DNA from: Victivallales bacterium
GTDB lineage: Bacteria > Verrucomicrobiota > Lentisphaeria > Oligosphaerales > Oligosphaeraceae
NCBI GenBank assembly: GCA_017535315.1
Contig: JAFXUD010000047.1
Location: 62,001-126,000 of the forward strand
Direction: 5' to 3'
DNA length: 64,000 nucleotides
Shown: one piece after another, positions 1 to 64,000 of the stretch
Numbering within the stretch: the stretch's first letter is position 1
How the letters are laid out: each line of letters begins with the position of its first letter
Notes under the pieces: model-generated
What the model was told of the DNA's origin: nothing
What the model saw: the letters and a program-made list of their open reading frames with translations, nothing else
Database searches by the model: none
Program-made: the position numbers and the translations under genes

Positions 1-656
1 ACCCGAATGACGAACTGCTCGTCATCACCGAAAACGCCAATGGCAAGCGCACACCCATCGGCGCTGGCCGTTCCGATGATGCACCTGCCGCACCGCAGGA
101 TGGAGCCGAAGGCACCGATGCAGATACAGACAACGCTCCTGACTCAGGAGAAGAAGCTGCCGAAAACGCCGAATCGGCTGAGAGCGAGGAGCGTTCCGCG
201 TTCCGCTACCGCCTGACCAACCGTGGCGCAAGAGGCTGCATCAGCGTGAGGCTACGCCCTGGCGACCATGTGGTTGCCGCCATCCAGATACCGCCAAACT
301 GCAAGCAGGACCTCCTGCTGCTGACCGTGCAGGGGCAGGCCGTCCGCACGCCAATCGAGCAGATACGCCTCTGTGGGCGCGCCTCCTACGGTGTCCGCGT
401 CATGCGCTTCGTCAAGGAGAATGACCGCATCGCCAACGTCTCTGTCGTCGATGAGCTTTCCGAAGCCGACGCCGCCGCCAACGACGCCAAGGACGAACGC
501 GAAAAACGTAGCCTGGAAGAGGCTGCTGCTTTCGCCGAAAACCAGGCCGTCCAAGATGTCGAAACCGATGCAACGGCGGAAACCGCACCCGAGGCAGCCA
601 CAGATGCAACGGCGGAAAACACCCCCGAGGCAGCACCCGAAGCCCCGCAAAACTGA
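1..656 (+). CDS. gyrA: DNA gyrase subunit A, C-terminal fragment
   Basis: The reading frame is open from base 3 and ends at TGA 654-656, so 217 residues of the C-terminal DNA-wrapping beta-pinwheel are visible. Recognisable strands are ELLVITENANGKRTPI at the start, YRLTNRGARG at about 68-77, GRASYGVRVMR and IANVSVVDE near the end, in the order expected of GyrA blades. Two things are odd. Between GKRTPI and YRLTNRG, where gyrases normally have only a few residues, there are about 45 residues rich in Asp, Glu, Ala and Ser (roughly 21-66). The protein also ends in an Ala/Glu/Pro-rich tail with two near copies of DATAE followed by PEA. Acidic tails are known in GyrA; the internal insert is less usual. 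ParC is the main alternative, but the YRLTNRGARG strand and the tail favour GyrA. Confidence 0.88.
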   Translation, partial: PNDELLVITENANGKRTPIGAGRSDDAPAAPQDGAEGTDADTDNAPDSGEEAAENAESAESEERSAFRYRLTNRGARGCISVRLRPGDHVVAAIQIPPNCKQDLLLLTVQGQAVRTPIEQIRLCGRASYGVRVMRFVKENDRIANVSVVDELSEADAAANDAKDEREKRSLEEAAAFAENQAVQDVETDATAETAPEAATDATAENTPEAAPEAPQN

Positions 657-668
657 CGTTCCTTGATA

Positions 669-691
669 CTGCGCGGCTCACAGCCGCGCAG
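669..691. repeat. perfect 10-bp stem hairpin after gyrA
   Basis: CTGCGCGGCT and AGCCGCGCAG pair around a 3-base loop, 12 bases after the gyrA stop. No T-run follows, so it is not a classical intrinsic terminator. It may help end the gyrA transcript or protect its 3' end. Its GCCGCG core resembles the ends of the family B repeats at 17885 and 18734. Confidence 0.6.
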
Positions 692-713
692 GTGTACCGC
701 ATTGAGGTGCCTT

Positions 714-1706
714 ATGGAAACTCATTCACAGCATCTTGCAGCAGTAGAAGAAGCCAGGAAACAGATTGAGACTGGACTGATTCAAGGATGCGTATTTACG
801 GAAAACCGAAGCAGGGCAATCACGGCTTTGGGCAAACAACGCATTCATCCCACAGTTAAAATGATGACCGCTGACTCCAGGTTTGATATGGCATCAGTGG
901 GCAAAGTTTTTACTGCGGGTTGCTGTGCATTGCTGATTGCGCAGGGCAAATTGAATCCTGATCTGCCGTTTGTACGCTATCTGCCTGAATATTGGGATCA
1001 TGACAGCGATATCACTGTTCGCGACCTTGCCATGCATGCAAGCGGGTTTGACAACAGAAAACCCTATGACTCTGCTGATATGGAGGTGTTCAATCGCGAA
1101 TTGTTCAACAAACATCCCGTCCGCCCACGTCTTCAGGCCTTTGAATATTCCTGCTACAACTTCATTCTGCTCGGCAAAATCGCCGAAAAGATAAGCGGCA
1201 TGGATTTGGAGACGCTGGCAAGAAAGTTCATTTGGGAACCGCTGGGAATGAGAAGAACCCAGTGGAATGCCCCAGGATTCGGTCCAGACGAAGTCGAACA
1301 CTGGTTTCCCAATCGACCAGCTGGAGAACATAATGATTCCGTCTGTTTCAATTGCGGTTTCCCGATTGGCAACGGCAGTTGTTTTTCCACAGTCATGGAT
1401 ATGCTAGTTTTCCTAGAGGATATCCTTGAACGCAAGCATTTTCCAAAGGTTTACTATGACCTGATACTGACCTGCGGATTTGAAAAAGACGGTAACAGGC
1501 GGTCATTTGGCTGGGACATGAGAGCCAGCAACCGCCCTCGAAATCTTTCTGAAAAAACCATTTATCATACGGGCTTCACGGGACAGACCATTTGCGTGGA
1601 TCCCGAATATGATTTTGCTGCGGTAGTCTTGACGTCGAGAACTGGAGCACATGACGAGGCAATCCAGGGACGGGCACGGATTATTGAAAAACTAGTACTT
1701 AATTGA
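714..1706 (+). CDS. serine hydrolase of the beta-lactamase / penicillin-binding (class C-like) family
   Basis: 330 residues from the ATG at 714, which has GAGGTG just upstream; an earlier in-frame start at 663 would add 17 unconvincing residues running through the hairpin. The active-site SxxK motif is ASVGK with Ser61 and Lys64, and the third motif is HTG in YHTGFTGQ near residue 286. The second motif, normally YSN within a stretch like FxYSNxxYxLLG, reads FEYSCYNFILLG here, so the Asn is replaced by Cys. The family covers esterases, DD-peptidases and true AmpC enzymes, and I cannot tell which applies. No signal peptide is visible, so it is probably cytoplasmic, which argues against drug resistance. 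The gene looks AT-richer than gyrA, and its last codons and stop lie inside inverted-repeat element C. Confidence 0.85.
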   Translation: METHSQHLAAVEEARKQIETGLIQGCVFTENRSRAITALGKQRIHPTVKMMTADSRFDMASVGKVFTAGCCALLIAQGKLNPDLPFVRYLPEYWDHDSDITVRDLAMHASGFDNRKPYDSADMEVFNRELFNKHPVRPRLQAFEYSCYNFILLGKIAEKISGMDLETLARKFIWEPLGMRRTQWNAPGFGPDEVEHWFPNRPAGEHNDSVCFNCGFPIGNGSCFSTVMDMLVFLEDILERKHFPKVYYDLILTCGFEKDGNRRSFGWDMRASNRPRNLSEKTIYHTGFTGQTICVDPEYDFAAVVLTSRTGAHDEAIQGRARIIEKLVLN

Positions 1707-1855
1707 TTTAATTCGGATATACATTGCATTGGAGCTTTGGAGATGATTTTTTGCGAGTGGCGACGCGCATACGCTCGTATGTAAGAAGCCGTTCACGAAG
1801 AATCAGCCCAAAAGAACAGTGCAGATGTATTCGAATTAAATCAATTAAGTACTAG
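1692..1855. repeat. element C: 164-bp inverted-repeat element overlapping a stop codon
   Basis: Bases 1692-1715 and 1832-1855 are perfect 24-bp inverted repeats (arm begins CTAGTACTTAATTGATT). Pairing continues imperfectly inward (GATATACAT against ATACATCTG). The left arm encodes the last residues and the TGA stop (1704-1706) of the serine hydrolase. The interior has a smaller hairpin, GCATACG against CGTATGT. No transposase gene is inside. It looks like a non-autonomous insertion or a large 3' hairpin. Family A copy A1 starts 4 bases after it. Confidence 0.7.
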
Positions 1856-1859
1856 CTGG

Positions 1860-1972
1860 AGAGGTCATTCAAAACTAGCGCGAAATGCGCTAGGAGATGG
1901 GCGCAGTGGCTAAGGCAACGCCAATGTACACATGTCAACGCGTATTTCAATGATAGTTTTGAAATGACCTCT
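1860..1972. repeat. family A inverted-repeat element, copy A1 (113 bp)
   Basis: The ends read AGAGGTCATTCAAAACTAGC and, inverted, AGAGGTCATTTCAAAACTAT; inside them GCGAAATGCGC faces GCGTATTTC. The interior carries GATGGGCGCAGTGGCT and GCCAACGCCAA-like segments shared with copies A3 and A4, but about 40 bases are missing relative to them. The right end contains an ATG in frame with the downstream heparinase-like gene, which could mislead start calling. Confidence 0.8.
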
Positions 1973-2005
1973 GAAGATAACAGCATTTCCACCAAGGAGC
2001 CCCCG

Positions 2006-4750
2006 ATGAAACTAAGGAGCCTGTTGACCATCATGAGTACTGCATTTATGGCCATGGCTGCGGAGCCGCCGCCTGTTGTCATCACGGAGTTCAGCAATAA
2101 CGTCCAGTACGCCCCAGTTAAGCACCCTGCCCTGTTTAACTTTTACAAGTATAGCACAGAATCCTTGAAGGCGAAAGTGGCACCCATCATGGAACTATCC
2201 GAGAAGGAGCTGCTGGACATGTTGCCAATCCAAGCAGGCATCTGGTTCATGAGCTGCCCGAAAAAAGGCTGCCTGAATCCACAGGGTTCCTGCTTCATCT
2301 GGGACATCAAGCAGCCAGACAAGCTGGTCTGCCGCACTTGCAAAACAGTCTTCCCCAACAAGGACTACCCCATCACAGGCGAGACGGTTGCCACGGCGCC
2401 CAGCGGACGCAAATGCCACTTCCCCTACTACGAGCGAGACGGCTGGCACTACCACATCCAGGCAGGCATCGACTACCGCAAGCGCGACTACTTCTCGGAG
2501 GCCGCCCGCAGCCTGGCCATCCTTTACTACCAGACCAAAGAGGAGCAGTACGGACGGCGAGCCGCCCTCATCCTCCTCCATTTCGCGAGGCACTATGGGG
2601 ACATCTGCTACAAATATGATTTCCCCTTTGCCCCCAACACCTTCCGCAACGGCGTGCCAGCCCTCAATGACATGGAACCGCATGGACGCATCAGCCGCTT
2701 CACATGGTGGTACTACATGGACATCCCGCGCTGGTGCATCGTTGCCTACGACTTCCTGATGACCAATCCAAAGCTCATGCAGTCCATCGCCGACGAATAT
2801 GGCGAAAACTTCCAGGAGCTGGTGCAGACGCGTTTCCTAGAGCAGGCCGCCAAGGACGTGCTTCGCGTCGAAGAACGCTACACCAACATGGGGCCAAACG
2901 TGTGGATTTGCCTGATGGAACTGGCGCGCGTCACAGGCAACTCCGACTACTTCCACATCTCCCTCCGACGCACGGAGTACTTCCTGCGCACCAAGTTCTT
3001 CCCAGACGGATTCTGGAGCGAGGCGTCAGATAGCTACCATCGGCAAAGCTACGGCAGCATACGCTACATCGTCAACCGTGCCAAAGGCTTCAGCGCCCCC
3101 GACGGCCCACTCTCCATCTATGCCACCCAGCGCATAACCAACTACGACCCAGCCTGGTTTGCGCAGTTCATTGCGCTCTCCGACAAACGCGCACGCCAGC
3201 TCCGCATGCCCAAAGGCCTGCTTTCTCTGAATGACACTGGTGTCGATGACGCTGTCTTGACGGGAGATGACAAGGAGGAGCTCATCCGCGAATCCTATCT
3301 CATGCCCAATGTGGGAATAGCCAAGATGTTCGCGGGAACAGTCGAGAACCCCATCCTGTGGTACTCCGAGTTCACCACAAAGTACGGTCACAACCACAAC
3401 GACCTTCTGAACGTCTCCCTCTTTGCCAACCACCGCCAGGCGCTTTCCGACCTCGGCTACACGCACTCCCACCTCCGCCCCTACACCACAGGCACACCAC
3501 AGCACAACCTTGTGGTCGTTGATTTGAAATGCCAGCAGGTGCCTAGGGAGGGTGGACGCCTCCTCTTCGCGGAACTTCAAAACCCAACCTGCAAAATCGT
3601 CGATATGGATGCTCCAAACGCCTACCCAGAGCTGAAGGAGTACTCCCGTTGCGACTTCCTCGTCTCCGTCGGCAACACTGGCTATGTGGTCGATTTCTTC
3701 ACCGTGGCGGGTGAAACCTCCACCCTCGACTTCTTCTTCCACGGCGATGCATGGAAGGAAGACGATGTCACCATGTCTGCCAACGGCAAGCAACTTGCCT
3801 TCAAGCCAGACGACCTCCTGTCCAAGGAGATGCGCGCTGCCTGGAAATCCGCGACGAAGGAGAGCGACTGGGACCTGTTGCGTCAGCCTGGCCACAACTA
3901 CGGCTACTTCTCCGACATTTCCTCCTCGAAATGGAACTGCAAGAATGAGACGCTCACCGTTGATTTCAACAATCCCGACGGCACACTGCTGCGGCTGTTG
4001 TTCCCGCCTCACCCCGACTTGTCCCTCAAACCATTCATTGGACGCGGGCCGTCACTCAACCAGGCTTCCAAGGACTCCAGTGCCATTGGCAAGTACTTCC
4101 GCCGCTTCGCCTGCCTGCGCCACACTGGACCGATATCCAAAAAGGCGCGTTTCCACTGCCTTCTGGAGTTCCAGCCAGATTTGGTGAAGGGTATCCAGAT
4201 GCTAGCTCCCAACATCATGGCCATTGCACTCGAAAACCGTCTGGACATCCTCTTCAAAGACCAGTCCTATGCGCAAGACTTCAGCCTCGCAAGTAACCTG
4301 TCCTGTGCGCGAGGCTTTAGCCTCGCGGGAAAGGTCACCCTCCAGGGTTCCTACGGCTTCCTCTCCCTTGACAGCAAAGGCAACCTGTTAGATGCCTACG
4401 TGGCAGGAGGTTCCATCTCCATCGACGGCAAGACGATGATTTCCACTCCCGCGCCCCTCCGTACCCAAATCCTGTCTGCCGATGCAGAATACACGCTGGA
4501 ACTTGAAGAGGAACTAAACCTCCCGCAGGGGGCCTTCATCAAAATCCTCTTCCCTGAGCAGCAGCAGACACGAGGCAACTACGTTATCGCCTGCAAGGAC
4601 AAGACCCTCACTCTGAAGGAAAGAACAGGCCTAATACGTACACCCGAGAACGGCTGGAAGTGGGATAGTTTCCCGCGCACCGCCATCCCAGGCGAACTCT
4701 TCATCGAACACACCCCAGTGAGCCATTTTACCTTGGAGAACAAAAAATGA
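2006..4750 (+). CDS. secreted heparinase II/III-family polysaccharide lyase-like protein
   Basis: 914 residues from ATG 2006, chosen because AAGGAG lies at 1994-1999 and the product then begins with a signal peptide (MKLRSLLTIMSTAFMAMAA). An ATG at 1964 in the same frame lies inside repeat A1 and is less likely. About residues 60-110 hold a Cys-rich patch (SCPKKGC, CRTC). An alpha-helical toroid-like region follows, with FWSEASDSYHRQSYGSIRY, then YGHNHNDLLNVSLF near residue 470, the His/Asp motif at the start of the heparinase II/III beta-sandwich. The family cleaves uronate-containing polysaccharides such as heparan sulfate or alginate by beta-elimination; the substrate here is unknown. The stop overlaps the next gene by 4 bases, so the two are probably translated together. 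Confidence 0.85.
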   Translation: MKLRSLLTIMSTAFMAMAAEPPPVVITEFSNNVQYAPVKHPALFNFYKYSTESLKAKVAPIMELSEKELLDMLPIQAGIWFMSCPKKGCLNPQGSCFIWDIKQPDKLVCRTCKTVFPNKDYPITGETVATAPSGRKCHFPYYERDGWHYHIQAGIDYRKRDYFSEAARSLAILYYQTKEEQYGRRAALILLHFARHYGDICYKYDFPFAPNTFRNGVPALNDMEPHGRISRFTWWYYMDIPRWCIVAYDFLMTNPKLMQSIADEYGENFQELVQTRFLEQAAKDVLRVEERYTNMGPNVWICLMELARVTGNSDYFHISLRRTEYFLRTKFFPDGFWSEASDSYHRQSYGSIRYIVNRAKGFSAPDGPLSIYATQRITNYDPAWFAQFIALSDKRARQLRMPKGLLSLNDTGVDDAVLTGDDKEELIRESYLMPNVGIAKMFAGTVENPILWYSEFTTKYGHNHNDLLNVSLFANHRQALSDLGYTHSHLRPYTTGTPQHNLVVVDLKCQQVPREGGRLLFAELQNPTCKIVDMDAPNAYPELKEYSRCDFLVSVGNTGYVVDFFTVAGETSTLDFFFHGDAWKEDDVTMSANGKQLAFKPDDLLSKEMRAAWKSATKESDWDLLRQPGHNYGYFSDISSSKWNCKNETLTVDFNNPDGTLLRLLFPPHPDLSLKPFIGRGPSLNQASKDSSAIGKYFRRFACLRHTGPISKKARFHCLLEFQPDLVKGIQMLAPNIMAIALENRLDILFKDQSYAQDFSLASNLSCARGFSLAGKVTLQGSYGFLSLDSKGNLLDAYVAGGSISIDGKTMISTPAPLRTQILSADAEYTLELEEELNLPQGAFIKILFPEQQQTRGNYVIACKDKTLTLKERTGLIRTPENGWKWDSFPRTAIPGELFIEHTPVSHFTLENKK

Positions 4751-5601
4751 ACACACCAACCAAAGCCGACGAGTTTTTCAAAAGCTACTTCACGCCCCCC
4801 TATGACCGCAGGGTTATGAACATCGAGTACTCCGTGTTGAGCGACTTCCACGGCAGGGCTTTCCTTGCAGGCAACACGGAAATGCATTTCCGCAAGTCCC
4901 TTGAAGAGGGCTTCGACGGGCTGAAGGCGGACATGCGGTTCACAAGCGACGGTGAAATCGTACTCTGCCACGACGCAGGCTATACATTCGACGCCAATGG
5001 ACGCATCACCAAGTTCGACAGGGAAAACTTCACGCCCATCCACGACCTCCCTATTGACCAGGTGCGTGCCCTTGAGTTCGACCAGCCATTCGAGGGGCAG
5101 ACGCTTCATCCCTGCACGCTCGACACCATGCTCGCGGTCTGCGAGGAACTGGACGCCATCCCCTATCTCACCCTCCGTCCTGAACCATGGCGCCCCGAAG
5201 TCGCAAAACGCATGGTAGAACTCATTGTCAAGCACAATTTGCAGCATCGCACCATCATCAACCTGTTCACAGGCGTCAAGGAGGCGATGGAGTGCGTTTC
5301 TACCCTGCTCCCAGGCCTCGTCTATTGCAACACACGTCTCGGCACGGACGCGCTCACCACGGAACTCATTGATTCTTCCGCCGCCGACGGTTACAAAATC
5401 ATCTGCATCTGCCAGAGGATGTTCGACACCATCACTGCCGAAAACTGCAGCTACGCAGCCTCCAAGGGCATCCACATCTGGAACTGGGGCGCTGGCAACA
5501 TCGAACTCGTCGCCTCCAACCTGAACCAAGGCGTCACAGGCTTCCAGATGTACAACCGCGAAGCCAACAATGCCGTCATAGCCAAACTGCTCCATCAATA
5601 A
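4747..5601 (+). CDS. glycerophosphodiester phosphodiesterase (GDPD)-like TIM-barrel protein, cytoplasmic paralog
   Basis: 284 residues; ATG 4747 overlaps the upstream stop (ATGA). The N-terminal third matches the GDPD fold: SDFHGRAFLAGNTEMHF in place of the HRG...ENT block, then LKADMRFTSDGEIVLCHD in place of the (I/V)E-x-D-V-...-T-DG-...-V-HD block. The second metal and active-site region (DG....HD) is intact, but the Arg of HRG, the Glu of ENT and the Glu of the ExD pair are replaced (HG, GNT, KAD). Enzymes of this family hydrolyse glycerophosphodiesters using a divalent metal; the substitutions suggest altered chemistry or substrate. No signal peptide. It is a tandem paralog of the next gene. 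Confidence 0.78.
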   Translation: MNTPTKADEFFKSYFTPPYDRRVMNIEYSVLSDFHGRAFLAGNTEMHFRKSLEEGFDGLKADMRFTSDGEIVLCHDAGYTFDANGRITKFDRENFTPIHDLPIDQVRALEFDQPFEGQTLHPCTLDTMLAVCEELDAIPYLTLRPEPWRPEVAKRMVELIVKHNLQHRTIINLFTGVKEAMECVSTLLPGLVYCNTRLGTDALTTELIDSSAADGYKIICICQRMFDTITAENCSYAASKGIHIWNWGAGNIELVASNLNQGVTGFQMYNREANNAVIAKLLHQ

Positions 5602-5615
5602 CAGGAGGTTTTACC

Positions 5616-6578
5616 ATGCATAAATGCCTTTCCACTATAATTGCCCTCTGCATCGGTCTGATTTTCACAATAAACGCACAGGACGCAGCCATGAACATAC
5701 CCAAGACACAATCGGTGACCACACATCCAGAAGCAGATGCGGCATTCAAGCGCTTCTTTACCATCCCATTCGAACGCAAGGCAATGGATGTCCTCTACTC
5801 AGTTGTCTCCAATTTCCATGGCAAGGGACGGGTGTGGGGCAATACGGAAATGCACTTCCGCAAAGGCGTGGAAGAGGGCTTCGACGCCTTCAAGGCGGAC
5901 ATGCGACTATCCAGTGACGGCGAAATCGTCCTTTGCCACGACGAAGGCTTCACGTACGATGACAACGGAAGAATCACCCGATTCGACAAGAACAACTATG
6001 AGGCAATCCATGACATGCCCCTTGAGAAAATCCTAAAGCTGGAGTACAACATCCCGTTTCAGGGGCAGTATCTCCACCCCTGCACGCTGGACGCCATGCT
6101 CGCCGTCTGCGCGGAGCATGGAAAGACTGCCTATCTGACCTTCCGCCCCGAAGCGTGGCGCGAAGATATCGCCAAGCGATTGGCCGAGCTTCTCGTCAAG
6201 CACAACATGCAGCATCGCACCATCATCAACATGTTCCTTGGTGAAAATGTTGCAAGGACTACAAAGCAAGTTGTCACCAAATACATTCCAGGTCTGGTCT
6301 TCTGCCACACGCAAAGAGGCAACGTGCCACTGACAAAGGAACTTATCGATGCATCTGCAACTGAAGGCTACCAGATTATCTGCTTGTACTACAAAGACCA
6401 AATCGACACCATCACCCCAGAGCTTTGCCAGTATGCCGCTGACAAAGGCATCCGCATCTGGTGCTGGGCTGTCGGCAGCAAAGAAACTGCCGCAGCCTCC
6501 ATCGCCAAAGGCGTATCTGGCTTCCAGATGGGCTCCCGCGACTTGAACCAGGCCGCCATCGACGAAATGCTGAAGTAG
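5616..6578 (+). CDS. secreted GDPD-like TIM-barrel protein, tandem paralog
   Basis: 320 residues with an AGGAGG-type ribosome site just before ATG 5616. It begins with a signal peptide (MHKCLSTIIALCIGLIFTINA, then QDAA), so it is exported, unlike its upstream paralog. After residue 40 it aligns throughout with the previous protein: VVSNFHGKGRVWGNTEMHF, FKADMRLSSDGEIVLCHD and the shared ending GFQMGSRDLNQAAIDEML. The same three family residues are changed in both copies, so the change predates the duplication and is probably under selection. With the secreted heparinase-like gene this forms one operon. A role in breaking down a phosphodiester-containing or sugar polymer is possible but unproven. 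Confidence 0.78.
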   Translation: MHKCLSTIIALCIGLIFTINAQDAAMNIPKTQSVTTHPEADAAFKRFFTIPFERKAMDVLYSVVSNFHGKGRVWGNTEMHFRKGVEEGFDAFKADMRLSSDGEIVLCHDEGFTYDDNGRITRFDKNNYEAIHDMPLEKILKLEYNIPFQGQYLHPCTLDAMLAVCAEHGKTAYLTFRPEAWREDIAKRLAELLVKHNMQHRTIINMFLGENVARTTKQVVTKYIPGLVFCHTQRGNVPLTKELIDASATEGYQIICLYYKDQIDTITPELCQYAADKGIRIWCWAVGSKETAAASIAKGVSGFQMGSRDLNQAAIDEMLK

Positions 6579-6636
6579 CCTGGAAAGGTGCCAGCTCCGT
6601 CTGGTGCCATGCAGCGGGTGCCGCACCTGTCCTGTG

Positions 6637-6656
6637 CCCGCCGCTTGAACGGCGGG
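6637..6656. repeat. hairpin between convergent genes
   Basis: CCCGCCG and CGGCGGG pair around a 6-base loop in the 120-bp space between the convergent genes ending at 6578 and 6699. There is no T-run on either side. It is a candidate bidirectional 3' end structure. I see nothing else in this gap. Confidence 0.5.
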
Positions 6657-6698
6657 GATACTAGTGCTTCCGCCATGCTTTTCGCGCGGCGCACACAA

Positions 6699-7631
6699 CT
6701 AGCTTCTCGGCACCAGTGCGAACTTGATGGTAGCCGCGCACACCTTCACTCCGCCCACATAGAACTCGCCAGAGGCGACGCCGAACTTCCCATGCGGTTC
6801 GTAGGTGATTTTCATGGAGAGCCGCTCGCCTGGCAAGACGGGGCGTATGATTTCCGCCGTGTCGATGGACATGAAGAAGCCCAGCATCCCCTTGTTTGCG
6901 GGCTGCGACAGCATTCCCGCACATCCAAGTTGTGCTCCCGCCTCGATTTGTAAGCAGTAGTCGAAGCGGCATGGAGAGACCGCATTCACCAGCGGGTCGT
7001 TTCCCGTGACATTCTTGAAGCCGATGATCGTATTCGACTTGCCCAAATCGTAGGCTCCATCCAGCAGCATAAAGGGGAATCGGTGGGGTATGTGCTCCAT
7101 AATGGCAACGGGTCCAGAAAGGACACTATCCACTGGCAATTCTGCCATAAATGGCGCAGTGCCCGTCGCTGGCGCGGGAGCAAACCACTCTGCAGATTTT
7201 CGTTCAAGCGTGATGTAGGCACTGGAAGCGACATCCTCCGTCCCTTCCACAACAGCCTTGATCGAGTACTCGACCTTGCCACCCTCCGTTTCCTGTGCCA
7301 ATTCGCACACAACCTTCAAGGCCATGCCTGGCAGAACGGGCGTGCGGAACTTCACCTTGCGAAGGGCAATCACAGTAACCACACCCTCCCCAGGGAAACA
7401 CGCCTCATGGAGCGCCCTTGCTGCCTGGTCCATCATGGCAACCTGCAAGACCCCTGGCAGCACGGGCTGCCCAGGGAAATGCCCTTGGAAAACTACCTCG
7501 TTCATGCTCACCATCTTGCTGCCAACCGCGCTCTTCGCATCAATATCCACTGACAGCCTGTCAAGCATCAGGACTGGGGATTTCACCTTGAGAATGACAG
7601 GAAGCTCTTCGTAGGAATAGGTTTTCTGCAT
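6699..7631 (-). CDS. fused double-hotdog (FabA/FabZ-type) dehydratase-like protein
   Basis: 310 residues. I start at ATG 7629-7631, which has AGCAGGTG upstream; a GTG nine bases earlier overlaps that site. There are two hotdog domains in tandem. Domain 1 (about 8-140) has VVFQGHFPGQPVLPGVLQVA with the FabZ catalytic His at residue 51, but Ala replaces the catalytic Glu in the following helix. Domain 2 (about 183-308) starts with IPHRFPFMLLDGAYDL and GFKNVTGNDPLV, lacks the GHFP His, yet has the Glu (Q-I-E-A, residue 230). In FabZ homodimers each active site takes His from one subunit and Glu from the other, so this fusion keeps one complete composite site. Likely a 3-hydroxyacyl-ACP dehydratase or a related step in lipid or envelope synthesis; a non-catalytic role cannot be excluded. 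Monocistronic. Confidence 0.8.
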   Translation of the reverse strand: MQKTYSYEELPVILKVKSPVLMLDRLSVDIDAKSAVGSKMVSMNEVVFQGHFPGQPVLPGVLQVAMMDQAARALHEACFPGEGVVTVIALRKVKFRTPVLPGMALKVVCELAQETEGGKVEYSIKAVVEGTEDVASSAYITLERKSAEWFAPAPATGTAPFMAELPVDSVLSGPVAIMEHIPHRFPFMLLDGAYDLGKSNTIIGFKNVTGNDPLVNAVSPCRFDYCLQIEAGAQLGCAGMLSQPANKGMLGFFMSIDTAEIIRPVLPGERLSMKITYEPHGKFGVASGEFYVGGVKVCAATIKFALVPRS

Positions 7632-7774
7632 AAAAAACACCTGCTGGGATTATTGTTTACTGGAAATCTTTTGGGTAATATACCACTATTAACCTTTTTT
7701 TCCTGCTCTTTCCTCCGTTCTTCATCCTTTTTTTCAAAAAACAGGTTATATTAGAGAAAACCTTAACAATATCT

Positions 7775-7799
7775 CTAGATTTTCTAGATACCCTAGGAC
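7775..7799. repeat. short CTAG array with 9-bp period (3 units)
   Basis: CTAG occurs at 7775, 7784 and 7793, exactly 9 bases apart (CTAGATTTT, CTAGATACC, CTAGGACAT). It lies in the AT-rich 186-bp gap upstream of the HTH gene, 19 bases before its ATG. The same period and CTAGA core recur at 29529, 53239 and 60612. It could be an operator for the adjacent regulator or one of the general intergenic arrays. Confidence 0.55.
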
Positions 7800-7817
7800 A
7801 TCCAGGTTCCCATTCCT

Positions 7818-8222
7818 ATGGACACCGCCAATAACACACAGCCATTCACTGGCACCTTCACGCCTGAGTTTCAACACTTCTTTAAAGAAAAAAGGATGGA
7901 ACTCGGCCTGACAGGCACGGAATTGGCCAGATATCTCGGCATCTCAAACAGCCTTGTCTCGTGTTGGGAACATGGTAAATCCACGCACTGCACCCTTGAG
8001 AACACCAAGCTTGTACGGGAGTTTCTCGATGGCAAATATGACACTATACTCCTGAAGAAAAAACAATCGGAAACTCCGATTGCTTCTTCGTGCGCATATA
8101 CATCTGAAGCCAAAAGGCTTGCGGAAAAGATAGTCTCCCTGTACCAGATTCTCTCCGATGTCCCTGAACAAAGACGGTTATTCCTCAAAAAACTGGATGA
8201 AGTCATTGAAAAACACAAATAG
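7818..8222 (+). CDS. XRE-type helix-turn-helix regulator
   Basis: 134 residues. Residues 18-70 form a Cro/C1-type HTH: MELGLTGTELARYLGISNSL, then VSCWEHGKS as the recognition region. After the HTH come a Lys-rich stretch and a predicted C-terminal helix (LAEKIVSLYQILSDVPEQRR). No ligand-binding domain is visible. It precedes a DUF58 gene by 8 bases and uvrC after that, so it may be part of that transcript. The CTAG array and several A+T tracts upstream are candidate regulatory sites. Its target is unknown. Confidence 0.75.
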   Translation: MDTANNTQPFTGTFTPEFQHFFKEKRMELGLTGTELARYLGISNSLVSCWEHGKSTHCTLENTKLVREFLDGKYDTILLKKKQSETPIASSCAYTSEAKRLAEKIVSLYQILSDVPEQRRLFLKKLDEVIEKHK

Positions 8223-8230
8223 AATAGACC

Positions 8231-9136
8231 ATGAGCGAAAACGGTGGCATATTCGACTTCTTGTCGGCGGGTGACCTGAGCCGTCTGGGCCGAGTTTCAA
8301 TCGGCTCCAGATTCACAGCCGATGGTTCTGTCGCTGGTTCCCATAAAAGCCAGCGAAAAGGTGTCAGCGTGGAATTCGCGGATTATAGGCAATATGTCGC
8401 AGGCGATGATCCAAAACACTTGGACTGGCGGGTATTTGGGCGAAACGAAAGACTCTACATCCGTGAATATGAAGAGGAGACTGCCCTGAAAGTCCATCTT
8501 CTGGTCGATGCCTCCAGTTCCATGATTTGCGGGGAACCTTCCCAAAACAAATATGGCTTTGCCGCCAAACTGGCCGCAGCCCTGGCCTATATCATCATCC
8601 ATCACCAGGACAGTGCAGGACTTGCGCTGTTCGACACCAAAACCCGCTCCTTCTTGCCACCGAAAAACAGCCTGGACCACCTTCGCATCATCTGCAACAC
8701 CTTGAAAAACACCCATCCTGCAGAAAAGACAGACCTGGCCTCTTGCCTTCACTCCCTGGCTGAACAGACACGCAGGCGCGGACTCGTCATCATCTTCAGC
8801 GACCTTTTCGACGATGTGGATAAAGTCCGCGCGGCCCTGGCACATTTTCGTCGCCGCAGACACGATGTCATTGTTTACCATATCCTGGACAGAACGGAAG
8901 TCGATTTTCCATTCCGCGATTCCGCCATCTTCAAGGATCCAGAAACTGGCGAGCAACTTACGGCAACCCCAAAAGAGATACGAACCACTTACCTTGCCGC
9001 CTTTGAGGAGTATCTTACCAAATGCCGTCAAATCTGCTCCAGCCTGGGAATTGATTACCAAGTTGCCTTGTCGGACCACAATCCCGTTGATTTTCTCATT
9101 CGGCATCTTCGCCAACGCGCATTGGCAGGCAGGTGA
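8231..9136 (+). CDS. DUF58 / von Willebrand A-like domain protein
   Basis: 301 residues. It has the DUF58 signature: KGVSVEFADYRQYVAGDDPK followed by LDWRVFGRNERLYIREYEEE, then a VWA-like metal-site strand VHLLVDASSSM (D-x-S-x-S). No transmembrane segment is seen. DUF58 proteins usually sit beside a MoxR-type AAA ATPase and a set of VWA membrane proteins. None is here, so this copy has either lost its neighbours or works with a distant MoxR. It is placed 8 bases after the HTH gene and 4 bases before uvrC, which implies one operon. Function unknown; the family is thought to act in protein-complex maturation. Confidence 0.85.
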   Translation: MSENGGIFDFLSAGDLSRLGRVSIGSRFTADGSVAGSHKSQRKGVSVEFADYRQYVAGDDPKHLDWRVFGRNERLYIREYEEETALKVHLLVDASSSMICGEPSQNKYGFAAKLAAALAYIIIHHQDSAGLALFDTKTRSFLPPKNSLDHLRIICNTLKNTHPAEKTDLASCLHSLAEQTRRRGLVIIFSDLFDDVDKVRAALAHFRRRRHDVIVYHILDRTEVDFPFRDSAIFKDPETGEQLTATPKEIRTTYLAAFEEYLTKCRQICSSLGIDYQVALSDHNPVDFLIRHLRQRALAGR

Positions 9137-9140
9137 CACG

Positions 9141-10649
9141 ATGACCGAAAACTCCCCCATATTCCGTTCGCAGGATGTTCCCAAGACCCCAGGCGTCTAT
9201 GTTTACAGAAACAGCGCTGGGGACGTGATATATGTTGGCAAGGCACGAAACCTGCGCTCCAGAATGAGTTCCTACTTCCGCCCCTCCAACATCAATAAAA
9301 GCGACCCGCGACGCAGGGCACTCATGCACAGCATCGCCTCCTACGAGTTCTTCCAGGTAGCAACGGAATCAGAGGCGCTTCTGCTGGAGACGCAGTTCAT
9401 CAAGCAATATGCCCCCTATTACAATGTCCTGATGCGCGACGACAAGCGCTTCCTGCATATCCGCATTGATGTCGCAGAGCAATTCCCCCGTTTGGGACTG
9501 GCACGCATCAAGCGCGATGATGGCTGTATCTACTTCGGTCCATTTCCCCAGAGTACGGCCCTGCGGGATACCGTTGCTTTCCTATCCAAACGCTTCAAAC
9601 TCCGTACCTGCACTACGGCATGTCCCGATGCGGAGACGCACAAGCACTGCCTTGAACACGTTATCCGCGAATGCCTATGCCCCTGCATCGGTGCCGTCAC
9701 CAAAGAGGAATACAATGAGGCACTCCAAAATGTTCTCAACCTATTCAAGGGGGAAGGCGCGGTTCAACTCATCAAGGAACTTACGGAAACCATGAAGGCA
9801 CAGGCCGAAAGGCAGGATTATGAAGGGGCAGGTGCCACACGGGACATCATCACCAACCTGAAGACCGTCCTGGAACCCGCCAGACGATTCGTCAACCAGA
9901 CGATGATAACACGCTATGCCAAAAGCAACACTGAGGGGATGGAAGCCCTGAAGGAGGCACTTGGCATGGACAGGCTGCCCATGGTCATGGAGTGTTTCGA
10001 CATGTCCAACATCTCTGGCATCATGGCAGTCGGCAGCATGGTCTGCTTCAAAAACGGCAAGCCCGCCTCCGATGAGTACAAGCGGTACAAGATCCGCTCG
10101 GAAAGTGCCAAGGACGATACCGCGTTCATGGCGGAGGTGCTGACACGTCGCTATGGCAGGCTTCTGCAGGAAAACCTCCCCCTCCCTGACCTCATCGTCT
10201 TGGACGGCGGCGAAACGCAGGTTTCCACTGGTGTGCGCGTGTTCCGTGAAATCGGCATGCCCCCCGACCAGTTTTTCATCGGACTAGCCAAAAAGCAGGA
10301 GCTCATCGTGCGTCCGTATGACGACCCCATCCTGCTGCCGCGGGACAATCCTGGTCTGAAACTGCTCCAGGCAATCCGTGACGAAGCCCACCGCTTTGCA
10401 AATGGCTACAACCGTGACCTGCGGAACAAGCGAATCTATGATTCGATACTGAGCGAGATTCCAGGCATCGGCGAAACCAGGCGCGTCCAGTTGATTCGCA
10501 CATTCGGCTCCGTCCGTGAACTCGCAAAGCATACTGCCCAGCAAGTTGCAGAAAAAGTCCCAGGAATCGGCATTGAGACAGCCACCAAAATCATCGATTT
10601 TTTGCAGGCAAGACTGAAAAAGCAAAACAATTCTCTTCCAAATAATTAA
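9141..10649 (+). CDS. uvrC: UvrABC excinuclease subunit C
   Basis: 502 residues from ATG 9141; the frame extends upstream through the DUF58 gene, but the GIY-YIG domain starts directly after this Met (TPGVYVYRNSAGDVIYVGKA). Domain order is normal: GIY-YIG nuclease (about 13-95), a Cys cluster (CTTACPD...HKHCLEH...ECLCPC, about 157-185) typical of the region that binds an iron-sulfur cluster, UVR motif (about 225-255), RNase H-like second nuclease starting at MECFDMSNISGIMAVG with VLDGGETQVS, and a C-terminal helix-hairpin-helix pair (EIPGIGETRR, KVPGIGIETA). It makes both incisions in nucleotide excision repair. It is shorter than the usual 590-620 residues, mainly in linkers. Confidence 0.95.
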   Translation: MTENSPIFRSQDVPKTPGVYVYRNSAGDVIYVGKARNLRSRMSSYFRPSNINKSDPRRRALMHSIASYEFFQVATESEALLLETQFIKQYAPYYNVLMRDDKRFLHIRIDVAEQFPRLGLARIKRDDGCIYFGPFPQSTALRDTVAFLSKRFKLRTCTTACPDAETHKHCLEHVIRECLCPCIGAVTKEEYNEALQNVLNLFKGEGAVQLIKELTETMKAQAERQDYEGAGATRDIITNLKTVLEPARRFVNQTMITRYAKSNTEGMEALKEALGMDRLPMVMECFDMSNISGIMAVGSMVCFKNGKPASDEYKRYKIRSESAKDDTAFMAEVLTRRYGRLLQENLPLPDLIVLDGGETQVSTGVRVFREIGMPPDQFFIGLAKKQELIVRPYDDPILLPRDNPGLKLLQAIRDEAHRFANGYNRDLRNKRIYDSILSEIPGIGETRRVQLIRTFGSVRELAKHTAQQVAEKVPGIGIETATKIIDFLQARLKKQNNSLPNN

Positions 10650-10662
10650 CCTTTTAACACTA

Positions 10663-10710
10663 GAGGTGATTTCAAAACTGGCGCGAATTCGCTAGTTTTG
10701 AAATCACCTC
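10663..10710. repeat. family A inverted-repeat element, short copy A2 (48 bp)
   Basis: GAGGTGATTTCAAAACT and AGTTTTGAAATCACCTC are perfect 17-bp arms around GGCGCGAATTCGCT. It keeps only the ends of the long family A elements. Identical ACTA tetranucleotides flank it (10659-10662 and 10711-10714); ACTA is not self-complementary, so this looks like a target-site duplication. Located between uvrC and the creatininase-family gene. Confidence 0.8.
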
Positions 10711-10731
10711 ACTAATCCAAAGGAGAAAAAC

Positions 10732-11472
10732 ATGCGTTACGAATTGATGCGTCCAAGTCAAATCAGAGAAGCCATTGAAAAGCGCTGGCCTGTCGTTCTA
10801 CCGTTAGGCGTGCTAGAATACCATAGCGAGCATCTGCCCGTCGGTATGGACACGCTTGCCGTCGTCCGCTGCCTGGAGCTGCTGGAAAAGGAGATGGACG
10901 TCGTCATCCTGCCGCCCTTCTACTACGGCTCCGCCAGCTTCGCCGTCGAGAAGCCCGAAGGGCGCGGCTCCATCCATGTGGATTCGCAGGCTCTTCTTCC
11001 CTTCGCTCGCCAACTCTTCATGGGCCTGCTCCGCGTCGGCTTCCGCAACATCCACACCTTCATCCACCACCAGAGCGAAGACTATGCATCGGGAATGCCC
11101 ACCGACCTCGCCTTCCGCCTTGCCTCCAAGCAGGTTATCATGGAGTTCCTCGACAAGACCCGCGGTGAAGGCTGGTGGGGCGACAATAGCATGGCCAACT
11201 ACTATACCGATTTCGACAGCCAGGACGCCAACCCCTTTGCCTGGATTCAAAACCACCCGCTGATGGATGCAAAGGTGCTGGAGAAGTACCCCTTCGACCA
11301 CGCGGGCGAAGGCGAAACCTCCCTCATGATGGCCCTCTGCCCCGACCAGGTCGATATGAACAGCTATGACACCTCCAAGTGGTACGTCGCCTCCGCCGCC
11401 AAAGCCTCGAAAGCAACAGGCGACATGGGCGTGTCACTCATCCTCGACCACCTCCGCCGCGTACTGAAATAA
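10732..11472 (+). CDS. creatininase-family amidohydrolase
   Basis: 246 residues with AAAGGAG upstream of ATG 10732. The creatininase fold is shown by LPLGVLEYHSEHLPVGMD (metal-binding Glu, His and Asp), an internal FIHHQSED and HAGEGETSLMM near residue 190. Family members open cyclic or formamide bonds (creatininase, the riboflavin/F420 pathway ArfB, MftE peptidase). The first His of the E-x-H-G motif is kept but the following Gly is Ser. No neighbouring cofactor genes give a substrate. Zinc or manganese dependence is expected from the family. The next gene is a permease 105 bases downstream, with a hairpin-forming repeat array between. Confidence 0.85.
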   Translation: MRYELMRPSQIREAIEKRWPVVLPLGVLEYHSEHLPVGMDTLAVVRCLELLEKEMDVVILPPFYYGSASFAVEKPEGRGSIHVDSQALLPFARQLFMGLLRVGFRNIHTFIHHQSEDYASGMPTDLAFRLASKQVIMEFLDKTRGEGWWGDNSMANYYTDFDSQDANPFAWIQNHPLMDAKVLEKYPFDHAGEGETSLMMALCPDQVDMNSYDTSKWYVASAAKASKATGDMGVSLILDHLRRVLK

Positions 11473-11489
11473 TAGTTACTAACAGAAAA

Positions 11490-11573
11490 AGGACGGGAGA
11501 GACAGGAGGGACGGGAGGGACTGCAGTAAAATTGCTCTACACCGTTCCTCCCGTCTCTCTCGTCCCTCTCCTA
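11490..11573. repeat. paired inverted arrays with 9-bp units between two genes
   Basis: The left array 11490-11523 has 9-bp units GACGGGAGA, GACAGGAGG and GACGGGAGG. The right array 11543-11573 carries the same units inverted and ends 4 bases before the permease ATG at 11578. The arms can pair over more than 25 bases, and because both are tandem repeats the pairing register can slide by 9. A purine-rich strand faces a pyrimidine-rich one. Related units occur at 46355 and, inverted, at 41701. Confidence 0.7.
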
Positions 11574-11577
11574 AAAC

Positions 11578-12894
11578 ATGCAATCACCCCAGTCAAAACT
11601 CGGCATACTTTCCTGCACGGCCCTGCTTGTCGGCGGACTGATCGGCAGCGCCATCTTTTCCCTCTCTGGCCTTACCATGTTTTTAGCGGGGCCAGCCGCC
11701 ATTCTTTCGTGGGTCATTGGCGGTCTGATCATGATGGCGTATGGCCTTTTTATGGGAGAACTTGCGTGCGTGTTCCCCTATTCAGGCGGAGTCTATATGT
11801 TTCCAAGGCTCGTCTATGGAGGGGAGCGTGGACGACTGCTGGGGTGGCTGGCTTGTTGGGGGTCGATACTGACAAACATCAGTGCCATCGCTTTCGGAGC
11901 TATCTACGTCGGCATCTATCTGAGTCTCGTCTTTCCTTGGGCAGGTAATCTCCAAGTGCCACTGGCCTTGCTTTCCATACTTGCCTGTCTTGCCCTGAAT
12001 CTCGTGCAGTTCAGTACAACAGGCAAGGTCAATGCCGTCATCGTGGTGGTGCTGCTGGCCACCATGGGAATCTACATCGCGGCGGCCTTTGGGACGCATA
12101 GCTACAATGCACAACTTTTGCGTCCGTTTTTCACGCAGGGTGTGGGCGGGAAGTTGGGATTTTTATCATCTGTACCCATCGCCATGGTAGGCTACAGCGC
12201 AATCGTGGCAATTGCCTTCATGGTCTCCGAGGTCAGGAATCCTCGGCGTACGGTGCCATTGTCGATGCTTTGCGCCGTTGGCATCGTCATGCTAGCGTAT
12301 GTTTTGATGATTGTGGGCACCCTGGGACTTGTCTCTGCAGCGGAACTTGCCGAAAAGCCCGACATCCGCTTTATCCCCATCTTTGCGGCGGCCTCAAAAC
12401 TCCAGAAACTGCCCTGGCTGCCAGCAGTGGTCAGCATCTCCTCTGTGCTAGCGCTCCTGACCACCATCCTCATCTGCATCTCTATGAACGCCAGAGCTAT
12501 CCAGGCTTCGTCGCAGGATGGAATTCTGCCTGCTTTTTTAGCGAAATCCCTTAGAAATGGCGAACCTGCGGCTGCTGCCGCCATGACCTGCATCCTCGCC
12601 GCTCTTTGCGCGTGCTTCCCGCAATTCACATCACAAATAATCAATCTCGGTACTCTTTTCAATGTCATCACCATCATCATCACCATCTCCGCTCTCATTC
12701 AGGCAAGAAGACATGGAATGATTCCCACCGATGCCTTCCACGCGCCAGGCGGTGTTCACCTCCCCTACATCATTCTCGCAATCCTTTTGCTCTGCAATCT
12801 CTCAGGCCTTCTTGCTGGCGGAATCACCATCTGGCTGTTTACAGCTATCCTCATGGCCATCGGTCTGCCTTTTTTTTATTTCCAACGCACCTGA
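11578..12894 (+). CDS. APC-family amino acid permease
   Basis: 438 residues and about 12 hydrophobic segments. The N-terminal motif GILSCTALLVGGLIGSAIF matches the substrate-binding unwound helix of the amino acid-polyamine-organocation superfamily, and SEVRNPRRTVPLSM is the conserved cytoplasmic loop after helix 6. The protein should be an inner-membrane importer or exchanger of an amino acid or amine; the substrate is not determinable. It follows the creatininase-family gene, so uptake of that enzyme's substrate or product is a possible link. No clear ribosome-binding site lies upstream; instead the right arm of the repeat array abuts the start. Confidence 0.9.
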   Translation: MQSPQSKLGILSCTALLVGGLIGSAIFSLSGLTMFLAGPAAILSWVIGGLIMMAYGLFMGELACVFPYSGGVYMFPRLVYGGERGRLLGWLACWGSILTNISAIAFGAIYVGIYLSLVFPWAGNLQVPLALLSILACLALNLVQFSTTGKVNAVIVVVLLATMGIYIAAAFGTHSYNAQLLRPFFTQGVGGKLGFLSSVPIAMVGYSAIVAIAFMVSEVRNPRRTVPLSMLCAVGIVMLAYVLMIVGTLGLVSAAELAEKPDIRFIPIFAAASKLQKLPWLPAVVSISSVLALLTTILICISMNARAIQASSQDGILPAFLAKSLRNGEPAAAAAMTCILAALCACFPQFTSQIINLGTLFNVITIIITISALIQARRHGMIPTDAFHAPGGVHLPYIILAILLLCNLSGLLAGGITIWLFTAILMAIGLPFFYFQRT

Positions 12895-13017
12895 TTACAA
12901 GATGCATATTTGCTTTTTGAGGTTTGCAGGGTTAAATTATAAAGGTTGTTTGTTTTCTGTAGAAATCACACAAAAAGAGACAGCTTCTGTCTCAACACAA
13001 AATCAAAGGTCAATAAA

Positions 13018-14763
13018 ATGAGTTGTTGCAAGCAGGATTGGTTAGTGTCGAAAGAGCAGATGATTATTGGAATCGCAAGTGACCATTGCGGTTTTAACCA
13101 TAAGACCGCCCTGCTTGACAAACTGACAGCCAAGGGCTACAAGCTCCAGGACTTCGGCCCTGAAGCCTTCGTGCCGCAAGACGACTACCCCGATTACGCA
13201 TCAAAACTGGCAGAGGCTGTTGCCTGCGACAAGGTTACCTGCGGCATCCTCATCTGCCAGACGGGGATTGGCATGTCCATCGCGGCCAACAGGTTCCACG
13301 GTGTCCGCGCGGCCCTGTGCGCAACCAAGGAGGCTGCCATCCGCAGCCACAATCACAACAACTCCAATGTCCTGGTCATGGGCACATCCAACGTCACCGT
13401 TGACGAGGCTCTTGAAATCGCCGAAGCCTGGCTGACCACCAACTTTAGCGGCGAAGAAAGGCATGTCCGTCGCCTCACCAAACTCGAAAACCTCAGCTAC
13501 GACATGGACATGGCCGCCCTCCGCTTCAACGACCCCGCCGTCGCTGACATTATGAAACGCGAGCAAGACCGCCAGTCACGCGGTATCGAACTCATCGCCT
13601 CGGAAAACTTCGCCAGCCCCGCCGTCCGCGCCGCCGCTGGCTCCATCATGACCAACAAGTATGCAGAAGGCTATCCAGGCAAGCGCTACTACAATGGCTG
13701 CGTCCACGTGGATGAGGTGGAATCCCTCGCCATTGAACGCGCCTGCAAGCTCTTCGGGGCAGAGGCCTGCAACGTGCAGCCCCATTCGGGCAGCCAGGCC
13801 AACATGGCCGCCTACATGGCGCTCATCGAACCAGGCGACACCGTCATGGCCATGAGCCTCGACCACGGCGGACACCTCACCCACGGCCACTCCGTCAACT
13901 TCAGCGGCAAAACCTACAATTTCGTCCCATACGGCGTTTCCAAAGAGACCGAGACACTGGATTATGACAACATCGCGCAGCTGGCCCGTGAAAACAAGCC
14001 GAAGCTGATTCTGGCGGGCGCCAGCGCCTATCCGCGCATCATCGACTTCAAGCGCCTCCGTGAAATCGCCGACGAGGTCGGCGCGTTCCTGATGGTTGAC
14101 ATGGCGCACATTGCGGGACTGGTCGCAGCAGGTGAACATCCTAGCCCCATCCCGTACTGCGATATCGTCACCACCACGACGCACAAGACCCTCCGCGGCC
14201 CCCGCGGAGGACTCATCCTCTGCAAGGAAAAGTATCTGAAGAAGGTCAACTCCAAGGTATTCCCTGGCATCCAGGGCGGACCGCTCATGCATATCATCGC
14301 CGCGAAGGCTGTCTGCTTCGGCGAGGCCCTGCGCCCCGAGTTCAAGACCTATCAGCAGCAAATCCGCAAGAATGCGGCAGTACTGGCAAACACCCTTTCA
14401 GAGAAGGGCTTCCGCATTGTCTCGGGTGGGACAGACAACCACCTGATGCTCGTCGATATGCGCCCCAAGCACACCACGGGCAAAGAAGCGGCAACCATTC
14501 TGGATTTGGCGGACATCACAGTCAACATGAACATGATTCCATTCGATCCCGAGAAGCCAACCGTCACCAGCGGCCTCCGCATCGGCACGCCTGCCGTCAC
14601 CACACGTGGTATGAAAGAGCTAGAGATGGTGGAAATCGCCACGCTCATCACGAAGATGATTGAGAACATCGGCAATGAGAGCGTCTATGCAGAGGTACGC
14701 GAACAGGTTCACGCCCTTACAGCACGCTTCCCAATGCCACAGCTAATTCCACCCTGCTGCTAA
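13018..14763 (+). CDS. glyA: fusion: ribose-5-phosphate isomerase B + serine hydroxymethyltransferase
   Basis: 581 residues from ATG 13018 (AAAGG upstream; ATG 13060 is an alternative). Residues about 15-160 are RpiB/Lac[34 protein letters not shown] with the catalytic Cys, then [12 protein letters not shown]. Residues about 170-581 are complete [64 protein letters not shown] with the PLP Lys, and a C-terminal [11 protein letters not shown]. RpiB interconverts ribose and ribulose 5-phosphates; SHMT makes glycine and methylene-THF from serine. Both feed purine synthesis, so a fusion makes metabolic sense. RpiB works as a dimer or tetramer and SHMT as a dimer, so shared oligomerisation is plausible. 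Both sets of key residues are intact. Confidence 0.93.
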
Positions 14764-14773
14764 AGATCAGAGC

Positions 14774-14908
14774 GCGCCGTGCCGCTTCGCTACGCTACGC
14801 GGCACGGCGCAAACAAAAACAAACGTGGGACGTCTGACCGTGGGTTCCGCTCGCCGCTTCGTGGCTTCACTTCACCCACGGCTATATTCTTACGCGCCTA
14901 CGGCGCTT
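14774..14908 (-). repeat. family B repeat, copy B1 (inverted orientation)
   Basis: Relative to copies B2 and B3 this copy is reversed. It starts with the GCGCCGTGCC / GGCACGGCGC hairpin (14774-14810), then has CGTGGG...CCCACG arms around a CGCTTCGTGGC loop, and ends with a degenerate GCGCCTACGGCGC. It fills almost the whole 152-bp gap before the GH29-like gene, which starts 8 bases after it. Confidence 0.75.
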
Positions 14909-14915
14909 TCAATCC

Positions 14916-15965
14916 ATGCCCGAGACGATTTTCATCAATGACGATGGCTTCATTGAATCCACGCCGACCTACCTCTTCGACTATTCGGACTTGTACAAAG
15001 CCGAGCCAATCGAGGCAGGTCTGCAGTGGTTTGCGGAGGCGCACTATGGCTTAAGTATTGGCTTTGGCCTCTTCTCGCTCATCGGCCATGGCTATGAGAC
15101 GATGCTGAAAGACAACCTCTCCCTGGAGTCTTATTTTCTTCTGAAGGAAAAGTTCTCAGCATCGCATTTTGATGCCATGGATATGGTGGAGTTTGTCATT
15201 GCAAACGGGATGCGGTACATCGATTTCAATGTCTGCGCCCCAGACGGCTTCTGTCTATGGAACTCGGAATCCTGTCAATACAACTCCTCAAACTCGCCTG
15301 CCCATCGGGATTTGCTGGCAGAAATTGCCTCCGTATGCGAATATCACGGCATCGGGCTGTGCCTTACCTACTCGCATGGAAAGAATTGGCATCACCCTCA
15401 TGCGCCACAAACCAAGGCCATTATGCCCGAAGGCGGTGCCAATCTGCAAATCTACAAGGAGTATGTGGCAACCCAGATTCACGAACTGCTCACGCAATAT
15501 GGTCCGATTGCTGCCATCTGCCTGGATGGTGTCGATAGCGCACGCACCATTGGAGCCGACGATTTCGAGTGTCTGGATTTGTACAAGATGATTCACTCTC
15601 TGCAACCGCAGACGCTGGTCTCCTATCAACAGGGATTCACAGGCGAAGAAGACTTCTTCACTATTGAAGAATCTTTACCAGAAAGTGACTCCCCTGCCGA
15701 GATTCAGGGCTTTGTCAACCAGCAGACGCAAAAGCCTGTTCAGGTGCGCTCATCACTGACCCCTGGCTTTCTGGGCTATAACCCCGACCTGGCAGGAAAA
15801 CACCTGAACGAAAAGGATGTTTGGGAACTCCTCCGTAAGGCAGGACAATACCACTACAACTTCCTCCCCCATATCTGCCTCATGCCCGACGGCTCCATCG
15901 ACCTTGAAGATATGAACACCCTGCTTGAAGTCGGAAAACGCATCGAGAAAAACGGATATCCATAG
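14916..15965 (+). CDS. GH29 (alpha-L-fucosidase)-like protein
   Basis: 349 residues, no signal peptide. The order of blocks follows GH29 barrels: LQWFAEAHYGLSIGFGLFSL (cf. WFxxxKFGIFIHWGxxSV), FDAMDMVEFVIANGMRYIDF, APDGFCLWNSE (cf. KHHDGFxLWxS), DLLAEIASVCEYHGIGLCL with YSHGKNW, and HELLTQYGPIAAICLDGVDS (cf. ELLxxYG-x-IxxxWFDG, where the Asp is the nucleophile). The paired His of KHHDGF and the HWG motif, which bind the sugar, are replaced (APDGF, GFG). The nucleophile Asp appears kept. It also ends early, lacking the C-terminal beta-sandwich. So it may be a divergent fucosidase or a non-catalytic relative. Next to cysQ, with which it nearly overlaps. Confidence 0.72.
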   Translation: MPETIFINDDGFIESTPTYLFDYSDLYKAEPIEAGLQWFAEAHYGLSIGFGLFSLIGHGYETMLKDNLSLESYFLLKEKFSASHFDAMDMVEFVIANGMRYIDFNVCAPDGFCLWNSESCQYNSSNSPAHRDLLAEIASVCEYHGIGLCLTYSHGKNWHHPHAPQTKAIMPEGGANLQIYKEYVATQIHELLTQYGPIAAICLDGVDSARTIGADDFECLDLYKMIHSLQPQTLVSYQQGFTGEEDFFTIEESLPESDSPAEIQGFVNQQTQKPVQVRSSLTPGFLGYNPDLAGKHLNEKDVWELLRKAGQYHYNFLPHICLMPDGSIDLEDMNTLLEVGKRIEKNGYP

Positions 15966-15985
15966 TGCCACGGCACCCCATAGCC

Positions 15986-16858
15986 ATGCCCTACCAAGAC
16001 ATCATCCGAGATTTTTGCCCGCAGGCCGTGCTTGCAGCCTTTGACGCTGGCATCGCCATTCTGGAGATTTATAACGAAGGCTTCAGCGTGGAGTACAAGG
16101 CTGACCAAAGCCCCCTGACCACAGCCGACCGTGCCTCGAACGCCATCATCATGGAACGCCTTCAGGCACTTTGGAGCCTGCCTGTCCTCTCGGAGGAAAG
16201 TAGTCATGCACCCTACGAAACGCGTCGCGAATGGCCGCTATTCTGGTTAGTGGACCCCCTGGACGGCACCAAGGAGTTCATCAAACGGAATGGCGAATTC
16301 ACCGTCAATATCGCCCTGGTATTTGAAGGCAGGCCCGTGTTCGGCGTGGTCTATGCCCCTGTTCTCGGCAGCCTCTATGTAGGAGCCGCTGGCCAAGGAG
16401 CGCGAAAGGCGGAACTGGGCATCGATTTCAAAGACCGCGATTCCCTCGCTGAACTGCTGCACCATGGTGGCCTGGCTGCCCTGCCCCCGCTCCCTTTTAC
16501 CCGTCCGCCAGCCGAAAAATACCGTGTCGTCGCGTCACGCTCCCACTCGAACGAGGCAACTGAGGAGTTTATCAGTAAACTTGCGGCCTCGGTTTCCCGT
16601 CCCGTGGAACGCGTCTCCATCGGCAGTTCCTTGAAGCTCTGCCTCGTTGCAGAAGGTGCAGCAGACGTCTATCCGCGCCTGGCCCCTACGATGGAGTGGG
16701 ACACTGCCGCCGCACAGGCCGTCGCCGAGGCAGCTGGCTGCACCGTCGTCGATGCCAACACCAATACCCCGTTGCAATACAACAAACAGTGCCTGACCAA
16801 TCCCTTCTTCATCGTCTGGAAGGAACCGCCTATATCGTCTCCTACCACCGCAGGCTAA
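15986..16858 (+). CDS. cysQ: 3'(2'),5'-bisphosphate nucleotidase CysQ
   Basis: 290 residues from ATG 15986; a GTG at 15965 overlapping the upstream stop (TAGTG) is an equal alternative and adds 7 residues. The inositol-monophosphatase fold is clear: LSEESSH for the first metal-binding Glu pair, WLVDPLDGTKEFIKRNGEF for the D-P-L-D-G-T-K-E-F signature, and a C-terminal MEWDTAAAQAVAEAAG. It converts PAP (3'-phosphoadenosine 5'-phosphate) to AMP, removing a by-product of sulfate activation. This fits cysD directly downstream. The TAA stop sits in the loop of a 20-base hairpin (16848-16867). Confidence 0.92.
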   Translation: MPYQDIIRDFCPQAVLAAFDAGIAILEIYNEGFSVEYKADQSPLTTADRASNAIIMERLQALWSLPVLSEESSHAPYETRREWPLFWLVDPLDGTKEFIKRNGEFTVNIALVFEGRPVFGVVYAPVLGSLYVGAAGQGARKAELGIDFKDRDSLAELLHHGGLAALPPLPFTRPPAEKYRVVASRSHSNEATEEFISKLAASVSRPVERVSIGSSLKLCLVAEGAADVYPRLAPTMEWDTAAAQAVAEAAGCTVVDANTNTPLQYNKQCLTNPFFIVWKEPPISSPTTAG

Positions 16859-16912
16859 AGCCTGCGGCACAAAATAGACAACCCGTATGCCTGCCTCGCT
16901 TTAGCGTGGCAG
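16848..16912. repeat. two tandem hairpins between cysQ and cysD
   Basis: 16848-16867 is CCGCAGGC / GCCTGCGG with TAAA as the loop, which contains the cysQ stop codon. 16891-16912 is CTGCC-T-CGC / GCG-T-GGCAG around TTTA. Neither is followed by a T-run. Both share the purine/pyrimidine layout 'CGC-TTTA-GCG', so they may be two copies of one small palindromic repeat (REP-like). They separate the two cys genes by 93 bases. Confidence 0.6.
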
Positions 16913-16951
16913 AAGTCCCCTCCAGGGCGTGACAACCTGACTCCCCCCTCT

Positions 16952-17860
16952 ATGGAATCCTACCGTCTCACCCATCTAGAGCAGCTTGAAGCGGAGAGCA
17001 TCCACATCATCCGCGAAGTAGCTGCCGAGTTTCAAAATCCTGTGATGATGTACTCCATCGGCAAGGATTCTTCCGTGATGCTGCGCCTTGCCCAGAAGGC
17101 CTTTGCCCCCTGCAAAATCCCCTTCCCCTTCCTTCACGTCGATACACGCTGGAAGTTCAAGGAGATGATTGAGTTCCGCGACAGGACCGCCAAGGAACTT
17201 GGGCTTGATTTGCGTGTCTGGATCAACCCAGATGGCATTGCCCAGAACATCAACCCCATCACGCACGGCTCCGAGAAGCACACGCAGATTATGAAGACGG
17301 AGGCCCTCAAGCAGGCCCTCGACTACTACCACTTCGACGCTGCCTTCGGCGGTGCCAGGCGCGACGAGGAGAAATCACGCGCAAAGGAGCGCATCTACAG
17401 TTTCCGCAACAAGTTTCACCAGTGGGACCCGAAGAACCAGCGTCCTGAATTATGGAACCTTTACAACTCCAAGATCAACCAAGGCGAATCCATCCGCGTC
17501 TTCCCGCTCTCAAACTGGACGGAGCTGGACATCTGGCTCTACATCCGCCTGGAGAAGATTCCGATTGTCCCGCTCTACTTTGCCAAGGAGCGTCCAGTTG
17601 TCGAGCGTTCAGGCAATCTTATCATGGTCGATGACGACCGCCTTCCCCTTAATCCAGGCGAGAAGCCGATGATGAAGAAGGTGCGCTTCCGCACCTTGGG
17701 TTGCTATCCGCTCACGGGCGCCATCGAATCCGACGCCGACACTCTGGAGAAAATCGTCCAGGAGATGCTTCTGGCCACGACCTCTGAACGCCAGGGGCGC
17801 GTCATCGACTATGACGGTGCCGCCTCCATGGAAGAAAAGAAAAAAGACGGATATTTCTAA
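16952..17860 (+). CDS. cysD: sulfate adenylyltransferase subunit 2
   Basis: 302 residues. Typical Cys[17 protein letters not shown], the PP-loop [16 protein letters not shown] (S-x-GKDS), [32 protein letters not shown] and the C-terminal [17 protein letters not shown], ending in KKKDGYF. It is the catalytic half that joins sulfate to ATP to give APS, driven by the GTPase CysN. No cysN or cysNC lies in the window, and the gene downstream is unrelated. CysD needs CysN, so the partner must be elsewhere or upstream order has been broken. Forms a pair with cysQ. Confidence 0.94.
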
Positions 17861-17884
17861 ATAAACGTAACTATTTAAAAGGGT

Positions 17885-18037
17885 AAGCCGCGTAGCGGCG
17901 GCAAGAGCATAGCCGTGGGTGAAGTGAGCGCCTCTGGCGCAAGCGAAACCCACGGGCAGGTGATTCCCCCAGTTTCTTTGCGCCGTGCCGCGTAGCTGTG
18001 CTACGCGGCACGGCGCAGAAAATCTGGCAACCAATGC
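17885..18037 (+). repeat. family B repeat, copy B2 (153 bp)
   Basis: Order: AAGCCGCG-TAGCGGCGGC, then a stem with AGCCGTGGGTGAAG against CGAAACCCACGGG around GCGCCTCTGGCGC (itself a hairpin), a spacer, a long stem GCGCCGTGCCGCGTAGC / GCTACGCGGCACGGCGC, and a tail AGAAAATCTGGCAACCAATGC. It nearly fills the gap between cysD and the thiamine pyrophosphokinase gene, and is a direct repeat of B3 on that gene's other side. Confidence 0.85.
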
Positions 18038-18055
18038 CTATTTTCTTGATATAAT
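18025..18055 (+). promoter_or_regulatory. possible promoter formed at the edge of repeat B2
   Basis: TGGCAA (18025-18030) in the conserved tail of repeat B2 and TATAAT (18050-18055) lie 19 bases apart, 8 bases before the ATG at 18064. If used, the transcript would start close to the start codon, making it nearly leaderless; no ribosome-binding site is visible between. The -35 match is weak. Inference only. Confidence 0.35.
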
Positions 18056-18063
18056 TAAATCTT

Positions 18064-18693
18064 ATGAAAGGAAGAACTGTCATACTTGCCAACGGTGATT
18101 ATCCAGCGTCACCCTATTCTATGCAAATCCTGCAAGAGGCAGAGCGGATTATATGCTGCGACGGCGCCGCGCAGACGCTGCTGGCTCACGATTTGGAACC
18201 AACCGTGGTTATCGGTGATTTGGACAGTCTCGCTGAAGATGTGAAGAAGAGGCTGGATGGGAAAATCATTCAAGTAGCTGAACAGGATACGAATGACTTG
18301 AACAAGGCGTTCCGCTATTGCCTGTCAAGGAATTGGCTCGACATTATTATTCTGGGTGCCACAGGAAAACGTGAAGACCACACCTTGGGGAACATCTCCC
18401 TACTGGTGGATTTTGCCAGACAAGCCCCTGAAATTTGCATGGTAACAGATTATGGGTGTTTCCTGCCATTGCTCAAGAGCGGCACCATCCCCTGCAAGCC
18501 CAAACAACAGGTTTCTATTTTTGCATTGGATGCCGACACGCCAATTGTCTCCCACGGCTTGAAATACCCCCTGAATGGGCTAGCTCCACGCCGTTGGTGG
18601 GAGGCTACCCTCAACGAAGCCCTCGGCGATTCCTTCACGCTCACCTTCCCTGAAGGCAAATCACTGCTTCTGTTCTTGGCCTGGAATATTTGA
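18064..18693 (+). CDS. thiN: thiamine pyrophosphokinase
   Basis: 209 residues. Motifs of thiamine pyrophosphokinase are present in order: ILANGDYP, IICCDGAAQTLL, VVIGDLDSL, EQDTNDLNKAF and ILGATGKREDHTLGNISLL, with a shorter C-terminal thiamine-binding beta region. It transfers pyrophosphate from ATP to thiamine to make the cofactor TPP, in the cytoplasm. The gene looks AT-richer than its neighbours and is bracketed by direct repeats B2 (17885-18037) and B3 (18734-18889), which could recombine to delete or duplicate it. No TPP riboswitch is visible upstream. No other thiamine genes are near. Confidence 0.92.
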   Translation: MKGRTVILANGDYPASPYSMQILQEAERIICCDGAAQTLLAHDLEPTVVIGDLDSLAEDVKKRLDGKIIQVAEQDTNDLNKAFRYCLSRNWLDIIILGATGKREDHTLGNISLLVDFARQAPEICMVTDYGCFLPLLKSGTIPCKPKQQVSIFALDADTPIVSHGLKYPLNGLAPRRWWEATLNEALGDSFTLTFPEGKSLLLFLAWNI

Positions 18694-18733
18694 CTGCTTC
18701 TCAAAATACAAGTCAGTAACTAATCAGAAGGGG

Positions 18734-18889
18734 AAGCCGCGCAGCGGCGGCAAGAACATAGCCGTGGGTGAAGCTAGCGCCTCTGGCGCGAGCGAAACCC
18801 ACGGGCAGGCAATATCCCCAGTTCCTTTGCGCCGTGCCGAGTAGCGTAGCGGAGCGGCACGGTGTAGAAAACCTGGCAACCAGTGCATG
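18734..18889 (+). repeat. family B repeat, copy B3 (156 bp)
   Basis: Aligns with B2 from AAGCCGCGCAGCGGCGGC to the tail AGAAAACCTGGCAACCAGTGC. The last stem is degenerate (GCGCCGTGCC against GGCACGGTGT) with a changed loop. It occupies the space between the thiamine pyrophosphokinase gene and the convergent SlyD-like gene. Confidence 0.85.
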
Positions 18890-18909
18890 TTTGCCCCCCT
18901 TCTGAAAAG

Positions 18910-19395
18910 TTACTTTTTCTTTTTAGGAGCAGGCTTTTGGGCGGTGAAACCGTGGAACGTCAGCTCAAAGAAAGCGGTCTTCCCCGCCATCGGGTGATTG
19001 CAATCCACGAGAACAGTTTCCTCGCTGATATCAACAATGATACCACCCAGAGGGCCGTCGTTGGCATCATCCACATCCAGCTCCACGTAGTCATCCAGCT
19101 TTGGCTCATAGCCTTCGCCATCATCAAGCGCGCTGAAGGGAACGTCAATGAAAAGCTCGTCCTTGACGGGCCCGAACGCTTCAGCGGCCTTTGCAGAGAA
19201 CGAGCAGCTTTCGCCAGGCAGCATTTTCTTCAGGCGCTTCGTCAGCGCGGGGCAAAGGCGGCTATCACCAAGCACCAACTCGTAGGGTCCCAGCGTGGAA
19301 ACCATCTCATTCCCCTGGCTGTCCTTGCAGGTAAAGGCTATAGTAATGGGATCGCCTTCCACTGGCCTACGTTTTATTGAAGTGTCAAGTTTCAT
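18910..19395 (-). CDS. slyD: FKBP-type (SlyD-like) peptidyl-prolyl cis-trans isomerase
   Basis: 161 residues. The FKBP/SlyD pattern is seen in TFTCKDSQGN-type beta start (ITIAFTCKDSQG), LVLGDSRLCPALTKRLKKM with MLPGESCSF, an inserted flap domain with LDDYVELD...GPLGGIIVDI, and the hallmark DCNHPMAGKTAFFELTF. It ends in a Lys tail (PAPKKKK) rather than the His-rich metal tail of E. coli SlyD. It catalyses proline isomerisation and has chaperone activity in the cytoplasm. Upstream of the start there is no purine-rich ribosome site; instead 14-bp CTAGCTCCTG repeats (on this strand) run up to the ATG. Confidence 0.88.
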   Translation of the reverse strand: MKLDTSIKRRPVEGDPITIAFTCKDSQGNEMVSTLGPYELVLGDSRLCPALTKRLKKMLPGESCSFSAKAAEAFGPVKDELFIDVPFSALDDGEGYEPKLDDYVELDVDDANDGPLGGIIVDISEETVLVDCNHPMAGKTAFFELTFHGFTAQKPAPKKKK

Positions 19396-19452
19396 ACAGG
19401 AGCTAGGGATCAGGAGCTAGGAATCTAGAGATTAGGGGCTGGGGATCAGAGG
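19396..19452. repeat. degenerate array of 14-15 bp units abutting the slyD start
   Basis: On the + strand the units are GAGCTAGGGATCAG, GAGCTAGGAATCTAG and AGATTAGGGGCTGG, then GGATCAG. It begins one base after the slyD start codon (the gene is on the other strand) and so occupies the place of its ribosome site. Units contain TAG or CTAG like the other intergenic arrays, but this one is more diverged. Confidence 0.5.
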
Positions 19453-19472
19453 ACAATCCTTATTCACCCACA

Positions 19473-19519
19473 TAAAAAAATCCCGCGAACGTCATTTTGC
19501 GCAGCAAAATGACGTTCGC
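19473..19519 (-). terminator. intrinsic terminator of typA
   Basis: Perfect 16-bp stem GCGAACGTCATTTTGC / GCAAAATGACGTTCGC (19485-19500 with 19504-19519) around a 3-base loop. Read on the minus strand it is followed by GGGA and seven T. Position, 86 bases past the typA stop, fits rho-independent termination of typA. Confidence 0.8.
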
Positions 19520-19545
19520 AAAGGCACGGGATAGAGGTAGGGGGC

Positions 19546-19590
19546 CTGGGGGGAGGGGGAAGGGCCCGCGGCCCTTCCCCCTCCCCCCAG
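19546..19590. repeat. perfect 21-bp GC-rich palindrome after typA
   Basis: A purine-rich arm (CTGGGGGGAGGGGGAAGGGC plus C) pairs perfectly with its pyrimidine complement around a 3-base loop CGC. It starts 14 bases beyond the typA stop, ahead of the intrinsic terminator. The G-runs on one strand could also form a G-quadruplex. It may be an RNA-stabilising 3' structure or a small repeat insertion. Confidence 0.7.
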
Positions 19591-19604
19591 AAAAAAACTA
19601 CCCA

Positions 19605-21398
19605 CTAACCATTCCCCCACTTGCGGAGTTGGCGTTTGCGAAGGCGGATGGCCTTGGGGGTGATTTCGACGAGTTCGTCGTCGTTAATGAAGGAGATGCA
19701 GTCTTCGAGGGACATCTTGCGTGGCGGGGTGAGGATGACGGCGTCATCGGAGCCTGCGGCGCGGATGTTGGTGAGTTTCTTTGCTTTAGCGGGGTTGACG
19801 ATCAGGTCTCCTTCGCGGCAGTGTTCGCCGACGATTTGGCCTGCGTAGATTTCCTGTCCTGGATCAATGAAAAGTGTGCCTCGCTGCTGGAGATTGTCGA
19901 GGGCATAGGCAACGGACTTGCAGGTTTCCATGGAGACCATGGCGCCGCGGGTGCGGTGGATGATTTCTCCTGCGTAGGGCTTGTAGCCGTGGAAGATATA
20001 GTTCATCACGCCCATGCCGCGGGTGTCGGTGAGGAACTCCGAGCGGTAGCCGAGCAGGCCGCGCGTGGGGATAAGATAAACCAACCGCGCCATGCCGTTG
20101 GCGGTGTCCATCGTCTGGATGATGGCCTTGCGTTTGCCCAGTTTTTCCATCACGGGACCGACATACTCCTCGGCGATGTCGAGAGTCAGCTCCTCGTAGG
20201 GTTCCAAGACGGTGTCACCCTCGTGCTTGAAAATAACCTCGGGACTGGTCACCTGGAGTTCATAGCCGCCTCGACGCATCTCCTCGATGAGGATGGAGAG
20301 ATGCAGCTCGCCACGGCCAGCCACGCGGAAGCCCATCCCCTCGCCGAGCGGAGTCACCTGCAGGGCCACATCGGACATCGTCTCGCGCACCAGGCGTTCC
20401 GCCAGATGGCGTGAGGTCACGTACTGGCCGTCGCGTCCAGCAAATGGTGAATCGTTGGGGATGAAGTTCATGGAGATGACGGGCTGGTCGATTTCCATAG
20501 GCGGAAGGGGGCGTGGATCCAGCGGGTCCGTGTAAGTGCATCCCACCGTAACCTCGTCCATGCCCGCAATAGCCACCAGGTCGCCGCAGACGGCGGAGGT
20601 CACAGGCACCTTTTGGTTGACTTCAAAGCGGAAGACGTTTGTAATACGGGCGGGCTTTACCTCGCCGTCGCGCATCACCACTGCGATGTCCTTGTTGATG
20701 TTCAGTTGCCCCCCTGTGATTTTACCGATGCCCAGGCGTCCCAGGTAGGGCGAGTAGTCCAGTGAACTGACAAGCACCTGGAGCGGATCGTCGGGCGAAC
20801 CAGGCGGCGGGGGAATGCGGTTGATGATATGTTCGCACAGCGGGGACAAATCCACCTTCGGGTCTTCCAGGTTGTTGACGGCGTAGCCATCGCGCCCCGA
20901 GGCAAAAACCACGGGGAAGTCCAGCAACTCGTCAGGCGCGTTCAAGCGCACAAACAGGTCGAACACATCATCGACGGCCTTATAGGGGGCGGCGGCAGGC
21001 TTGTCAATCTTGTTGATGACGACGATGACGGGGATGTTCAGGGAGAGGGTCTTCTTCAGTACGAAGTAGGTTTGTGGCATGGGGCCTTCCTGCGCATCGA
21101 CCAGCAGAAGAGCGCCATCGGCCATTTTAAGGACGCGTTCCACCTGTCCGCCGAAGTCGGCGTGTCCAGGGGTGTCAATAATGTTGATGGTGTAGTCCTT
21201 GTATGTAAAGGAACCGTTTTTGGAGGTGATGGTGATGCCCCGCTCGCGCTCCAGGTCGTTCGAATCCATCAGGCGTTCCGCAACCTTCTGGTTGCTCCTG
21301 AACATGCCGCTGAACTTGAAGAGCTGGTCAACCAGGGTAGTCTTGCCGTGGTCAACGTGGGCGATGATGGCAATATTGCGTATCTTGCTTTGTTCCAT
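19605..21398 (-). CDS. typA: ribosome-associated GTPase TypA/BipA
   Basis: 597 residues, family-typical length. G1 is [14 protein letters not shown] near residue 12, the switch I region carries ERERGITI, G3 is [10 protein letters not shown] and G4 VINKIDKP; domains II, III, V and the BipA-specific C-terminal part follow ([51 protein letters not shown]). It is an elongation-factor-like GTPase that binds the 70S ribosome and helps 50S assembly and growth under cold or stress. Single gene with its own terminator; family A copy A3 lies just upstream. Confidence 0.97.
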
Positions 21399-21422
21399 AT
21401 ACTACAAACAATCAAAAAAGGA

Positions 21423-21575
21423 GAGGTAATTTCAAAACGAGCGCGAAATGCGCTAAGAGATGGGCGCAGTGGCTGAGGCCTCGGCTCGAAGCCGCACTTT
21501 CGTGCGGAGGAGGCGTTGCCAACGCCAATGTGTTCATATCGACGCGCATTTCGATGATAGTTTTGAAACTACCTC
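21423..21575. repeat. family A inverted-repeat element, long copy A3 (153 bp)
   Basis: Ends GAGGTAATTTCAAAAC and, inverted, GAGGTAGTTTCAAAAC, with a second inner pair GAAATGCGC / GCGCATTTC. The interior holds small hairpins GGCTC-GAAGCC and GCACTTTCGTGC and the shared GATGGGCGCAGTGGCT and GCCAACGCCAATG segments. It is in the 243-bp gap between argG and typA, both on the minus strand, so it could be part of the typA leader. Confidence 0.85.
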
Positions 21576-21578
21576 AAA

Positions 21579-21605
21579 AGAGATGGAGACAAACTTTCCA
21601 TCTCT
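21579..21605 (-). terminator. probable terminator hairpin of argG
   Basis: AGAGATGG / CCATCTCT around 11 bases; read on the minus strand a short TTTT follows. A second hairpin GAGGCGAT-TC-ATCGCCTC (21611-21628) lies between it and the argG stop. Together these probably end the argG transcript. The T-run is short, so termination may be partial. Confidence 0.5.
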
Positions 21606-21641
21606 CGCTTGAGGCGATTCATCGCCTCGACTGGACAATTT

Positions 21642-22844
21642 TCAGCACTCGGGCTTCTTGGCAGCAGAGTTGACACGGAGACGCAGGGCATTCAGCTTGA
21701 TGAAGCCCGTGGCATCCCCCTGGTTATAGACATTGTCCGCCTCGAAGGTGACGATTTCGGGGTCATACAGCGTGTAGGGTGAGCGTCTGCCAGAGATGAA
21801 GCAGTTGCCCTTGTAGAGTTTGCAGCGCACTTCCCCAGTGACGTTTTCCTGGCTCTTGGTGATGGAGGCCTGCAAGAACTCGCGTTCAGGTGCAAACCAG
21901 AAGCCGTTATAGACCAGGTTAGAGTATTGCGGGATAAGCTGGTCGCGCAGGCTCATCACCTCGCGGTCCATGCAGATGGATTCCAGTGCGCGGTGGGCGT
22001 GGAAGAGGATGGTGCCGCCAGGGGTCTCATAGACGCCGCGGTCCTTCATGCCCGTAAAGCGGGTTTCCACGATGTCGATGCGTCCGATGGCGTGCTTGCC
22101 GCCTAGGCGGTTGAGTTCACGCATCAGCTTGGCTGGGCTCAGCTTCTGGCCGTTCACCGCCACAGGGATGCCCTTCTCGAATTCGATGGTGCAGTATTCG
22201 GGCTCATCGGGGGCCTTCTCCACGGGAACTGTCAGCACGTGGGTCTCGACGGGGGCCTCCTGCCATGGGTCTTCGAGCACGCCGCCCTCGAAGCTGATGT
22301 GGAGCAGATTGCGGTCCATCGAGTAGGGCTTCGCGGCACTGACGGTAATCGGAATCTTGTTCTCATGGGCGTAGTTAATGAGGTCCGTGCGGGACTTGAA
22401 AGTCCAGTCAGGGCTGCGCCAGGGAGCGATGACCTTGATGGAGGGATTCAGCGCGTATGCGCTCAACTCGAAGCGAATCTGGTCATTGCCCTTGCCAGTC
22501 GCGCCGTGGCAGATGTATTCGGCACCCTCCGCCTTTGCAACCTCGACCAGGTGCTTGGCGATGAGCGGACGTGCGATGGAGGTGCCCAGAAGGTACATGT
22601 TCTCATAGATGGCGTTCGCCTGGAACATCGGGAAGATGTAGTCCTTGGCAAACTCCTCGGTCAAATCCTCGATGTAGGATTTCTTGGCGCCCGTGCCGTA
22701 TGCCTTCTCGTGCAGCCCCTCCAACTCCTCGTCCTGCCCGACATTGGCGCAGTAGGTGATGACCTCGGCGTTGTACTTGTCCTGCAACCACTTCAAAATG
22801 CAGGACGTGTCCAAACCACCCGAATATGCAAGAACTACCTTCAT
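21642..22844 (-). CDS. argG: argininosuccinate synthase
   Basis: 400 residues from ATG 22842-22844, chosen because AAGGAG lies 6 bases upstream and the product begins with the canonical [20 protein letters not shown] (ATP-binding P-loop). Further family blocks: [31 protein letters not shown] and [17 protein letters not shown]. It joins citrulline and aspartate using ATP in arginine synthesis, in the cytoplasm. No other arg genes are adjacent. The AT-rich region upstream (22860-22925) contains several TATAAT-like hexamers on both strands and is the promoter area for it and the divergent isomerase gene. Confidence 0.97.
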
Positions 22845-22859
22845 TGTCTTCTCCTTTGT

Positions 22860-22955
22860 TTTTGAGATTACCATTAAAACGACATTCTATAAATTAATAT
22901 AATACAAAACTCTATAATTCATAATAGCCACACCGCAAAAAGGCGGTTTTTTGGG
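22860..22955. promoter_or_regulatory. divergent AT-rich promoter region with a small hairpin
   Basis: The 265-bp gap between divergent argG and the sugar isomerase-like gene holds TATAAT-like hexamers near 22900 and 22915, and at 22932-22953 ACCGC / GCGGT around AAAAAG followed by TTTTTT, an intrinsic-terminator-like hairpin on the + strand. The latter could be an attenuator ahead of the + strand gene; no leader peptide is evident. Confidence 0.35.
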
Positions 22956-23109
22956 AACAAAAGTGGAGAAGGGGAAAAGGGATAACAGCGATTATCGCTT
23001 CCATCGCTTTGTTCTATCATTTCCTTGCAAAAACAACTTGACAACTTCCAGAAAACAAACTAAATTGTTCACAAAAACTAGATGGCAGATTTCTCCCCCC
23101 AAAACACGC

Positions 23110-24009
23110 ATGAACCACCCAGCACACATCAACGGCGACATACCGTTTGTCGTCTATTTCTCGCTGTCGGATGACAAGACGGACGCAGAAATTGCAGAGT
23201 ATATCGAAGAGTACATGGCGTGCGGTAAGCGGCTGTTCACGCTTTCCTCCGACCTGATGCAGGAACTCATCGACCACGATGAACGCGTGAAGACCATCAA
23301 GGGCATTTATGACCAGCATGGGGCGTCCTGCCGCTGCGCACACTCGACCTGGGGCGAGGGAAACGAGCTTTCACTCCCGTTCGACGGCGACCGCAAGCGG
23401 ATGCTGCGCCTCGCGGAACACCAGCTTGAACTCGCCGCCTTGTTCGGCGCAGACACCTGCGCCTTTCACGCGGAAAACTGGTCCAACGACAGTTTTCGTC
23501 CCCGCACATTGGAACAGTGGCGTTCCTACATCGATGATTCACTTGAAAAGCTCCTCCCCATCGCAGAACGTTGCAATGTCGTCATCGCCCTTGAGAACAT
23601 CTGGTCGCATATCGCGGCACCTGAAGAACTGTGCGGTTTCGTTGAACGCTTCAAGTCACCGTTTCTCGGCCTCTGCTTCGACATCGGCCACGCCAATGTC
23701 CTCGCCGCCTCAGGGACGCGGAGTTGCTCGTGGATGCCATGGGCCAACAAAGATTTTGCCACCATTCCATGGGACGACCACATACTCGACAAGATGCTGC
23801 CGCATATCGTAACCGCCCATCTCCACGACAACGCCACCGACACCGACAGCCATGACATACCTGGCAAGGGAAACATCGACTGGGAAACCAACATGGCCAA
23901 GCTAATGAAGGCACCGCGTCTCCGCACGCTGCAGCACGAGATTGCGCAGTCCTTCCACTACCCAGCAAAAACCATCCTCAATGCCTTTGCTGCCAAGGGC
24001 ATCTACTAA
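23110..24009 (+). CDS. sugar phosphate isomerase/epimerase-like (xylose isomerase-type TIM barrel)
   Basis: 299 residues from ATG 23110; the open frame extends upstream but that part is low-complexity and unlike the family. Barrel strands with metal ligands are visible: ADTCAFHAENW, VVIALENIWSH (Glu), LGLCFDIGHANV (Asp/His), IVTAHLHDN (His) and a late LQHEIA (Glu), the pattern of AP-endonuclease-2 / xylose isomerase-like barrels. Such enzymes isomerise or epimerise keto-sugars with a divalent metal. It sits 22 bases before a beta-mannosidase gene, so it probably processes the released sugar. Confidence 0.82.
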   Translation: MNHPAHINGDIPFVVYFSLSDDKTDAEIAEYIEEYMACGKRLFTLSSDLMQELIDHDERVKTIKGIYDQHGASCRCAHSTWGEGNELSLPFDGDRKRMLRLAEHQLELAALFGADTCAFHAENWSNDSFRPRTLEQWRSYIDDSLEKLLPIAERCNVVIALENIWSHIAAPEELCGFVERFKSPFLGLCFDIGHANVLAASGTRSCSWMPWANKDFATIPWDDHILDKMLPHIVTAHLHDNATDTDSHDIPGKGNIDWETNMAKLMKAPRLRTLQHEIAQSFHYPAKTILNAFAAKGIY

Positions 24010-24031
24010 TACCATTCTTTTGGGAGAAAAA

Positions 24032-26530
24032 ATGAGACTATACCTGGACGGCCCCAATTGGGAAGCAGAATATTTCATCAGTGGCGAGAAAGAAGAAGCA
24101 TGGCGCTCAAACGGACGCTACATCGACCAGATGTTTATGGATTCGGCGGTCTCCGCTGGCTTCTGCGACGGCACAGCCCCTGCCACACTGCATGGGCGGA
24201 TACCTGGCTGCGACCGCACGATGCTCTTGGAAAACGGCATCATTGACGAGCCATACATGGGGCGCAACTTGGAGCACAGCCGCTGGTCGGAACGCTACAG
24301 CTGGGGCTTCCGCACACGCTTCAACCTACCTTCCGAGATGCAATCGGCGAAGCGTCTGACTCTGGTGCTGCGGGGGATCGACTATTCAGCGGAAATCTAC
24401 CTCAACGGCAAACGGCTCGCCTCGCACACTGGAGCCTTCATCCCTGTCAAGCTTGACATCACCGATGCGGTCGTGCGGGACAGAGAGAATCTTCTCGCAC
24501 TGGTTTTCGCGCCCCTTCCGCAGGCAATGCCCAGCCACAAGTCCGCAGAGCCTGCCGAATTTGCCTATTACCATCGCTCGCAAATGAGCTGGGGATGGGA
24601 CTGGATGCGGGCAATGGTCACAACTGGTATCCCCGACCACGTCTGGGTGGAAAGCAACAACGACATCGCCATCGAAGATGTTTTCTTCCGCACCAAAGGG
24701 ACGCATGTGACGCTTCGGGTGGAGGCATCCGCTACCCATTCAGTTGAGTTTCCACTCGACATCTCCCTTGCGCCAGAAAACCACACGGGCAGTTCCTTGT
24801 TGAAAGCATGGAAATGCAGCCTGGCTTCAGGAAGCAACATCATAACGCAGGAGTTTGATTTTCCCGAAGCAAGCTTCTGGTATCCAAACAACTATGGCGA
24901 GCAACCGCTCTATACGCTGAAATTGACACTGGGCGACGCCGAATACACGCATTTGGTCGGCTTCCGCGACATCACCATGCACCGCAATCCCGATTCGCCC
25001 GAGGACGCCTACAACCAGACCTTCGTCGTGAACGGCAAGGCGGTTTTCGCGCGCGGCCTGAACTGGGTGCCGCTTAATCTCATGCCTGGACGCACCGACG
25101 GTTGCAGCTATGACGACCTGGTGCGCCTCGCCGCCGAAGCTGGCTTCAACCTGATGCGCATCTGGGGCGGAGGCGTGATCGAGCCAGACGAGTTCTACCA
25201 GTGCTGTGACCGCTATGGCATCATGGTCTGGCAGGAGTTCATGCACTCCTGCAGCAACTACCCCGATGACGATGCCTATCTTGCTTTCAAGCGAACCGAA
25301 GGCGAAGCCATCCTGAAGCGTCTTCGCAACCACGTGTCGCTCTCGCTCATCTGCGGTGGCAACGAGATGCAGTACTACGGATTGAAGGCGGACTGCCGCC
25401 TGTTGAAGCAGTATGGGGAGCTTGCGCACGAGTTGACGCCAGATTTGGCCTACCACCTCTCCTGCCCCGACCTCTCGCGCAACGGCGAACGCAACCATGG
25501 TCCCTGGAGCGTCCAAACGCACAAGTTCTACAACGAGCACTTCCGCCTGCTGGCTAGCGAAGTCGGCTGTTCGGGCATGACACAGTTGGAATCGATCCGC
25601 CAATTCATCCCATCAGTGGAAATCGCCGCCTTTCCGCACGGTCAAAGTTGGAAATATCACTTCTTCATGACCTCGGGGCAGCATGACATCAAACGCCAGC
25701 TGGAACCTTTCGCAGCGGGAAACTTGGCAGAAACCATCCAGGCATCCATGCTGCGACAAGCAGATGTCCTGCGCTACTTTATGAGCCACTATCGTGCTCT
25801 CTTCCCGCGCGCCACTGGCTGCTTCATCTGGCAGTACAACGAGCCCTGGCCCACCTTCGCCTACAGCATCGTTGACTACTATGGCCGCCCCAAAATGGCC
25901 TACTACACCTTGAAAAGAGCTAACGCCCCTACCCTGCTGATGGTCGAAGACGAGGACATCGTCATTCCCGACAGACAATACGCTGGAAAAATCTTGTTGG
26001 TATCGGATAAACCGCAGAAGGTCCTAACCGCCAGCGTTCGCATTATGGACATGCGCGGCAAAATCTATTTCGAAGGCATTTATCACCAGGCTGACACGAA
26101 CAACGGCACGACGGAACTGGCAACCTTCAATTGCGACTGCCACGACGCCGCAGGCGACATGCTTCTGCTGGAACTCTGCCTCACCGATGCAAACGGCAAG
26201 GCAATTTGGAGAGACGAACAGCTACGCGGCGTTCCTGACTTCAAGGGGGCATTCATGCTGCCACAGTGCGAGGTCAGCGTTGAAACCAAATCATTTGGAA
26301 GCAACAAGTTAGCCATTACCCTCACCAACCGTGGAGAATGGGCCGCCGTGAACATCCGCCTCACTGCGCCAAACAAAGCCCCCATGGAGCAGTCCTGGCA
26401 GGACAACTTCTTCTCCATCGCACCAGGTGGCACGCGGAAAATCATCCTGACCTACACGGGGAACGCACCATCAGTGATAGCCATAAGCGGCTGGAACCTT
26501 CAGGAAAACCCAATTGTCCCACCCCCTTGA
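24032..26530 (+). CDS. GH2 beta-mannosidase, cytoplasmic type
   Basis: 832 residues from ATG 24032, GGGAG upstream, no signal peptide. N-terminal GH2 jelly-roll (GFRTRFNLPSE, YSAEIYLNGKRLASHTGAFIPV) is followed by an Ig-like domain and a catalytic barrel: NGKAVFARGLNWVPLNLMPG, AGFNLMRIWGGGVIEPDEF, MVWQEFMHSCSNYP, and CGGNEMQYYG where the Glu is the acid/base. SEVGCSGM near residue 512 fits the nucleophile block and the Trp-rich FIWQYNEPWPTFAYS that follows is typical of beta-mannosidases. It removes beta-mannose from oligosaccharides, which implies uptake of N-glycan or mannan fragments. Shares an operon with the upstream isomerase-like gene. Confidence 0.9.
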   Translation: MRLYLDGPNWEAEYFISGEKEEAWRSNGRYIDQMFMDSAVSAGFCDGTAPATLHGRIPGCDRTMLLENGIIDEPYMGRNLEHSRWSERYSWGFRTRFNLPSEMQSAKRLTLVLRGIDYSAEIYLNGKRLASHTGAFIPVKLDITDAVVRDRENLLALVFAPLPQAMPSHKSAEPAEFAYYHRSQMSWGWDWMRAMVTTGIPDHVWVESNNDIAIEDVFFRTKGTHVTLRVEASATHSVEFPLDISLAPENHTGSSLLKAWKCSLASGSNIITQEFDFPEASFWYPNNYGEQPLYTLKLTLGDAEYTHLVGFRDITMHRNPDSPEDAYNQTFVVNGKAVFARGLNWVPLNLMPGRTDGCSYDDLVRLAAEAGFNLMRIWGGGVIEPDEFYQCCDRYGIMVWQEFMHSCSNYPDDDAYLAFKRTEGEAILKRLRNHVSLSLICGGNEMQYYGLKADCRLLKQYGELAHELTPDLAYHLSCPDLSRNGERNHGPWSVQTHKFYNEHFRLLASEVGCSGMTQLESIRQFIPSVEIAAFPHGQSWKYHFFMTSGQHDIKRQLEPFAAGNLAETIQASMLRQADVLRYFMSHYRALFPRATGCFIWQYNEPWPTFAYSIVDYYGRPKMAYYTLKRANAPTLLMVEDEDIVIPDRQYAGKILLVSDKPQKVLTASVRIMDMRGKIYFEGIYHQADTNNGTTELATFNCDCHDAAGDMLLLELCLTDANGKAIWRDEQLRGVPDFKGAFMLPQCEVSVETKSFGSNKLAITLTNRGEWAAVNIRLTAPNKAPMEQSWQDNFFSIAPGGTRKIILTYTGNAPSVIAISGWNLQENPIVPPP

Positions 26531-26610
26531 TCCAAGAAAGTCTCCTGACACACTTGTAGGCTGCGCAAAAAGCACAATGGCATCACAGATAAGTTTCCAA
26601 CTGGTACACT

Positions 26611-29490
26611 TTACTTCGCAGGCACGAACTTGATCCAGTCGAGGTTCAGTCCCTTGTTGTTAACATTCTCCATCACGAGGGTATGTGTACCCTTTGTCAG
26701 AGTCACGATGACAGCCTTCTGATGGCTGGCCATCCAGAAGTTGCCCCAATCGTTCGGGTCGGTATTGGCCCAACCCGCCGTCAGCGGGAAGGCGAGAGGC
26801 TCGGCCTCTGGGTGAATCAGCTTGCCATCAATGGAAACCTTGCGAAGCGCCTCCGTATCCTGGTTGCCGCTGGCAAGACGCAACTGGATGGCGTATTTCC
26901 CATCGGCGGGTATCTCCACTTTCCAGCCAAGCTTGTGGCCCGCCTTGTCCCAATACTTGAAGGCCTCCTTACTGGCGCCAGGCTTAGGAGTGATGGCAAT
27001 TTCACCGCCCTCCTGGAGGCAGATGTTCTCCGCCTCAATCGCAATTGCGCGCGCCATCTGGGGCTGGAAAACCTTCTCGTCGGGAGCCTGGTAGAAGCCT
27101 GGCAGTTCGAAATCTTCGGGAAGTACCTCGACCGTAACGGTAATGCTGCCACGCTGCACAGGCGTCGCCAGGGCAATCCCAATGCGTTTCGGGTTCGTCG
27201 AGTTCTCGTTGATGATTTCGCCAACCTCCGTCGAGACCTCTGCGCCTTCCGAGGCGAACTGGACTATCACACCGCCCTTGCCGTTGAAGATGGCGTACTT
27301 ACCACCGTCAACTGCGCGGATGTCCTGATAACTCACCAGTGCCGTGGCAAATGATTGCGGCGAGGTGTATTCCACCTCGTCACGCACCACAACCTTCCTA
27401 GCCACTCTGTCGAATGTGAATGTGCGAATCAGGCTCTTCAGTTCAGGAATCCCATGATAGGCCTCCTTCAAGTCGCAGACCAGCACGTCCTTGTCGTCCG
27501 TAAACTCCGTGCTGATGAACTTGCCGTAGGAGCCGCGTCCGCCGCTCTGCAGCTTTCCCGCCACGACAGGCACCGAATGTCCGAAGGAGTTCAGCATCTG
27601 GCTCACATAGCGTTCCTTGGAGAATGTACGCTTCGTGTAAATCTCGCCGCCTGGATCGACGATGTAGGGAAACTTGTTCAGCACCACCACAAATGAACCC
27701 ACGTCGTTGTGGTTGTGCTGCTCGCCGTTGTGCCCTGCCTTGAAGGCAACGCCAAAGCGCCCGCCCTTCTCGTCAGCAGCGCTTCTGCCGATGTAGATGC
27801 CCGCGTCCTCGAAAAGACTGCGCGACGGGAAAGTCGGTTCTTCGGGCACCTTTGCAGCGAACGCTGTTTCGTCTGTGAAGAGACGTAGCGGTGTCATCGA
27901 ATAACTGCCAAGGGTGGTGAGCGGAGGAATCCGTTTCAGCACCGTCTGCGGGAAATGGCGCTGGATAAGCGCAAGAATCTGGCCATCTGGTCTCGCCTTT
28001 ACGCCGCAATCCGCGAAGGCAGGGCAGATGCCCTCGTCAATTTGAATATCCCGCGCATATGAGCAGATGGCCTCGATATTGGGCGCGTTGTCATAGATAT
28101 TCAGTTTGCCGCCCGTGACTTCAAGCACAACCTCCGCCATAATGGTGAAATGGCCGAAGCCGTAGCCCCAGTAGCCAACGCCTTCCGAGCAGTAGCCGTC
28201 AGGCGTGAATCCCTTCAAGAAGAATGGGTTTGAGACCTCCATGTCGGCCAGTATCTCCGCGCGCTCCATCTTGTCGTCTAGCAAGACCATGCCAGCACGA
28301 ACTACATTGCAGGTGCAAACTGCGTTCCAGTTGCTTCCCCCGATAACCCACCACTGTCCGCTGCGGATGGTACCCTTGCGCATGTCCAGGCGATACGGGT
28401 CGAGCACGCGACGCAGACACTCTTCACGCAGTTTCTGGCGAATGGCGGGCGAGAGTTTGTCCTGGAACCACCAGTCAATCTGTGCCAATTCCGCAACCAA
28501 TTCGGTAGCGGCCAAGTCGCCATGCTGCTGAATCTGCTTGAAACAGTACAAGTTGCCATCGTGTGCGGGAAGCGTCCAACTCTTTTCACTGAAGAGTCTG
28601 GTCAACTCGTTTTCAAGGGCTGGAAGAAAGCGCCCCTTCCATTCAACCAGTTCAGCAAAGACAAAGGTGCTGAGGCGAGTTGAACGCCTGCCAAGAATGC
28701 GCTGGTAGTTGGTTCTGTTGCCGTTGCGCGAAAATTCCAGATAGACCTCGTCGTCCATGAAGACAGGCTCCTCGTCCAACTGGCGTTCTGCCCGCTTGAT
28801 ATAATTCTTTGAGTGCGGGCTATCCAGGAAGGGAAGCCAGCGTTCGCGCTCCGCACCCGTGGGACCACAGCCCTGCGGCCTGTCGGAAAGCAGTTCGGCA
28901 ATCTCAGCAATCCGCTCACGGGATGGTGGCGTGAACCTGCCCTCGACATTCTGCACTTTCGCTTGAAGTTTTTTCGCCTCGTCCTCCGTCAGTTCCGCGA
29001 TACTGAAGTCATCGAAGTCGGACTGTCCTGTCATCGCGTCGAAGGAGTGGAGCCAGATGTCCATATAGGCTGCCTCCTTTGGTGCCTTTGCAATCAGCGT
29101 GTAGAGCGTCCACGCCTTTGTGCCCACGCGGACAGCGTTCTCCCGCTTCTCCTCCGAATAGGGTATCCTCTTGCCTTTCGCATTGGAGAAGCGCGAATAG
29201 ACGCCCGCAACAACGGAGCCGCTCGGGCTTCGACCCCAAAAGCGTATCGCATAGTATTTTCCAGGCATCACAGGCAGCCTGTCACATTCAAAGACCGAGC
29301 CGCCATTCGTTTCGGTGTCGATGACGCGCACGCCGTATTCGCCCGAGTGCGCCGCCTCCTTCACAAAGGAGATGAATTGCAGGCCAGACCATCCCTTGCC
29401 TTGCTCCTCAAAACCAGGATTCACCAACGGCAATGCTGTCTCCGCCAGCAAATAACCACTCATCAGCAACAACATAACAAAACTGCGCAT
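26611..29490 (-). CDS. large secreted heparinase II/III-type lyase with carbohydrate-binding domains
   Basis: 959 residues from ATG 29488-29490; AGGAGG lies just upstream and the product begins with a signal peptide (MRSFVMLLLMSGYLLA). Residues about 20-170 are a galactose-binding-like module (LPLVNPGFEEQGKGWSGLQF... DFDDFSIAEL). An alpha-helical region follows, then near residue 590-640 FGVAFKAGHNGEQHNHNDVG with FVVVLNKFPYIVDPGGEIYT, the heparinase II/III active-site block. The C-terminal 130 residues (IEAENICLQEGGEI ... LVMENVNNKGLNLDWIKF) are a CBM6/35-like module. It probably cleaves a uronate-containing glycan outside the cell or in the periplasm. It has only distant similarity to the protein at 2006-4750. 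Confidence 0.86.
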   Translation of the reverse strand: MRSFVMLLLMSGYLLAETALPLVNPGFEEQGKGWSGLQFISFVKEAAHSGEYGVRVIDTETNGGSVFECDRLPVMPGKYYAIRFWGRSPSGSVVAGVYSRFSNAKGKRIPYSEEKRENAVRVGTKAWTLYTLIAKAPKEAAYMDIWLHSFDAMTGQSDFDDFSIAELTEDEAKKLQAKVQNVEGRFTPPSRERIAEIAELLSDRPQGCGPTGAERERWLPFLDSPHSKNYIKRAERQLDEEPVFMDDEVYLEFSRNGNRTNYQRILGRRSTRLSTFVFAELVEWKGRFLPALENELTRLFSEKSWTLPAHDGNLYCFKQIQQHGDLAATELVAELAQIDWWFQDKLSPAIRQKLREECLRRVLDPYRLDMRKGTIRSGQWWVIGGSNWNAVCTCNVVRAGMVLLDDKMERAEILADMEVSNPFFLKGFTPDGYCSEGVGYWGYGFGHFTIMAEVVLEVTGGKLNIYDNAPNIEAICSYARDIQIDEGICPAFADCGVKARPDGQILALIQRHFPQTVLKRIPPLTTLGSYSMTPLRLFTDETAFAAKVPEEPTFPSRSLFEDAGIYIGRSAADEKGGRFGVAFKAGHNGEQHNHNDVGSFVVVLNKFPYIVDPGGEIYTKRTFSKERYVSQMLNSFGHSVPVVAGKLQSGGRGSYGKFISTEFTDDKDVLVCDLKEAYHGIPELKSLIRTFTFDRVARKVVVRDEVEYTSPQSFATALVSYQDIRAVDGGKYAIFNGKGGVIVQFASEGAEVSTEVGEIINENSTNPKRIGIALATPVQRGSITVTVEVLPEDFELPGFYQAPDEKVFQPQMARAIAIEAENICLQEGGEIAITPKPGASKEAFKYWDKAGHKLGWKVEIPADGKYAIQLRLASGNQDTEALRKVSIDGKLIHPEAEPLAFPLTAGWANTDPNDWGNFWMASHQKAVIVTLTKGTHTLVMENVNNKGLNLDWIKFVPAK

Positions 29491-29528
29491 AATCGCCTCC
29501 TGGGTTGGATTTCGCCACAAAAATGCCA

Positions 29529-29573
29529 CTAGAAGAACTAGATATACTAGATTATCTAGAAGAACTAGAAAAC
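29529..29573. repeat. CTAG array with exact 9-bp period (5 units)
   Basis: CTAG at 29529, 29538, 29547, 29556 and 29565; units are CTAGA or CTAGAT-type plus variable bases (CTAGAAGAA, CTAGATATA, CTAGATTAT, CTAGAAGAA, CTAGAAAAC). It lies in the 223-bp gap between the divergent heparinase-like and DUF4886 genes. Same architecture as 60612 and 53239 but with different variable bases. Confidence 0.75.
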
Positions 29574-29713
29574 TGAGATAGCCTATGTATAATATCCACC
29601 GTTGTTGTGAAAATGCAAATGCCACTGGAAATATCCGATTACATCGTGTATATTCCTATCTATTAGGTTCATCTTTTAGGAACTCATCATTAACCCTCAA
29701 CCCAAACACAACC

Positions 29714-30661
29714 ATGAAAAAACTCCTTCTCTTTGCAGCCCTGCTGCTGTGTGTGACATCCTTCTCCCTGGAAAACGCAAAACCAGTTAAAACTCTACGC
29801 GTGCTGATGATTGGCAACAGCTTCTCGCAGAGCGTTCTGCCATTCCTGCCGCCCATTGCGGAAGCCGATCCGACCGTCAAGCTTATCCTTCGCAACGCCT
29901 ACATCGGCGGATGCAGCATCCAGCGCCATCTCCAAGAGTACGACAAATCCGCCTCTGATCCCAAGCACCGCCCCTATACCACCAACCTTCCCATCGAGGG
30001 CGTACAAGGCTTCAAGGTCACCCTCCAGGAGTGCCTCAAGGCAGACACCTACGACATCGTCTCCATCCAGCAGGCCTCCCGCGACAGTTGGAAACCAGAA
30101 ACATACGGAGAAGATGCCAAGCGCCTCATCTCCATAGTACGTGAATATCAGCCGAAAGCGGAAATCGTCGGCCACCAAACTTGGGCCTATCGCGCCGACA
30201 GCAAAAACATCCTCCCTGGAGGAGCCTTCAATATCGACCAGCTTGAGATGCACAAACGCATCACCGAATGCTACAAGACCCTTCAAAAGGAGTACGGCTT
30301 CAGAATTGTCCCCGTCGGCAACGCCGTGCAGATTTTCCGCACCAAGACCGACAAGCCCTACACCGCCGCCGACGTGCCCAAGGAGCCCGTCCAATACACC
30401 TATCCTGAGTTGCCCCCCACCCCTAACGATGTCGTCGGTAACTCAGCATGGGGCAAGGACAAAAACACTGGCGAACACAAGTTTCGCGTTGACCCCAACC
30501 ACCTCAACAAGCGCGGCCAGTACCTCCAGGCCTGCGTCTGGTACATGTTCCTTTTCGGGAAGAAGGCAGCCGATGTGAAATACATTCCTGAAAACTTTGA
30601 TGAAAACGACGCCAAGTTCCTCGCCAAGTGCGCGGAAGAGGCCGTCCTAACCTGGAAGTAA
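29714..30661 (+). CDS. secreted SGNH-hydrolase-like protein (DUF4886 type)
   Basis: 315 residues from ATG 29714, with signal peptide MKKLLLFAALLLCVTSFS. SGNH blocks are present: VLMIGNSFSQS (block I with catalytic Ser in GNSFS), NAYIGGCSIQRHL (block II Gly), VSIQQASRDSW (block III region) and VDPNHLNKRGQY (block V with Asp and His). DUF4886 proteins occur in glycan-degrading gene sets of gut Bacteroidota and relatives and are thought to be carbohydrate esterases or scaffolds. Export plus the position next to lyases supports de-esterification of a polysaccharide. The Sel1 gene follows 5 bases later. Confidence 0.82.
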   Translation: MKKLLLFAALLLCVTSFSLENAKPVKTLRVLMIGNSFSQSVLPFLPPIAEADPTVKLILRNAYIGGCSIQRHLQEYDKSASDPKHRPYTTNLPIEGVQGFKVTLQECLKADTYDIVSIQQASRDSWKPETYGEDAKRLISIVREYQPKAEIVGHQTWAYRADSKNILPGGAFNIDQLEMHKRITECYKTLQKEYGFRIVPVGNAVQIFRTKTDKPYTAADVPKEPVQYTYPELPPTPNDVVGNSAWGKDKNTGEHKFRVDPNHLNKRGQYLQACVWYMFLFGKKAADVKYIPENFDENDAKFLAKCAEEAVLTWK

Positions 30662-30666
30662 TCCTG

Positions 30667-31413
30667 ATGCATACCTGCCCATTCATAGTTATTGCGTTTT
30701 TTTTATTCTTTGCGCTTACACCTGTGCATGGGCAGAACATCACGCCTGGGACAATTGGCAAGCCGACCATGCAACCTGCCAGACCGACCTCCCATTCTCC
30801 CTTCAACTCCAATCCATGGACGCACCGCCAGAAAACCCGCACAGAAAAGATGCAGGACAGGCAGGATGCCTACAGGGCACTCATCAAGCGCGAGGACAAC
30901 GAGAAGAATCCAGCCAAACTCTGCGCCATCGGCCTCAAGTACCAGCTGGGCCTCAATGGCACGGAAAAGGACATGGCACGCGCGATGGAGATGTACCTGA
31001 AAGCAGCCGAGCAGAACTATGCGGAGGCGCAGTGCCGCATCGGCCTCATCTACGAGGCTGGTCAGGGGGGTATCGACAACCCAGAACTTGCCGCAAAGTG
31101 GTTTAAGAAGGCCGCAAAGCAGAACCACGAGGTGGCCCTTCTCCACCTGGGCGTCTTCTATATGGAGGGGAAAGGCGTGAAAAAGGACCTGGAAAAGGCC
31201 GTTAAATATCTCCGCAAGGCCTCGAAGAAGTACCCCGATGCTGGCTATGTCTTGGGCACTATCTACGAGTTTGGACGGGATGACATCCAGCCAGACGCCG
31301 CCGAAGCCGAAAAATGGTACAAGGTCGCCCTGAACTCCAAGCATCCCGAAAACATCAAAAAGGCTGATGATGCCCTTAACAGGCTTGAAGCCCCAAAAGC
31401 TCCGACACCTTAA
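30667..31413 (+). CDS. exported Sel1-repeat protein
   Basis: 248 residues from ATG 30667, beginning with a hydrophobic signal (MHTCPFIVIAFFLFFALTPV, then HGQ). Residues about 80-240 hold four Sel1-like repeats of 36-38 residues (for example IGLIYEAGQGGIDNPELAAK, LGVFYMEGKGVKKDLEKAVK, LGTIYEFGRDDIQPDAAEAE). Such repeats form helical solenoids used for protein contacts in the periplasm. The gene is 5 bases after the DUF4886 gene, so the two are probably co-expressed. The partner and exact job are unknown. Confidence 0.85.
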   Translation: MHTCPFIVIAFFLFFALTPVHGQNITPGTIGKPTMQPARPTSHSPFNSNPWTHRQKTRTEKMQDRQDAYRALIKREDNEKNPAKLCAIGLKYQLGLNGTEKDMARAMEMYLKAAEQNYAEAQCRIGLIYEAGQGGIDNPELAAKWFKKAAKQNHEVALLHLGVFYMEGKGVKKDLEKAVKYLRKASKKYPDAGYVLGTIYEFGRDDIQPDAAEAEKWYKVALNSKHPENIKKADDALNRLEAPKAPTP

Positions 31414-31450
31414 TTGTCAGGCTCTTTTTCGAACAAAGCAAAAGCTAGAA

Positions 31451-32611
31451 TCATTTTGATGGCACAAACGCAAAGCTCTCGCCAGCGGCACGGCAGTTGA
31501 ACATGCGTATATTCCTGCAATTGCAAAACACAGGTGCCTGGTCGAAGTCCACATTGGAAAAGCTCACATCCTCTATCATGGTCTGTGGTGAACCGTAGAA
31601 CTCGCAAGGTTTTCCGCCAATCATCCTGATGTGGTCAAAACTAACACCGCCCAACTTGCGAAGACTTAATTCAGGGGCAATATTCATTGTTATAGGGATG
31701 TTATTCACCTCCACAATAATATTGCTGAACAACACGCGTTCAACCAACAACGAGACGCCAGAAGCCATGATTTCAGGACGGAACGTCGCATAGTGCAACG
31801 GATTGTTGAAATTGATTCCGTTTCTGCCTTTCATAATCAGGTTACTGAACACCACATCGCGAATATCGCCATCCAGCGGGCAGCCGATACGGACGCATTG
31901 GCAGGTACTTGTCAATGTGCAGTTGGTCACGGCAATGTCCGTGGAAACGGGACGATGCCCTGGGTATTTCGGAATGGCACGCACCACAATCGAATCATCG
32001 CCAGTATTCACATAGCAATCGCTGATGCGTACATTGCAACAACTGTCGAGGTGAATGCCATCGTTGTTAATCATCTTCCCCTCGCCCGTCAGCGTAATGC
32101 CACGTATGACCATGTTGGAGCATTCCACAAGCCAGAAGCTCCACCCTGGAGAATCCTTGAACGAGACATCCTCCAGCTTCACATTGCGGCAGTTGACCAG
32201 TTGAAGCAAACGTGGACGCGGGAAATCGGGCTTTGGCCAATGGCACCCGCCTTCTGGTATCGTCTTGTTGACATAGAATTCTGGTCCTCGGGAGTCAATC
32301 AATCCGTTGCCCGTAATGGCAATATTCTCTGCATTACTGGCAATAATAAGGGCCTTTCGGCTCTTTTCTGGTGTGTAGCCATCGCTTGCAGTGCATTTGT
32401 CGTGGTAATAATTCGGATAATCATCCAGATTCAGGCTTCCCGTCAGAACAGCTCCATTGGACAGATGCAATTCAACGTTGCTTTTGAGATAGATTGTTCC
32501 AGACATATGCATTCCTGGCAACAAGGTGACTTTTCCACCACCTTGTACCCCAGCACGATCTATTTCAACCTGTATATTCGAACCTGGTTCAACAAGAAAC
32601 TCATTTATCAT
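31451..32611 (-). CDS. GH28 polygalacturonase-like right-handed beta-helix protein
   Basis: 386 residues from ATG 32609-32611 (GGTGG upstream); an open frame continues to 32701 but would run through repeat A5. No signal peptide. Repeating beta-helix turns are obvious (NVKLEDVSFKDSP, NMVIRGITLTGEG). GH28 active-site motifs are present: NNDGIHLDSCCNVRI (N-x-D-G) and NTGDDSIVVR (G-D-D), with the later G-H-G region less clear and the R-I-K motif not obvious. The family hydrolyses polygalacturonate and related polymers. Apparent cytoplasmic location suggests it acts on imported oligogalacturonides. The gene is AT-richer than its neighbours. Confidence 0.82.
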   Translation of the reverse strand: MINEFLVEPGSNIQVEIDRAGVQGGGKVTLLPGMHMSGTIYLKSNVELHLSNGAVLTGSLNLDDYPNYYHDKCTASDGYTPEKSRKALIIASNAENIAITGNGLIDSRGPEFYVNKTIPEGGCHWPKPDFPRPRLLQLVNCRNVKLEDVSFKDSPGWSFWLVECSNMVIRGITLTGEGKMINNDGIHLDSCCNVRISDCYVNTGDDSIVVRAIPKYPGHRPVSTDIAVTNCTLTSTCQCVRIGCPLDGDIRDVVFSNLIMKGRNGINFNNPLHYATFRPEIMASGVSLLVERVLFSNIIVEVNNIPITMNIAPELSLRKLGGVSFDHIRMIGGKPCEFYGSPQTMIEDVSFSNVDFDQAPVFCNCRNIRMFNCRAAGESFAFVPSK

Positions 32612-32648
32612 AAATCCACCTTCGTACAACCACCACGAGTTGGTTTCA

Positions 32649-32698
32649 AGAGGTAATTCCCCAACTAGCATATCTGCGCTTGTTTTGGAATTACCTCT
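32649..32698. repeat. family A inverted-repeat element, short degenerate copy A5 (50 bp)
   Basis: AGAGGTAATTCC at the left and GGAATTACCTCT at the right are perfect 12-bp arms, extended imperfectly by CCAACTAG / CTTGTTTT. The middle retains a CTGCGCT trace of the family core. The right end overlaps the first base of the recD2 stop codon, so the element sits exactly at that gene's 3' end and ahead of the GH28 gene. Confidence 0.65.
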
Positions 32699-34962
32699 CA
32701 CGGCTCGGCAATCCTCTGGGCGAGGCGTGTGCGTCGCTTATTCGGCCTGTCGTTTGAGACGGCGATGCCCAGGGCGCGTCGGGTTCCCACCATGATGAGC
32801 AGTTTGCGCGCACGCGTCATTCCTGTGTAGATCAGGTTCTTCTGCAACATCACGAAATGCTGATTGAGGACGGGCATCAGAACCACAGGATATTCGCTGC
32901 CCTGCGACTTGTGAACCGTCACCGCGTAAGCCAACTGAAGCTGGTCGGCATCAACCTGCTGATACTCCACCTTGCCAACGTCAAACAGCACATGAAAGGT
33001 ATTCTCCTCGTTGTCGATGTCCGTGACAACGCCGACCTCGCCGTTAAACACCCCCTTGTCATAATTGTTGGAGGTCTGCATCACCTTGTCCCCGACACGG
33101 AAGAGTCGTGAACCCATCTCGAAGAATGGCTTGTCGTCCGCTGGCGGATTCAATGCGTTCTGAAGCTGCTCGTTCAGAATCATCGTCCCACATTCCCCCT
33201 TGCGCATGGGAGCCAGCACCTGGACATCCAGCACGGGGTCAAAGCCGAAGACAGGCTGCACGCGCTGCGTCACCGTGCGGACGATAATGTCGGCGGCACG
33301 CGCAGGATCCTCCTGCTCCACCCAGTAGAAGTCACAAAGGGCATTCGGGTTATCAGGGGTTGGCTGGAATGGTCGCAAGTCAGGCATCTGGCCGTTGTTC
33401 ACGGCGTGGGCGTTGGTGATGATGCGGCTGCCCTCAGCCTGGCGATACACCTCTGTCAAATATGTCACGTGAATCTTCCCGCAACTGATGAGGTCAAACA
33501 GCACGGCTCCTGGCCCCACGGAAGGGAGCTGGTCCTTGTCGCCAACCAGCACGACACGCGTACCTGGGCAAACCGCGCAAAAGAGGCTGGCAGCCAGTTG
33601 GGTATCCAGCATGGAAACCTCGTCTATAATCAGCAAATCACACTCCAACGGGGCGTCTGCATTGTGGTAGAAGGCCTTTTCCTGCACATCCCATTTCAGC
33701 AGACGATGAATTGTCTGCGCCTCGTGCCCTGTCGCCTCCGAAAGACGCTTTGCGGCGCGTCCTGTTGGAGCGGCCAGCAAGACATTCAACTTAAGGGCCT
33801 TTGCTGCAGCGCACATCTGGTTGACAACGGTTGTCTTGCCCACGCCTGGGCCGCCCGTGACGATGGAAAAGCCGAATTGGAAAGCATACTGCACAGCCTG
33901 CTTTTGTGCGTCATTCAACCTGGCAAAGCCCTCGCCTAGGGCGTAAACAGGCAGTTCGAGCGACTTCACCCCATTGTTCAACAGGACACGGATGCAGTGT
34001 GCCAGCTCCATCTCCGCGATGCGAAGCCTTCGCAAAAAAAGCAGTTCCACCTCCTCGCCAGCCTCCGTGACCACCTCGCGCATGAGCTTGTTCTCCACGA
34101 GGGCAGTTTCCATTCCCTGCTCCAGAGCCTCGCGGGAGACGTTCAGCAGTTTCTCCGCCGAAAGAAGCAGCACCTCCTTCGGGCAACAGGTATGCCCCGA
34201 TGCCGCAAGTTCATCCATCGCATAGACAATTCCCGCGCAAAGCCGCATGGGCGCATCGGGTTCGATGCCCACCTTTGCCGCGATGGCATCCGCCGTAAGG
34301 AAGCCGATGCCCTCAATCTCGCTTGCCAGCCGATAGGGGTTCATTCGGACAATGTCCGCCGCGGCGCCGTTGCCGTATTTGGCGATAATCTTGGTGCAAA
34401 GATTGCCCGTCAGGCCCGTTCCTTGCAGGAAGATGCGCGTCTCGCGTTCGGCGGTGGTCTTCTTCCAGGCCTCGCGTATCTCGGCAATGCGTTTCTTGCC
34501 GATGCCAGGCACCTCCTTGAGTCGTTCCGAAAAGCCATCAAGAATACGGATGGTATCCTCCCCGAAGTGCTCGACAATGCGTTTCGCGTATGTCTCTCCG
34601 ATGCCAGGCAATACGCCTGAGGCGAGAAAGCGGCGGATTCCCTCCTTGGAACTGGGCAGGAGCGGTCGGAAGGAGGAAACGCGGAACTGGCGGCCATGCT
34701 CGCGGTGCATCTCCCAGCGCCCAACTGCCTCGATCTCCTGCCCCTCCATCACATTCGGCATGACACCCACCAGTGTTAGTTCGTGCTTTTCATGGTCCCG
34801 AAGACGGATGACCGAATAACCATCTTCAGGCTTGGAAAATACGATGCGCATCACCTCGCCGTTAATGGTGTAGTCAACAGGCACAAATGGCTGTCCTGCC
34901 TCCTCCACGCTTGGAGCGGAAAACGGCTCATCTGCCTCAAATATCTCTTCGGGATAGTCCAT
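32698..34962 (-). CDS. recD2: RecD2-type ATP-dependent DNA helicase
   Basis: 754 residues. N-terminal OB-like and helix-hairpin-helix region (VLPGIGETYAKRIVEHFGED, EVPGIGKKRIAEIREAW) is the hallmark of RecD2 rather than the RecD of RecBCD. The SF1B helicase core follows: VTGGPGVGKTTVVNQM (Walker A, about residues 368-377), LLIIDEVSMLD (Walker B), LVGDKDQLPSVGPG, and motif V/VI region LAYAVTVHKSQGSEYPVV with TGMTRARKLL. It unwinds DNA 5' to 3' and acts in repair without RecBC. It is the last gene transcribed of a minus-strand run starting at 40322. Confidence 0.93.
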   Translation of the reverse strand: MDYPEEIFEADEPFSAPSVEEAGQPFVPVDYTINGEVMRIVFSKPEDGYSVIRLRDHEKHELTLVGVMPNVMEGQEIEAVGRWEMHREHGRQFRVSSFRPLLPSSKEGIRRFLASGVLPGIGETYAKRIVEHFGEDTIRILDGFSERLKEVPGIGKKRIAEIREAWKKTTAERETRIFLQGTGLTGNLCTKIIAKYGNGAAADIVRMNPYRLASEIEGIGFLTADAIAAKVGIEPDAPMRLCAGIVYAMDELAASGHTCCPKEVLLLSAEKLLNVSREALEQGMETALVENKLMREVVTEAGEEVELLFLRRLRIAEMELAHCIRVLLNNGVKSLELPVYALGEGFARLNDAQKQAVQYAFQFGFSIVTGGPGVGKTTVVNQMCAAAKALKLNVLLAAPTGRAAKRLSEATGHEAQTIHRLLKWDVQEKAFYHNADAPLECDLLIIDEVSMLDTQLAASLFCAVCPGTRVVLVGDKDQLPSVGPGAVLFDLISCGKIHVTYLTEVYRQAEGSRIITNAHAVNNGQMPDLRPFQPTPDNPNALCDFYWVEQEDPARAADIIVRTVTQRVQPVFGFDPVLDVQVLAPMRKGECGTMILNEQLQNALNPPADDKPFFEMGSRLFRVGDKVMQTSNNYDKGVFNGEVGVVTDIDNEENTFHVLFDVGKVEYQQVDADQLQLAYAVTVHKSQGSEYPVVLMPVLNQHFVMLQKNLIYTGMTRARKLLIMVGTRRALGIAVSNDRPNKRRTRLAQRIAEP

Positions 34963-34982
34963 GAAAGTGGCACGTCACCCCT

Positions 34983-36293
34983 TCATGCATTCAGGGTGAC
35001 GCCTGGCAACAGCATATAGGGCTGCCGATTGTTGGGATGAATGTTCGAACTGAACTGCACATCGCCCTTGAAGAGGTCAAAGACATTGCCCGCAATCATT
35101 GTGTCCTTTACGCGTCCGACAATCTCGCCGTTTTCAATCAGGAAGCCCAGCGCGAGATTGGCGGAGAAATCACCGTTCGTCAGATTCGTCTGCCCAAATC
35201 CCAACAAATGCTCCACGTAGATGCCGTGGCTGACGGACTTAATCAGCTCATCGGAGCTGATTGTTCCAGGCATGATACGTGCACAATTGGGAGCGCAGCC
35301 AGAGTTGCCAGTAGGCTCCTTCCCCGCCATGCAGGCCGTGTCGTAGTCGTAGAGGAATAGGTTTAGAACGCCGTTTTCGATCAACATGCGCTTCTGTGTC
35401 GGGATGCCCGCCGAATCATACGACGACGCTGCGGGCGAATAATCCACGAAGGGATCATCCAGAATGCTTATCGCCTTAGAAAAACACTGTGTGTTCAGTT
35501 TGTCCTGCAATGGCGAGGTCCCCTTGAAGACGTTTCTGCCGTCAATCCCCATGAAGACTGGCGTGAAGAAACGCTTCACGACAGACGGGGGCAGGATGAG
35601 CGGTACCGTCCCGCTTGACACCTTCACGATTCTCGCCGCATTTGTCAGGTCAAACATCACATCATCATAGATGGCGTCGAAATCATAGAGGGAGTTGAGT
35701 TCGCCCCAACTGCGTCCCGATCCAGTGAACAGCATGTCCGTTCCGCTTGTCTTCTGGAAACCTCCGCCAATGGACCAGCGGGAGGAGCACTTTTCATCGT
35801 AGAAGCCAGAGGAAAGGGCAACGAGACCCTCGGCCTCCTCAACAGAGCAGCCAGCATCGACAATCAGCGAAGAATCAGCCGCCAAAAGCCTATCGACAAA
35901 TCCCTGGCAATCCGTCACCAGTTTCTCCGAATTCAAGCTGCCGACAGTCGGGGAATAGGTGCGGATTTCCCGATAACTCTCTGCGGGGGCGGGATATTCG
36001 TCAAAATGCGAAACAGCACCATTCTTCGCAAGGGTGATGGCTCGCTCGACGACTGTCGGTATTGCCGACATCACGTTGCCGTGGGCGCTTCCGCTTCTAT
36101 GGTTGACGACGACGGTTATGCTGTAGTCCTGCTTTTCTTCGCCCGAGCAGGCCTTTAGGCGGCTGGACTCGAAGGAGACATCGTGAGATATACCATGGAT
36201 ATAGCCGAATTTCGCTGCCGTGGCTCCCAGTTTTTTGGCCAGTTCCAACGCCTCCAATGCGGGGGCTTTCATATCGGAAACATATTTTTGCAT
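34983..36293 (-). CDS. pmbA: TldE/PmbA-type protease subunit
   Basis: 436 residues. Two ATGs follow AGGGAGGT; the second (36291-36293) has a normal 9-base spacing and gives MQKYVSDMKAPALEALELA. The TldD/PmbA fold is shown by SSRLKACSGEEKQDYSITVV, AARIVKVSSGTVPLILPP, and the C-terminal GNSGCAPNCARIMPG and GDFSANLALGFLIENGEIVG. It lacks the HExxxH zinc motif, as TldE subunits do. With TldD it forms a heterodimer that degrades unfolded peptides or matures microcin-type peptides. Adjacent to tldD, 20 bases downstream on the same strand. Confidence 0.9.
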   Translation of the reverse strand: MQKYVSDMKAPALEALELAKKLGATAAKFGYIHGISHDVSFESSRLKACSGEEKQDYSITVVVNHRSGSAHGNVMSAIPTVVERAITLAKNGAVSHFDEYPAPAESYREIRTYSPTVGSLNSEKLVTDCQGFVDRLLAADSSLIVDAGCSVEEAEGLVALSSGFYDEKCSSRWSIGGGFQKTSGTDMLFTGSGRSWGELNSLYDFDAIYDDVMFDLTNAARIVKVSSGTVPLILPPSVVKRFFTPVFMGIDGRNVFKGTSPLQDKLNTQCFSKAISILDDPFVDYSPAASSYDSAGIPTQKRMLIENGVLNLFLYDYDTACMAGKEPTGNSGCAPNCARIMPGTISSDELIKSVSHGIYVEHLLGFGQTNLTNGDFSANLALGFLIENGEIVGRVKDTMIAGNVFDLFKGDVQFSSNIHPNNRQPYMLLPGVTLNA

Positions 36294-36313
36294 AATAATC
36301 ATACCTCCCTGCG

Positions 36314-37681
36314 TCATGCAATCACGGCGTTTCGAACACGGATATGCGGACCTCCATCGCTGACAGGCAGAGGTGACTGACCGCCCTTTCCGCAACCTCC
36401 GCTGTTCTTGAAGAGCACCAGGTCGTCGGCGATTGCGTCGATGTTGCCCAGCGTTTCAAAGACGTTGCCTGTCACCATCACATCCCGCACCAAGTCCTGG
36501 ATTTTGCCGTTCTTGATGACGTATCCGTAGGAGGCGGTGAAGGTGAACATCTCCATCTGGGTCTGCCCGCCGATTCCCTCGCAGGCGTAGATGCCGTCAT
36601 CGACGTCCTTGAAGAGCTCCTCCTTCTTCCAGGAACCTGGTTCGATGAAGGTGTTGGTCATGCGGACAATGGGGTCGAAGCCACCACTGATGGCGCGGGC
36701 ATTGCCTGTGGGCTGTTCACCCATCTTCGCAGCGGTCTCAAGGGAATGCAGATGTCCGACCAATATACCGTTCTTGACAAGCATGTTGCGCTTTGTCGGT
36801 GTGCCCTCGTCATCGACGCGTTCGCTTCCCATTAGCCCTGGCAGAGAACCATCATCGACAATGTTCAGGAAGTCGGGGCCGACCTTTCGCCCAATGTGCA
36901 TCAATTCCCGCATTGGCTGGTTCTCGAAAAGAAAATCCGCTTCACTCAAATGGCCGAACGCCTCGTGAGTGAAAAGTCCCGTAAAGGCGGGGTCGAGAAT
37001 GACCGTCTTGCGTCCACCCGTCACCTTCGGGGCCGACAAAAGTTCCACGGCGCGCTTGACCGCCGCCTGTGCATCCTGCTCCCTGCCCAGCACCATGCCG
37101 TAGTCATCTATGGAGCCAAGGCTCTTGAAACCACGCTGAATCAAATCGCCCTTGCGTGCAACCGCGCTTAAAAGAAGTCCGATGAAGGGGCGCTCCTCCA
37201 TAAAGCAGGCGCCGCGCGTCGAAGCATAATAAACGGTCCTGAAGCGGTCATTATAGCGCACAACCGAGGATTCGATTTCAGGGGAGGCCCCCATGATCAT
37301 CTTGTTGTACTCCTCCATCGTGCGCACCTTCTCCTCAAGGGAGTGGTTGCGGAAGTCGTCCTTCATCTCCGCCTTGAAGTCGCTCGTACAGACGGGGCCG
37401 TCCGCGATCATGGTCTTCTCACTGCGGCGCGAGGAAACCAGCCGCGCATACTCGCACGCTTCAGAAACGTGCTTCTCGATATCATCAAGCGAGTCAAATG
37501 CGACCATTCCCCAACCGCCGTTGATACAGGCGCGGACGACGCCGCCCTGCACCATGGCTGTGGAAGCCCCCTCCTGCTCCTTCCCTCGGAAAGTGAAGGA
37601 GGTGGTATCCAAATTCTCGAATCGTATGTCCGCGTAATCTGCGCGACAATGCTTCAACGCCTCTTGTAGTCTTTGTTTCAT
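36314..37681 (-). CDS. tldD: TldD metalloprotease subunit
   Basis: 455 residues. The zinc-binding motif is FTHEAFGHLSEADFLFEN (H-E-x-x-x-H, about residue 243). Other family features: GASTAMVQGGVVRACINGGW near the N terminus, VDDEGTPTKRNMLVKNGILV and the C-terminal AISGGFDPIVRMTN and KNGKIQDLVRDVMVTGNVFE. It is the catalytic partner of the PmbA-like protein encoded next. The complex cleaves extended peptide chains inside a closed chamber. No peptide-modification genes are nearby, so a housekeeping protease role is more likely than peptide maturation. Confidence 0.93.
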   Translation of the reverse strand: MKQRLQEALKHCRADYADIRFENLDTTSFTFRGKEQEGASTAMVQGGVVRACINGGWGMVAFDSLDDIEKHVSEACEYARLVSSRRSEKTMIADGPVCTSDFKAEMKDDFRNHSLEEKVRTMEEYNKMIMGASPEIESSVVRYNDRFRTVYYASTRGACFMEERPFIGLLLSAVARKGDLIQRGFKSLGSIDDYGMVLGREQDAQAAVKRAVELLSAPKVTGGRKTVILDPAFTGLFTHEAFGHLSEADFLFENQPMRELMHIGRKVGPDFLNIVDDGSLPGLMGSERVDDEGTPTKRNMLVKNGILVGHLHSLETAAKMGEQPTGNARAISGGFDPIVRMTNTFIEPGSWKKEELFKDVDDGIYACEGIGGQTQMEMFTFTASYGYVIKNGKIQDLVRDVMVTGNVFETLGNIDAIADDLVLFKNSGGCGKGGQSPLPVSDGGPHIRVRNAVIA

Positions 37682-37693
37682 AGTGTTTTCCTA

Positions 37694-39058
37694 TTACAGA
37701 ATAATCTTGATTCCGTTCATGCGGCAATACTCCCTGACCAAATCAAGGTGGTTGCCGTAGGAGACGATGTAGTGCTGTCCCATGACATTCTGCAGGAACC
37801 ACTCGGCTGGGGCACGGAAGCGCATCTCCAGGCTGGGCAGTTGCGGGGCTGGCGGTGCCCAGCCTGCCTCCTCCCAGGTCTCTGGCGTGACAGCATCGGC
37901 CAGCACCGCGTGCATCACGAACTCGCCTCCCACCTTCGCCAAGCGCGTCAGTGTAACCTCGCCCGTGCGCACCTTGGAGACGTTCAGAAGTCCCTCGCCA
38001 AAGGAGCCAAAGGCATTGGGCATCACCGTCACTGGGCCGTCACACACGCTTGCGGGCACATAGTCTGGCACGCCCATCAGCGCACCCGACTTCAGGAACT
38101 CGTAGAACTCCATGTAGGCTGGGACAACGCCCGTCAGATTGTTCATAATCAACTGGGTTACCGCCCCATACGAGTCGTTTTCAGGCACCGTCGGAATATC
38201 AGTGATGTCATGCAGCAAGGTCATGGCTCCCGCTGGCGCAAACTTCAACAGACGTTTGACGCCATCCACGTCGCAGAAGGAGAAGGCCTGGTAGCCTCTG
38301 TCCGCTATCTTGTTTCTCATGGCCAGCGCCAGACGGACGGAGGCCTCCACGGTACCTGTCTGCGGCTCCCGCGTGAACACCCAGTCCTTGCGAACGTGCT
38401 CCGACATGGACGCAATCTCATCGGCATCCAGAGCCTCCTCCAGCTCCTTGATTTCCAGAAGGTCGAAATGCTCAACCTCGGGGCCAATAACGGATTTCAG
38501 GGCGCAGCCGTCGTAGAGCGTCCCATAGAGCCTCATGTCGCGATAGCCGCACATGCCGATGAGAGCCCCTTTCAGTGCCTTGCTGGCTATGGCAGCCTTC
38601 AGGTACGCGACGGCCTCATCCCAACGGGGCACCTGGTCCTTGAAATTCACTAGATACTTGAAATTGAAGCCCATCTCGCTCATCGGAAGGCGAAGCGCCG
38701 TCGTGCCAGCCTGGTCCGCCGTCGTGACAAAATGACCGTTTTCACGCCAGCCGCTCAGCCCAAACAGCAGCATTGGCTTGTGCTTGAATGGCTCAATGGT
38801 GCGGATGACCGCCCAGGTCGGTATCCAGCCTGCCACGCAAACCACCAGCGCGTCAAACTCTCGCCCCTGTAACGCAGCAATGGCGGCGTCGGACAAGGCA
38901 CCAGCGGGATCGTCATTCACCACGGGTGCCTCGATGACATCCAGTCCACGCTTGCGGAACTCCTCCGCCGCAGCGGCACACCTCTCTTTGATAAACTCGG
39001 GCGGTGTGTTCACTTCGCCAAAACCGATAAAACCAATGCTTGCTTTCTTTGTTTTCAT
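37694..39058 (-). CDS. L-fucose/L-arabinose isomerase-family protein (FucI-like)
   Basis: 454 residues. The N-terminal Rossmann-like domain (GFIGFGEVNTPPEFI, FDALVVCVAGWIPTWAVIR, LFGLSGWRENGHF) and C-terminal region with metal-ligand candidates (FSFCDVDG, LLHDITDIPT, GQHYIVSYGNHLDLV) match the FucI/AraA-like fold. True L-fucose isomerases are about 590 residues and hexameric; this shorter form belongs to a set of uncharacterised relatives often found beside glycan-degrading genes. An aldose-ketose isomerase role is inferred, and a link to the GH29-like gene at 14916 is possible. Located 12 bases before tldD on the same strand. Confidence 0.82.
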   Translation of the reverse strand: MKTKKASIGFIGFGEVNTPPEFIKERCAAAAEEFRKRGLDVIEAPVVNDDPAGALSDAAIAALQGREFDALVVCVAGWIPTWAVIRTIEPFKHKPMLLFGLSGWRENGHFVTTADQAGTTALRLPMSEMGFNFKYLVNFKDQVPRWDEAVAYLKAAIASKALKGALIGMCGYRDMRLYGTLYDGCALKSVIGPEVEHFDLLEIKELEEALDADEIASMSEHVRKDWVFTREPQTGTVEASVRLALAMRNKIADRGYQAFSFCDVDGVKRLLKFAPAGAMTLLHDITDIPTVPENDSYGAVTQLIMNNLTGVVPAYMEFYEFLKSGALMGVPDYVPASVCDGPVTVMPNAFGSFGEGLLNVSKVRTGEVTLTRLAKVGGEFVMHAVLADAVTPETWEEAGWAPPAPQLPSLEMRFRAPAEWFLQNVMGQHYIVSYGNHLDLVREYCRMNGIKIIL

Positions 39059-39089
39059 GTTGTTTTCCTGTTGTAATGTGATTATGATT

Positions 39090-40322
39090 TTACGCTTTTT
39101 TCAACAGAACCGCCGACTCAAAGTGGGCTGTTGCAGGGAACATGTCAAAGACGGCGGCTCTAACGGGTTCATAGCCGCCATTTTCGCAGAGTTTCTCCAG
39201 GTCCCTGGCCAGGGTCGTCGGATTGCAGGAGACGTATGCGATGTTTTCAGGTTTAAATGCCTTAAGCACCTTCAGAACGTTGGGATGGCATCCAGTTCGA
39301 GGCGGATCCAGCACGACCACCGTGTCCCGTGAATCCGTTTTGCACAGGACATTGCCCAACGCCTCTTCGGTTTTCCCCGAAACAAAGGAGGCCTTGAGTC
39401 CAAAGTTCTCGTGGTTTTTGCGAGAGGCGTTCACCGCCTGCGCATCGCTTTCGATGATAACGCGGTACTGGAACAAATCACCAAATGCAAGGGAAAAAGT
39501 GCCCACGCCCGCATAGGCATCCACAAAGGTCCTGGCCCCAATGGGCTCCAACCAGCTCCGCACATGTTTCTGGAGGGCAGAGGCAACCTCGGGGTTCACC
39601 TGCCAAAAGCTGCCGACGGGTACCAGCACCTCCTGGTCAAGCAGCCTCTCATGCAGCCAGGGAAGGCGTGAAGAGGCAAAGCCGAAGAAGAAGGCGCAAT
39701 TACCTTTGGAGTCCGCACGCAGGGTCAGCGGATAGGGTTCCCGCCGTTTCGCGTTCTGCGCTCCCCATTCGCCCCGCGCGGCACTGCGGATGGCATCGTT
39801 GATGGCATCCATGGCAAGAAGGCATTTGGGCACAGCGAAGAATTCACTGTTGTCCAATCCGCAGAAGCCGTAGTCGAGATAGGGACGCTTGGAAAACTTG
39901 CCTTTTCCCCCCAGCGGCTCCAACTTCAGCTTATTGCGGTATCCAAAACGACGAGGAGCTATATAGAAAAGTTCTAACTCGGGAAAACTCTCGAAATGGC
40001 CGATGCGTCGCATGGCGGTGGCGAACTGCGCGCGTTTCGCCTTCACCTCACATGAATAATCAATGTGCTGGTAGGAGCAGCCGCCGCATTTGCCAAAAAA
40101 AGGACAGAGGGGTTCGCAACGCCCTTCACCAGGTTTTTGGATTTCCCGTATGGCACCATTGTAGAAGTTCTTATGGACCGCTGTAATCTCAATTGTCAGC
40201 ACATCGCCAACGGCCGAGTTAGGCACAAAAACAGCAGCACCGTTGTCAAGGCGGGCAAATCCAGCCCCTTCAAACACAAGTTCACTTATCTCGACATCGC
40301 GTATGATTGTCCCGCACTCCAC
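39090..40322 (-). CDS. 23S rRNA (uracil-5)-methyltransferase, RlmD/TrmA family
   Basis: 410 residues from GTG 40320-40322, which has GGAGAG 7 bases upstream; a TTG 21 bases earlier is the alternative. An N-terminal TRAM domain is followed by CEPLCPFFGKCGGCSYQH, the iron-sulfur Cys cluster of RlmD-type enzymes. The methyltransferase part shows FWQVNPEVASAL, TFVDAYAGVGTFSLAF (SAM binding), VVVLDPPRTGCHP and YVSCNPTTLARDL with the catalytic Cys. It methylates C5 of a uridine in rRNA (or tRNA in TrmA relatives); which site cannot be decided. Start of a minus-strand run; divergent from the DAHP synthase gene. Confidence 0.9.
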   Translation of the reverse strand: MECGTIIRDVEISELVFEGAGFARLDNGAAVFVPNSAVGDVLTIEITAVHKNFYNGAIREIQKPGEGRCEPLCPFFGKCGGCSYQHIDYSCEVKAKRAQFATAMRRIGHFESFPELELFYIAPRRFGYRNKLKLEPLGGKGKFSKRPYLDYGFCGLDNSEFFAVPKCLLAMDAINDAIRSAARGEWGAQNAKRREPYPLTLRADSKGNCAFFFGFASSRLPWLHERLLDQEVLVPVGSFWQVNPEVASALQKHVRSWLEPIGARTFVDAYAGVGTFSLAFGDLFQYRVIIESDAQAVNASRKNHENFGLKASFVSGKTEEALGNVLCKTDSRDTVVVLDPPRTGCHPNVLKVLKAFKPENIAYVSCNPTTLARDLEKLCENGGYEPVRAAVFDMFPATAHFESAVLLKKA

Positions 40323-40377
40323 ATTTGCTCTCCAAAAAATCAATTATCGAATTGGAATTATTCGTTTTCTGCACTAT

Positions 40378-40401
40378 ATTGCAAGGTGACCGTTTTGCAA
40401 T
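40378..40401. promoter_or_regulatory. inverted repeat ATTGCAA-N10-TTGCAAT in a divergent promoter region
   Basis: A perfect 7-bp inverted repeat separated by 10 bases lies in the 151-bp gap between the divergent methyltransferase and DAHP synthase genes, inside an AT-rich stretch. The arms are one helical turn plus spacing apart, as for a dimeric repressor site. No regulator is identified. Confidence 0.4.
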
Positions 40402-40473
40402 TACCTTATGAAATAATATGCACCTTATTCCTCCCATTTCAAGGCAGGGGGATAAGTTTTTTCCACATTCGTC

Positions 40474-41553
40474 ATGAGCATATCCACATACAACACCTTA
40501 ACCGCCTGGGGGCTGTCACCTCTGCCAGGGACAGAGCTTATGTGCATTGCAGGCCCCTGTGCTGCGGAAAGCGAAGAGCAGGTGATGACCTCCGCACGTG
40601 TACTGAAGGCAAACGGCATTTCAGCCTTTCGTGCAGGCATCTGGAAGCCACGCACCCGTCCTGGCTCCTTTGAGGGCGTCGGCATCGCTGCCCTCCCATG
40701 GCTGAAACGTGTCAAAAGCGAGCTTGGCTTGAAAACGGCCATTGAAATCGCCACGCCCGCCCATGCGGAAGCGGCCCTCGACGCGGGAATCGACCTGCTT
40801 TGGCTTGGTGCAAGAACAACGGCAAACCCATTTGCTGTTCAAGAACTCGCAGAAGCGCTCAAGGGAACCAGCACCCCCGTGCTTGTCAAAAACCCTGTCA
40901 ATCCCGACCTGAATCTTTGGTTCGGCTCCATTGAGCGCCTTCAGCGGACGGGTATCTCCAAAATCGGAGCCATTCTTCGTGGCTTTTCCACGCAGCATCC
41001 AGGGGAACTTCGCAATGACCCAGGGTGGAACATCGCCATTGATTTCAGGCAAAAGATGCCACAGATTCCCCTTATCTGTGACCCTAGCCACATCGCAGGC
41101 CGACGGGATAGAATCCGCCAGATTTCCCAGCACGCCATTGACCTCGACTGCGATGGACTGATGATTGAAGTACACATCATGCCCGACAAGGCTTTGAGCG
41201 ATGCCAAGCAGCAACTCAATCCACAGGCCTTCCAAAACCTTCTCGCACAACTGCATTTTCGACAGCATGAAGAAGCCGCTGAAAACAATCTCCAGCTCAA
41301 GGCCTTGCGGACACAAATCGACGAGCTGGACTACGAACTGCTCTGCACCATTGCCAAGCGAATGGAGACGGTCAGGGAAATCGCGAAACTCAAACGCAAG
41401 GACAACATGACCGCGCTACAGAGCCAGCGATGGAACGCCATTTTGGAGCAAATGCACCAAAATGGTGCCCAGCTTGGACTCTCCAACGAACTGGTGGAAG
41501 CCATTGCAAGGCTTCTCCATCAGCAGGCACTGGAGATTCAGATCGAAGCGTGA
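40474..41553 (+). CDS. bifunctional DAHP synthase / chorismate mutase
   Basis: 359 residues. Residues about 20-260 are a KDO8PS-like (type I-beta) DAHP synthase: MCIAGPCAAES, FRAGIWKPRTRPGSFEG, TAIEIATPAHAEAAL, VLVKNPVNPDL and PLICDPSHIAGRRDRI. Residues about 272-357 are an AroQ-type chorismate mutase helix bundle (LKALRTQIDELDYELLCTIA, KRMETVREIAKLK). It performs the first shikimate step (PEP plus erythrose 4-phosphate) and the chorismate-to-prephenate step, a fusion known from Bacteroidota and others where prephenate inhibits the synthase. It stands alone without other aro genes. A heptamer array starts 7 bases after the stop. Confidence 0.94.
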   Translation: MSISTYNTLTAWGLSPLPGTELMCIAGPCAAESEEQVMTSARVLKANGISAFRAGIWKPRTRPGSFEGVGIAALPWLKRVKSELGLKTAIEIATPAHAEAALDAGIDLLWLGARTTANPFAVQELAEALKGTSTPVLVKNPVNPDLNLWFGSIERLQRTGISKIGAILRGFSTQHPGELRNDPGWNIAIDFRQKMPQIPLICDPSHIAGRRDRIRQISQHAIDLDCDGLMIEVHIMPDKALSDAKQQLNPQAFQNLLAQLHFRQHEEAAENNLQLKALRTQIDELDYELLCTIAKRMETVREIAKLKRKDNMTALQSQRWNAILEQMHQNGAQLGLSNELVEAIARLLHQQALEIQIEA

Positions 41554-41560
41554 GACGTGA

Positions 41561-41680
41561 GGACTTGGGACTTAGGACTTGGGACTTAGGACTCGGGACT
41601 TAGGACTCGGGACTTAGGACTCGGGACTTAGGACTCGGGACTTAGGACTTGGGACCTTGGACCTTAGAACTTGGGGCTTG
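41561..41680. repeat. tandem array of 7/14-bp units after the DAHP synthase gene
   Basis: Alternating heptamers GGACTTG and GGACTTA (14-bp unit GGGACTTAGGACTT, with a C variant in the middle four units) run for about 110 bases and decay at the right end. It begins 7 bases after the stop codon. Units are nearly identical within the array, which implies recent expansion or active homogenisation. Confidence 0.85.
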
Positions 41681-41700
41681 CCATGCTCTTGTGCCACTTG

Positions 41701-41760
41701 CGTCCCTCATGTCCCTCCCGTCCTTCATGTCCCTTTGATATCCTCCCTCATGTCTCCCCC
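41701..41760. repeat. inverted GAC-type 9-bp array just before the XPB start
   Basis: Read on the minus strand the units are GACATGAAG, GACGGGAGG, GACATGAGG, GACG; upstream of these a decayed GACATGAGG / GATATCAAAGG part. It ends 11 bases before the helicase ATG at 41772. With the left array at 41561 it brackets the intergenic gap; GGGAC of the left array can pair with GTCCC here. Confidence 0.65.
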
Positions 41761-41771
41761 CAAAAAACAAA

Positions 41772-43166
41772 ATGACCATCCCCATCACCATAGAGTTCAG
41801 CGAGGGCACCCTGCTTATCAGCACTCCGCCTGGCAGCGAAGCACCCATGGAGCAGTGGTGCGTCTATGACAGCCGATTTAACTGCTGGCGCTGCGATGCC
41901 TCCGCATACGCCCCGATTGTGGAATACCTCTATAGAAACCACATCCCCTACGAAGACACGGCCCGCAGTTATTCAGCTCTGAACCTTGTCCTCCGTGAAC
42001 AACGCCAGCCACGGGACTACCAGCAGGCGGCACTCAATGCGTGGACTGCCGCAAAGAGACGCGGAATAGTGGTGCTCCCCACTGGCACGGGGAAGACGTT
42101 TGTAGCAGAGCTTGCCATCGCCTCCGCAAACCGCTCAACGCTGGTGGTGGTACCGACCATCGACCTGATGACCCAGTGGGCTAGCCAGCTTGAACGCGCC
42201 TTCGGCTGCCATGTCGGCATGTTGGGGGGAGGCTCCCATGAAATAGCAGACATTACGGTCTCCACGTATGATTCCGCACTCCTGAGCATCGATTCAAGCG
42301 GCGGCAAATTTGGTTTGCTCATCGTGGATGAGTGCCACCACCTGCCAGGCCAGACCTACCGACATATCGCCACGGCAGCCATCGCCCCCTACCGTCTGGG
42401 ACTTTCCGCCACGCCAGAACGGGATGATCTACCAGACAACCAACTGGAAGAACTTCTTGGAAAAATCTGTTTCCGCAAGGAGATCGATGAATTGGAGGGA
42501 ACTGTCCTCGCCGACTATACCACCGAGCGTATCTGCGTTGAACTCGACGAGGAGGAATTCGCAGCCTATCATGCAAGTCGTGAACGGTATGTGAATTTTC
42601 TTCATCGAAACGCCATCAACCTCAACAACCAGGATGGATGGAAGGCCTTTCTGCTGGCTGTTGCACGCCGCCCAGGAGGTCGCGAAGCCTACAGGGCATA
42701 CATGGAACAGAAACGCATCGCAACCGCCAGCCGTGCCAAACTGGAAACCGTCTGGCAACTGCTGAAAAAACATGCAGGTAGTCGCACGCTCATCTTCACG
42801 GCAGACAACAAGACTGCCTATGAAATTGGCGAGCGTTTCCGTCTTCCCGTGCTGACGCACCACACCAAGGCGGCTGAACGCAAAGACTTTCTCGACTGCT
42901 TCCGATCGGGGGAGTATCCCTGCCTGGTCACCAGCAAAGTGCTCAACGAGGGTGTTGACGTGCCCGAAGCGGAAATCGGCATCGTGGTCTCTGGAAGTGG
43001 AAGCATCCGTGAGCATGTGCAGCGGCTGGGGCGAATCCTGCGCCCCACGCCAGGGAAAAGTGCCATTTTATACGAAATCGTCAGTTTCGGAACTTCCGAA
43101 TATTCAACCAGCGACAGAAGGAGACAGCATCGTGCTTACGAAAGACCTGGTTATCTGCCGATGTAG
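41772..43166 (+). CDS. XPB-family superfamily 2 DNA helicase
   Basis: 464 residues. A short N-terminal damage-recognition-like domain (residues 1-80) is followed by SF2 motifs: QPRDYQQAALNAW, VVLPTGTGKTFVAEL (Walker A 103-109), VVVPTIDLMTQW, IVDECHHLPG (DECH, 186-189), LGLSATPERDD, then domain 2 with TLIFTADNKTAYEIG, TSKVLNEGVDVPEAEIG and QRLGRILRPTPGK. This set fits archaeal and bacterial XPB rather than UvrB or RecQ. It overlaps the Bax1-type gene downstream by 35 bases, the same gene pair as in archaea, where XPB opens DNA and Bax1 cuts it in excision repair. The ribosome site is hidden behind the repeat array. Confidence 0.9.
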   Translation: MTIPITIEFSEGTLLISTPPGSEAPMEQWCVYDSRFNCWRCDASAYAPIVEYLYRNHIPYEDTARSYSALNLVLREQRQPRDYQQAALNAWTAAKRRGIVVLPTGTGKTFVAELAIASANRSTLVVVPTIDLMTQWASQLERAFGCHVGMLGGGSHEIADITVSTYDSALLSIDSSGGKFGLLIVDECHHLPGQTYRHIATAAIAPYRLGLSATPERDDLPDNQLEELLGKICFRKEIDELEGTVLADYTTERICVELDEEEFAAYHASRERYVNFLHRNAINLNNQDGWKAFLLAVARRPGGREAYRAYMEQKRIATASRAKLETVWQLLKKHAGSRTLIFTADNKTAYEIGERFRLPVLTHHTKAAERKDFLDCFRSGEYPCLVTSKVLNEGVDVPEAEIGIVVSGSGSIREHVQRLGRILRPTPGKSAILYEIVSFGTSEYSTSDRRRQHRAYERPGYLPM

Positions 43167-44376
43167 CGGCAAACGAATACTTCCCGTCTTTCAAAAGACG
43201 GATGATGCGGAACTTCTGGAGATGGCAGAACGTCTCATCGGCTCCTGCGAGTTGAACGGCATTTTCACGCGAGGGGAGATGAACCAGGCTTGGGACGACG
43301 TCACCACGGGGTTCTTCAACACCAAGCTCGCCAATGGGCTGCGGAAGATTCTGGAGGACCGAGCCCTTTTCACCTCTTCTGCAGAGCTTGACTATCCTAC
43401 CGAGCGCAAAAAAGTCCTGCTGGCCTCCGCCTCGCTCCTTAGCCAGGGAGGATTCTCCACTGAGAAAGAGTACCGCCAAAACCTTGAAGAGCGAATCGAC
43501 TCCCCGCTTGCCCGCGAAAGGCTCTACGCGGACCTTCCTGACAATGACCGCCTCCTCTCTTTTCGCGACACAAGCCCACGTGAGCTCATCGAGCGGTACA
43601 ATCTTGCTCTGGTGCAGGGGCTACTTCTTGACGCCTCTTCCATCGAACTGGATGTCGAGGATGCATCCCAAGCGCAGCTCCGCAGGCTCTTCTCCCTGGT
43701 GCGCTTCAACCGTCTGGTTTCCATGGCGGAGGCCAAAGCCCCCAAAAATCAGGTGGATTCACACGGGGAAACCACGCGAATCCACTTCACCATCGATGGT
43801 CCTGGCAGCATCCTGAACCAGTCGAGAAGCTATGGTTTCCAGTTGGCACGTTTCTTCCCTTCCGTCGTCAATCTAAAACACTGGGAGCTGAAGGCCATCA
43901 TTAACCACACAAATGCGTATGGTAGCAAAGAACGGGAACTGAGGCTGGACGAAACGTCAGGGCTCACTTGCCGTGATGCCTACGGCTCATACGTACCAGA
44001 GGAAATCGGACTCTTCCGCAAAGCCTTTGCCGCCAAAAACAGCCGATGGCATTTTCTGGAGGAATGCCCGCTCCTCAAAGGCCCAAAAGGCTTGCTTGTA
44101 TTCCCCGACTTCGGGTTCACCTCCCCAGATGGCAAAACCATCTACCTGGAGCTTTTCCACCGCTGGCACGCCAACCAGCTAATGCAGCGTCTTGACCAGC
44201 TCGATTGTGGCTCCGAATGGCCTCTTATTATCGGCGTTGACCGAGCCATTGCCGCCAAGCCAGATTTTCAGGAACGCCTGGAAAACTCCCCTGCCTTCCA
44301 AAAAGCAGGCTTCCTCTATAGGGACTTTCCCACTGTCGATAGACTGGTGTCAAGACTCGAACAGATTAGTGGTTAG
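43132..44376 (+). CDS. Bax1-type nuclease (DUF790), XPB partner
   Basis: 414 residues from GTG 43132, with AGAAGGAG at 43117-43124; the frame is open further upstream but that part only mirrors the helicase gene. N-terminal wedge-like region LTKDLVICRCSGKRILPVF, central helical part with ERYNLALVQGLLLDASSIEL, and a C-terminal nuclease domain with LLVFPDFGFTSPDGKTIYLE and LFHRWHANQLMQRL, giving the P-D...E-x-F-x-x-W pattern of DUF790/Bax1. In archaea Bax1 is a structure-specific nuclease held to XPB. The overlap with the XPB gene implies a complex. Its stop codon TAG (44374-44376) is the second unit of a heptamer array. Confidence 0.85.
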   Translation: MLTKDLVICRCSGKRILPVFQKTDDAELLEMAERLIGSCELNGIFTRGEMNQAWDDVTTGFFNTKLANGLRKILEDRALFTSSAELDYPTERKKVLLASASLLSQGGFSTEKEYRQNLEERIDSPLARERLYADLPDNDRLLSFRDTSPRELIERYNLALVQGLLLDASSIELDVEDASQAQLRRLFSLVRFNRLVSMAEAKAPKNQVDSHGETTRIHFTIDGPGSILNQSRSYGFQLARFFPSVVNLKHWELKAIINHTNAYGSKERELRLDETSGLTCRDAYGSYVPEEIGLFRKAFAAKNSRWHFLEECPLLKGPKGLLVFPDFGFTSPDGKTIYLELFHRWHANQLMQRLDQLDCGSEWPLIIGVDRAIAAKPDFQERLENSPAFQKAGFLYRDFPTVDRLVSRLEQISG

Positions 44377-44478
44377 TGCTTAGGGGGTAGTGCTTAGGGG
44401 GTAGTGCTTAGGGGGTAGTGCTTAGGGGGTAGTGCTTAGGGGGTAGTGCTTAGGGGGTAGTGGTTAGTGGGTAGAGGG
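44367..44478. repeat. TAG-N4 heptamer array spanning the bax1-like stop codon
   Basis: Units TAGTGGT, TAGTGCT, then six alternations of TAGGGGG with TAGTGCT, closing with TAGTGGT, TAGTGGG, TAGAGGG. The stop codon of the upstream gene is formed by the second unit. The inverted partner array is at 44597-44624. Confidence 0.85.
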
Positions 44479-44596
44479 AGTTACCGCTAGTTAGGGGGGA
44501 TAGGTTACCTGATACATTTGGAAAACACTCAATTCAAGCATAATGCCACTTGAATCTTGCCACTTGCATGGGTATATTATTCTGTTGAGTGATCAA

Positions 44597-44624
44597 CTAA
44601 CCACTAACCACTAATCACTAATCA
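44597..44624. repeat. inverted heptamer array ending at the nadB start codon
   Basis: CTAACCA twice then CTAATCA twice, the reverse complement of TGGTTAG/TGATTAG and so of the left array 44367-44478. One base separates it from the nadB ATG at 44626. The two arrays bracket the whole 249-bp gap; the ~118 bases between contain an AT-rich stretch (GGGTATATTATTCTG) that may be the nadB promoter. Confidence 0.8.
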
Positions 44625-44625
44625 A

Positions 44626-46314
44626 ATGGACGCATCCAATCAGCAACGCATTCAATGTGATTATCTCATTATCGGGTCTGGCCTGGCGGGCCTGACGGCT
44701 GCCTTGCAGGCTGCAAAGCACGGCAAGGTAATTGTAGTCACGAAAGCCGCCGCCGAGCAGTGCAATACCCGTTATGCTCAAGGTGGAATCGCCTGCGTCG
44801 TCGATCATGACGACACCTTTGAAGCGCATATCGCCGACACTCTTACAGCTGGTGCGGGCCTCTGCCATCCTGACGTGGTACGGGACATTGTAAAGGCTGG
44901 TCCCGCACGAATGCGCGATCTGGAGGAGCTTGGCCTGCGCTTCACCCGTCGCGGGGAGGTAAGGGAGACCCATAGTCAGGAAGAGGCCAACCAGTTTGAC
45001 CTGGGACGTGAAGGCGGCCATTCCGCACGCCGTGTCCTCCATGCAGGGGACATCACGGGCCGCGAGGTCAGCGAGGTGTTGCTGGCACGTTGCCGCGAAA
45101 ACCCCAACATCACCATTCTTGAATACCACCTGGCCGTTGACCTTATCACCAGCAGGCACTTCGATTGGCGCAGCGAAAATGCCTGCTATGGCGCATACGT
45201 CATGGACACAAGGACCAACGTCATCAAAACCTTCTTGAGCACATTCACCTTCTTGGCTACAGGCGGTGCGGGCAAAGTTTACCTCTGCACCTGCAACCCT
45301 GATGTAGCCTGCGGCGACGGCATCGCCATGGCCTACCGTGCCAGCGCCGAAATCGCCAATATGGAATTCTACCAGTTCCATCCCACCATTCTCTACCACC
45401 CGCACGCAAAATCCTTCCTTATCAGCGAAGCGGTCCGAGGCGAGGGGGCTGTATTGAAAATCCATAAGAACGGTGAATATGTGGAGTTCATGCAGAACTA
45501 CCACCAACTGAAGAGCCTGGCCCCGCGTGACATCGTCGCACGCGCCATCGACAACGAGCTCAAGCGCACAGGTGAAGAATGCGCCTACCTGGATATCACC
45601 CACAAGTCAGAGGAGTTTCTGCGCAAACGCTTCCCGAACATCTTCAACGAATGCCTGAAGTACGGAGTTAACATGGCGCATGACCTGATTCCTGTCGTGC
45701 CTGCTGCACACTATTGTTGCGGCGGCGTGCGCACAGACGTCAACGGTGTCACCACTGTCAAAGGCCTCTATGCCATCGGTGAAGTCGGCTGCACGGGACT
45801 TCATGGAGCCAACCGACTGGCCAGCAACAGCCTGCTGGAGGCAACTGTCGTCGGTTACAATGCCGTCATCCACAGCCTGACAGCGGAGAAGCCGACACCC
45901 CTTGCAGACTCCTCCATCATCCCCGACTGGCAGCCTGGTGACGCCGTCAGTTCTGACGAACAGATCGTTATCACCCACAACTGGGATGAGATTCGCCGTT
46001 TCATGTGGGACTATGTTGGCATCGTCCGCACTCGGAAACGTCTGGAACGCGCAAAAAACAGAATACGCCTTATCCGTCAGGAGATTGAAAAATACTATTG
46101 GAACTTCCTGCTGACCTCGGATGTCATCGAACTCCGCAACTTGGCCTCTGTCGCGGAGATGATTATCGACTGCGCAATGGCTCGCAAGGAGAGCCGTGGC
46201 CTTCACTACAACCTAGACTACCCTAAGTACCAGGAAGGCGACATCCCTATGGACACCATCATCCGCCGCCCCCTCAAGCCCACTATCCGAATGGATAGAA
46301 TCGACAGGAGGTAG
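44626..46314 (+). CDS. nadB: L-aspartate oxidase
   Basis: 562 residues. FAD-binding DYLIIGSGLAGLTAALQAAK at the N terminus, TRYAQGGIACVV, REGGHSARRVLHAGDITGRE (active-site Arg and His), EFYQFHPTILYHP and VPAAHYCCGGVRTDVNG place it in the fumarate reductase/aspartate oxidase family; ANRLASNSLLEATVVG is the C-terminal FAD contact typical of NadB. It oxidises aspartate to iminoaspartate, the first step of NAD synthesis. nadA and nadC are not in the window. The start is preceded by repeat units, not a clear ribosome site. Confidence 0.93.
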   Translation: MDASNQQRIQCDYLIIGSGLAGLTAALQAAKHGKVIVVTKAAAEQCNTRYAQGGIACVVDHDDTFEAHIADTLTAGAGLCHPDVVRDIVKAGPARMRDLEELGLRFTRRGEVRETHSQEEANQFDLGREGGHSARRVLHAGDITGREVSEVLLARCRENPNITILEYHLAVDLITSRHFDWRSENACYGAYVMDTRTNVIKTFLSTFTFLATGGAGKVYLCTCNPDVACGDGIAMAYRASAEIANMEFYQFHPTILYHPHAKSFLISEAVRGEGAVLKIHKNGEYVEFMQNYHQLKSLAPRDIVARAIDNELKRTGEECAYLDITHKSEEFLRKRFPNIFNECLKYGVNMAHDLIPVVPAAHYCCGGVRTDVNGVTTVKGLYAIGEVGCTGLHGANRLASNSLLEATVVGYNAVIHSLTAEKPTPLADSSIIPDWQPGDAVSSDEQIVITHNWDEIRRFMWDYVGIVRTRKRLERAKNRIRLIRQEIEKYYWNFLLTSDVIELRNLASVAEMIIDCAMARKESRGLHYNLDYPKYQEGDIPMDTIIRRPLKPTIRMDRIDRR

Positions 46315-46354
46315 CTAGACTGTCCACGCTAATATTCCTGAATAAGCACCTAAA

Positions 46355-46391
46355 GGGACGGGAGAGACGGGAGCGACGGGAGCGACGACGA
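46355..46391. repeat. GACGGGAG-type 9-bp array after nadB
   Basis: GGGACGGGAGAGACGGGAGC then GACGGGAGC and GACGAC: three to four 9-bp units on the + strand, 40 bases after the nadB stop. It resembles the left array at 11490. A partial complement CCGTCCCC follows at about 46422. The rest of the 281-bp gap holds a possible -10 (TATAAT near 46521). Confidence 0.65.
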
Positions 46392-46595
46392 AGAATACCT
46401 ATTTGAGTTAGGAAAATTACCGTCCCCTCGCAAAATATGACACAATATCCACGCCATTCCTTCCTCCATTGTCGTTTTCCACATCTCCCATTCAATAAAA
46501 CCCTCTGAACCGCGTTTGTTATAATGAAAAGGCCAAATGATTGAATGCGCAACAATCAAAAATAGTCATTCCACCCGAAACAGGAGAACACCATT

Positions 46596-47123
46596 ATGAA
46601 GAAACTACTAGCAACGATGATGATTGCAGCAGGAACAATGCTTTTTGCCCAGGATGCCCCCGCCCGTCCAGAAGGGAAACCTGACAACGGCCCTGGCGGC
46701 CCCCGTCCACCGCGCCCAGCCATGGAAAGGTTCGACCACCAGGTCAAGGATATGCTGGACAAATATGACATCAACAAAGACGGCGTACTTGACCCCGATG
46801 AAAAAGCGGTCGCGGAAAAAGAACTCGACATGAACGAACTGCGCAAGAAGATGATGATGTGCAGGACATTCGCACTATTCAATGCCCTTGACGAAAACAA
46901 GGACGGCAAAATCTCTCCAGAAGAGAAGGAAAAACTTCCTGAAAAGAGCCGTGAAATCGGTTTCGGTGGTATGGGGGGCCGTCCAGGCTTCGGGGGTCCA
47001 GGCATGGGGCCAGGCAGAGGTGAAGGCCGTCCTCCACGCCGTGGCGATGGCCCCCGCAAAGGTGGCAGACCACACGAAGACAAGCCTGCCGACAAGGGCA
47101 ATCCCCCGCCCCCGCAAGACTAA
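46596..47123 (+). CDS. secreted EF-hand protein with Gly/Pro/Arg-rich tail
   Basis: 175 residues with signal peptide MKKLLATMMIAAGTMLFAQ. Two canonical calcium loops are visible, DINKDGVLDPDE (58-69) and DENKDGKISPEE (99-110), separated by an alpha-helical linker. Before them is a Pro/Gly-rich stretch and after them a basic low-complexity tail (GGMGGRPGFGGPGMGPGRGE). Similar short EF-hand secreted proteins are common in PVC bacteria. Calcium binding in the periplasm or outside is likely; the partner is unknown. It has a good intrinsic terminator, so it is transcribed alone. Confidence 0.85.
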   Translation: MKKLLATMMIAAGTMLFAQDAPARPEGKPDNGPGGPRPPRPAMERFDHQVKDMLDKYDINKDGVLDPDEKAVAEKELDMNELRKKMMMCRTFALFNALDENKDGKISPEEKEKLPEKSREIGFGGMGGRPGFGGPGMGPGRGEGRPPRRGDGPRKGGRPHEDKPADKGNPPPPQD

Positions 47124-47145
47124 TCCCATATAGCCTCTTTTCCAA

Positions 47146-47178
47146 CCCTCGCAAGCACATACTTGCGGGGGCTTTTTT
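47146..47178 (+). terminator. intrinsic terminator of the EF-hand gene
   Basis: A 10-bp stem CCCTCGCAAG / CTTGCGGGGG (one G-T pair) with a 6-base loop, followed by C and six T. It begins 23 bases after the stop codon. The clearest rho-independent terminator on the + strand in the window. Confidence 0.9.
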
Positions 47179-47362
47179 GTTGAAGGTAACTCGAGAGGAC
47201 ACAGGAACCCCATCAGACAGTTGAGGCCAAAATGGACATCAAATCACCACTTTTTCTTTCGCATATGTGGCAAATAGAAAAGTTAGTGTTATATTTATAT
47301 TGTTAATGAGGTACTTGCCTCGTCTTGTCAATCAACAATCCCCCCAGTGAGGATTCATCATA

Positions 47363-48892
47363 ATGCCTATCCTATTCAAATGCGAATGCGGTGCTCCTGG
47401 CATGGTTCCCGACGAATATGCTGGAAAGGAGTACACCTGCAGAACCTGCGGGCACTCGGGTGTCATACCCGAAGTGTCGGCGGAGGACTGTGTGCTTGTC
47501 TATCACAGCGGTTTCCCGAATGAGGGGATGGTGCTGGACAGGCAGGAGTTCTGGAACGGAATTGCAGCAGGACAATATCTTCCAAATGACCTGGTCTTTC
47601 ATGAAGGAGCCTGGAAACCGCTGCGGATGGTCTATGAGATGCCTGTCCAGGAGATGCCGCAGGAATCATCTGAACCTGACATCGCGCTGCAGCTCAGCGA
47701 CCTGCCCCCCATGCCTGGCTTTGAAAAGCAGGGCACCATCCATCCCATGCGCATCATTTCCGACTACATGCGGAATTTTGTGGAATGGACGAAGCGCAAG
47801 CGCTCCACCAAGCATAAGACCGCGCGCCAGAAGACCGTCTATTATCTCCTGGTCCTTTTCATCCTGGTACTCGGCTACTTCTGCGGCCTAGGAAAGGTCA
47901 TCAACTTCATCCGCTGGCGTCCTGCCTACGTCATCGTCGTAAATCCCGACAACGAAACCTACACGGCAAAACTGGCTGGCCGTGAGATGGAACTCATGCC
48001 CAATGGCAGGATAGTCTTTCAGGACATCTTCGTCTCCATCGCCACCAACAAGACATTGAAGCTGTACAAGAGTTCAGGAGATCTGGCTTACAGCGTGAAA
48101 GTCCCTGTCTATCCGCTGCTTGATGTTATGGTCTCCCCTGGGGACAAACTCTCCTTCGATGTTTTCTCTCTCGAAAAACAGAAGGAAGTCAAGTTCAACG
48201 GCAAACTTTTGCAGGACCTGGCCAGCGAAATCGCCCAGAACAAAGCCCCCAACACCCTCCTCAAAATTGAAAACGAGCTGCGGGAATGCGCGAAAAAACT
48301 TCACAGCGATACCGTCCGAGGTCAAATCTTCACCTCGGAGGCCTATAGTTTCACCCATTGCGGCATGGCACGTTCCATGGACTATATGGAGAAAATGCGC
48401 AACAAAAAGCAAACGCAAGAGACGCCTCCTCCACCTAAGCCTGAACTTGTGAACACCACTCTTTCGCTCACCTTTGGCGGTTGCCGCATCAACTACAACG
48501 CCGATGTAAAAAAATCGACCTACAACATCGTTGCCGATATCCGCAAACCCTTCCTACCCGTCAAAGCAGAAGACCTGACCAAGCAGAAGAAAGGTCTGGT
48601 TGCTTCACCCTTCACTGGACGAATCACCTTCGACATTTCACATGACCCAAAGGGTGCTCGGAAAATCACGGCTACCTCAGCCCTCACAGGCAAGATGACA
48701 GTGAACAAAATCGACTTCAATGGACAGTGGCGCTACCTTCCTGTGTCCAAGCCAGACTCCGCTTCCACCTGGCAGTGGACATGGAACTATGACGGTATGC
48801 ATACCCCAAAAAACAAAAAGGCAAAACCTCAGTATCTGAAAATCAACTTCACACACGGTTTTGACGGAAAGGAAACGCTGACGGTAAAATAA
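47363..48892 (+). CDS. membrane protein with N-terminal zinc ribbon and GYF-like domain, unknown function
   Basis: 509 residues. Residues 7-30 form a CxC...CxxC zinc ribbon (CECGAPGMVP, CRTCGHSG). Residues about 45-95 (GFPNEGMVLDRQEFWNGIAA, NDLVFHEGAWKPL) resemble the GYF_2-type domain found in bacterial membrane proteins. A single transmembrane helix follows a Lys/Arg-rich stretch (VYYLLVLFILVLGYFCGLG, about 153-171), and some 330 residues lie outside with repeated beta-type patterns. I do not recognise the outer domain. The gene has its own AT-rich upstream region (TATATT near 47290) after the EF-hand terminator. Confidence 0.7.
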   Translation: MPILFKCECGAPGMVPDEYAGKEYTCRTCGHSGVIPEVSAEDCVLVYHSGFPNEGMVLDRQEFWNGIAAGQYLPNDLVFHEGAWKPLRMVYEMPVQEMPQESSEPDIALQLSDLPPMPGFEKQGTIHPMRIISDYMRNFVEWTKRKRSTKHKTARQKTVYYLLVLFILVLGYFCGLGKVINFIRWRPAYVIVVNPDNETYTAKLAGREMELMPNGRIVFQDIFVSIATNKTLKLYKSSGDLAYSVKVPVYPLLDVMVSPGDKLSFDVFSLEKQKEVKFNGKLLQDLASEIAQNKAPNTLLKIENELRECAKKLHSDTVRGQIFTSEAYSFTHCGMARSMDYMEKMRNKKQTQETPPPPKPELVNTTLSLTFGGCRINYNADVKKSTYNIVADIRKPFLPVKAEDLTKQKKGLVASPFTGRITFDISHDPKGARKITATSALTGKMTVNKIDFNGQWRYLPVSKPDSASTWQWTWNYDGMHTPKNKKAKPQYLKINFTHGFDGKETLTVK

Positions 48893-48935
48893 CATACGGG
48901 CATGTGCCCTCCAATTCGACCAAAGGAGCATAACC

Positions 48936-49955
48936 ATGCAAAAATCACTCATCCACTCGGGGCTCTGCCTCTTGTCATGTGGGGCCATCGCCCTGGCTGG
49001 CTGCGCGACAGCCAAGTTGAAATCACCAGACCCTGCCATTAGGCGCAACGCGCTTATCGAGGCGGCCAAAAAGGGAGACAACACCAACCTGCTCCATAAA
49101 GCCCTTGAAGACGAAAATGACCTTGTCCGCCGCACGGCAGTCCGCCTACTCGTGGACAAGGGATTGGATGCAGAAGAAGAGCTTATCGGACTCTTAGATG
49201 ACCGCGACCCCCTTATCAGACGTTCTGTACTCAACACCCTCTGCCTGCTCAAAGGGAAAGAACTCTCCCTGAACATTCTGGAAACCGCCCTGCATGATGA
49301 AGACCCCTCCGTCCGCCTGCAGGCGATGTCCGCACTGGTTGCCGTCAAGCCGATTGACGCAAGGCGCACCCAGATAATTCAGGCCCACATTCCCAAGGAG
49401 AAGAACCAGGCCATCATCAGCCTTGGCAGCAGTGCGCTGTGGCCCTTCCATCGGGATGTGGTGCTGCTGAAGGACCGTCCCGACTGGGACCACGAGGTAC
49501 GCGTCGTCTCCGAGTTCCCGCTGCCCAAGGAGGGCTGGAAGTTCAAGACCGACCCGAAGGGCGAAGGGCATTTCCCAAAGTTCAAATGGTATGCAGCCAA
49601 CTTGAATGACCAGGATTGGAAGCCCATTGAAATCGAAAAAATCTGGGAGACGGACGATTTCAAGTACGACGGCATCGCCTGGTATCGCAGAACCATCAAG
49701 GCGCCTGCAAAACCCGAAAAGTTCAATGCGGCGGAACTGCACTTCGACTCGGTCGATGAGTGCGCCTGGGTATGGTTGAATGGCATCTATGTCGGTGAGC
49801 ACAACCTCGGCACCGTGGGATGGACAATTCCCTTCAACCTGGATGTCACCAAGGAGATTAAGTGGGGCGAAGACAACCAGATCACCATACGTGTCCTTGA
49901 CACGTCAGGTGCGGGCGGCATCTACAAGCCAGTCACCTTGCAGATTCTTGAGTAA
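48936..49955 (+). CDS. lipoprotein with HEAT repeats and a GH2-like jelly-roll
   Basis: 339 residues; signal with lipobox (CGAIALAGC, Cys about residue 24), so it is anchored in a membrane. Residues about 30-150 form three to four HEAT-like helical repeats (DPAIRRNALIEAA, DENDLVRRTAVRLLVDKG, DRDPLIRRSVLNTL, DEDPSVRLQAMSAL). The C-terminal ~150 residues (WYRRTIKAPAKPEKFN, LHFDSVDECAWVWLNGIYVG, DNQITIRVLDTSGAGGIYKP) resemble the sugar-binding beta-sandwich found at the start of GH2 enzymes and in sialate esterases, but with no enzyme domain attached. The combination suggests a surface glycan-binding or scaffold lipoprotein. Next gene follows after 14 bases with AAAGGAGG. Confidence 0.78.
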   Translation: MQKSLIHSGLCLLSCGAIALAGCATAKLKSPDPAIRRNALIEAAKKGDNTNLLHKALEDENDLVRRTAVRLLVDKGLDAEEELIGLLDDRDPLIRRSVLNTLCLLKGKELSLNILETALHDEDPSVRLQAMSALVAVKPIDARRTQIIQAHIPKEKNQAIISLGSSALWPFHRDVVLLKDRPDWDHEVRVVSEFPLPKEGWKFKTDPKGEGHFPKFKWYAANLNDQDWKPIEIEKIWETDDFKYDGIAWYRRTIKAPAKPEKFNAAELHFDSVDECAWVWLNGIYVGEHNLGTVGWTIPFNLDVTKEIKWGEDNQITIRVLDTSGAGGIYKPVTLQILE

Positions 49956-49969
49956 AGGAGGAAAACGCC

Positions 49970-52900
49970 ATGAAAAATACCCTTATCACTGTAGCCCTTT
50001 CGCTCCTGACAGCCGCATCCCTGACGGCGCAAGAACAACTGGTTGAATACACTGGCGACGCGCTGAAAGCCCCCAACGTGATGGCCTGCTGGCAATTCAA
50101 GCCTGGCAGCGAACTGAAGGATTCCGCAGGCAGGGCCCCTGACCTCAAACTTCAGGGGAAGTCCTCCTTTGTCAAGGACGGTAAGTTCGGCGGCGCGCTG
50201 AAATGCCTTGGAAGCGGCCCAACGGACGACAAGCTACAGGGTGTCCAAATCATGAACCCCAAGCTCTTCGCCCCAAAGACCTCCTTCTCAATCGATATGT
50301 GGATCAACCCCGATGAGATCGCCGCAACCACGGGCACTGGCAGCTACTTCCTCATAGACAAGAAGCTTTATTTCTACGCACGCGAATTCGAGAAGGCAAA
50401 CTGGGACTACGGGGCCTGGCTGACCCGCCGCCAGAACAAATTTACCGTCACCTTCTCGCTTGGCTTCAAGGATCACAGCACCTTCCTCACCTCCAGGCCC
50501 TTTGATCTCCCCGCTGGCGAATGGCACCACTTTGCCTTTGCGTATGATGCCCAAGGCTCGGCACGCATTTTCATGGACGGGGAAGCACTGGCTACGGCCT
50601 ATTATCCAGACCACGGCCCCGTCGCCAACGGCACATACATCCTCACCATCGGCGACCGTGTCGGCAGCACCCATAACAGTTTCCCTGGCCTCATCTCTCA
50701 GGTGCGCTTCTGCTCCCCGCAGGCGGATGAATACAAGGGCAAGCCACTCTTTACCACCAATTCAGGCAGGACGGTCTTCTACCGCTTTGAGAAGGACAAC
50801 ATCATCACGCTGAAGCTCTTCAATGACACCACCGAGGACCTTACCGACATCCAAATCGAATACAACGGCCTGGCACTTCCTGAGGCCTCCGTCGCATTAC
50901 TGAAGTCCCATGAATCCTGCGAGGTGAAAGTTCCGCTTGACCTGACCTTGAAACCTGGCAGCTACTCCTTCCCCGCCAAGGCTCTCTATATTCAGAATGG
51001 GAAGCCTGTCGAAATCAAGGGAATATGCGAATATGACCTGATTCCCCGTGAGAACATCTTCATGCCCGTCGTCATGTGGGGAACCGCCGACTCTGAGCCC
51101 CTGAAGAAAATCGGCTTCACGCACGACCTCCGAGGCATGGGCAACTGCCGCGCCTCCTGGGAATCGGAAGAAATCGTGGACCTCACGAAGACCAATTCCG
51201 TGCAAGGCACCTACGACCTACTCAACAAACGGATGAAGGAGGGCATTCACGTCTGCCTGACCACCCGTCCTGGCCCCAATCTCTCCAGAATGTTCCTCGA
51301 CGACCTCTCGCTGCATCGAATCAACCGCAACGGCAAACCAGCAAACACCGACAACCTTGACGCCTGCAATCCCAAGGTTCTCGCCTACGGCTACCGTTTC
51401 GGCAAGAGCATCACTCAAGCTTTCGGGCGTTTCCCCATCTTTGACGCGGCTCTCATCCACTCCGAGGTGCGCGACAACACCGCCCTCTCTTTCCATGATT
51501 TCGAGGTCGAAGCTGCGGAAAAGGCTATCGGGGCGAAGATTCCCGAGCAGGCTATCTCGAAGGGCGGCGTCCCCTACACCGTGCTGCCCGCCTTCCCGCC
51601 CAGCCACATCATCCCCAACGATGACCTTATTCTCAAATACTACTCTTGGTTCTGGAAGGACGGAGACGGGTGGAACCCCCTCCACTCCGCAGTCAACCAC
51701 GGCCTGAAAGACGGCCTCAAGCCGACTGGACGCACCGACTTCTGGACCTTCTTTGACCCTGCCGTGCGCGTGCCTAGTCTTTGGGGCAGTGGCGGCGATG
51801 TCGATTACCTCTCCCAGTGGACCTACTCCTACCCCGATGCCATCAAAATCGGGCAGGCCACTGACGAGCTCTTCGCCATGGCCGAAGGCCGCCCCAATCA
51901 GAAGGTTATGAAAATGACACAAATCATCTGGTACAGAAGCGGCACGGCCCCGATTGAGAAGATGCCCGCCGATGAAAGCAAGCGCGTGCAGTGGGAGCGG
52001 GATATCCCCGACGCCAAGTTCATCACCATCGCGCCCGACCACCTGAGCATCGCCCTCTGGAGCATGATCGCACGCCCTGTCAAAGGCATCATGTACCACG
52101 GCTGGGGATCCCTCATGCCGAACATCGGCGGCACCAGCTACAAGCACACCAACGATGCCACAAAGTACCGCCTCGCCAAGCTCGTCCACGAGGTCATCCA
52201 GCCCTTGGGACCAATGCTGCTGAACGTGCCCGACCACAAGACCGACGTCGCCATCCTGGAGAGTTTCGCCTCCCAGATGTACATGCAGTGCGGCTCCAGC
52301 GGCTGGTCCAACAGTTGGGAGGCGGACATGCACCTGATTCTGCAGTGGGCTGGTTACCAGCCACGTGTCATCTATGACGAAACCATCCGCAAGAACGGTC
52401 TTGGCGACTACAAGGTGCTGGTCATGCCCAACTGCGGCGTGTTGACACAGGACGTCTATGACGAGATCAAGGCCTTCCAGGCGCGCGGTGGAATCATCGT
52501 CTCCGACGAGCGGCTCTGCCCTGCCCTTGTCCCCGACGTCATCATCCCCATCTTTAAGCGCGAGCCAGAACAGGCGAAGGAGAACAAGGAGGCCTTGCAG
52601 GCCATCTCCAAGAAGCTGCGTGAGCAGTTGGCCCCCTTCTACCATGCCCCGTTCAAGACCAGCAATGAAGATTTGGTGGCGCGTTTGCGCAAGTTCAACT
52701 CCACCGACTACCTGTTCGTCATCAACGACAAGCGCACCTACGGCAACTATGTCGGCCAGTACCGCAAGGTCATGGAGGATGGTCTCCCCAATGAGGGCAC
52801 CGTCACCCTGGCTCGCAAACAGGGTGTCGTGTATGACCTGACCACCTCCAAACAGGTCAACGCCACCATCGGAAATGACGGCATCAGCATTGAGACAGCC

Positions 52901-53242
52901 CTGGGACCTGGCGATGGCAAGCTCTACCTCGTCACAGCCTCCCCAATCGCAAAGGTCACCGCCAAGGTGCCGCAAAAGGCCTCCCGTGGCACTGACTTCA
53001 ACGTGACTCTCAACGTCGTAGGCGGCAATGGGCGCAATATGGACGCCGTCATCCCGCTGGCTGTCACCATCAAGGATCCGTCTGGCAACGTCGCCGAGTT
53101 CAGCGGCTACCATGCAGCCGTTAACGGCAAACTCACCCTCACCCTGAACGTGGCCCCCAACGACATGAGCGGCATCTGGACGCTTGAAGCCAAGGAACTC
53201 GCCTCAGGCCTCACAACACTGGCACAGATTCCTGTATTCTAG
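49970..53242 (+). CDS. secreted LamG-domain protein with GH42-like (beta-galactosidase-type) region
   Basis: 1090 residues; strong AAAGGAGG site and signal peptide MKNTLITVALSLLTAASLTA. Residues about 40-260 are a LamG/concanavalin-like domain (FSIDMWINPDEI, WHHFAFAYDAQGSARIFMDG). The middle (about 360-700) looks like a glycoside hydrolase barrel, and residues about 755-860 (HKTDVAILESFASQMYM, YKVLVMPNCGVLTQDVYDEI, FQARGGIIVSDE) match the glutamine-amidotransferase-like trimerisation domain of GH42. A beta-sandwich follows. Catalytic Glu residues were not assigned, so activity is uncertain. Follows the HEAT lipoprotein and probably acts on the same glycan. The TAG stop is supplied by a CTAG repeat. 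Confidence 0.72.
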   Translation: MKNTLITVALSLLTAASLTAQEQLVEYTGDALKAPNVMACWQFKPGSELKDSAGRAPDLKLQGKSSFVKDGKFGGALKCLGSGPTDDKLQGVQIMNPKLFAPKTSFSIDMWINPDEIAATTGTGSYFLIDKKLYFYAREFEKANWDYGAWLTRRQNKFTVTFSLGFKDHSTFLTSRPFDLPAGEWHHFAFAYDAQGSARIFMDGEALATAYYPDHGPVANGTYILTIGDRVGSTHNSFPGLISQVRFCSPQADEYKGKPLFTTNSGRTVFYRFEKDNIITLKLFNDTTEDLTDIQIEYNGLALPEASVALLKSHESCEVKVPLDLTLKPGSYSFPAKALYIQNGKPVEIKGICEYDLIPRENIFMPVVMWGTADSEPLKKIGFTHDLRGMGNCRASWESEEIVDLTKTNSVQGTYDLLNKRMKEGIHVCLTTRPGPNLSRMFLDDLSLHRINRNGKPANTDNLDACNPKVLAYGYRFGKSITQAFGRFPIFDAALIHSEVRDNTALSFHDFEVEAAEKAIGAKIPEQAISKGGVPYTVLPAFPPSHIIPNDDLILKYYSWFWKDGDGWNPLHSAVNHGLKDGLKPTGRTDFWTFFDPAVRVPSLWGSGGDVDYLSQWTYSYPDAIKIGQATDELFAMAEGRPNQKVMKMTQIIWYRSGTAPIEKMPADESKRVQWERDIPDAKFITIAPDHLSIALWSMIARPVKGIMYHGWGSLMPNIGGTSYKHTNDATKYRLAKLVHEVIQPLGPMLLNVPDHKTDVAILESFASQMYMQCGSSGWSNSWEADMHLILQWAGYQPRVIYDETIRKNGLGDYKVLVMPNCGVLTQDVYDEIKAFQARGGIIVSDERLCPALVPDVIIPIFKREPEQAKENKEALQAISKKLREQLAPFYHAPFKTSNEDLVARLRKFNSTDYLFVINDKRTYGNYVGQYRKVMEDGLPNEGTVTLARKQGVVYDLTTSKQVNATIGNDGISIETALGPGDGKLYLVTASPIAKVTAKVPQKASRGTDFNVTLNVVGGNGRNMDAVIPLAVTIKDPSGNVAEFSGYHAAVNGKLTLTLNVAPNDMSGIWTLEAKELASGLTTLAQIPVF

Positions 53243-53277
53243 ACAATCTAGACAATCTAGAACTAGACAATCTAGAG
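53239..53277. repeat. CTAGA-N4 array starting at the stop codon
   Basis: CTAG at 53239, 53248, 53257, 53263 and 53272; four of the five units are 9 bp (mostly CTAGACAAT) and one is shortened to 6. The first CTAG contains the TAG stop (53240-53242) of the LamG gene. It ends 10 bases before the next ATG, so the array is almost the whole 44-bp gap. Confidence 0.8.
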
Positions 53278-53286
53278 CAACCACCT

Positions 53287-54636
53287 ATGAAAGACTTTCG
53301 TATCATAACCGCCATCGTTCTGGGCATGTTGACCCTGGAGCGCATATTCATCCTGAAACTGACGAAGAGCAAGAGGGGACAGGAGTTTGTCCGCAGCTTC
53401 CTTCCGCTGCATCCCAATTCCATCTCGGTCATGCGTCTTCCCATGGGCATCATCAGCGCCGTCCTGGCGGCCAATGGGCTCTGGTGCACCGCCACGCTTT
53501 GGTTCAGTTTCTGGATGATCTCCGACCTGACGGACGGCACCATTGCCCGAAACTGCGACCTCGGTTCAGAAACAGGCAAATGGCTTGACCCGCTGAGCGA
53601 CAAGTTCATGTATTTTCCAGTACTGCTTCTCTTCTGCTTCTCCAAAGAGACCAACGTGAACCTGGAAAAATGGCCTGTCTTTTCCTTCATCATCATTGAT
53701 GTCATCGGGCAATTTTCCCGCCTCTTCGTCAAGAAAAAGGCGGCGAACCAGTTCGGAAAAGCCAAAACGGCGCTGGTCACCATCCTGCTTTCGTTGCTTG
53801 CCCTCAACCAGATAGACGACCTGATTGTCGTCAATTCACCCGTCGCGAATGGCATCATGATCGCCGCGCTCATTCTGGCGTTCCTGTCCTGCTATTGCAA
53901 AATCATCCCAGACAATTGGTATGCCAACACCCTGACGCTGGCGAACTTCATTTGCGGGTTGCTGGCCATCTACCAGGCGGTTCATGGTCATTTCCTCTAT
54001 TGCATGATTCTAGTCTTCATCGGGCAGTTCTTCGACCTTTTCGACGGGCGCCTTGCGCGGAAATATGGTTCGACAAAGCGCGGCGCCCTTTTCGACGACA
54101 TCGCCGACGCAACCAGCTTCGGCTTCGCCATCGGCACGATGATCTTCTGCTGCCTGAAGGAAAAATACAGCAACATCAACGCCGTCATCGCGGCGCTTAT
54201 CGCCATCTTCTACTGCGGATGCCTCATCTACAGGTTGTACCGCTTCCTGAAGCCGACAAAGCAACTGCCCAAGGGAATTTTCCAGGGGCTCCCCTCTCCC
54301 GCTGGTGCCATGTTCGCGGGCTCCGCCGTGCTGGTTGCCCTTGAGTGCCATCTTCCATTTGGCGGAATCCCATCGGCAATCTGCGTTATTCTCTCCTCAT
54401 TTCTGATGGTGTCCAACGTAGAGTATTGCCATGTTGGGCAGACGCTCTGGCCCGCCATGCCCAAAGCCATCAAACTACTCCTGATGATTCTGTTCACCAT
54501 CCTGGCCGTCTTTGCCATCACGCAGAAGATGTACCGCCCATCCTTCGTTTACTGCTGCTTTGGGTTCACCCTCTTCTACTTAATCTATGGCATCAACTCC
54601 GTCAACCGAATCAAGCCCGTTGACAACCCGCAATAG
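53287..54636 (+). CDS. two-headed CDP-alcohol phosphotransferase (PgsA-like + PssA-like)
   Basis: 449 residues with about 12 hydrophobic segments. Two complete CDP-alcohol phosphotransferase motifs occur. The first, D80-LTDGTIAR-x8-G-KWL-D-PLS-D, matches the family spacing exactly and is PgsA-like (LDPLSDK). The second at residues 250-274, D-LFDGRLAR-x7-G-ALF-D-DIA-D then ATSFGFA, is PssA-like. Each half carries its own helices. Family members condense CDP-diacylglycerol with glycerol phosphate, serine or inositol phosphate to make phospholipids. A single chain with both activities could make two headgroups, or one half may be structural. Located 3 bases before the histidine kinase gene. Confidence 0.85.
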   Translation: MKDFRIITAIVLGMLTLERIFILKLTKSKRGQEFVRSFLPLHPNSISVMRLPMGIISAVLAANGLWCTATLWFSFWMISDLTDGTIARNCDLGSETGKWLDPLSDKFMYFPVLLLFCFSKETNVNLEKWPVFSFIIIDVIGQFSRLFVKKKAANQFGKAKTALVTILLSLLALNQIDDLIVVNSPVANGIMIAALILAFLSCYCKIIPDNWYANTLTLANFICGLLAIYQAVHGHFLYCMILVFIGQFFDLFDGRLARKYGSTKRGALFDDIADATSFGFAIGTMIFCCLKEKYSNINAVIAALIAIFYCGCLIYRLYRFLKPTKQLPKGIFQGLPSPAGAMFAGSAVLVALECHLPFGGIPSAICVILSSFLMVSNVEYCHVGQTLWPAMPKAIKLLLMILFTILAVFAITQKMYRPSFVYCCFGFTLFYLIYGINSVNRIKPVDNPQ

Positions 54637-54638
54637 CC

Positions 54639-55811
54639 ATGCCCATCAAGGACCGAAAATTCGCTGACAAAATCCTCCAGCACCTGGATAAGCTGGACAA
54701 CGCCAGCCTTCAGAGATACCTTCTGCGTCTCATCAATGACAAGGGCTTCCTAGAAAGCATCTTCAACACCATTCGCGAAGGGATCATTGTTATCGACGGC
54801 AATCTGAACATCCAGTTCGTCAACTCCGCCTGCAAGCCGATGCTCGGCATCTCGCAGGAGGATGTCGGAAAAGGAATTGCTTCCTTCTTCCGTATGCTGC
54901 CCTGGCAGCAACTCCTCGACAAGTCATCCAAGATTCCTTCCGCTTCCAGGCGGGAAATCGAAATATTCTACCCCGAGCATCGTTTCCTGAGCTTCTATCT
55001 CATGCCCATCACCGATGAACAGGAGACAAAGCATTCCGACATTCCCCTTGCGACCCTAATCTTCCAAGATGTCACGGAAAGCATCCAAACGGCGGAGATT
55101 AACCTGGAAACGCAGAAAATCAAGGCCATCACGCAGCTTGCGGCTGGCGTCGCACATGAACTTGGCAATCCGCTCAACAGCCTCGGCATCCACCTCCAAT
55201 TGATGCAGCGTGCCATCCGAAAAATGCCAAAGGACGACACCACGCAGCAGTTGGATGAGTTTGTGAAAACCGCCTCAACCGAGGTGAAGCGGCTGGATTC
55301 CATCGTTAAGAACTTCCTTGCGGCCGTGCGTCCAGTCCCACTGACCCCGCAGCCAGTCAACATCCAACAGCTCCTGACGGCGGCCATCACCTTCATGAAG
55401 AACGAGATTCTTGCGAGAAATATCAACGTCGATTACCAAAGCAATACTCCACTCCCGACGATTTTCGGCGATCCAGACCAGTTGACGCAGGCCTTCTTCA
55501 ACATCATCAAGAACGCCATCCAAGCCATGCCAGACGGAGGACAGCTTTTCATCTGCTGCTTCACCGACGACATCTTCCTCAACATCAAGTTCATCGACAC
55601 AGGCAAAGGCATCAGCGAGGAGGAGATGCGCCAAATCCTCGATCCGTACTTCACCACAAAGAGTTCGGGAACGGGACTGGGTCTGCTTATCGTCGATAGA
55701 ATCATCCGCGCCCATGGCGGAACCCTCGCCATTGAGGGTGAGCCAGGCAAAGGCGCTGCCTTCACCGTCAGCCTCCCGCTCCAGGTAAGGCAGACTCGAC
55801 TATTGAACTAA
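54639..55811 (+). CDS. cytoplasmic sensor histidine kinase (PAS-HisKA-HATPase, NtrB-like)
   Basis: 390 residues, no transmembrane segment. Residues about 35-150 are a PAS domain (ESIFNTIREGIIVIDGNLNI), the HisKA block is AAGVAHELGNPLNSLGIHLQ with the phosphorylated His near residue 173, and the ATPase has GDPDQLTQAFFNIIKNAIQA (N box), FIDTGKGISEEE (G1) and TGLGLLIVDRII (G2). The H-E-L-G-N-P-L-N motif is of the HPK4/NtrB type. With the sigma-54 regulator encoded 7 bases downstream it forms a two-component system. The input signal is unknown; the adjacent phosphotransferase gene hints at envelope or lipid state but that is inference. Confidence 0.92.
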   Translation: MPIKDRKFADKILQHLDKLDNASLQRYLLRLINDKGFLESIFNTIREGIIVIDGNLNIQFVNSACKPMLGISQEDVGKGIASFFRMLPWQQLLDKSSKIPSASRREIEIFYPEHRFLSFYLMPITDEQETKHSDIPLATLIFQDVTESIQTAEINLETQKIKAITQLAAGVAHELGNPLNSLGIHLQLMQRAIRKMPKDDTTQQLDEFVKTASTEVKRLDSIVKNFLAAVRPVPLTPQPVNIQQLLTAAITFMKNEILARNINVDYQSNTPLPTIFGDPDQLTQAFFNIIKNAIQAMPDGGQLFICCFTDDIFLNIKFIDTGKGISEEEMRQILDPYFTTKSSGTGLGLLIVDRIIRAHGGTLAIEGEPGKGAAFTVSLPLQVRQTRLLN

Positions 55812-55818
55812 TCTTTTT

Positions 55819-57201
55819 ATGCCACGATCCAAACACACCATCCTCATCATCGATGATGAGAAAAACACCAGGGACGGCCTCAAGCTTGCCCTGGAAGACA
55901 AATACAGAATACTACTGGCGGAAGATGCCATCAAAGGGCTGAAACTGTTGAACGAGAACCAGGTATCCATCGTGCTCACCGACCTGAGGATGCCTGGCAT
56001 GGATGGCATGGACTTCATTCGCCAAGTCATGGCGGGCCCCCAGAAGCCCCTCATCATCATGCTCACGGCATACGGTTCCATCCAGACCGCCATCGAGGCC
56101 ATGAAGCTCGGCGCATACGACTATGTCTCCAAACCCGTCGATCTGGACAACCTGGAGATGATGATAGAACGCGGTCTCGCAACCCTCGCTCCCCCGCAGG
56201 ACGACCAGGACAGCAAAAAGGCGGAAGTCCTCTCCAACATCGTCGCCGTCTCCGACAAGATGAAGAAACTGATGGAACTGGTCACACAGTCCGCAGATTC
56301 CACGGCAACCGTTCTTCTTCTCGGCGAATCAGGCACGGGCAAGGAGGTCATCGCGCATGCCCTGCACGCACTCTCCAACCGTGCGGACAAGCCGTTCACC
56401 GCCGTCCATTGTGCGTCCCTCAATCAAAACCTGCTGGAAAGCGAGCTGTTCGGGCATGAGAAGGGGGCCTTCACAGGCGCGACCTCACGCTTCATCGGGC
56501 GCTTCGAATCCGTCGAGGACGGCACACTCTTTCTGGATGAAATCGGTGAAATCAGCCTCCCTACCCAGGTCAAACTGTTGCGTGTCCTTGAAAACCGCAC
56601 CTTCGAGCGGGTGGGCGGCACCGAGCAGCTCAACATGCGTGCGCGCCTGGTTGCCGCCACCAACCGCGACATGGCGGCGATGGTCCGCGAGGGCACCTTC
56701 CGCGAAGACCTCTACTACAGGATGAACGTCGTCACCATTGAGATTCCCCCGCTTCGCGAACGCAAGGAGGATATCCCCGCCCTGCTCGATTTCTTCCTCA
56801 AGCGAAACCAGGACGCGAAGTCGCACCATATCGTCGGCTTCTCGCCCGAGGCCGTCAACCTTCTGACCGCCTACGACTGGCCAGGCAACGTGCGTGAACT
56901 CCGCAACTGTGTGGAGCGCATGACCGTCTTTGCGCGCGGCCAGGTGCTCACACTCGGCGATGTTCCCGCGGAAATCCGCCAAAGTATCGCCAAGCAATTC
57001 GAGCAGAGCAGACAGGATGCGCAAACACAAGAAGGCACTGCTTCGCAGCAGGACGAACCCCTGGATGTCAAATCCAACGAGAAGGCTCTTATCCTGAAGG
57101 CACTGGCCGAATGCAATGGCAACCGCTCTCATGCTGCAGAAAAACTGCAGATATCACGCAGGACCCTGCAGCGCAAGCTGAAGGAATATGGAATTCAATA
57201 G
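55819..57201 (+). CDS. sigma-54-dependent response regulator (NtrC family)
   Basis: 460 residues. Receiver domain 1-120 with IIDDEKNTR and [14 protein letters not shown] (phospho-Asp about residue 55) and a conserved KP. AAA+ domain about 145-380: [17 protein letters not shown] (Walker A), [15 protein letters not shown] (the GAFTGA loop that touches sigma-54), [20 protein letters not shown] (Walker B). A Fis-type HTH closes the protein ([20 protein letters not shown]). It activates sigma-54 promoters when phosphorylated by its kinase partner upstream. I did not find a convincing -24/-12 sigma-54 promoter in the window. Confidence 0.95.
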
Positions 57202-58212
57202 ATGCGCCCCTCACTTTACACGCTTTTGCCCAATGGAAACGCCAAATGTCAGGCGTGCGCACACCAGTGCGTAATAAAGCCAGACGGGCATGGTTCTTGT
57301 GGCCAGCGCCGTTTCAACGGCACATCCTTCATCGTCCCAAGAGATGCCGTTTCAGGATTAGCCATTGACCCGATGGAGAAGAAGCCGCTCTACCACTTTC
57401 TGCCTGGCAAGGAAGTCTTGAGCTACGGTATGGTGGGATGCAGCCTTGCCTGTCCTTTCTGCCAGAACTGGGAGATATCTCAGGTCGGACGGGATGAACG
57501 TGCAGATGCTACAATGCGTGCCGTCACAGCAGAGGAGATGGTTGAACTGGCCGTCCAACGCAACGTTCCCGCCATCGCAGCAACCTACAACGAACCCATC
57601 ATCAGCGCCGAATGGACAGCCGACATCTTCGAACTGGCGCACAATAAAGGCATCCGCACCGTCCTCGTCTCCAACGGCTTCGCCTCCCCAGAAGCAGTCG
57701 CGCTTCTGGCTCCTCTGACCGATGCCGCCAACATCGACCTCAAGGCGGGCACTGACGATGGCTACCGCAAGCTGGGAGGCCACCTGCAACCCGTCCTTGA
57801 CACCATAGCCGAGCTTCATAGGCAGGGGGTGTGGCTTGAAGTCACCACGCTGGTCGTGCCAGGCTTCAACAACACACCCGAACACAACACGGCCATAGCC
57901 GAGTTCATCGCCAGCCTCTCGTGCGACATCCCATGGCACATCTCCGCCTATTTCAGCACCTACAAAATGCCATCGACACCTCAGTTCACTTCATTGATCG
58001 ACATTGAGGCCGCCGTGCAATGCGGCAACCAAGCAGGCCTCCACTACATCTACACGGGCAACCTGCGCCCGAACCTTTCGCATGCGGACACGCTCTGCCC
58101 CCACTGCGGCAAGAGGCTCATCCAGCGATTCAACTACACCCTCCAGGGGAACGCCATAAAAAACGGCAAATGTCCCGACTGCGGAGCCATTATAGCGGGA
58201 GTATTTGATTGA
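57202..58212 (+). CDS. amrS: AmmeMemoRadiSam-system radical SAM enzyme (AmrS)
   Basis: 336 residues, starting directly at the base after the previous stop. N-terminal Cys motif KCQACAHQC (CxxCxxxC), then the radical SAM cluster GCSLACPFCQN with Cys80, Cys84 and Cys87 (CxxxCxxC), the glycine-rich ATYNEPI and the substrate strand DAANIDLKAG. A zinc-ribbon-like C terminus (CPHCGKR...CPDCG) is present. The family is named for its usual partners AMMECR1 and Memo. Neither is in this window, so the enzyme is separated from its normal set. The substrate of the family is unknown. Confidence 0.88.
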   Translation: MRPSLYTLLPNGNAKCQACAHQCVIKPDGHGSCGQRRFNGTSFIVPRDAVSGLAIDPMEKKPLYHFLPGKEVLSYGMVGCSLACPFCQNWEISQVGRDERADATMRAVTAEEMVELAVQRNVPAIAATYNEPIISAEWTADIFELAHNKGIRTVLVSNGFASPEAVALLAPLTDAANIDLKAGTDDGYRKLGGHLQPVLDTIAELHRQGVWLEVTTLVVPGFNNTPEHNTAIAEFIASLSCDIPWHISAYFSTYKMPSTPQFTSLIDIEAAVQCGNQAGLHYIYTGNLRPNLSHADTLCPHCGKRLIQRFNYTLQGNAIKNGKCPDCGAIIAGVFD

Positions 58213-58214
58213 CT

Positions 58215-59012
58215 ATGCTAGAGCCAAAGGAACTGCGCAAACACCCAATATTCAAGAAGCTGTGCAGTGAAGCCGCCAAAGCCGCCGCCAAATACGACAT
58301 GCTTCACGAGGGTGACCGTGTCCTTGTAGGCATCAGCGGCGGCGAGGACAGCCTGACCCTCATGCACGTTCTCGACCACCTGCGCCTCCGCGCCCCCTTC
58401 AAGTTTACACTCTGTGCCGTAACCGTCGATATGGACTTTGCCAGCTTCAAAGTGGAGCTGCTGCGCGACTACTGCCTCGCGCAGGGATGGGATTGGCGTT
58501 GTGTCACCCTCGCGGGTCAGGAGCTGCTCAAATCCAAACAGGCGGAGGAGCGTCCCTGCGCACTCTGCTCGCGCCTGCGGCGCGGTCAGATTCACGCCAT
58601 GGCTGACCAACTCGGTTGCAACGTCATTGCCCTCGGCCAGCAGTTGGACGACCTCTGCGCAAGCCTCCTGATGGCTCTTTTTCGCGGCGGCGGCCTGAAA
58701 ACGATGGGCCCCAATGTTCCCGCCGACGGCTCCACCAAACGGCTCATACGCCCTCTCTGCACCATCCGCAAAGCATTGATACACGAGCTAGCCCTGCTGA
58801 TGGAGTACCCCTCCATCCGCTCCTGCCCATATGAGGAGAAATTGAAGGAGGACGGCGACCGCGCCTACCTCGAAAATCTCCTCGCCCAGCTGGATGCCCA
58901 TTTCGGCGACGTGAAGGGTGCCATGCTCACCTCCATGAGCGACGTGCGCCTTGCTCACCTCCTTGATACGCGCTACCTCTCTGGCACCGAAACCGACGCA
59001 GGTAAGCTGTGA
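58215..59012 (+). CDS. TtcA-like tRNA 2-thiolation PP-loop ATPase
   Basis: 265 residues from ATG 58215; a TTG 6 bases earlier overlaps the upstream stop. The PP-loop is VLVGISGGEDSLTLMHVL (SGGxDS), and ERPCALCSRLRRGQIHAMA is the CxxC pair that in TtcA holds an iron-sulfur cluster. GQQLDDLCASLLMALFRGGG fits the family's A-x-G-H-x-D-D block with His replaced by Gln. A third Cys (SCPYEEK) is near residue 207. TtcA adds sulfur to cytidine 32 of certain tRNAs. Relatives with other substrates exist, so the tRNA target is inferred. Follows amrS closely, possibly one operon from 53287. Confidence 0.85.
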   Translation: MLEPKELRKHPIFKKLCSEAAKAAAKYDMLHEGDRVLVGISGGEDSLTLMHVLDHLRLRAPFKFTLCAVTVDMDFASFKVELLRDYCLAQGWDWRCVTLAGQELLKSKQAEERPCALCSRLRRGQIHAMADQLGCNVIALGQQLDDLCASLLMALFRGGGLKTMGPNVPADGSTKRLIRPLCTIRKALIHELALLMEYPSIRSCPYEEKLKEDGDRAYLENLLAQLDAHFGDVKGAMLTSMSDVRLAHLLDTRYLSGTETDAGKL

Positions 59013-59040
59013 AGGACCATTTATCGGCACGAATCTTCTT

Positions 59041-60615
59041 ATGTCTTCTCCAACCACACAGCTTTATGGACTGACCGTTCTGGAAAAATGCGGACGCGGA
59101 GCCTTTGGCGAGGTCTTTTATTGTCAGGAAGCCACTGGAAAGAAAGTTGCGCTGAAAGTCGTTTCCAAGATGGCAATCGGGACAAGCTGGGAACGGGAAC
59201 TGAGAGGTATCACCAATTACCGTCGCCTTCTGGAAAACACGCCTGGCCTCCTGCAAATCTACTACGTCGGCGAAGATAACGACTCCTTCTTCTACACCAT
59301 GGAGCCAGCCGACGCCGTTTCTGGTCAAGACCACTACTGTCCCGACACACTGGCGGTGCGCCTGGAGCATGGCCCTTTGCTTCAAGAAGAGGTCATACCG
59401 ACTCTGCGCGCTATCCTGGAGGCCATAGCCGCCCTGCACACTGCTGGCTTCGCGCACCGCGACATCAAGCCAGACAACATCCTTTTCGTCAATGGTGCTC
59501 CCAAGCTGGCCGACCTGGGATTGCTCTCAACTCTATCCGCCACCGCCACCCAACTTGCAGGCACGCTCGATTTCCTGCCACCCGAGACAATCAGCGGAGA
59601 GACATCCACCACCAGCCGCGAGACCAGCCAGCAAAATGACCTCTACGCCTTCGGCAAGCTTATCTACTGCTGCATAACGGGCAACCCCGCCAGCGCCTTC
59701 CCTTCCATGCCGCCAGAGATGCCGCTGACGCAGTTCAACAAGCACTTCTGTCGGCTGGCGTTGCATCTGTGCGACAAGGAGCCGACATGTCGTTTGCGCC
59801 ATGTAGCCGCAGTCAAAAAGGAGTTCGAACGCACCGTCCGCCTCTGCAACAATGGCGAGAACCTGAAGGATGCCCTGCGTTATCACGTTCTTCACCTTGG
59901 GCGCAGCCTCCGTTCCCTCGCTGTGCGCAACGCCCGCCGTTGGCAAAAGCACCCGATCGGACTTTCCATTGCAACCGCTGTCGTTCTGGCTATCGGCATA
60001 GCAGTTGGCATCCTCACAACCCGCCCCGACACGGAAGCGGAAAGGATTGCTAAGGTAATTGACACCGAAAAAAAACGGCAGGAAACAGCCTCGTCGTCCC
60101 ACCGCACATTCACCTTCTACAAAGGCCGATACACCCTCAGCATCCCCGTCACGTGGCAGGCCTTTGACCATGACACGCTGCTGAAGAGCATGGGTGCCCT
60201 TCGCAATCAATACAAAACCGTCTATGGTGCTTTCATCCCCGACCACCCCGAAGGCGAAACACCCAACTCCATCTTCATGGCCATGGTTTTCCCGATGACC
60301 AAAAAGCAAATCGAGACTCTGAAAGCCGAGGGCGAGGCCAAGCTGGTCGGCACCCTCCAGGAGCATCTCCCAGCCAACCTGGAGTTCGTGTGCATCAGGC
60401 ATTTCTTCAACCCGCGCAAGCAGCTGGACACGGTTCTCTACACAGCGCTGGAACATCCCGACCGAGGGGTAATGGTCTTCATCTACCCCATGGAAGACCA
60501 CTGTATGGCTCTGCTGATGTCCATCCCCGACCCCTTCTTTTCCAGAGATTCCCCTAAGTTCGGTGCCCTGCTCGACTCCCTCACGGTCAACAACCCTGGT
60601 AAAAAAAGCGACTAG
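59041..60615 (+). CDS. membrane-bound Ser/Thr protein kinase with a novel C-terminal ectodomain
   Basis: 524 residues from ATG 59041. Kinase domain 1-260: EKCGRGAFGEVFYC (Gly loop about 17-25), VALKVV (Lys39), FAHRDIKPDNILF (catalytic Asp141, Lys143, Asn146) and DLG at 158 in place of the usual DFG. One transmembrane helix (about 304-328, IATAVVLAIGIAVGILTT). The outside part 330-524 has no enzyme motif; it starts FTFYKGRYTLSIPVTWQAF and is clearly similar to the ectodomain of the protein at 61782-62429. A sigma factor and anti-sigma candidate follow, so the kinase may pass an envelope signal to transcription. The TAG stop is the first repeat unit of a CTAGATATT array. Confidence 0.9.
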   Translation: MSSPTTQLYGLTVLEKCGRGAFGEVFYCQEATGKKVALKVVSKMAIGTSWERELRGITNYRRLLENTPGLLQIYYVGEDNDSFFYTMEPADAVSGQDHYCPDTLAVRLEHGPLLQEEVIPTLRAILEAIAALHTAGFAHRDIKPDNILFVNGAPKLADLGLLSTLSATATQLAGTLDFLPPETISGETSTTSRETSQQNDLYAFGKLIYCCITGNPASAFPSMPPEMPLTQFNKHFCRLALHLCDKEPTCRLRHVAAVKKEFERTVRLCNNGENLKDALRYHVLHLGRSLRSLAVRNARRWQKHPIGLSIATAVVLAIGIAVGILTTRPDTEAERIAKVIDTEKKRQETASSSHRTFTFYKGRYTLSIPVTWQAFDHDTLLKSMGALRNQYKTVYGAFIPDHPEGETPNSIFMAMVFPMTKKQIETLKAEGEAKLVGTLQEHLPANLEFVCIRHFFNPRKQLDTVLYTALEHPDRGVMVFIYPMEDHCMALLMSIPDPFFSRDSPKFGALLDSLTVNNPGKKSD

Positions 60616-60680
60616 ATATTCTAGATATTCTAGATATTCTAGATATTCTAGATATTCTAGATATTCTAGATATTCTAGAA
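60612..60680. repeat. perfect CTAGATATT array, 9-bp period, 7 units plus partial
   Basis: Seven identical CTAGATATT units start at 60612 and every 9 bases to 60666, then CTAGAA. The first unit contains the TAG stop of the kinase gene (60613-60615). Perfect unit identity points to recent slippage or strong homogenisation. CTAG and ATAT make each unit partly self-complementary. Confidence 0.95.
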
Positions 60681-60787
60681 AAATCGCGTTGCCCTTGTAA
60701 GATTTCTTCATCGGTGCGGTAGTAAGGTTGTTGAAAGGACAAAACATTCCCTCCATCACCACAGTCCACCTCACAACAGAGATAGCC

Positions 60788-61390
60788 ATGGCATTCACCA
60801 CTAAAAAATCACTTCTAGCGCGAGTGCGCGCAGGAGACGAGGTTTCCTGGCGCGAGTTCTATTCCACCTACCGTCCCTTGATCATCCTCTGCGGCAGGGA
60901 TTGCGGCTTGACCTCCGACGAATGCGACGAATTGGTGCAGCAGGTGATGTGCGAAATCTTCCAGAAAAAGATACTGTTCAAATACAATCTTGACGAAGTT
61001 CCTGAAGACCTCAACTTCAAGTACGACCCGTCGCGTGGACGTTTCCGATACTTTCTGAAGGGCATCATCCGCAACCAGGCATTGAAGCTCTACCACAAGC
61101 GCCGCGAGCACGTCGCTATAGATGAAATTCCTGAGCCGACGAGCGACGAAGCTTTTGACGCCCATTGGGACATTGAATGGCGCAGGCATCTCTTTACTCA
61201 GGCCATGCAGGAGCTACGAAGCCATGTGCGGGCGGAAACCTTCGCTGCCTTCGAGATGTACGCCATCCAGGACCGTCCCGTCAAGGAGGTCGCGGATTTT
61301 CTGAACCTGTCGGTCGATTCCGTCTATGTCGCCAAGAACCGCTGCATAGCTAACATGAGAACCATCATCGAGAAGCTGGAGAAGAAATGA
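60788..61390 (+). CDS. ECF-type RNA polymerase sigma factor
   Basis: 200 residues from ATG 60788 (an ATG 60 bases earlier in frame is unlikely). Region 2 reads VRAGDEVSWREFYSTYRPLI with DECDELVQQVMCEIFQK, and region 4 is an HTH with IQDRPVKEVADFLNLSVDSV and YVAKNRCIANM. Region 3 is absent as in ECF factors. A less usual feature is the 15-20 residue insert with FKYDPSRGRFRYFLKGIIRN between them, a pattern seen in PVC sigma factors that accompany Ser/Thr kinases. It overlaps the small downstream gene by 4 bases. It probably directs RNA polymerase to a stress or envelope regulon. Confidence 0.9.
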   Translation: MAFTTKKSLLARVRAGDEVSWREFYSTYRPLIILCGRDCGLTSDECDELVQQVMCEIFQKKILFKYNLDEVPEDLNFKYDPSRGRFRYFLKGIIRNQALKLYHKRREHVAIDEIPEPTSDEAFDAHWDIEWRRHLFTQAMQELRSHVRAETFAAFEMYAIQDRPVKEVADFLNLSVDSVYVAKNRCIANMRTIIEKLEKK

Positions 61391-61602
61391 GTACCGTGAA
61401 ACACTATACGAAGGAAGAACTAGAACTGTATCGCAGCAAGGAGATGCCGTTCATCTCGCGCATGAAATGCACCGACCACCTCAAGCAGTGCGTCGAATGC
61501 GCCAGCCTCCTGAAGGAACTGGAAACAGAGGACGCCTTTGTCGCCGAACTGCGAGAAAGTATCAAGCTGTTTGACGAGCTCTCCCAAAGCAGCGGGGAAT
61601 GA
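61387..61602 (+). CDS. small ZAS-type (zinc-binding) anti-sigma candidate
   Basis: 71 residues, ATGA overlap with the sigma factor stop. Residues 27-38 read KCTDHLKQCVEC, giving H-x3-C-x2-C, the zinc-binding anti-sigma (ZAS) signature, followed by an amphipathic helix ASLLKELETEDAFVAELRES. It is cytoplasmic and lacks a membrane segment, so any outside signal must reach it through another protein. The kinase next door is an obvious candidate. Alternatives: it is a co-factor of the sigma factor rather than an inhibitor. Confidence 0.75.
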   Translation: MSTVKHYTKEELELYRSKEMPFISRMKCTDHLKQCVECASLLKELETEDAFVAELRESIKLFDELSQSSGE

Positions 61603-61610
61603 GTTTCCAT

Positions 61611-61766
61611 GGAGGTAATTTCAAAACTAGCGCGAAATGCACAATGGGATGGGCGCAGTGGCTTAAGCAACGGCTCAAAGCCGCACTTTCATACGACGAG
61701 AGGCATTGCCAACGCCAAAGTATTCATGTCAACGCGCATCTCAATGATAGTTTTGAAATTATCTCC
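61611..61766. repeat. family A inverted-repeat element, long copy A4 (156 bp)
   Basis: Ends GGAGGTAATTTCAAAACTAG and, inverted, GGAGATAATTTCAAAACTAT. The interior shares GATGGGCGCAGTGGCTTAAG, GGCTCAAAGCC and CATTGCCAACGCCAA with A3. CATG flanks both sides (61608-61611 and 61766-61769); because CATG is palindromic it could be either a duplication or part of the inverted repeat. It fills the gap between the anti-sigma candidate and the convergent ectodomain gene. Confidence 0.85.
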
Positions 61767-61781
61767 ATGCAGTACGCTACC

Positions 61782-62429
61782 TTATGGAACCGTTTCACGG
61801 TATTTCTGCGATGCAATGATTTCAACGATATATGGCGCGTCCTTGGTCCGCTGTTCCCAGTCCTTGGCGAAAATCGAGGTGAAAACAAGCGTGTGGTCCT
61901 CATGTGGGAAAATATCCATTCCCAAGGGCAAAAGTTCCTCGCTGCGGCTGTCGGCAACAAGCATGATGTAATCCAGCTCCAGGTCCGAGTATTTCTCATA
62001 GTGCCAGAAAATCTGCTTGCTGTCATCCCCTAAAAGACAGTATCGCCGTAACAACCCTATCACCGTCTCCTTGTCGGAGACGCCCATCAGTTCCTTAGTC
62101 GTCAAGGGAATGACCTGCACCAAAAGCCAGGTCTTGCTGTTCCCCTTTGGACGCAGGAAGCCCTCCGTACCAGGTGGAACCTCAAACACCTTGAAGTTCT
62201 CCTTCTGGCAGACCTCCCAACTGCCAGGTATCTCCAACGTATAGCGTTCGCCATAGAAAGTGAATGGGTGCGTCATGTCCTCCATTTCGCTCCCTATTAT
62301 CTCTTCGGGAAGTTCTTTCGGTTTCCGCCACACAAAGAGCGCAGCCAACACCCCCACGAGAAGCGCCAGAAATACGATCACCTTCTGTCGCACACCACCA
62401 TGCTTGCAAGTACGCTTTTGTTCTGTCAT
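61782..62429 (-). CDS. single-pass membrane protein homologous to the kinase ectodomain
   Basis: 215 residues from ATG 62427-62429 (AAGGTAGT upstream); an in-frame ATG at 62468 would add 13 residues. A short basic cytoplasmic segment precedes one transmembrane helix (VIVFLALLVGVLAALFVW). The outer part starts FTFYGERYTLEIPGSWEVC, matching FTFYKGRYTLSIPVTWQAF of the kinase, and continues in register: VIPLTTKEL / VFPMTKKQI, then DIFPHEDHTLVFTSI / FIYPMEDHCMALLMSI. It therefore carries the same sensing or binding domain without a kinase. It converges on the sigma/anti-sigma pair. It may compete for, or dimerise with, the kinase ectodomain. Function unknown. Confidence 0.8.
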   Translation of the reverse strand: MTEQKRTCKHGGVRQKVIVFLALLVGVLAALFVWRKPKELPEEIIGSEMEDMTHPFTFYGERYTLEIPGSWEVCQKENFKVFEVPPGTEGFLRPKGNSKTWLLVQVIPLTTKELMGVSDKETVIGLLRRYCLLGDDSKQIFWHYEKYSDLELDYIMLVADSRSEELLPLGMDIFPHEDHTLVFTSIFAKDWEQRTKDAPYIVEIIASQKYRETVP

Positions 62430-63014
62430 ACTACCTTGCACAAAATCCGAACTCTCATTAGCTTCCATCTAAACTGCAACAACGCCATTCCTACAAGCGA
62501 CGGGGGGCTTCGCCCCCCGAACCCCCTGCAACTATAACACGCCTTTGAGGAAGCCGCCAAAGACCATAGAAAGTTTCTGTTTATAATACAACTCCAACGA
62601 TGTTTTGTCAACTTTTCAAGCTGGAAAAGGAAGGCCTGCTTTGCAACAGTCGAGGGTGTAACGACGACGTCTCGTCGTCGAAAAAACATGCCCAACAACA
62701 TTGTAAATACAACACCTCCAACAAGGCATTCCACGCTTGCACAAGCACGGTACCGTGTTTCTTTTGTTGCACCACTCGGCGGTTGCGCAGCATAACGACG
62801 ACGAGCCGTTGTCTTTTCCACCTCGCCGCAAGTCATTAATGATTGCCCATCAAAGAAAGAAGATTTGCCAACGAATAATCCCAAACTAATTTGCAAAATT
62901 CCCAGACGGCATTATAGTTTTTCATAACGTTGGTTGATTGGGTGTTACCTCCACTTCCAGCGTGTTTCAACATAACTGAAAATACCATTCGGTCGAGAAT
63001 ACTGGATTGATAAA
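62430..63014. other. 585-bp gap with hairpins, no gene found
   Basis: I see no protein gene here; short open frames lack ribosome sites and codon bias. Notable items are a CGGGGGGC / GCCCCCCG hairpin (62501-62519), a CGACGACG-TCT-CGTCGTCG hairpin (62662-62680) and TATAAT-like AT-rich segments near 62585. The composition becomes progressively AT-rich toward the right. The gap separates ordinary genes from the structured RNA candidate and AT-rich GTPase gene. Confidence 0.5.
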
Positions 63015-63175
63015 ACTTGCAATCTTTACCTGCCCAGGATTCGAAAACCGTACGCGCCAGGTGCTTTGTGTCCCCATAAGGTCCAATGTGCCTGGAGTCT
63101 TGGCGTGCTTTGTTTTCGATGGGCAGTGGGCTTGCAAGTGCCTTTCAATCCTCGAACTCAAGGCACGCTTTTTTT
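63015..63175 (+). ncRNA. structured RNA candidate: 125-nt rod followed by an intrinsic terminator
   Basis: Long-range pairs fold 63015-63139 into one rod: ACTTGCAA with TTGCAAGT, CTGCCC with GGGCAG, CGAAAAC with GTTTTCG, CGCGCC with GGCGTG and AGGTGC with GTGCCT, with internal loops between. A terminator follows directly (63138-63175). It matches no RNA family I can identify with confidence: the tetraloop of SRP RNA is absent, and a 6S-like rod is possible only on shape. It could be a free small RNA, or a leader of the downstream gene, since the outer stem and terminator stem share two bases. Confidence 0.45.
63138..63175 (+). terminator. intrinsic terminator ahead of the GTPase gene
   Basis: GTGCCTT / AAGGCAC stem around a 15-base loop, then GC and seven T. 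It ends 94 bases before the ATG at 63270. It must end a transcript starting upstream in a region without protein genes, which supports an RNA gene or attenuator there. Confidence 0.8.
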
Positions 63176-63269
63176 GTGCCCGCTCGTGTAAGATTCTCAC
63201 CGTGAGAAATAGTAAGAGGTAGTGTTAAGAAAGCAAAAAATAAACAATTCTAAACAAAGGAAAAGTTTT

Positions 63270-64000
63270 ATGACCACCACACAAAAGTCAAACAAACAGA
63301 AATTGGGTAGTTTAGTTGATGTCATTGGTGATAGTGCTAAGAAGCTAATACGCTCATTCAATGGTCGTCGTTCTGAATTTGAGCAACATATTGCAATTTT
63401 CGGAGAATCAGGAAGCGGAAAAACAACTCTATTAACTGTTTTTTATGGCTACCAACAGACAATAGAGTTTCAACACAATGCAGGCTATAGTCTTCTTGCA
63501 GATGATACGACACAAGGACAAAGTTTGCTCAATTCATTCTATAATCTTGAAACTAAACCAATCGCCCCAACAAGATTGACTTCAAGAGAGTATTCGTTCT
63601 CAATTCGTCCAGAGGGAGTCAAAAAGAATGCAGGGAAGATTGTATGGCATGACTATCCAGGAGAATGGTGGACTGAAACAAAAACGGCAGAAGAACAAGA
63701 GGATAAAGAAAAAACATTCCTCTCTTTGATTTCATCGGATGTTGCCTTGTTCCTTGTTGATGGAACGAAATTGAAGAACGATGGGGATAAATATCTTAAG
63801 CGTCTTTTTTGCAATTTTCGAGATGAACTCCGTCGTCTTAAGGAGTATCCTGCTTTAAAAAACAGTTTTCCATTAACACATTTCCCTAGAATATGGTTGA
63901 TTTGTCTTTCAAAATCTGATTTATGGCCTGATATGACTGCTGAAAAGTTTAAACAAAAGATTTTGAAAATTGCAAATCAAGAATTGCAAGAAGTCAAAAA
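63270..64000 (+). CDS. P-loop GTPase-like protein, cut by the window edge
   Basis: At least 243 residues from ATG 63270, with AAAGGA 8-9 bases upstream; the frame is open at 64000. Walker A is FGESGSGKTTLL (45-52), the G3-like motif is HDYPGEWW (DYPGE 128-132, in place of DxxG in DTPGE) and the G4-like motif is CLSKSDLWP (SKSD 214-217, in place of NKxD). The layout fits the double-GTPase / GTPase-associated proteins that occur in bacterial conflict systems and islands, but the partner genes lie beyond the edge. Codon use is strongly AT-biased (AAA, TTA, GAT) compared with all genes before it, a sign of recent transfer. ATP-binding alternatives cannot be excluded. Confidence 0.75.
   Translation, partial: MTTTQKSNKQKLGSLVDVIGDSAKKLIRSFNGRRSEFEQHIAIFGESGSGKTTLLTVFYGYQQTIEFQHNAGYSLLADDTTQGQSLLNSFYNLETKPIAPTRLTSREYSFSIRPEGVKKNAGKIVWHDYPGEWWTETKTAEEQEDKEKTFLSLISSDVALFLVDGTKLKNDGDKYLKRLFCNFRDELRRLKEYPALKNSFPLTHFPRIWLICLSKSDLWPDMTAEKFKQKILKIANQELQEVK

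Follow-up and report, generated by a model that had tools for sequence, protein, structure and literature searches.

We report that the gene at 6699–7631 on the minus strand of the window (the whole stretch of 64,000 nucleotides analysed here) is very probably the housekeeping FabZ (3-hydroxyacyl-ACP dehydratase, FAS II) of Lentisphaeria, and that it would act as a fused pseudo-heterodimer in which two FabZ hotdog domains share one composite active site. FabZ is an essential core enzyme of fatty-acid synthesis and a drug target, and is normally a symmetric homodimer with two active sites. The open reading frame runs from 7631 to 6699, and the plus strand over this interval is not the gene; the ATG at 7631 gives a protein of 310 residues, with a GTG three codons upstream (7640) as a possible alternative start. 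Numbered from this ATG, residue 51 is a His (in GHFPG) and residue 230 a Glu, as the first-pass annotation had claimed, and alignment with ordinary FabZ bears out the losses that it described in the two halves, the domain-1 Glu position being occupied by Ala65 and the domain-2 His position by Val218. The features of the gene are as follows.

6699–7631, minus strand: double-hotdog FabZ gene, 310 residues plus stop (open reading frame, Pfam and NCBIfam matches)
7194–7631, minus strand: domain 1, residues 1–146, putative His-donating FabZ hotdog (profile match, alignment, model)
7122–7193, minus strand: linker, about residues 147–170 (alignment, model)
6702–7121, minus strand: domain 2, residues 171–310, putative Glu-donating FabZ hotdog (profile match, alignment, model)
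7479–7481, minus strand: codon of His51, putative catalytic His of the live site, invariant in 115/115 (alignment)
6942–6944, minus strand: codon of Glu230, putative catalytic Glu of the live site, invariant in 115/115 (alignment)
7437–7439, minus strand: codon of Ala65, where the FabZ Glu is lost from domain 1; Glu in 74/115 relatives (alignment, tree)
6978–6980, minus strand: codon of Val218, where the FabZ His is lost from domain 2; His in 4/115 relatives (alignment)
7452–7484, minus strand: GHFPGQPVLPG loop of domain 1, residues 50–60, kept here and decayed in domain 2 (motif conservation)
7326–7349, minus strand: FRTPVLPG loop of domain 1, residues 95–102, kept (motif conservation)
7071–7088, minus strand: PHRFPF loop of domain 2, residues 182–187, kept here and decayed in domain 1 (motif conservation)
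6861–6881, minus strand: GFFMSID strand of domain 2, residues 251–257 (FabZ door and tunnel strand), kept here and decayed in domain 1 (motif conservation)

The Pfam FabA and NCBIfam FabZ profiles each match twice, once in either half. PF07977 (FabA/FabZ hotdog domain) matches in two stretches with 74 bits against a cut-off of 23, and the NCBIfam models that match best are those of FabZ and, in its FabZ portion, LpxC-FabZ. The score of 156.6 for NF000582 (FabZ; cut-off 113) passes solely by summing both halves, that for TIGR01750 (FabZ) is 145.7, below the cut-off of 155.15, and single halves score 76–84 each with the NCBIfam FabZ models. Identity to single FabZ chains is 28–32%; the closest named relative among the best 80 of 583 comes from a Victivallales bacterium of the goat rumen (87% identity).

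Catalytic residues and tunnel motifs in the two halves

In the H. pylori enzyme the catalytic site consists of His58 and Glu72' from the other subunit, tunnel residues are contributed by both subunits, and the His and Glu within one subunit serve different tunnels (PMC2692856). Read onto the double protein, His51 and Glu230 would belong to one (live) site and the positions of Glu65 and the domain-2 His to the other (dead) site. Both halves of 115 double proteins were aligned with ordinary FabZ, and His51 and Glu230 are unchanged in every member; since they are invariant across 115 proteins, chance is excluded. The domain-2 His, by comparison, is missing from 111 of the 115, and 41 have lost the domain-1 Glu65, which the other 74 still have. 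The complementary loss proposed in the first-pass annotation is therefore seen in the window but is not a strict rule, the domain-1 Glu still being found in 74 of 115 members. Strict two-way complementarity belongs mainly to the window's order, and the invariant rule, as the alignment has it, is that His comes from domain 1 and Glu from domain 2. Homologues with both residues in one domain, which had been named as grounds for giving up the idea, do literally exist in these 74; we argue that they do not refute it, because Glu65 belongs to the dead site and has been lost repeatedly, whereas His51 and Glu230 have never been lost.

Two of the four members with a domain-2 His (L196 and L220) are relatives from outside the class that carry full HFPG-type motifs and both Glu residues, which makes both of their sites appear complete. 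The remaining two (L182 and L183) are class members with a His at the domain-2 position in a degenerate surrounding loop; in them the second site could retain part of its function, or the His could have been regained. In L215 (genome G264, about 3947–4906, plus strand) an in-frame TGA stands late in domain 1, where its sister L219 has a Gly codon; this may be a sequencing error, mark a pseudogene or divide the protein naturally into two chains.

The division extends beyond the catalytic residues. From our reading of the primes in the published description, we grouped the H. pylori residues into a His side (His58, Phe59, Lys62, Ile64 and Pro112) and a Glu side (Pro22, His23, Glu72, Phe83 and Ile98 to Phe101) (PMC2692856). 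In the double proteins the H, F and P of the HFPG loop are kept at 100% in domain 1 against 2%, 1% and 17% in domain 2, and the P, H and R of the PHRxPF loop at 100% in domain 2 against 54%, 3% and 50% in domain 1. Likewise, the FabZ Phe101 position is conserved at 95% in domain 2 and 0% in domain 1, and the Arg110 position at 96% in domain 1 and 0% in domain 2. What survives is thus the HFPG and FRxPVxPG loops in domain 1, and the PHRxPF loop, the Glu helix and the YFxxID strand in domain 2. Positions on the live side have the lower mean entropy in 15 of 15 comparisons with the dead side (five regions at the levels of family, order and class), and the domain-2 loop on the dead side varies in length. 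As far as sequence conservation can tell, selection maintains one tunnel while the other drifts. Invariance, motif sorting and the predicted fold (below) together support the earlier proposal that a fused pseudo-heterodimer holds one composite site (His51 with Glu230) and one dead one. The term 'subfunctionalised', applied to it at the time, fits loosely, the halves dividing one job and not specialising.

A feature peculiar to domain 2, and absent from FabZ at large, is Cys237 (window 6921–6923), which lies in the Glu-bearing helix at the FabZ Gly79 tunnel position, on the side of the live site, and recurs in 97 of the 113 class members. This conserved residue could be cited in favour of a further suggestion of the first-pass annotation, that the dead second site is free to serve as a pocket for regulation or for binding the acyl carrier, yet it sits on the wrong side for that. 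The dead-site positions themselves are more variable than those of the live site in all five regions and at all three taxonomic depths, and with the loop of domain 2 also differing in length we consider such a repurposing improbable.

Predicted fold and comparison with known dehydratases

An AlphaFold2 model was built from a four-sequence alignment of true double forms (pLDDT 85, pTM 0.86); a mixed alignment with single FabZ was left out of folding because MAFFT split each FabZ between the N-terminus of domain 1 and the C-terminus of domain 2. The modelled chain has a double-hotdog fold, as do dehydratase (DH) domains of the FAS/PKS type. Its top Foldseek match is the DH domain of mammalian FAS (TMq 0.77), and VIA-align superposes almost the entire model on many PKS DH and product-template domains, at Z values of about 18–22; the score for PF21089 (PKS_DH_N) is 18.4 bits, below the cut-off of 27. 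The DH domains of animal FAS and of modular and iterative PKS (EryDH4, CurJ DH) are likewise double hotdogs with one composite site, the His of EryDH4 being supplied by one half and the Asp by the other (PMC3422181). The window's protein also has its His in the N-terminal half and its acid in the C-terminal half, though the acid is Glu and not Asp. The modelled fold is that of PKS/FAS dehydratases, where the corresponding positions meet, and by this likeness His51 and Glu230 would meet in space across the halves. The likeness has its bounds: sequence identity to the FAS/PKS domains is only about 7–18%, the Lentisphaeria protein is a free-standing FAS II enzyme whereas the others are megasynthase domains, and, unlike them, it is clearly FabZ by sequence.

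We suggest that the two FabZ hotdogs, joined head to tail, would pack together as a pseudo-heterodimer with a single working tunnel, to which domain 1 would contribute His51 and the HFPG and FRxPVxPG loops, and domain 2 Glu230, the PHRxPF loop and the door strand. His51 would act as the general base and take the alpha proton, and Glu230 would protonate the leaving beta-hydroxyl, with departure of water. The mirror site would be dead, having presumably lost first the domain-2 His and then the now-useless domain-1 Glu, the latter in at least two lineages that include the window's order. Both dehydratase activity and catalysis within one chain are what we infer for the protein.

It is conceivable that the site forms instead between two polypeptides, His51 of one chain facing Glu230 of another in a swapped dimer of bivalent subunits, given the trimer-of-dimers assembly of working FabZ (PMC2698920) and a linker whose roughly 24 residues would permit such an exchange. 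The single-chain model, however, pairs its own halves in the manner of FAS/PKS DH domains, and we regard a swapped arrangement as quite unlikely. Very unlikely, in our view, is catalysis by domain 1 alone, with His51 and Glu65 working as in a homodimer and domain 2 serving as a scaffold or substrate-binding partner, as HadA does for HadB. The 74 members (of 115) that keep both residues would be compatible with it, but Glu65 is lost in 41 members including the window's protein, with no other FabZ found in most of those genomes; Glu230 is never lost; and the placement of His and Glu of one FabZ subunit in different tunnels (PMC2692856) also argues against it. We therefore retain the composite site within one chain.

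Double hotdogs with one site per pair have been described in general (PMC2698920). Among them, mycobacterial HadAB and eukaryotic hydratase 2 (MFE-2) are also asymmetric hotdog pairs with a single active site, but have both catalytic residues in one subunit or half, whereas the Lentisphaeria form splits them (PMC4491049, PMC2698920). With canonical FabZ (E. coli, H. pylori, P. aeruginosa) the Lentisphaeria form has in common the catalytic dyad, the HFPGxPxxPG, PHRxPF and FRxPVxPG motifs and the lpxC/lpxA neighbourhood. The canonical enzyme, however, is a homodimer (or hexamer) with equivalent sites, whereas the Lentisphaeria form is one chain with unequal halves, in the window one lacking His and the other Glu, and would have one site. 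In the known LpxC-FabZ fusions (PMC516016; NF009667/PRK13188, in other Verrucomicrobiota, Bacteroidota and Chlorobium) FabZ also adjoins LpxC; in Lentisphaeria, by contrast, LpxC has a gene of its own and the fusion is between two FabZ domains, and neither Pfam nor NCBIfam finds an LpxC domain in the window's protein. In full-text searches of open-licence papers we found neither a FabZ-FabZ fusion nor the stepwise loss of a site in one described, and while the architecture is known from FAS and PKS, the FabZ-derived version and its preserved intermediates appear to be undescribed.

Distribution and gene setting of the double form

In genomes related to the window's (its family, order and class) a match was found in 52 of 59. 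A sample of the phylum (288 genomes at least 90% complete, most of them metagenome-assembled) places the long double form in 88 of 94 class genomes (one of these with an in-frame TGA and one cut at a contig end) and in 2 of the 194 others in Verrucomicrobiota; in the six class genomes without a match the assembly may be incomplete or the gene absent. Elsewhere in the phylum we found single FabZ frames or long frames matching C-terminally, one of them a confirmed LpxC-FabZ, and a wider scan of contigs, which also covered bacteria beyond Verrucomicrobiota, gave three double forms among the best 80 of 583 confirmed relatives. Within the class, hits of the FabZ model are almost confined to the two halves of this gene; three large genomes carry an additional single FabZ-like frame. 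Nearly all relatives, single-contig genomes such as G008 among them, yielded no canonical single FabZ. In a class genome of about 2.0 Mb (G048; 3 contigs, 95% complete) the FabZ match lies only inside a frame of 2333 residues, and this organism may have lost fatty-acid synthesis or may use a megasynthase.

The window's own genome has LpxC and six ketosynthase matches; apart from the double gene, FabA/FabZ-type models match in it only an ApeI-like protein encoded close to ketosynthases, and no MaoC match was found. We therefore take the double gene to be its only good candidate for a housekeeping dehydratase. The ApeI-like gene (L002, 1453–2184, minus strand, contig C49) lies among ketosynthase and thioesterase-like genes in what looks like an aryl-polyene-type cluster.

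The usual gene setting of FabZ is lpxC-fabZ-lpxA. Of 64 class loci fetched with wide flanks, 59 have lpxC as the immediate upstream neighbour in the same orientation; miaA is often divergent beyond lpxC, and in several other class loci lpxA lies directly downstream. The identities of these neighbours were checked. The window's own family has lost this linkage, lpxC no longer being the upstream neighbour. Considering the divergent sequence and the draft state of the genomes, one might suppose that the protein is a non-catalytic or specialised paralogue, such as one serving a polyketide or aryl-polyene pathway, and that an ordinary FabZ was missed. We find this hardly credible, given nearly complete lack of a canonical single FabZ in relatives down to single-contig G008, the lpxC and lpxA neighbours and the invariant catalytic residues.

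Elsewhere in the window, a plus-strand frame of 605 residues (12946–14763) resembles, by eye, ribose-5-phosphate isomerase B followed by serine hydroxymethyltransferase, and from its sequence is a possible RpiB-GlyA fusion. Two adjacent and similar plus-strand genes (4747–5601 and 5616–6578) are putative tandem paralogues, phosphodiesterase-like by eye, the second with a signal-like N-terminus.

Proposed order of site loss and its meaning

When the trait columns are excluded from tree building, the Glu65 losses fall in the window's order (in which one member, L021, has the Glu) and, independently, in genus g33; a minimum of three changes is needed, and Glu65 has been lost in at least two separate lineages. 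The tree and the residue states suggest that the fusion began with both sites complete, that the domain-2 His was lost next, and that the domain-1 Glu was then lost repeatedly. In one tree domain 1 groups with the free FabZ of Verrucomicrobiota and domain 2 with their LpxC-fused FabZ, and the halves may have descended from two FabZ paralogues, one free and one LpxC-linked; a single clade of both domains is not rejected (AU p 0.218, and 0.783 in a denser tree that contains a misplaced row).

Taken further, we think it rather probable that the whole class depends for fatty-acid and lipid-A synthesis on a FabZ whose FAS/PKS-type design arose independently, and that living genomes keep the route, from two sites (G190 and G297) through the His loss (the class) to Glu loss on at least two occasions. 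A bacterial class appears to depend, for a core enzyme and drug target, on a fused asymmetric form with half the sites. Moreover, since extant relatives show both sites complete, one broken and both leftovers gone, the step from a homodimer to an obligate pseudo-heterodimer, as supposed for FAS/PKS dehydratases, may here be testable with natural proteins and not with reconstructions.

Follow-up and report, generated by a model that had tools for sequence, protein, structure and literature searches.

Bacterial MITEs have rarely been tied to a transposase. Two described repeats come closest to the element reported here as family A. RUP of Streptococcus pneumoniae, 107 bp long and partnered by IS630-Spn1, is, like family A, a short, non-coding and intergenic element; it occurs in about 100 copies, its ends match those of the IS, and its movement in trans by that IS has been proposed (PMC2229807), as is done here for family A. 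The two differ in that RUP targets TA and is paired with an IS630 transposase (PMC2229807), whereas family A is associated with 4-bp duplications and an IS1182/IS5-like transposase, and in that the partner IS of family A has been found in other genera only. The Correia elements, or NEMIS, of Neisseria (107 and 155 bp) share with family A the length, the long stem-loop, the presence of both full-length and internally deleted forms and the many intergenic copies (PMC2229807); no sequence common to both was seen, and the deleted forms of family A come in many sizes, the smallest being 33 bp long. As far as Lentisphaeria are concerned, no described MITE was found in the literature, a search that did not extend to ISfinder.

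The window, i.e. the whole analysed stretch of 64,000 nucleotides, covers positions 62001-126000 of contig C86 of the draft genome G000 (4.9 Mb, 95.6% complete), which belongs to a Victivallales bacterium (Lentisphaeria) of the gut type. A preliminary description had placed five family A copies in it, and all five are present, the coordinates agreeing to within 1 bp. A3 (21423-21575, forward strand) and A4 (61612-61765, forward strand) are full-length copies of 153 and 154 bp, A3 adjoining a terminator-like hairpin and A4 lying directly past a gene end. A1 (1861-1971, forward strand), originally grouped with them as a long copy, reads in the sequence as a copy of 111 bp that has lost the central hairpin, and it belongs to a centre-less class of 110-112 bp. 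A2 (10663-10710) and the decayed A5 (32650-32697), both on the forward strand, are indeed derivatives consisting of the ends only, each 48 bp long. The terminal inverted repeats of A3 occupy positions 21423-21439 (forward strand) and 21559-21575 (reverse strand), the first 15-16 bases of the left one (GAGGTAATTTCAAAAC) being those of the ends of an IS in related genomes. Both ends of A1 carry GAGGTCATT, with a matched A6C change, and both ends of A2 carry GAGGTGATTTCAAAACT, the A6G substitution being present in both terminal repeats. Concerning the flanks, the direct repeat ACTA reported around A2 is genuine and exact, and CATG is likewise duplicated exactly on both sides of A4; A1 and A5 are flanked by TGGA/TGAA and TCAA/TCAC, respectively, and inspection of the A3 flanks revealed no clean target duplication. 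The orthologous site of A4 was found neither in G001 nor in G002—the two other genomes of the same genus—and no Rfam family matches the window.

The window contains other repeats, too. A second family of about 200 bp with GCGCCGTGCCGC palindromes (17870-18050, 18716-18912 and 14774-14890), one copy of which has imperfect inverted ends (GTAACTAATCAGAAGGGG / CCCCTTCTGAAAAGTTAC), is probably another MITE; G001 contains many copies of it, and G002 has some. A 9-bp unit (CTAGATATT / CTAGANNNT) is repeated in separate short tandem arrays at 60612-60688, 29529-29578, 53230-53270 and 7766-7806, and two arrays with a 14-bp period (TTAGGGGGTAGTGC and AGGACTTGGGACTT) are located at 44366-44488 and 41546-41676.

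At the level of the genome, the 17-bp terminal inverted repeat GAGGTAATTTCAAAACT, found at both family A ends, gives 308 matches in G000 with at most 3 mismatches, compared with 8 for a reversed-pattern control, which corresponds to roughly 150 elements with an average spacing of about 32 kb; about 40 long copies were retrieved by BLAST with A3. The full-length copies measure 152-162 bp (about 154 bp) and are near-palindromes without room for a transposase gene. The profile search suggested earlier as a check thus returned about 150 copies in G000 and others in both G001 and G002; 56 additional genomes from the family, order and class lacked the full element, and in a scan of viral contigs for the family A end, 14 contigs had one match each. 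It should be noted that one 1.3-kb region of G000 (C22:6625-7945) contains three copies (L014, L019 and L022), two of them 254 bp apart, and that contig C369 of G002 carries a similarly spaced pair, possibly an old double insertion shared by both genomes. A simple ORF heuristic was applied to the 80 copies whose flanks were long enough: the ORFs on either side are in tandem for 41 of them, divergent for 15 and convergent for 5, and 11 copies overlap an ORF of at least 90 aa, the median distance to the nearer ORF being 18 bp; effects on the neighbouring genes, through termination or mRNA stability, are plausible.

The target duplications were evaluated in 108 two-ended copies from G000, G001 and G002, a set that includes 59 full-length ones. 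Of these 108 copies, 53 (36 of the 59 full-length ones) are flanked by an exact 4-bp duplication, against a mean of 2.4 and a maximum of 8 with the flanks shuffled among copies; lengths of 2, 3 and 6-10 bp show no such excess, and 5 bp is duplicated in 3 copies. The duplicated 4-mers are mostly A+T-rich (TATA, AATA, TCTA and others). About half of the copies have no recognisable duplication, perhaps as a consequence of age, the copies in G000 being 87-97% identical to the consensus. With regard to orthologous sites, that of A3 is empty in G001 (46 bp between the flanks versus 225 with the element), as is that of C7:124355 (4 bp versus 119); at C78:30933, CGTG occurs once in the empty site of G001 and on each side of the element in G000, and the site C78:25132 is empty in both G001 and G002. 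At two further sites (L015/L256 and L029/L249), G000 and G001 both carry the element, as expected of older insertions. The empty and the doubly occupied sites together indicate insertion before as well as after the split of the species, with copies accumulating over time. The comparison of orthologous sites, proposed beforehand as a check, has therefore yielded empty sites next to an excess of exact 4-bp duplications, and the pattern named as speaking against mobility—an element at every orthologous site, none of them empty—is not what G001 exhibits.

A possible partner was revealed when the family A end was searched in 26 other genomes of the bacterial family. In G026 (Victivallales bacterium RGIG7794, water buffalo), an element of 1,390 bp is bounded on each side by GAGGTAATTTCAAAAGTCT and contains an ORF of 377 aa; further contigs of this genome start inside the same IS, 125-127 bp before its end, and point to more IS copies. 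The partner transposase, an intact protein of about 370 aa, carries the domains DUF772 and DDE_Tnp_1 and passes the Pfam gathering scores (PF01609, 58 bits with a cut-off of 23; PF05598, 46.5 with a cut-off of 23.1). Its best NCBIfam match is IS1182 (NF033551; 97-101 bits, under the cut-off of 270), followed by the IS5 models (77 bits at most, under the cut-off of 140), so that by those tests it belongs to neither family. Seven transposase loci, whose best segments are 60-100% identical to P0001, possess an exact GAGGTAATTTCAAAA at one end and, in six of the seven, GAGGTAATTTCAAAA or its 2-mismatch form at the opposite end, which is missing in L210. The scan of named genomes gave, besides G026, six loci that are complete or almost so (60-63% identity over the best segment), five in Lentisphaeria MAGs and L210 in a MAG labelled as Clostridia; all six show an exact GAGGTAATTTCAAAA at one end, five of them show GAGCCAATTTCAAAA at the opposite end, and three are flanked by duplications (ATGT, ACTA and TATAT). 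In another bacterial family (G043), a relative is 49% identical, with the ends GAGCCTCTTGCAAAAC. The resemblance between the MITE and the IS covers 15-16 bp of the end and does not continue beyond it. The transposase with matching ends that had been anticipated was thus found in related Lentisphaeria (G026, G009 and other MAGs) and not in the G000 assembly; neither the protein search nor the profile search, the latter having no positive control among the genomes searched, detected its family in G000, G001 or G002, and the mobiliser within the genus is therefore inferred from the identity of the ends. The G000 contigs may break at IS copies.

Several other candidates for the partner were rejected. 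The PF01609 hits of G000 and G002 all lack matching ends, and the IS at L083 of G002 has different, 36-bp ends (ATTATCCGTAACTCCC); it is a separate IS of about 1.69 kb (L083:797-2483), to the ends of which the pair ATAATCCGTAACTT around transposase ORFs on contig C88 of G000 (L082) looks related. A 1,531-bp end pair at L178 of G012 was dismissed as an IS, too, since its 387-aa ORF reads as a metabolic enzyme and its ends belong to two different MITE types. It is also worth mentioning that the Victivallales IS, or one related to it, occurs on contigs binned to other phyla, namely L212 in the Bacteroidales MAG RGIG10213 and L210 in the Clostridia MAG, reflecting either a binning error or horizontal transfer.

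The same ends were found to enclose unrelated interiors. G012, G024 and G028 contain elements with the family A end and 4-bp duplications (ATAA, TTCA, TAGA, TCCT, AAAG and TCTT) but entirely different hairpin interiors, the end in G012 (GAGGTAATTGCAAAA) having 131 matches and at least two interiors; within the genus of G000, four additional unrelated interiors with family A ends are present in G002 (L267-L270). Identical ends around unrelated hairpins in other genera indicate that it is the ends that are mobilised.

Family A is short and non-coding, has terminal inverted repeats, a duplication of fixed length, dispersed polymorphic copies and ends matching those of an IS; it is very probably a non-autonomous DDE-type transposable element, i.e. 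a MITE, and the original proposal of a MITE-like element moved by a transposase encoded elsewhere gains support from the duplications, the empty sites and the IS with matching ends. The structure could also be read as that of an ancestral regulatory element—an RNA hairpin, attenuator or terminator—selected at fixed sites and immobile. The inverted symmetry, initially ascribed to ends of 30-35 bp, is real and spans the whole element, the full-length consensus forming a single long imperfect hairpin of 62 pairs (about -100 kcal/mol as RNA). Pairing-restoring double changes number 47 (shuffled mean 8), and 24 remain once L261, a divergent copy, and the pair 10:145, which is inherited, are set aside (mean 5.5, maximum 13); with the pairing slid by 1-3 columns as a control, there are 1-6, and the 33 copies of G000 alone show a modest excess (13; shuffled mean 4.3, maximum 12). 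The mostly intergenic positions close to ORFs and the two sites common to G000 and G001 would fit a regulatory role as well. The 177 broken pairs, however, far exceed the 47 double changes, which is read as occasional template switching between the arms and not as strict RNA selection; the terminal repeats within one copy carry matched substitutions. Since an immobile element is further contradicted by the four empty sites, the exact 4-bp duplications, the ends common to an IS, the same ends around unrelated interiors and the lack of any match in Rfam, it is considered highly improbable. Still less credit is given to a palindrome of the REP/RAYT type, moved via single-stranded hairpins by a Y1 (HUH) transposase: the palindrome over the whole element, the 33-50-bp hairpin forms and the intergenic placement agree with it, but such hairpins would lack target duplications and have a Y1 partner, whereas the copies have exact 4-bp duplications and the protein between matching ends is of the DDE type. 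Established Y1 mechanisms are not known to make such duplications.

Within the MITE explanation, the origin of the short copies and the nature of the mobilised substrate have to be considered, too. The internal junctions of the short forms differ from copy to copy and lie at short direct repeats, e.g. two GAAAT repeats in the 33-bp form (present at five or more loci as GAGGTAATTTCAAAACTAGCGCGAAATTACCTC or a close variant) and two CGTTG repeats in the 112-bp form, which backs the earlier view of internal-deletion derivatives; the simplest explanation is slippage across the hairpin once the element has inserted. That the short copies (33-53 bp) are instead minimal elements transposing on their own seems unlikely: 10 of 28 keep an exact 4-bp duplication and some structures, such as the 33-bp and 112-bp forms, recur, but nearly every short copy has its own junction, the lower share of intact duplications compared with the full-length copies (10/28 versus 36/59) is consistent with greater age, and 33 bp would be unusually short for a DDE transposase substrate. 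It appears rather improbable, too, that the palindromic interior itself is needed, with one IS1182/IS5-like transposase lineage repeatedly mobilising palindromes only; this reading builds on the about seven unrelated hairpin interiors that share their ends, spread over at least four genera. The substrate might then be an extruded cruciform, the arms being kept paired by arm-to-arm copying, and an existing palindrome captured by the transposase ends may give rise to a new family (compare the stem-loop replacement by IS1272). According to the preferred explanation, i.e. a MITE recognised by its ends, a transposase now absent from or unassembled in G000 would have bound the family A ends, excised the element and inserted it at 4-bp staggered cuts, for the most part in A+T-rich, intergenic DNA. 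Replication slippage from one short direct repeat to another (GAAAT, CGTTG or GCGC) would subsequently remove the centre of the inserted palindrome and give the 110-, 73-, 50- and 33-bp forms, and template switching would sometimes copy one arm onto the other.

The significance lies in the same 15-bp ends being shared, among genera of one family, by an intact IS and several MITEs with unrelated interiors; with the fixed 4-bp duplication and the empty sites, such shared ends make end specificity directly testable, and the graded deletion forms with concerted arms represent a natural record of the decay of a long palindrome in a bacterial chromosome. Concerning the known transposase families, DUF772 and DDE_Tnp_1 are common to the partner transposase and the IS1182 family, which includes IS1272 (PMC5678879); IS1272, however, replaces palindromic targets without duplication (PMC5678879), whereas family A and its IS are flanked by duplications of 4-5 bp. 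The IS5 family resembles the partner IS in its small DDE transposase and short inverted ends, but the partner protein of about 370 aa is longer than its best-matching models IS5_2, IS5_3 and IS5_4. What is new here is the likely partner, the pattern of shared ends around unrelated interiors and the deletion series.

Follow-up and report, generated by a model that had tools for sequence, protein, structure and literature searches.

Within the window, the 64,000-nucleotide stretch of Victivallales DNA analysed here, a receptor kinase gene, an ECF sigma factor gene and a gene for a 71-residue zinc-type anti-sigma candidate lie consecutively on the forward strand, followed by a convergent gene for a kinase-less membrane protein. 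Domain searches and open reading frames confirm the row of kinase, ECF sigma factor and H-x3-C-x2-C anti-sigma candidate proposed by the initial annotation. The features of the locus are as follows.

59041–60615, + strand: receptor Ser/Thr kinase (PF00069, E = 1.4e-30), with a cytoplasmic kinase domain at about residues 12–270
60612–60679, no strand: 9-bp tandem array of CTAGATATT, 7.6 copies (TRF), overlapping the kinase stop
60696–60726, + strand: predicted ECF promoter of the sigma–ZAS operon, TGTAAGA-N17-t-AGTAAG, an exact match and one of two in the genome
60788–61390, + strand: ECF sigma factor of 200 aa (NCBIfam TIGR02937, sigma70-ECF; 46.3 bits against a curated cut-off of 42.9)
61387–61602, + strand: candidate soluble ZAS-type anti-sigma factor of 71 aa, with H6-H31-C35-C38 plus C28
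61782–62429, − strand: kinase-less membrane protein with a PsbP-like ectodomain, 215 aa from the ATG at 62429
62583–62611, − strand: sigma70-like promoter upstream of the kinase-less gene, TTGACA-N17-TATTAT (consensus scan, 11/12)
63187–63216, + strand: second exact copy of the ECF element, TGTAAGA-N16-t-AGTAAG, before the DO-GTPase2 gene
63270–64000, + strand, continuing past the window to about 64463: P-loop GTPase of the DO-GTPase2 family (PF19993), a predicted target

The kinase carries the hallmarks of a Hanks-type receptor kinase, namely the catalytic Lys, HRD-x-K-x2-N, the metal-binding Asp and a single transmembrane segment. K39, E53, H139-R140-D141, K143, N146, D158 and G160 are all present and near invariant among 35 aligned kinases, and the membrane segment, judged from sequence, spans about residues 308–328, with the ectodomain C-terminal to it (about 354–520). 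The ectodomain had been called unrecognised, which does not hold for its fold: the AF2 model (pLDDT 91.8) gave Foldseek matches to PsbP/LpqN/DcrB, the best being to the PsbP family (1.5e-6, TM 0.5–0.65), and one member of the ectodomain family matches PF18933 at 1.7e-4. The ectodomain of the convergent protein, modelled at pLDDT 72, likewise matches PsbP (4e-6), so that in the predicted models the fold of both ectodomains is PsbP/DcrB (Mog1-like). No report of PsbP-type kinase ectodomains was found in the literature searched.

The sigma factor contains sigma2 and sigma4 domains only, as expected of the ECF family, and its Pfam Sigma70_r2 and r4_2 matches fall just below cut-off; four sigma factors of this type are encoded in the genome, this one included. 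Its stop codon is overlapped by 4 bp (ATGA) by the ZAS gene, whose product has the H-x3-C-x2-C motif with an upstream ligand. Across the 31-sequence alignment H6 is kept in 30 and H31, C35 and C38 in all 31, and an additional cysteine, Cys28, is invariant. The ligand spacing is identical to that of the zinc ligands His25/His50/Cys54/Cys57 of RslA (PMC2877774). The protein has no Pfam match, and the best PDB matches of a profile of its family, although weak, are anti-sigma factors (DdvA 0.02, RslA 0.054, RsiW 0.079). The pairing in one operon, together with a natural sigma–ZAS fusion at another locus (L073 194-931), supports the view that the candidate would bind and inhibit its cognate sigma factor. 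Its description as a soluble protein lacking a sensor domain of its own is upheld; the protein ends at residue 71.

Gene order was compared across 198 genomes of the class Lentisphaeria, this genome included. Among 31 related loci the ZAS gene is directly 3′ of the sigma gene in 28 and a kinase gene directly 5′ in 24, all on the same strand with the kinase gene first and the ZAS gene last, and these 24 loci are drawn from several families of the class; this class-wide order supports the suggestion that the three genes form a signalling module. A recognisable ZAS gene is absent from three loci (L051, L053 and L067) and an upstream kinase from at least two within the sequence covered (L050 and L061); a sigma gene can therefore stand without one or the other as its neighbour. 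The ZAS profile has 97 matches in 71 of the 198 genomes, of which 65 lie immediately 3′ of a listed sigma gene, as do 32 of the best 34. Among the matches listed at E ≤ 1e-30, no relative of the sigma factor came from outside the class in a sample of 388 genomes of the phylum. In Lentisphaeria gut bacteria the conserved trio appears to activate its own operon and adjacent genes; no description of ECF–kinase modules in Lentisphaerae was found in the literature searched.

The kinase-less gene does not belong to this conserved set. It more likely starts at the ATG at 62429, with AAGG just upstream, than at 62468 (228 aa), and its product does share the kinase ectodomain, as had been noticed: BLASTP pairs the two at E = 3e-5, the PxEDH motif takes the form YPMEDH in the kinase, with FPHEDH as its counterpart in the convergent protein, and a profile built from five kinase ectodomains with the convergent protein left out recovers it (E = 5.1e-14 for a search size fixed at 5,000 sequences; no match from shuffled controls). 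The predicted models bear out the expectation of a common fold. At E ≤ 0.01, however, no copy was found in the other 197 genomes of the class, and the proposed four-gene neighbourhood must be rejected as a unit, only the three-gene set being kept in relatives; nor does the shared ectodomain pair stand as the new, defining part of the system. Since the kinase-less protein has no match in those genomes at this threshold, and its gene follows a sigma70-like promoter of its own instead of the element that marks the module, it is at most a private accessory, added once and in this genome only.

Most sigma genes of the family have a bipartite element, TGTAAGA-N16/17-xAGTAAG, in front of them, and it recurs near the module. 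It lies before 25 of the 31 homologous sigma genes, against 0.06 in shuffles, a clear copy being absent from the other six; in loci collected before the motif was known there are 34 sites, against 1.4 in shuffles. The whole of this genome has two exact copies and a third that differs at one position, all on the same strand in a span of less than 5 kb and located before the sigma gene, before the DO-GTPase2 gene and before a vWA/Sir2 pair just past the window; only one other one-mismatch match lies elsewhere. The tandem array ends 16 bp before the −35 element of the sigma–ZAS promoter. The regions 5′ of the kinase genes yielded no common motif, and the element is rarely present there. The initial annotation covered an interval that stops short of the promoter-like element at 63187, and the predicted autoregulatory element and neighbouring target operons that it missed are the strongest functional evidence at the locus.

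The DO-GTPase domain is recognised at 4.1e-11 (PF19993; 43.4 bits against a cut-off of 27). Beyond the window, 3′ of its gene, lie a 295-aa ORF, the third element and the vWA and Sir2 genes (locus L122); the Sir2 match is strong (7.1e-51) and the vWA match weak, just under cut-off (9e-5). DO-GTPase conflict systems occur in planctomycetes and verrucomicrobia (Kaur et al. 2020, PMC7159879), in a text in which "sigma factor" and "anti-sigma" are absent. The predicted target here matches DO-GTPase2, but no GAP1 partner was identified, the adjacent 295-aa ORF having no Pfam match, and defence-system models run against the window proteins gave generic kinase and P-loop matches only. In relatives the predicted targets vary from genome to genome and include an HtrA-like protease and Sel1-repeat proteins, among others. 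Secreted or membrane proteins predominate among them, a pattern suggestive of a response to envelope or conflict stress.

In our reading the locus encodes an ECF system that controls its own expression and a local regulon, and that the kinase gates through a putative phosphorylation step on a putative target. This is probably a Lentisphaeria-specific membrane-to-DNA switch, in which the kinase frees the sigma factor from the ZAS protein and the sigma factor drives its own and adjacent operons. While the switch is off, the soluble ZAS protein with its HHCC zinc site would bind and silence the sigma factor, as its family and operon suggest. The PsbP-like domain of the kinase, outside the cytoplasmic membrane, would read some envelope signal, upon which the active kinase would release the sigma factor by phosphorylating the ZAS protein or, with lower probability, the sigma factor itself. 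We infer that the module sigma factor, rather than another, reads the TGTAAGA-N16/17-xAGTAAG element, given its strict placement. The freed factor would then transcribe its own sigma–ZAS operon, closing a feedback loop, and the neighbouring effectors, here the DO-GTPase and vWA–Sir2 operons. The kinase-less protein, under a housekeeping-type promoter of its own, is a private add-on that may compete for the same ligand. A precedent exists in the ZAS protein RshA, which is phosphorylated by PknB to free SigH (PMC13147305, PMC8999054). The M. tuberculosis system likewise joins a soluble ZAS protein, an ECF sigma factor and a kinase that phosphorylates the anti-sigma factor; RshA, however, is a redox sensor and PknB a PASTA kinase encoded away from SigH–RshA, whereas here the three genes sit in one module. 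We hold as speculative, and on balance improbable, a fuller version in which a PsbP-type receptor kinase phosphorylates the stand-alone ZAS protein and thereby arms an immunity-like output, the conflict-type DO-GTPase/vWA/Sir2 operon pair, with the kinase-less copy as a ligand decoy.

Kinase–ECF adjacency is a hallmark of groups ECF43, 59, 61, 62, 217 and 283 (PMC8999054), and the sigma factor could instead be activated directly by phosphorylation, as in EcfP–PknT of Vibrio and EcfK–PknS of Xanthomonas, leaving the ZAS protein as a secondary brake or tuner. In those ECF43 pairs, too, a transmembrane Hanks-type kinase gene lies beside the sigma gene and the ectodomain is the presumed sensor, although PknS carries TPRs (PMC13147305) where the kinase here is PsbP-like. 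T5 and S8 at the sigma N-terminus are invariant in all 31 sequences and T4 is kept in 30, but the conservation of such residues may have other causes. ECF43 factors have Ser/Thr in place of the acidic DAED motif, and it is for lack of this motif that they depend on phosphorylation; the family here retains E-x-[DE]-E in region 2.2 (E45 in 30 of 31, E48 in 28 of 31), so the mechanism of EcfP and EcfK is unlikely to apply unchanged, and activation through region-2.2 phosphorylation is disfavoured. The ECF43 pairs also differ from this module in lacking its ZAS gene. The planctomycete groups ECF59, 61, 62 and 217, compared by description, are likewise kinase-adjacent in PVC-group bacteria, with an acidic or near-acidic 2.2 motif, but such kinase-linked groups are described as usually having no anti-sigma gene (PMC8999054), whereas here the ZAS gene is the most constant partner. 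We regard direct sigma activation as rather unlikely.

Somewhat less likely still, the ZAS protein may itself sense redox or zinc, in the manner of RsrA or RslA, with the kinase acting indirectly or in a parallel pathway. The HHCC ligands with the extra Cys28 fit such a role, RsrA and RshA exemplify redox sensing by soluble ZAS proteins (PMC8999054, PMC2877774), and some sigma–ZAS pairs have no adjacent kinase. Yet 24 loci have the kinase immediately 5′, and the relatives' predicted targets are for the most part secreted or membrane proteins, not thiol genes. RslA and ChrR share the HHCC zinc site, but the former associates with the membrane and the latter carries a cupin sensor domain, unlike the short candidate here. 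We consider it very improbable that kinase, sigma–ZAS and adjacent operons are mere neighbours and the element is the promoter of another ECF factor: the scarcity of the element upstream of the kinase and the three further sigma factors of this type would fit, but gene order is kept across several families, and the element is centred on the module's own sigma gene and clustered nearby.

Taken together, the kinase-gated release of sigma from ZAS that we favour would rest on a conserved trio combining a kinase with an anti-sigma factor, though ECF factors linked to kinases are, by published description, usually without one. With its readable promoter element and small local regulon, the trio offers a directly testable case of Hanks kinases gating ECF factors outside ECF43. 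It also names a predicted fold for a class of kinase ectodomains barely recognised by sequence profiles, and assigns a putative regulator and its targets in a phylum whose regulatory biology is little known.

All four genes of the module lie at the positions that the initial annotation gave them:

59041-60615 (+), receptor Ser/Thr kinase
60788-61390 (+), ECF sigma factor
61387-61602 (+), 71-codon gene for a ZAS anti-sigma candidate
61782-62429 (-), convergent gene for a kinase-less membrane protein

The kinase domain, with its catalytic residues, is clear, and the sigma factor scores above the curated NCBIfam ECF cut-off; its stop codon is overlapped by the 71-codon gene. The kinase-less protein, for which ATG 62429 (AAGG upstream) is a likelier start than 62468, carries a single transmembrane segment at its N terminus, and its outer domain is akin to the kinase ectodomain.

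Using the sigma factor as query across 198 Lentisphaeria genomes, we recovered a sharply delimited group of 31 loci at E<1e-60, window included. The kinase gene lies directly 5' of sigma on the same strand in 24 of these loci, and the small gene directly 3' in 28. Where no kinase is visible, a contig end interrupts the locus in most cases, with L050 and L061 as true exceptions; a recognisable small gene is absent from L051, L053 and L067. More distant sigma relatives (L077-L079; E about 1e-43 to 1e-49) show the order sigma, small gene, kinase gene, and a small-protein profile gave 97 matches across 71 genomes, at least 65 of them directly 3' of sigma. Among the matches listed from a phylum sample of 388 genomes, no sigma relative at E<=1e-30 fell beyond the class; the closest named relatives by sigma are metagenome-assembled Victivallales/Lentisphaeria recovered from the guts of ruminants and other animals. 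The kinase-less protein was absent from every one of the 198 class genomes but the window's own. Therefore the proposed four-gene unit reduces to the trio, the fourth gene being private to this genome.

The initial annotation was right that kinase and kinase-less protein share an ectodomain: a profile built from kinases only recovers the latter at E=5.1e-14 (Z=5000), with no match in shuffles. The kinase ectodomain model is good (pLDDT 91.8). Of the solved structures, PsbP proteins match it best; LpqN, DcrB, T6SS Eag chaperones and Tsi3 come next, and every one of these is of PsbP/Mog1 type. The model of the kinase-less protein is poorer (72.2), and its best matches are the same, the two predictions being not fully independent because their alignments have members in common. 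In its predicted fold the ectodomain is not the unrecognised domain it was taken for; Pfam PsbP_2 matched 3 of 22 ectodomains at E<1 (best 1.7e-4). Since the PsbP/Mog1 fold is put to use in many contexts to bind proteins and ligands, it does not point to a particular signal.

Across 31 small-protein sequences, L12, R16, C28, H31, C35 and C38 are invariant and H6 is kept in 30. The spacing of H6-H31-C35-C38 is identical to that of the RslA zinc ligands in M. tuberculosis, His25, His50, Cys54 and Cys57 (PMC2877774), and ZAS domains with such ligands are of the HHCC kind (PMC5358783). The top three PDB matches of the profile, each weak by itself, are all anti-sigma factors, and the neighbouring sigma factor is the presumed binding partner. 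At one related locus (L073 194-931, genome G153) a degenerate ECF sigma and a ZAS domain are fused in a single open frame, with an exact TGTAAGA-N16-AGTAAG 25 bp upstream.

This element, TGTAAGA-N16/17-xAGTAAG, recurs upstream of the sigma genes and was not seen upstream of the kinase genes. Of the 31 sigma upstream regions, 25 contain it with spacing 16 or 17, where dinucleotide shuffles give 0.06; in most cases it stands 22-66 bp 5' of the start codon. Loci chosen before the motif was known hold 34 sites, against 1.4 expected in all: 18 are at sigma genes, and 16 at other positions, one of which (L046:310) is probably also sigma's own element. The class-wide pattern scan is noisier, a reversed control pattern being about equally frequent overall, so single distant matches are not trustworthy. 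Four matches (at most one mismatch, either spacing) occur in the window's own 4.9-Mb genome assembly. Three of them, among which are the only two exact matches, share a strand and fall within 5 kb of sequence:

60696, before sigma
63187, before the GTPase gene
about 65678, outside the window, before the vWA and Sir2 genes

The sigma factor presumably reads this element. A perfect 9-bp tandem array of CTAGATATT (7.6 copies, 60612-60679) runs from within the kinase stop codon to just 5' of the predicted -35 element; it could be a variable-length regulatory spacer. Other short tandem arrays occupy 41560-41680 and 44366-44474 (GGACTTG-type; TTAGGGGGTAGTGC, 7.8 copies).

The GTPase belongs to the DO-GTPase2 family, known from conflict systems (PMC7159879); no GAP1 partner was seen. 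The vWA gene, then the Sir2 gene, follow the third element at 6990-8316 of L122, a stretch running past the window end (about window coordinates 65889-67215). In relatives, the genes that lie behind such elements are an HtrA-like protease gene (G041), one of Sel1-repeat-like type and several whose products are predicted to be secreted or membrane proteins; HtrA-like genes also adjoin the module in genomes G028 and G042, the identity being Pfam-confirmed in G041 and G042. By eye, two module kinases (L057 6198-8354, L068 1401-3815) carry ankyrin-like repeats after the PsbP-like ectodomain, and type III CRISPR-like (Cmr-like) genes lie directly 3' of the kinase-sigma module at L053 6404-11419. 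Caspase-like and metallo-beta-lactamase-like genes, also assigned by eye, flank the module at L064 (6511-7917 and 10718-11872), an arrangement reminiscent of conflict systems.

Kinase-ECF pairs are already known, as are ZAS proteins and the control of such a protein by a kinase; a literature search with subscription papers mostly outside it gave no match for a single module that unites kinase, ECF and ZAS, a sensor of PsbP type and a local regulon. A soluble anti-sigma factor without a sensor needs an input, which the kinase, as the conserved membrane-spanning partner, would provide. The kinase might instead activate sigma directly, as in ECF43; however, that route depends on the absence of an acidic motif in region 2.2 (PMC8999054), and the sigma family keeps one (E-x-[DE]-E). 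In PknB-RshA-SigH, a kinase phosphorylates a soluble ZAS protein and the ECF factor is freed (PMC8999054; PMC13147305). Given this precedent and the retained motif, we favour release from the ZAS protein: on a signal presumably received by the ectodomain, the kinase would phosphorylate its putative target, the ZAS protein, with a positive effect on sigma, and the freed sigma factor would activate its own gene and the neighbouring genes.
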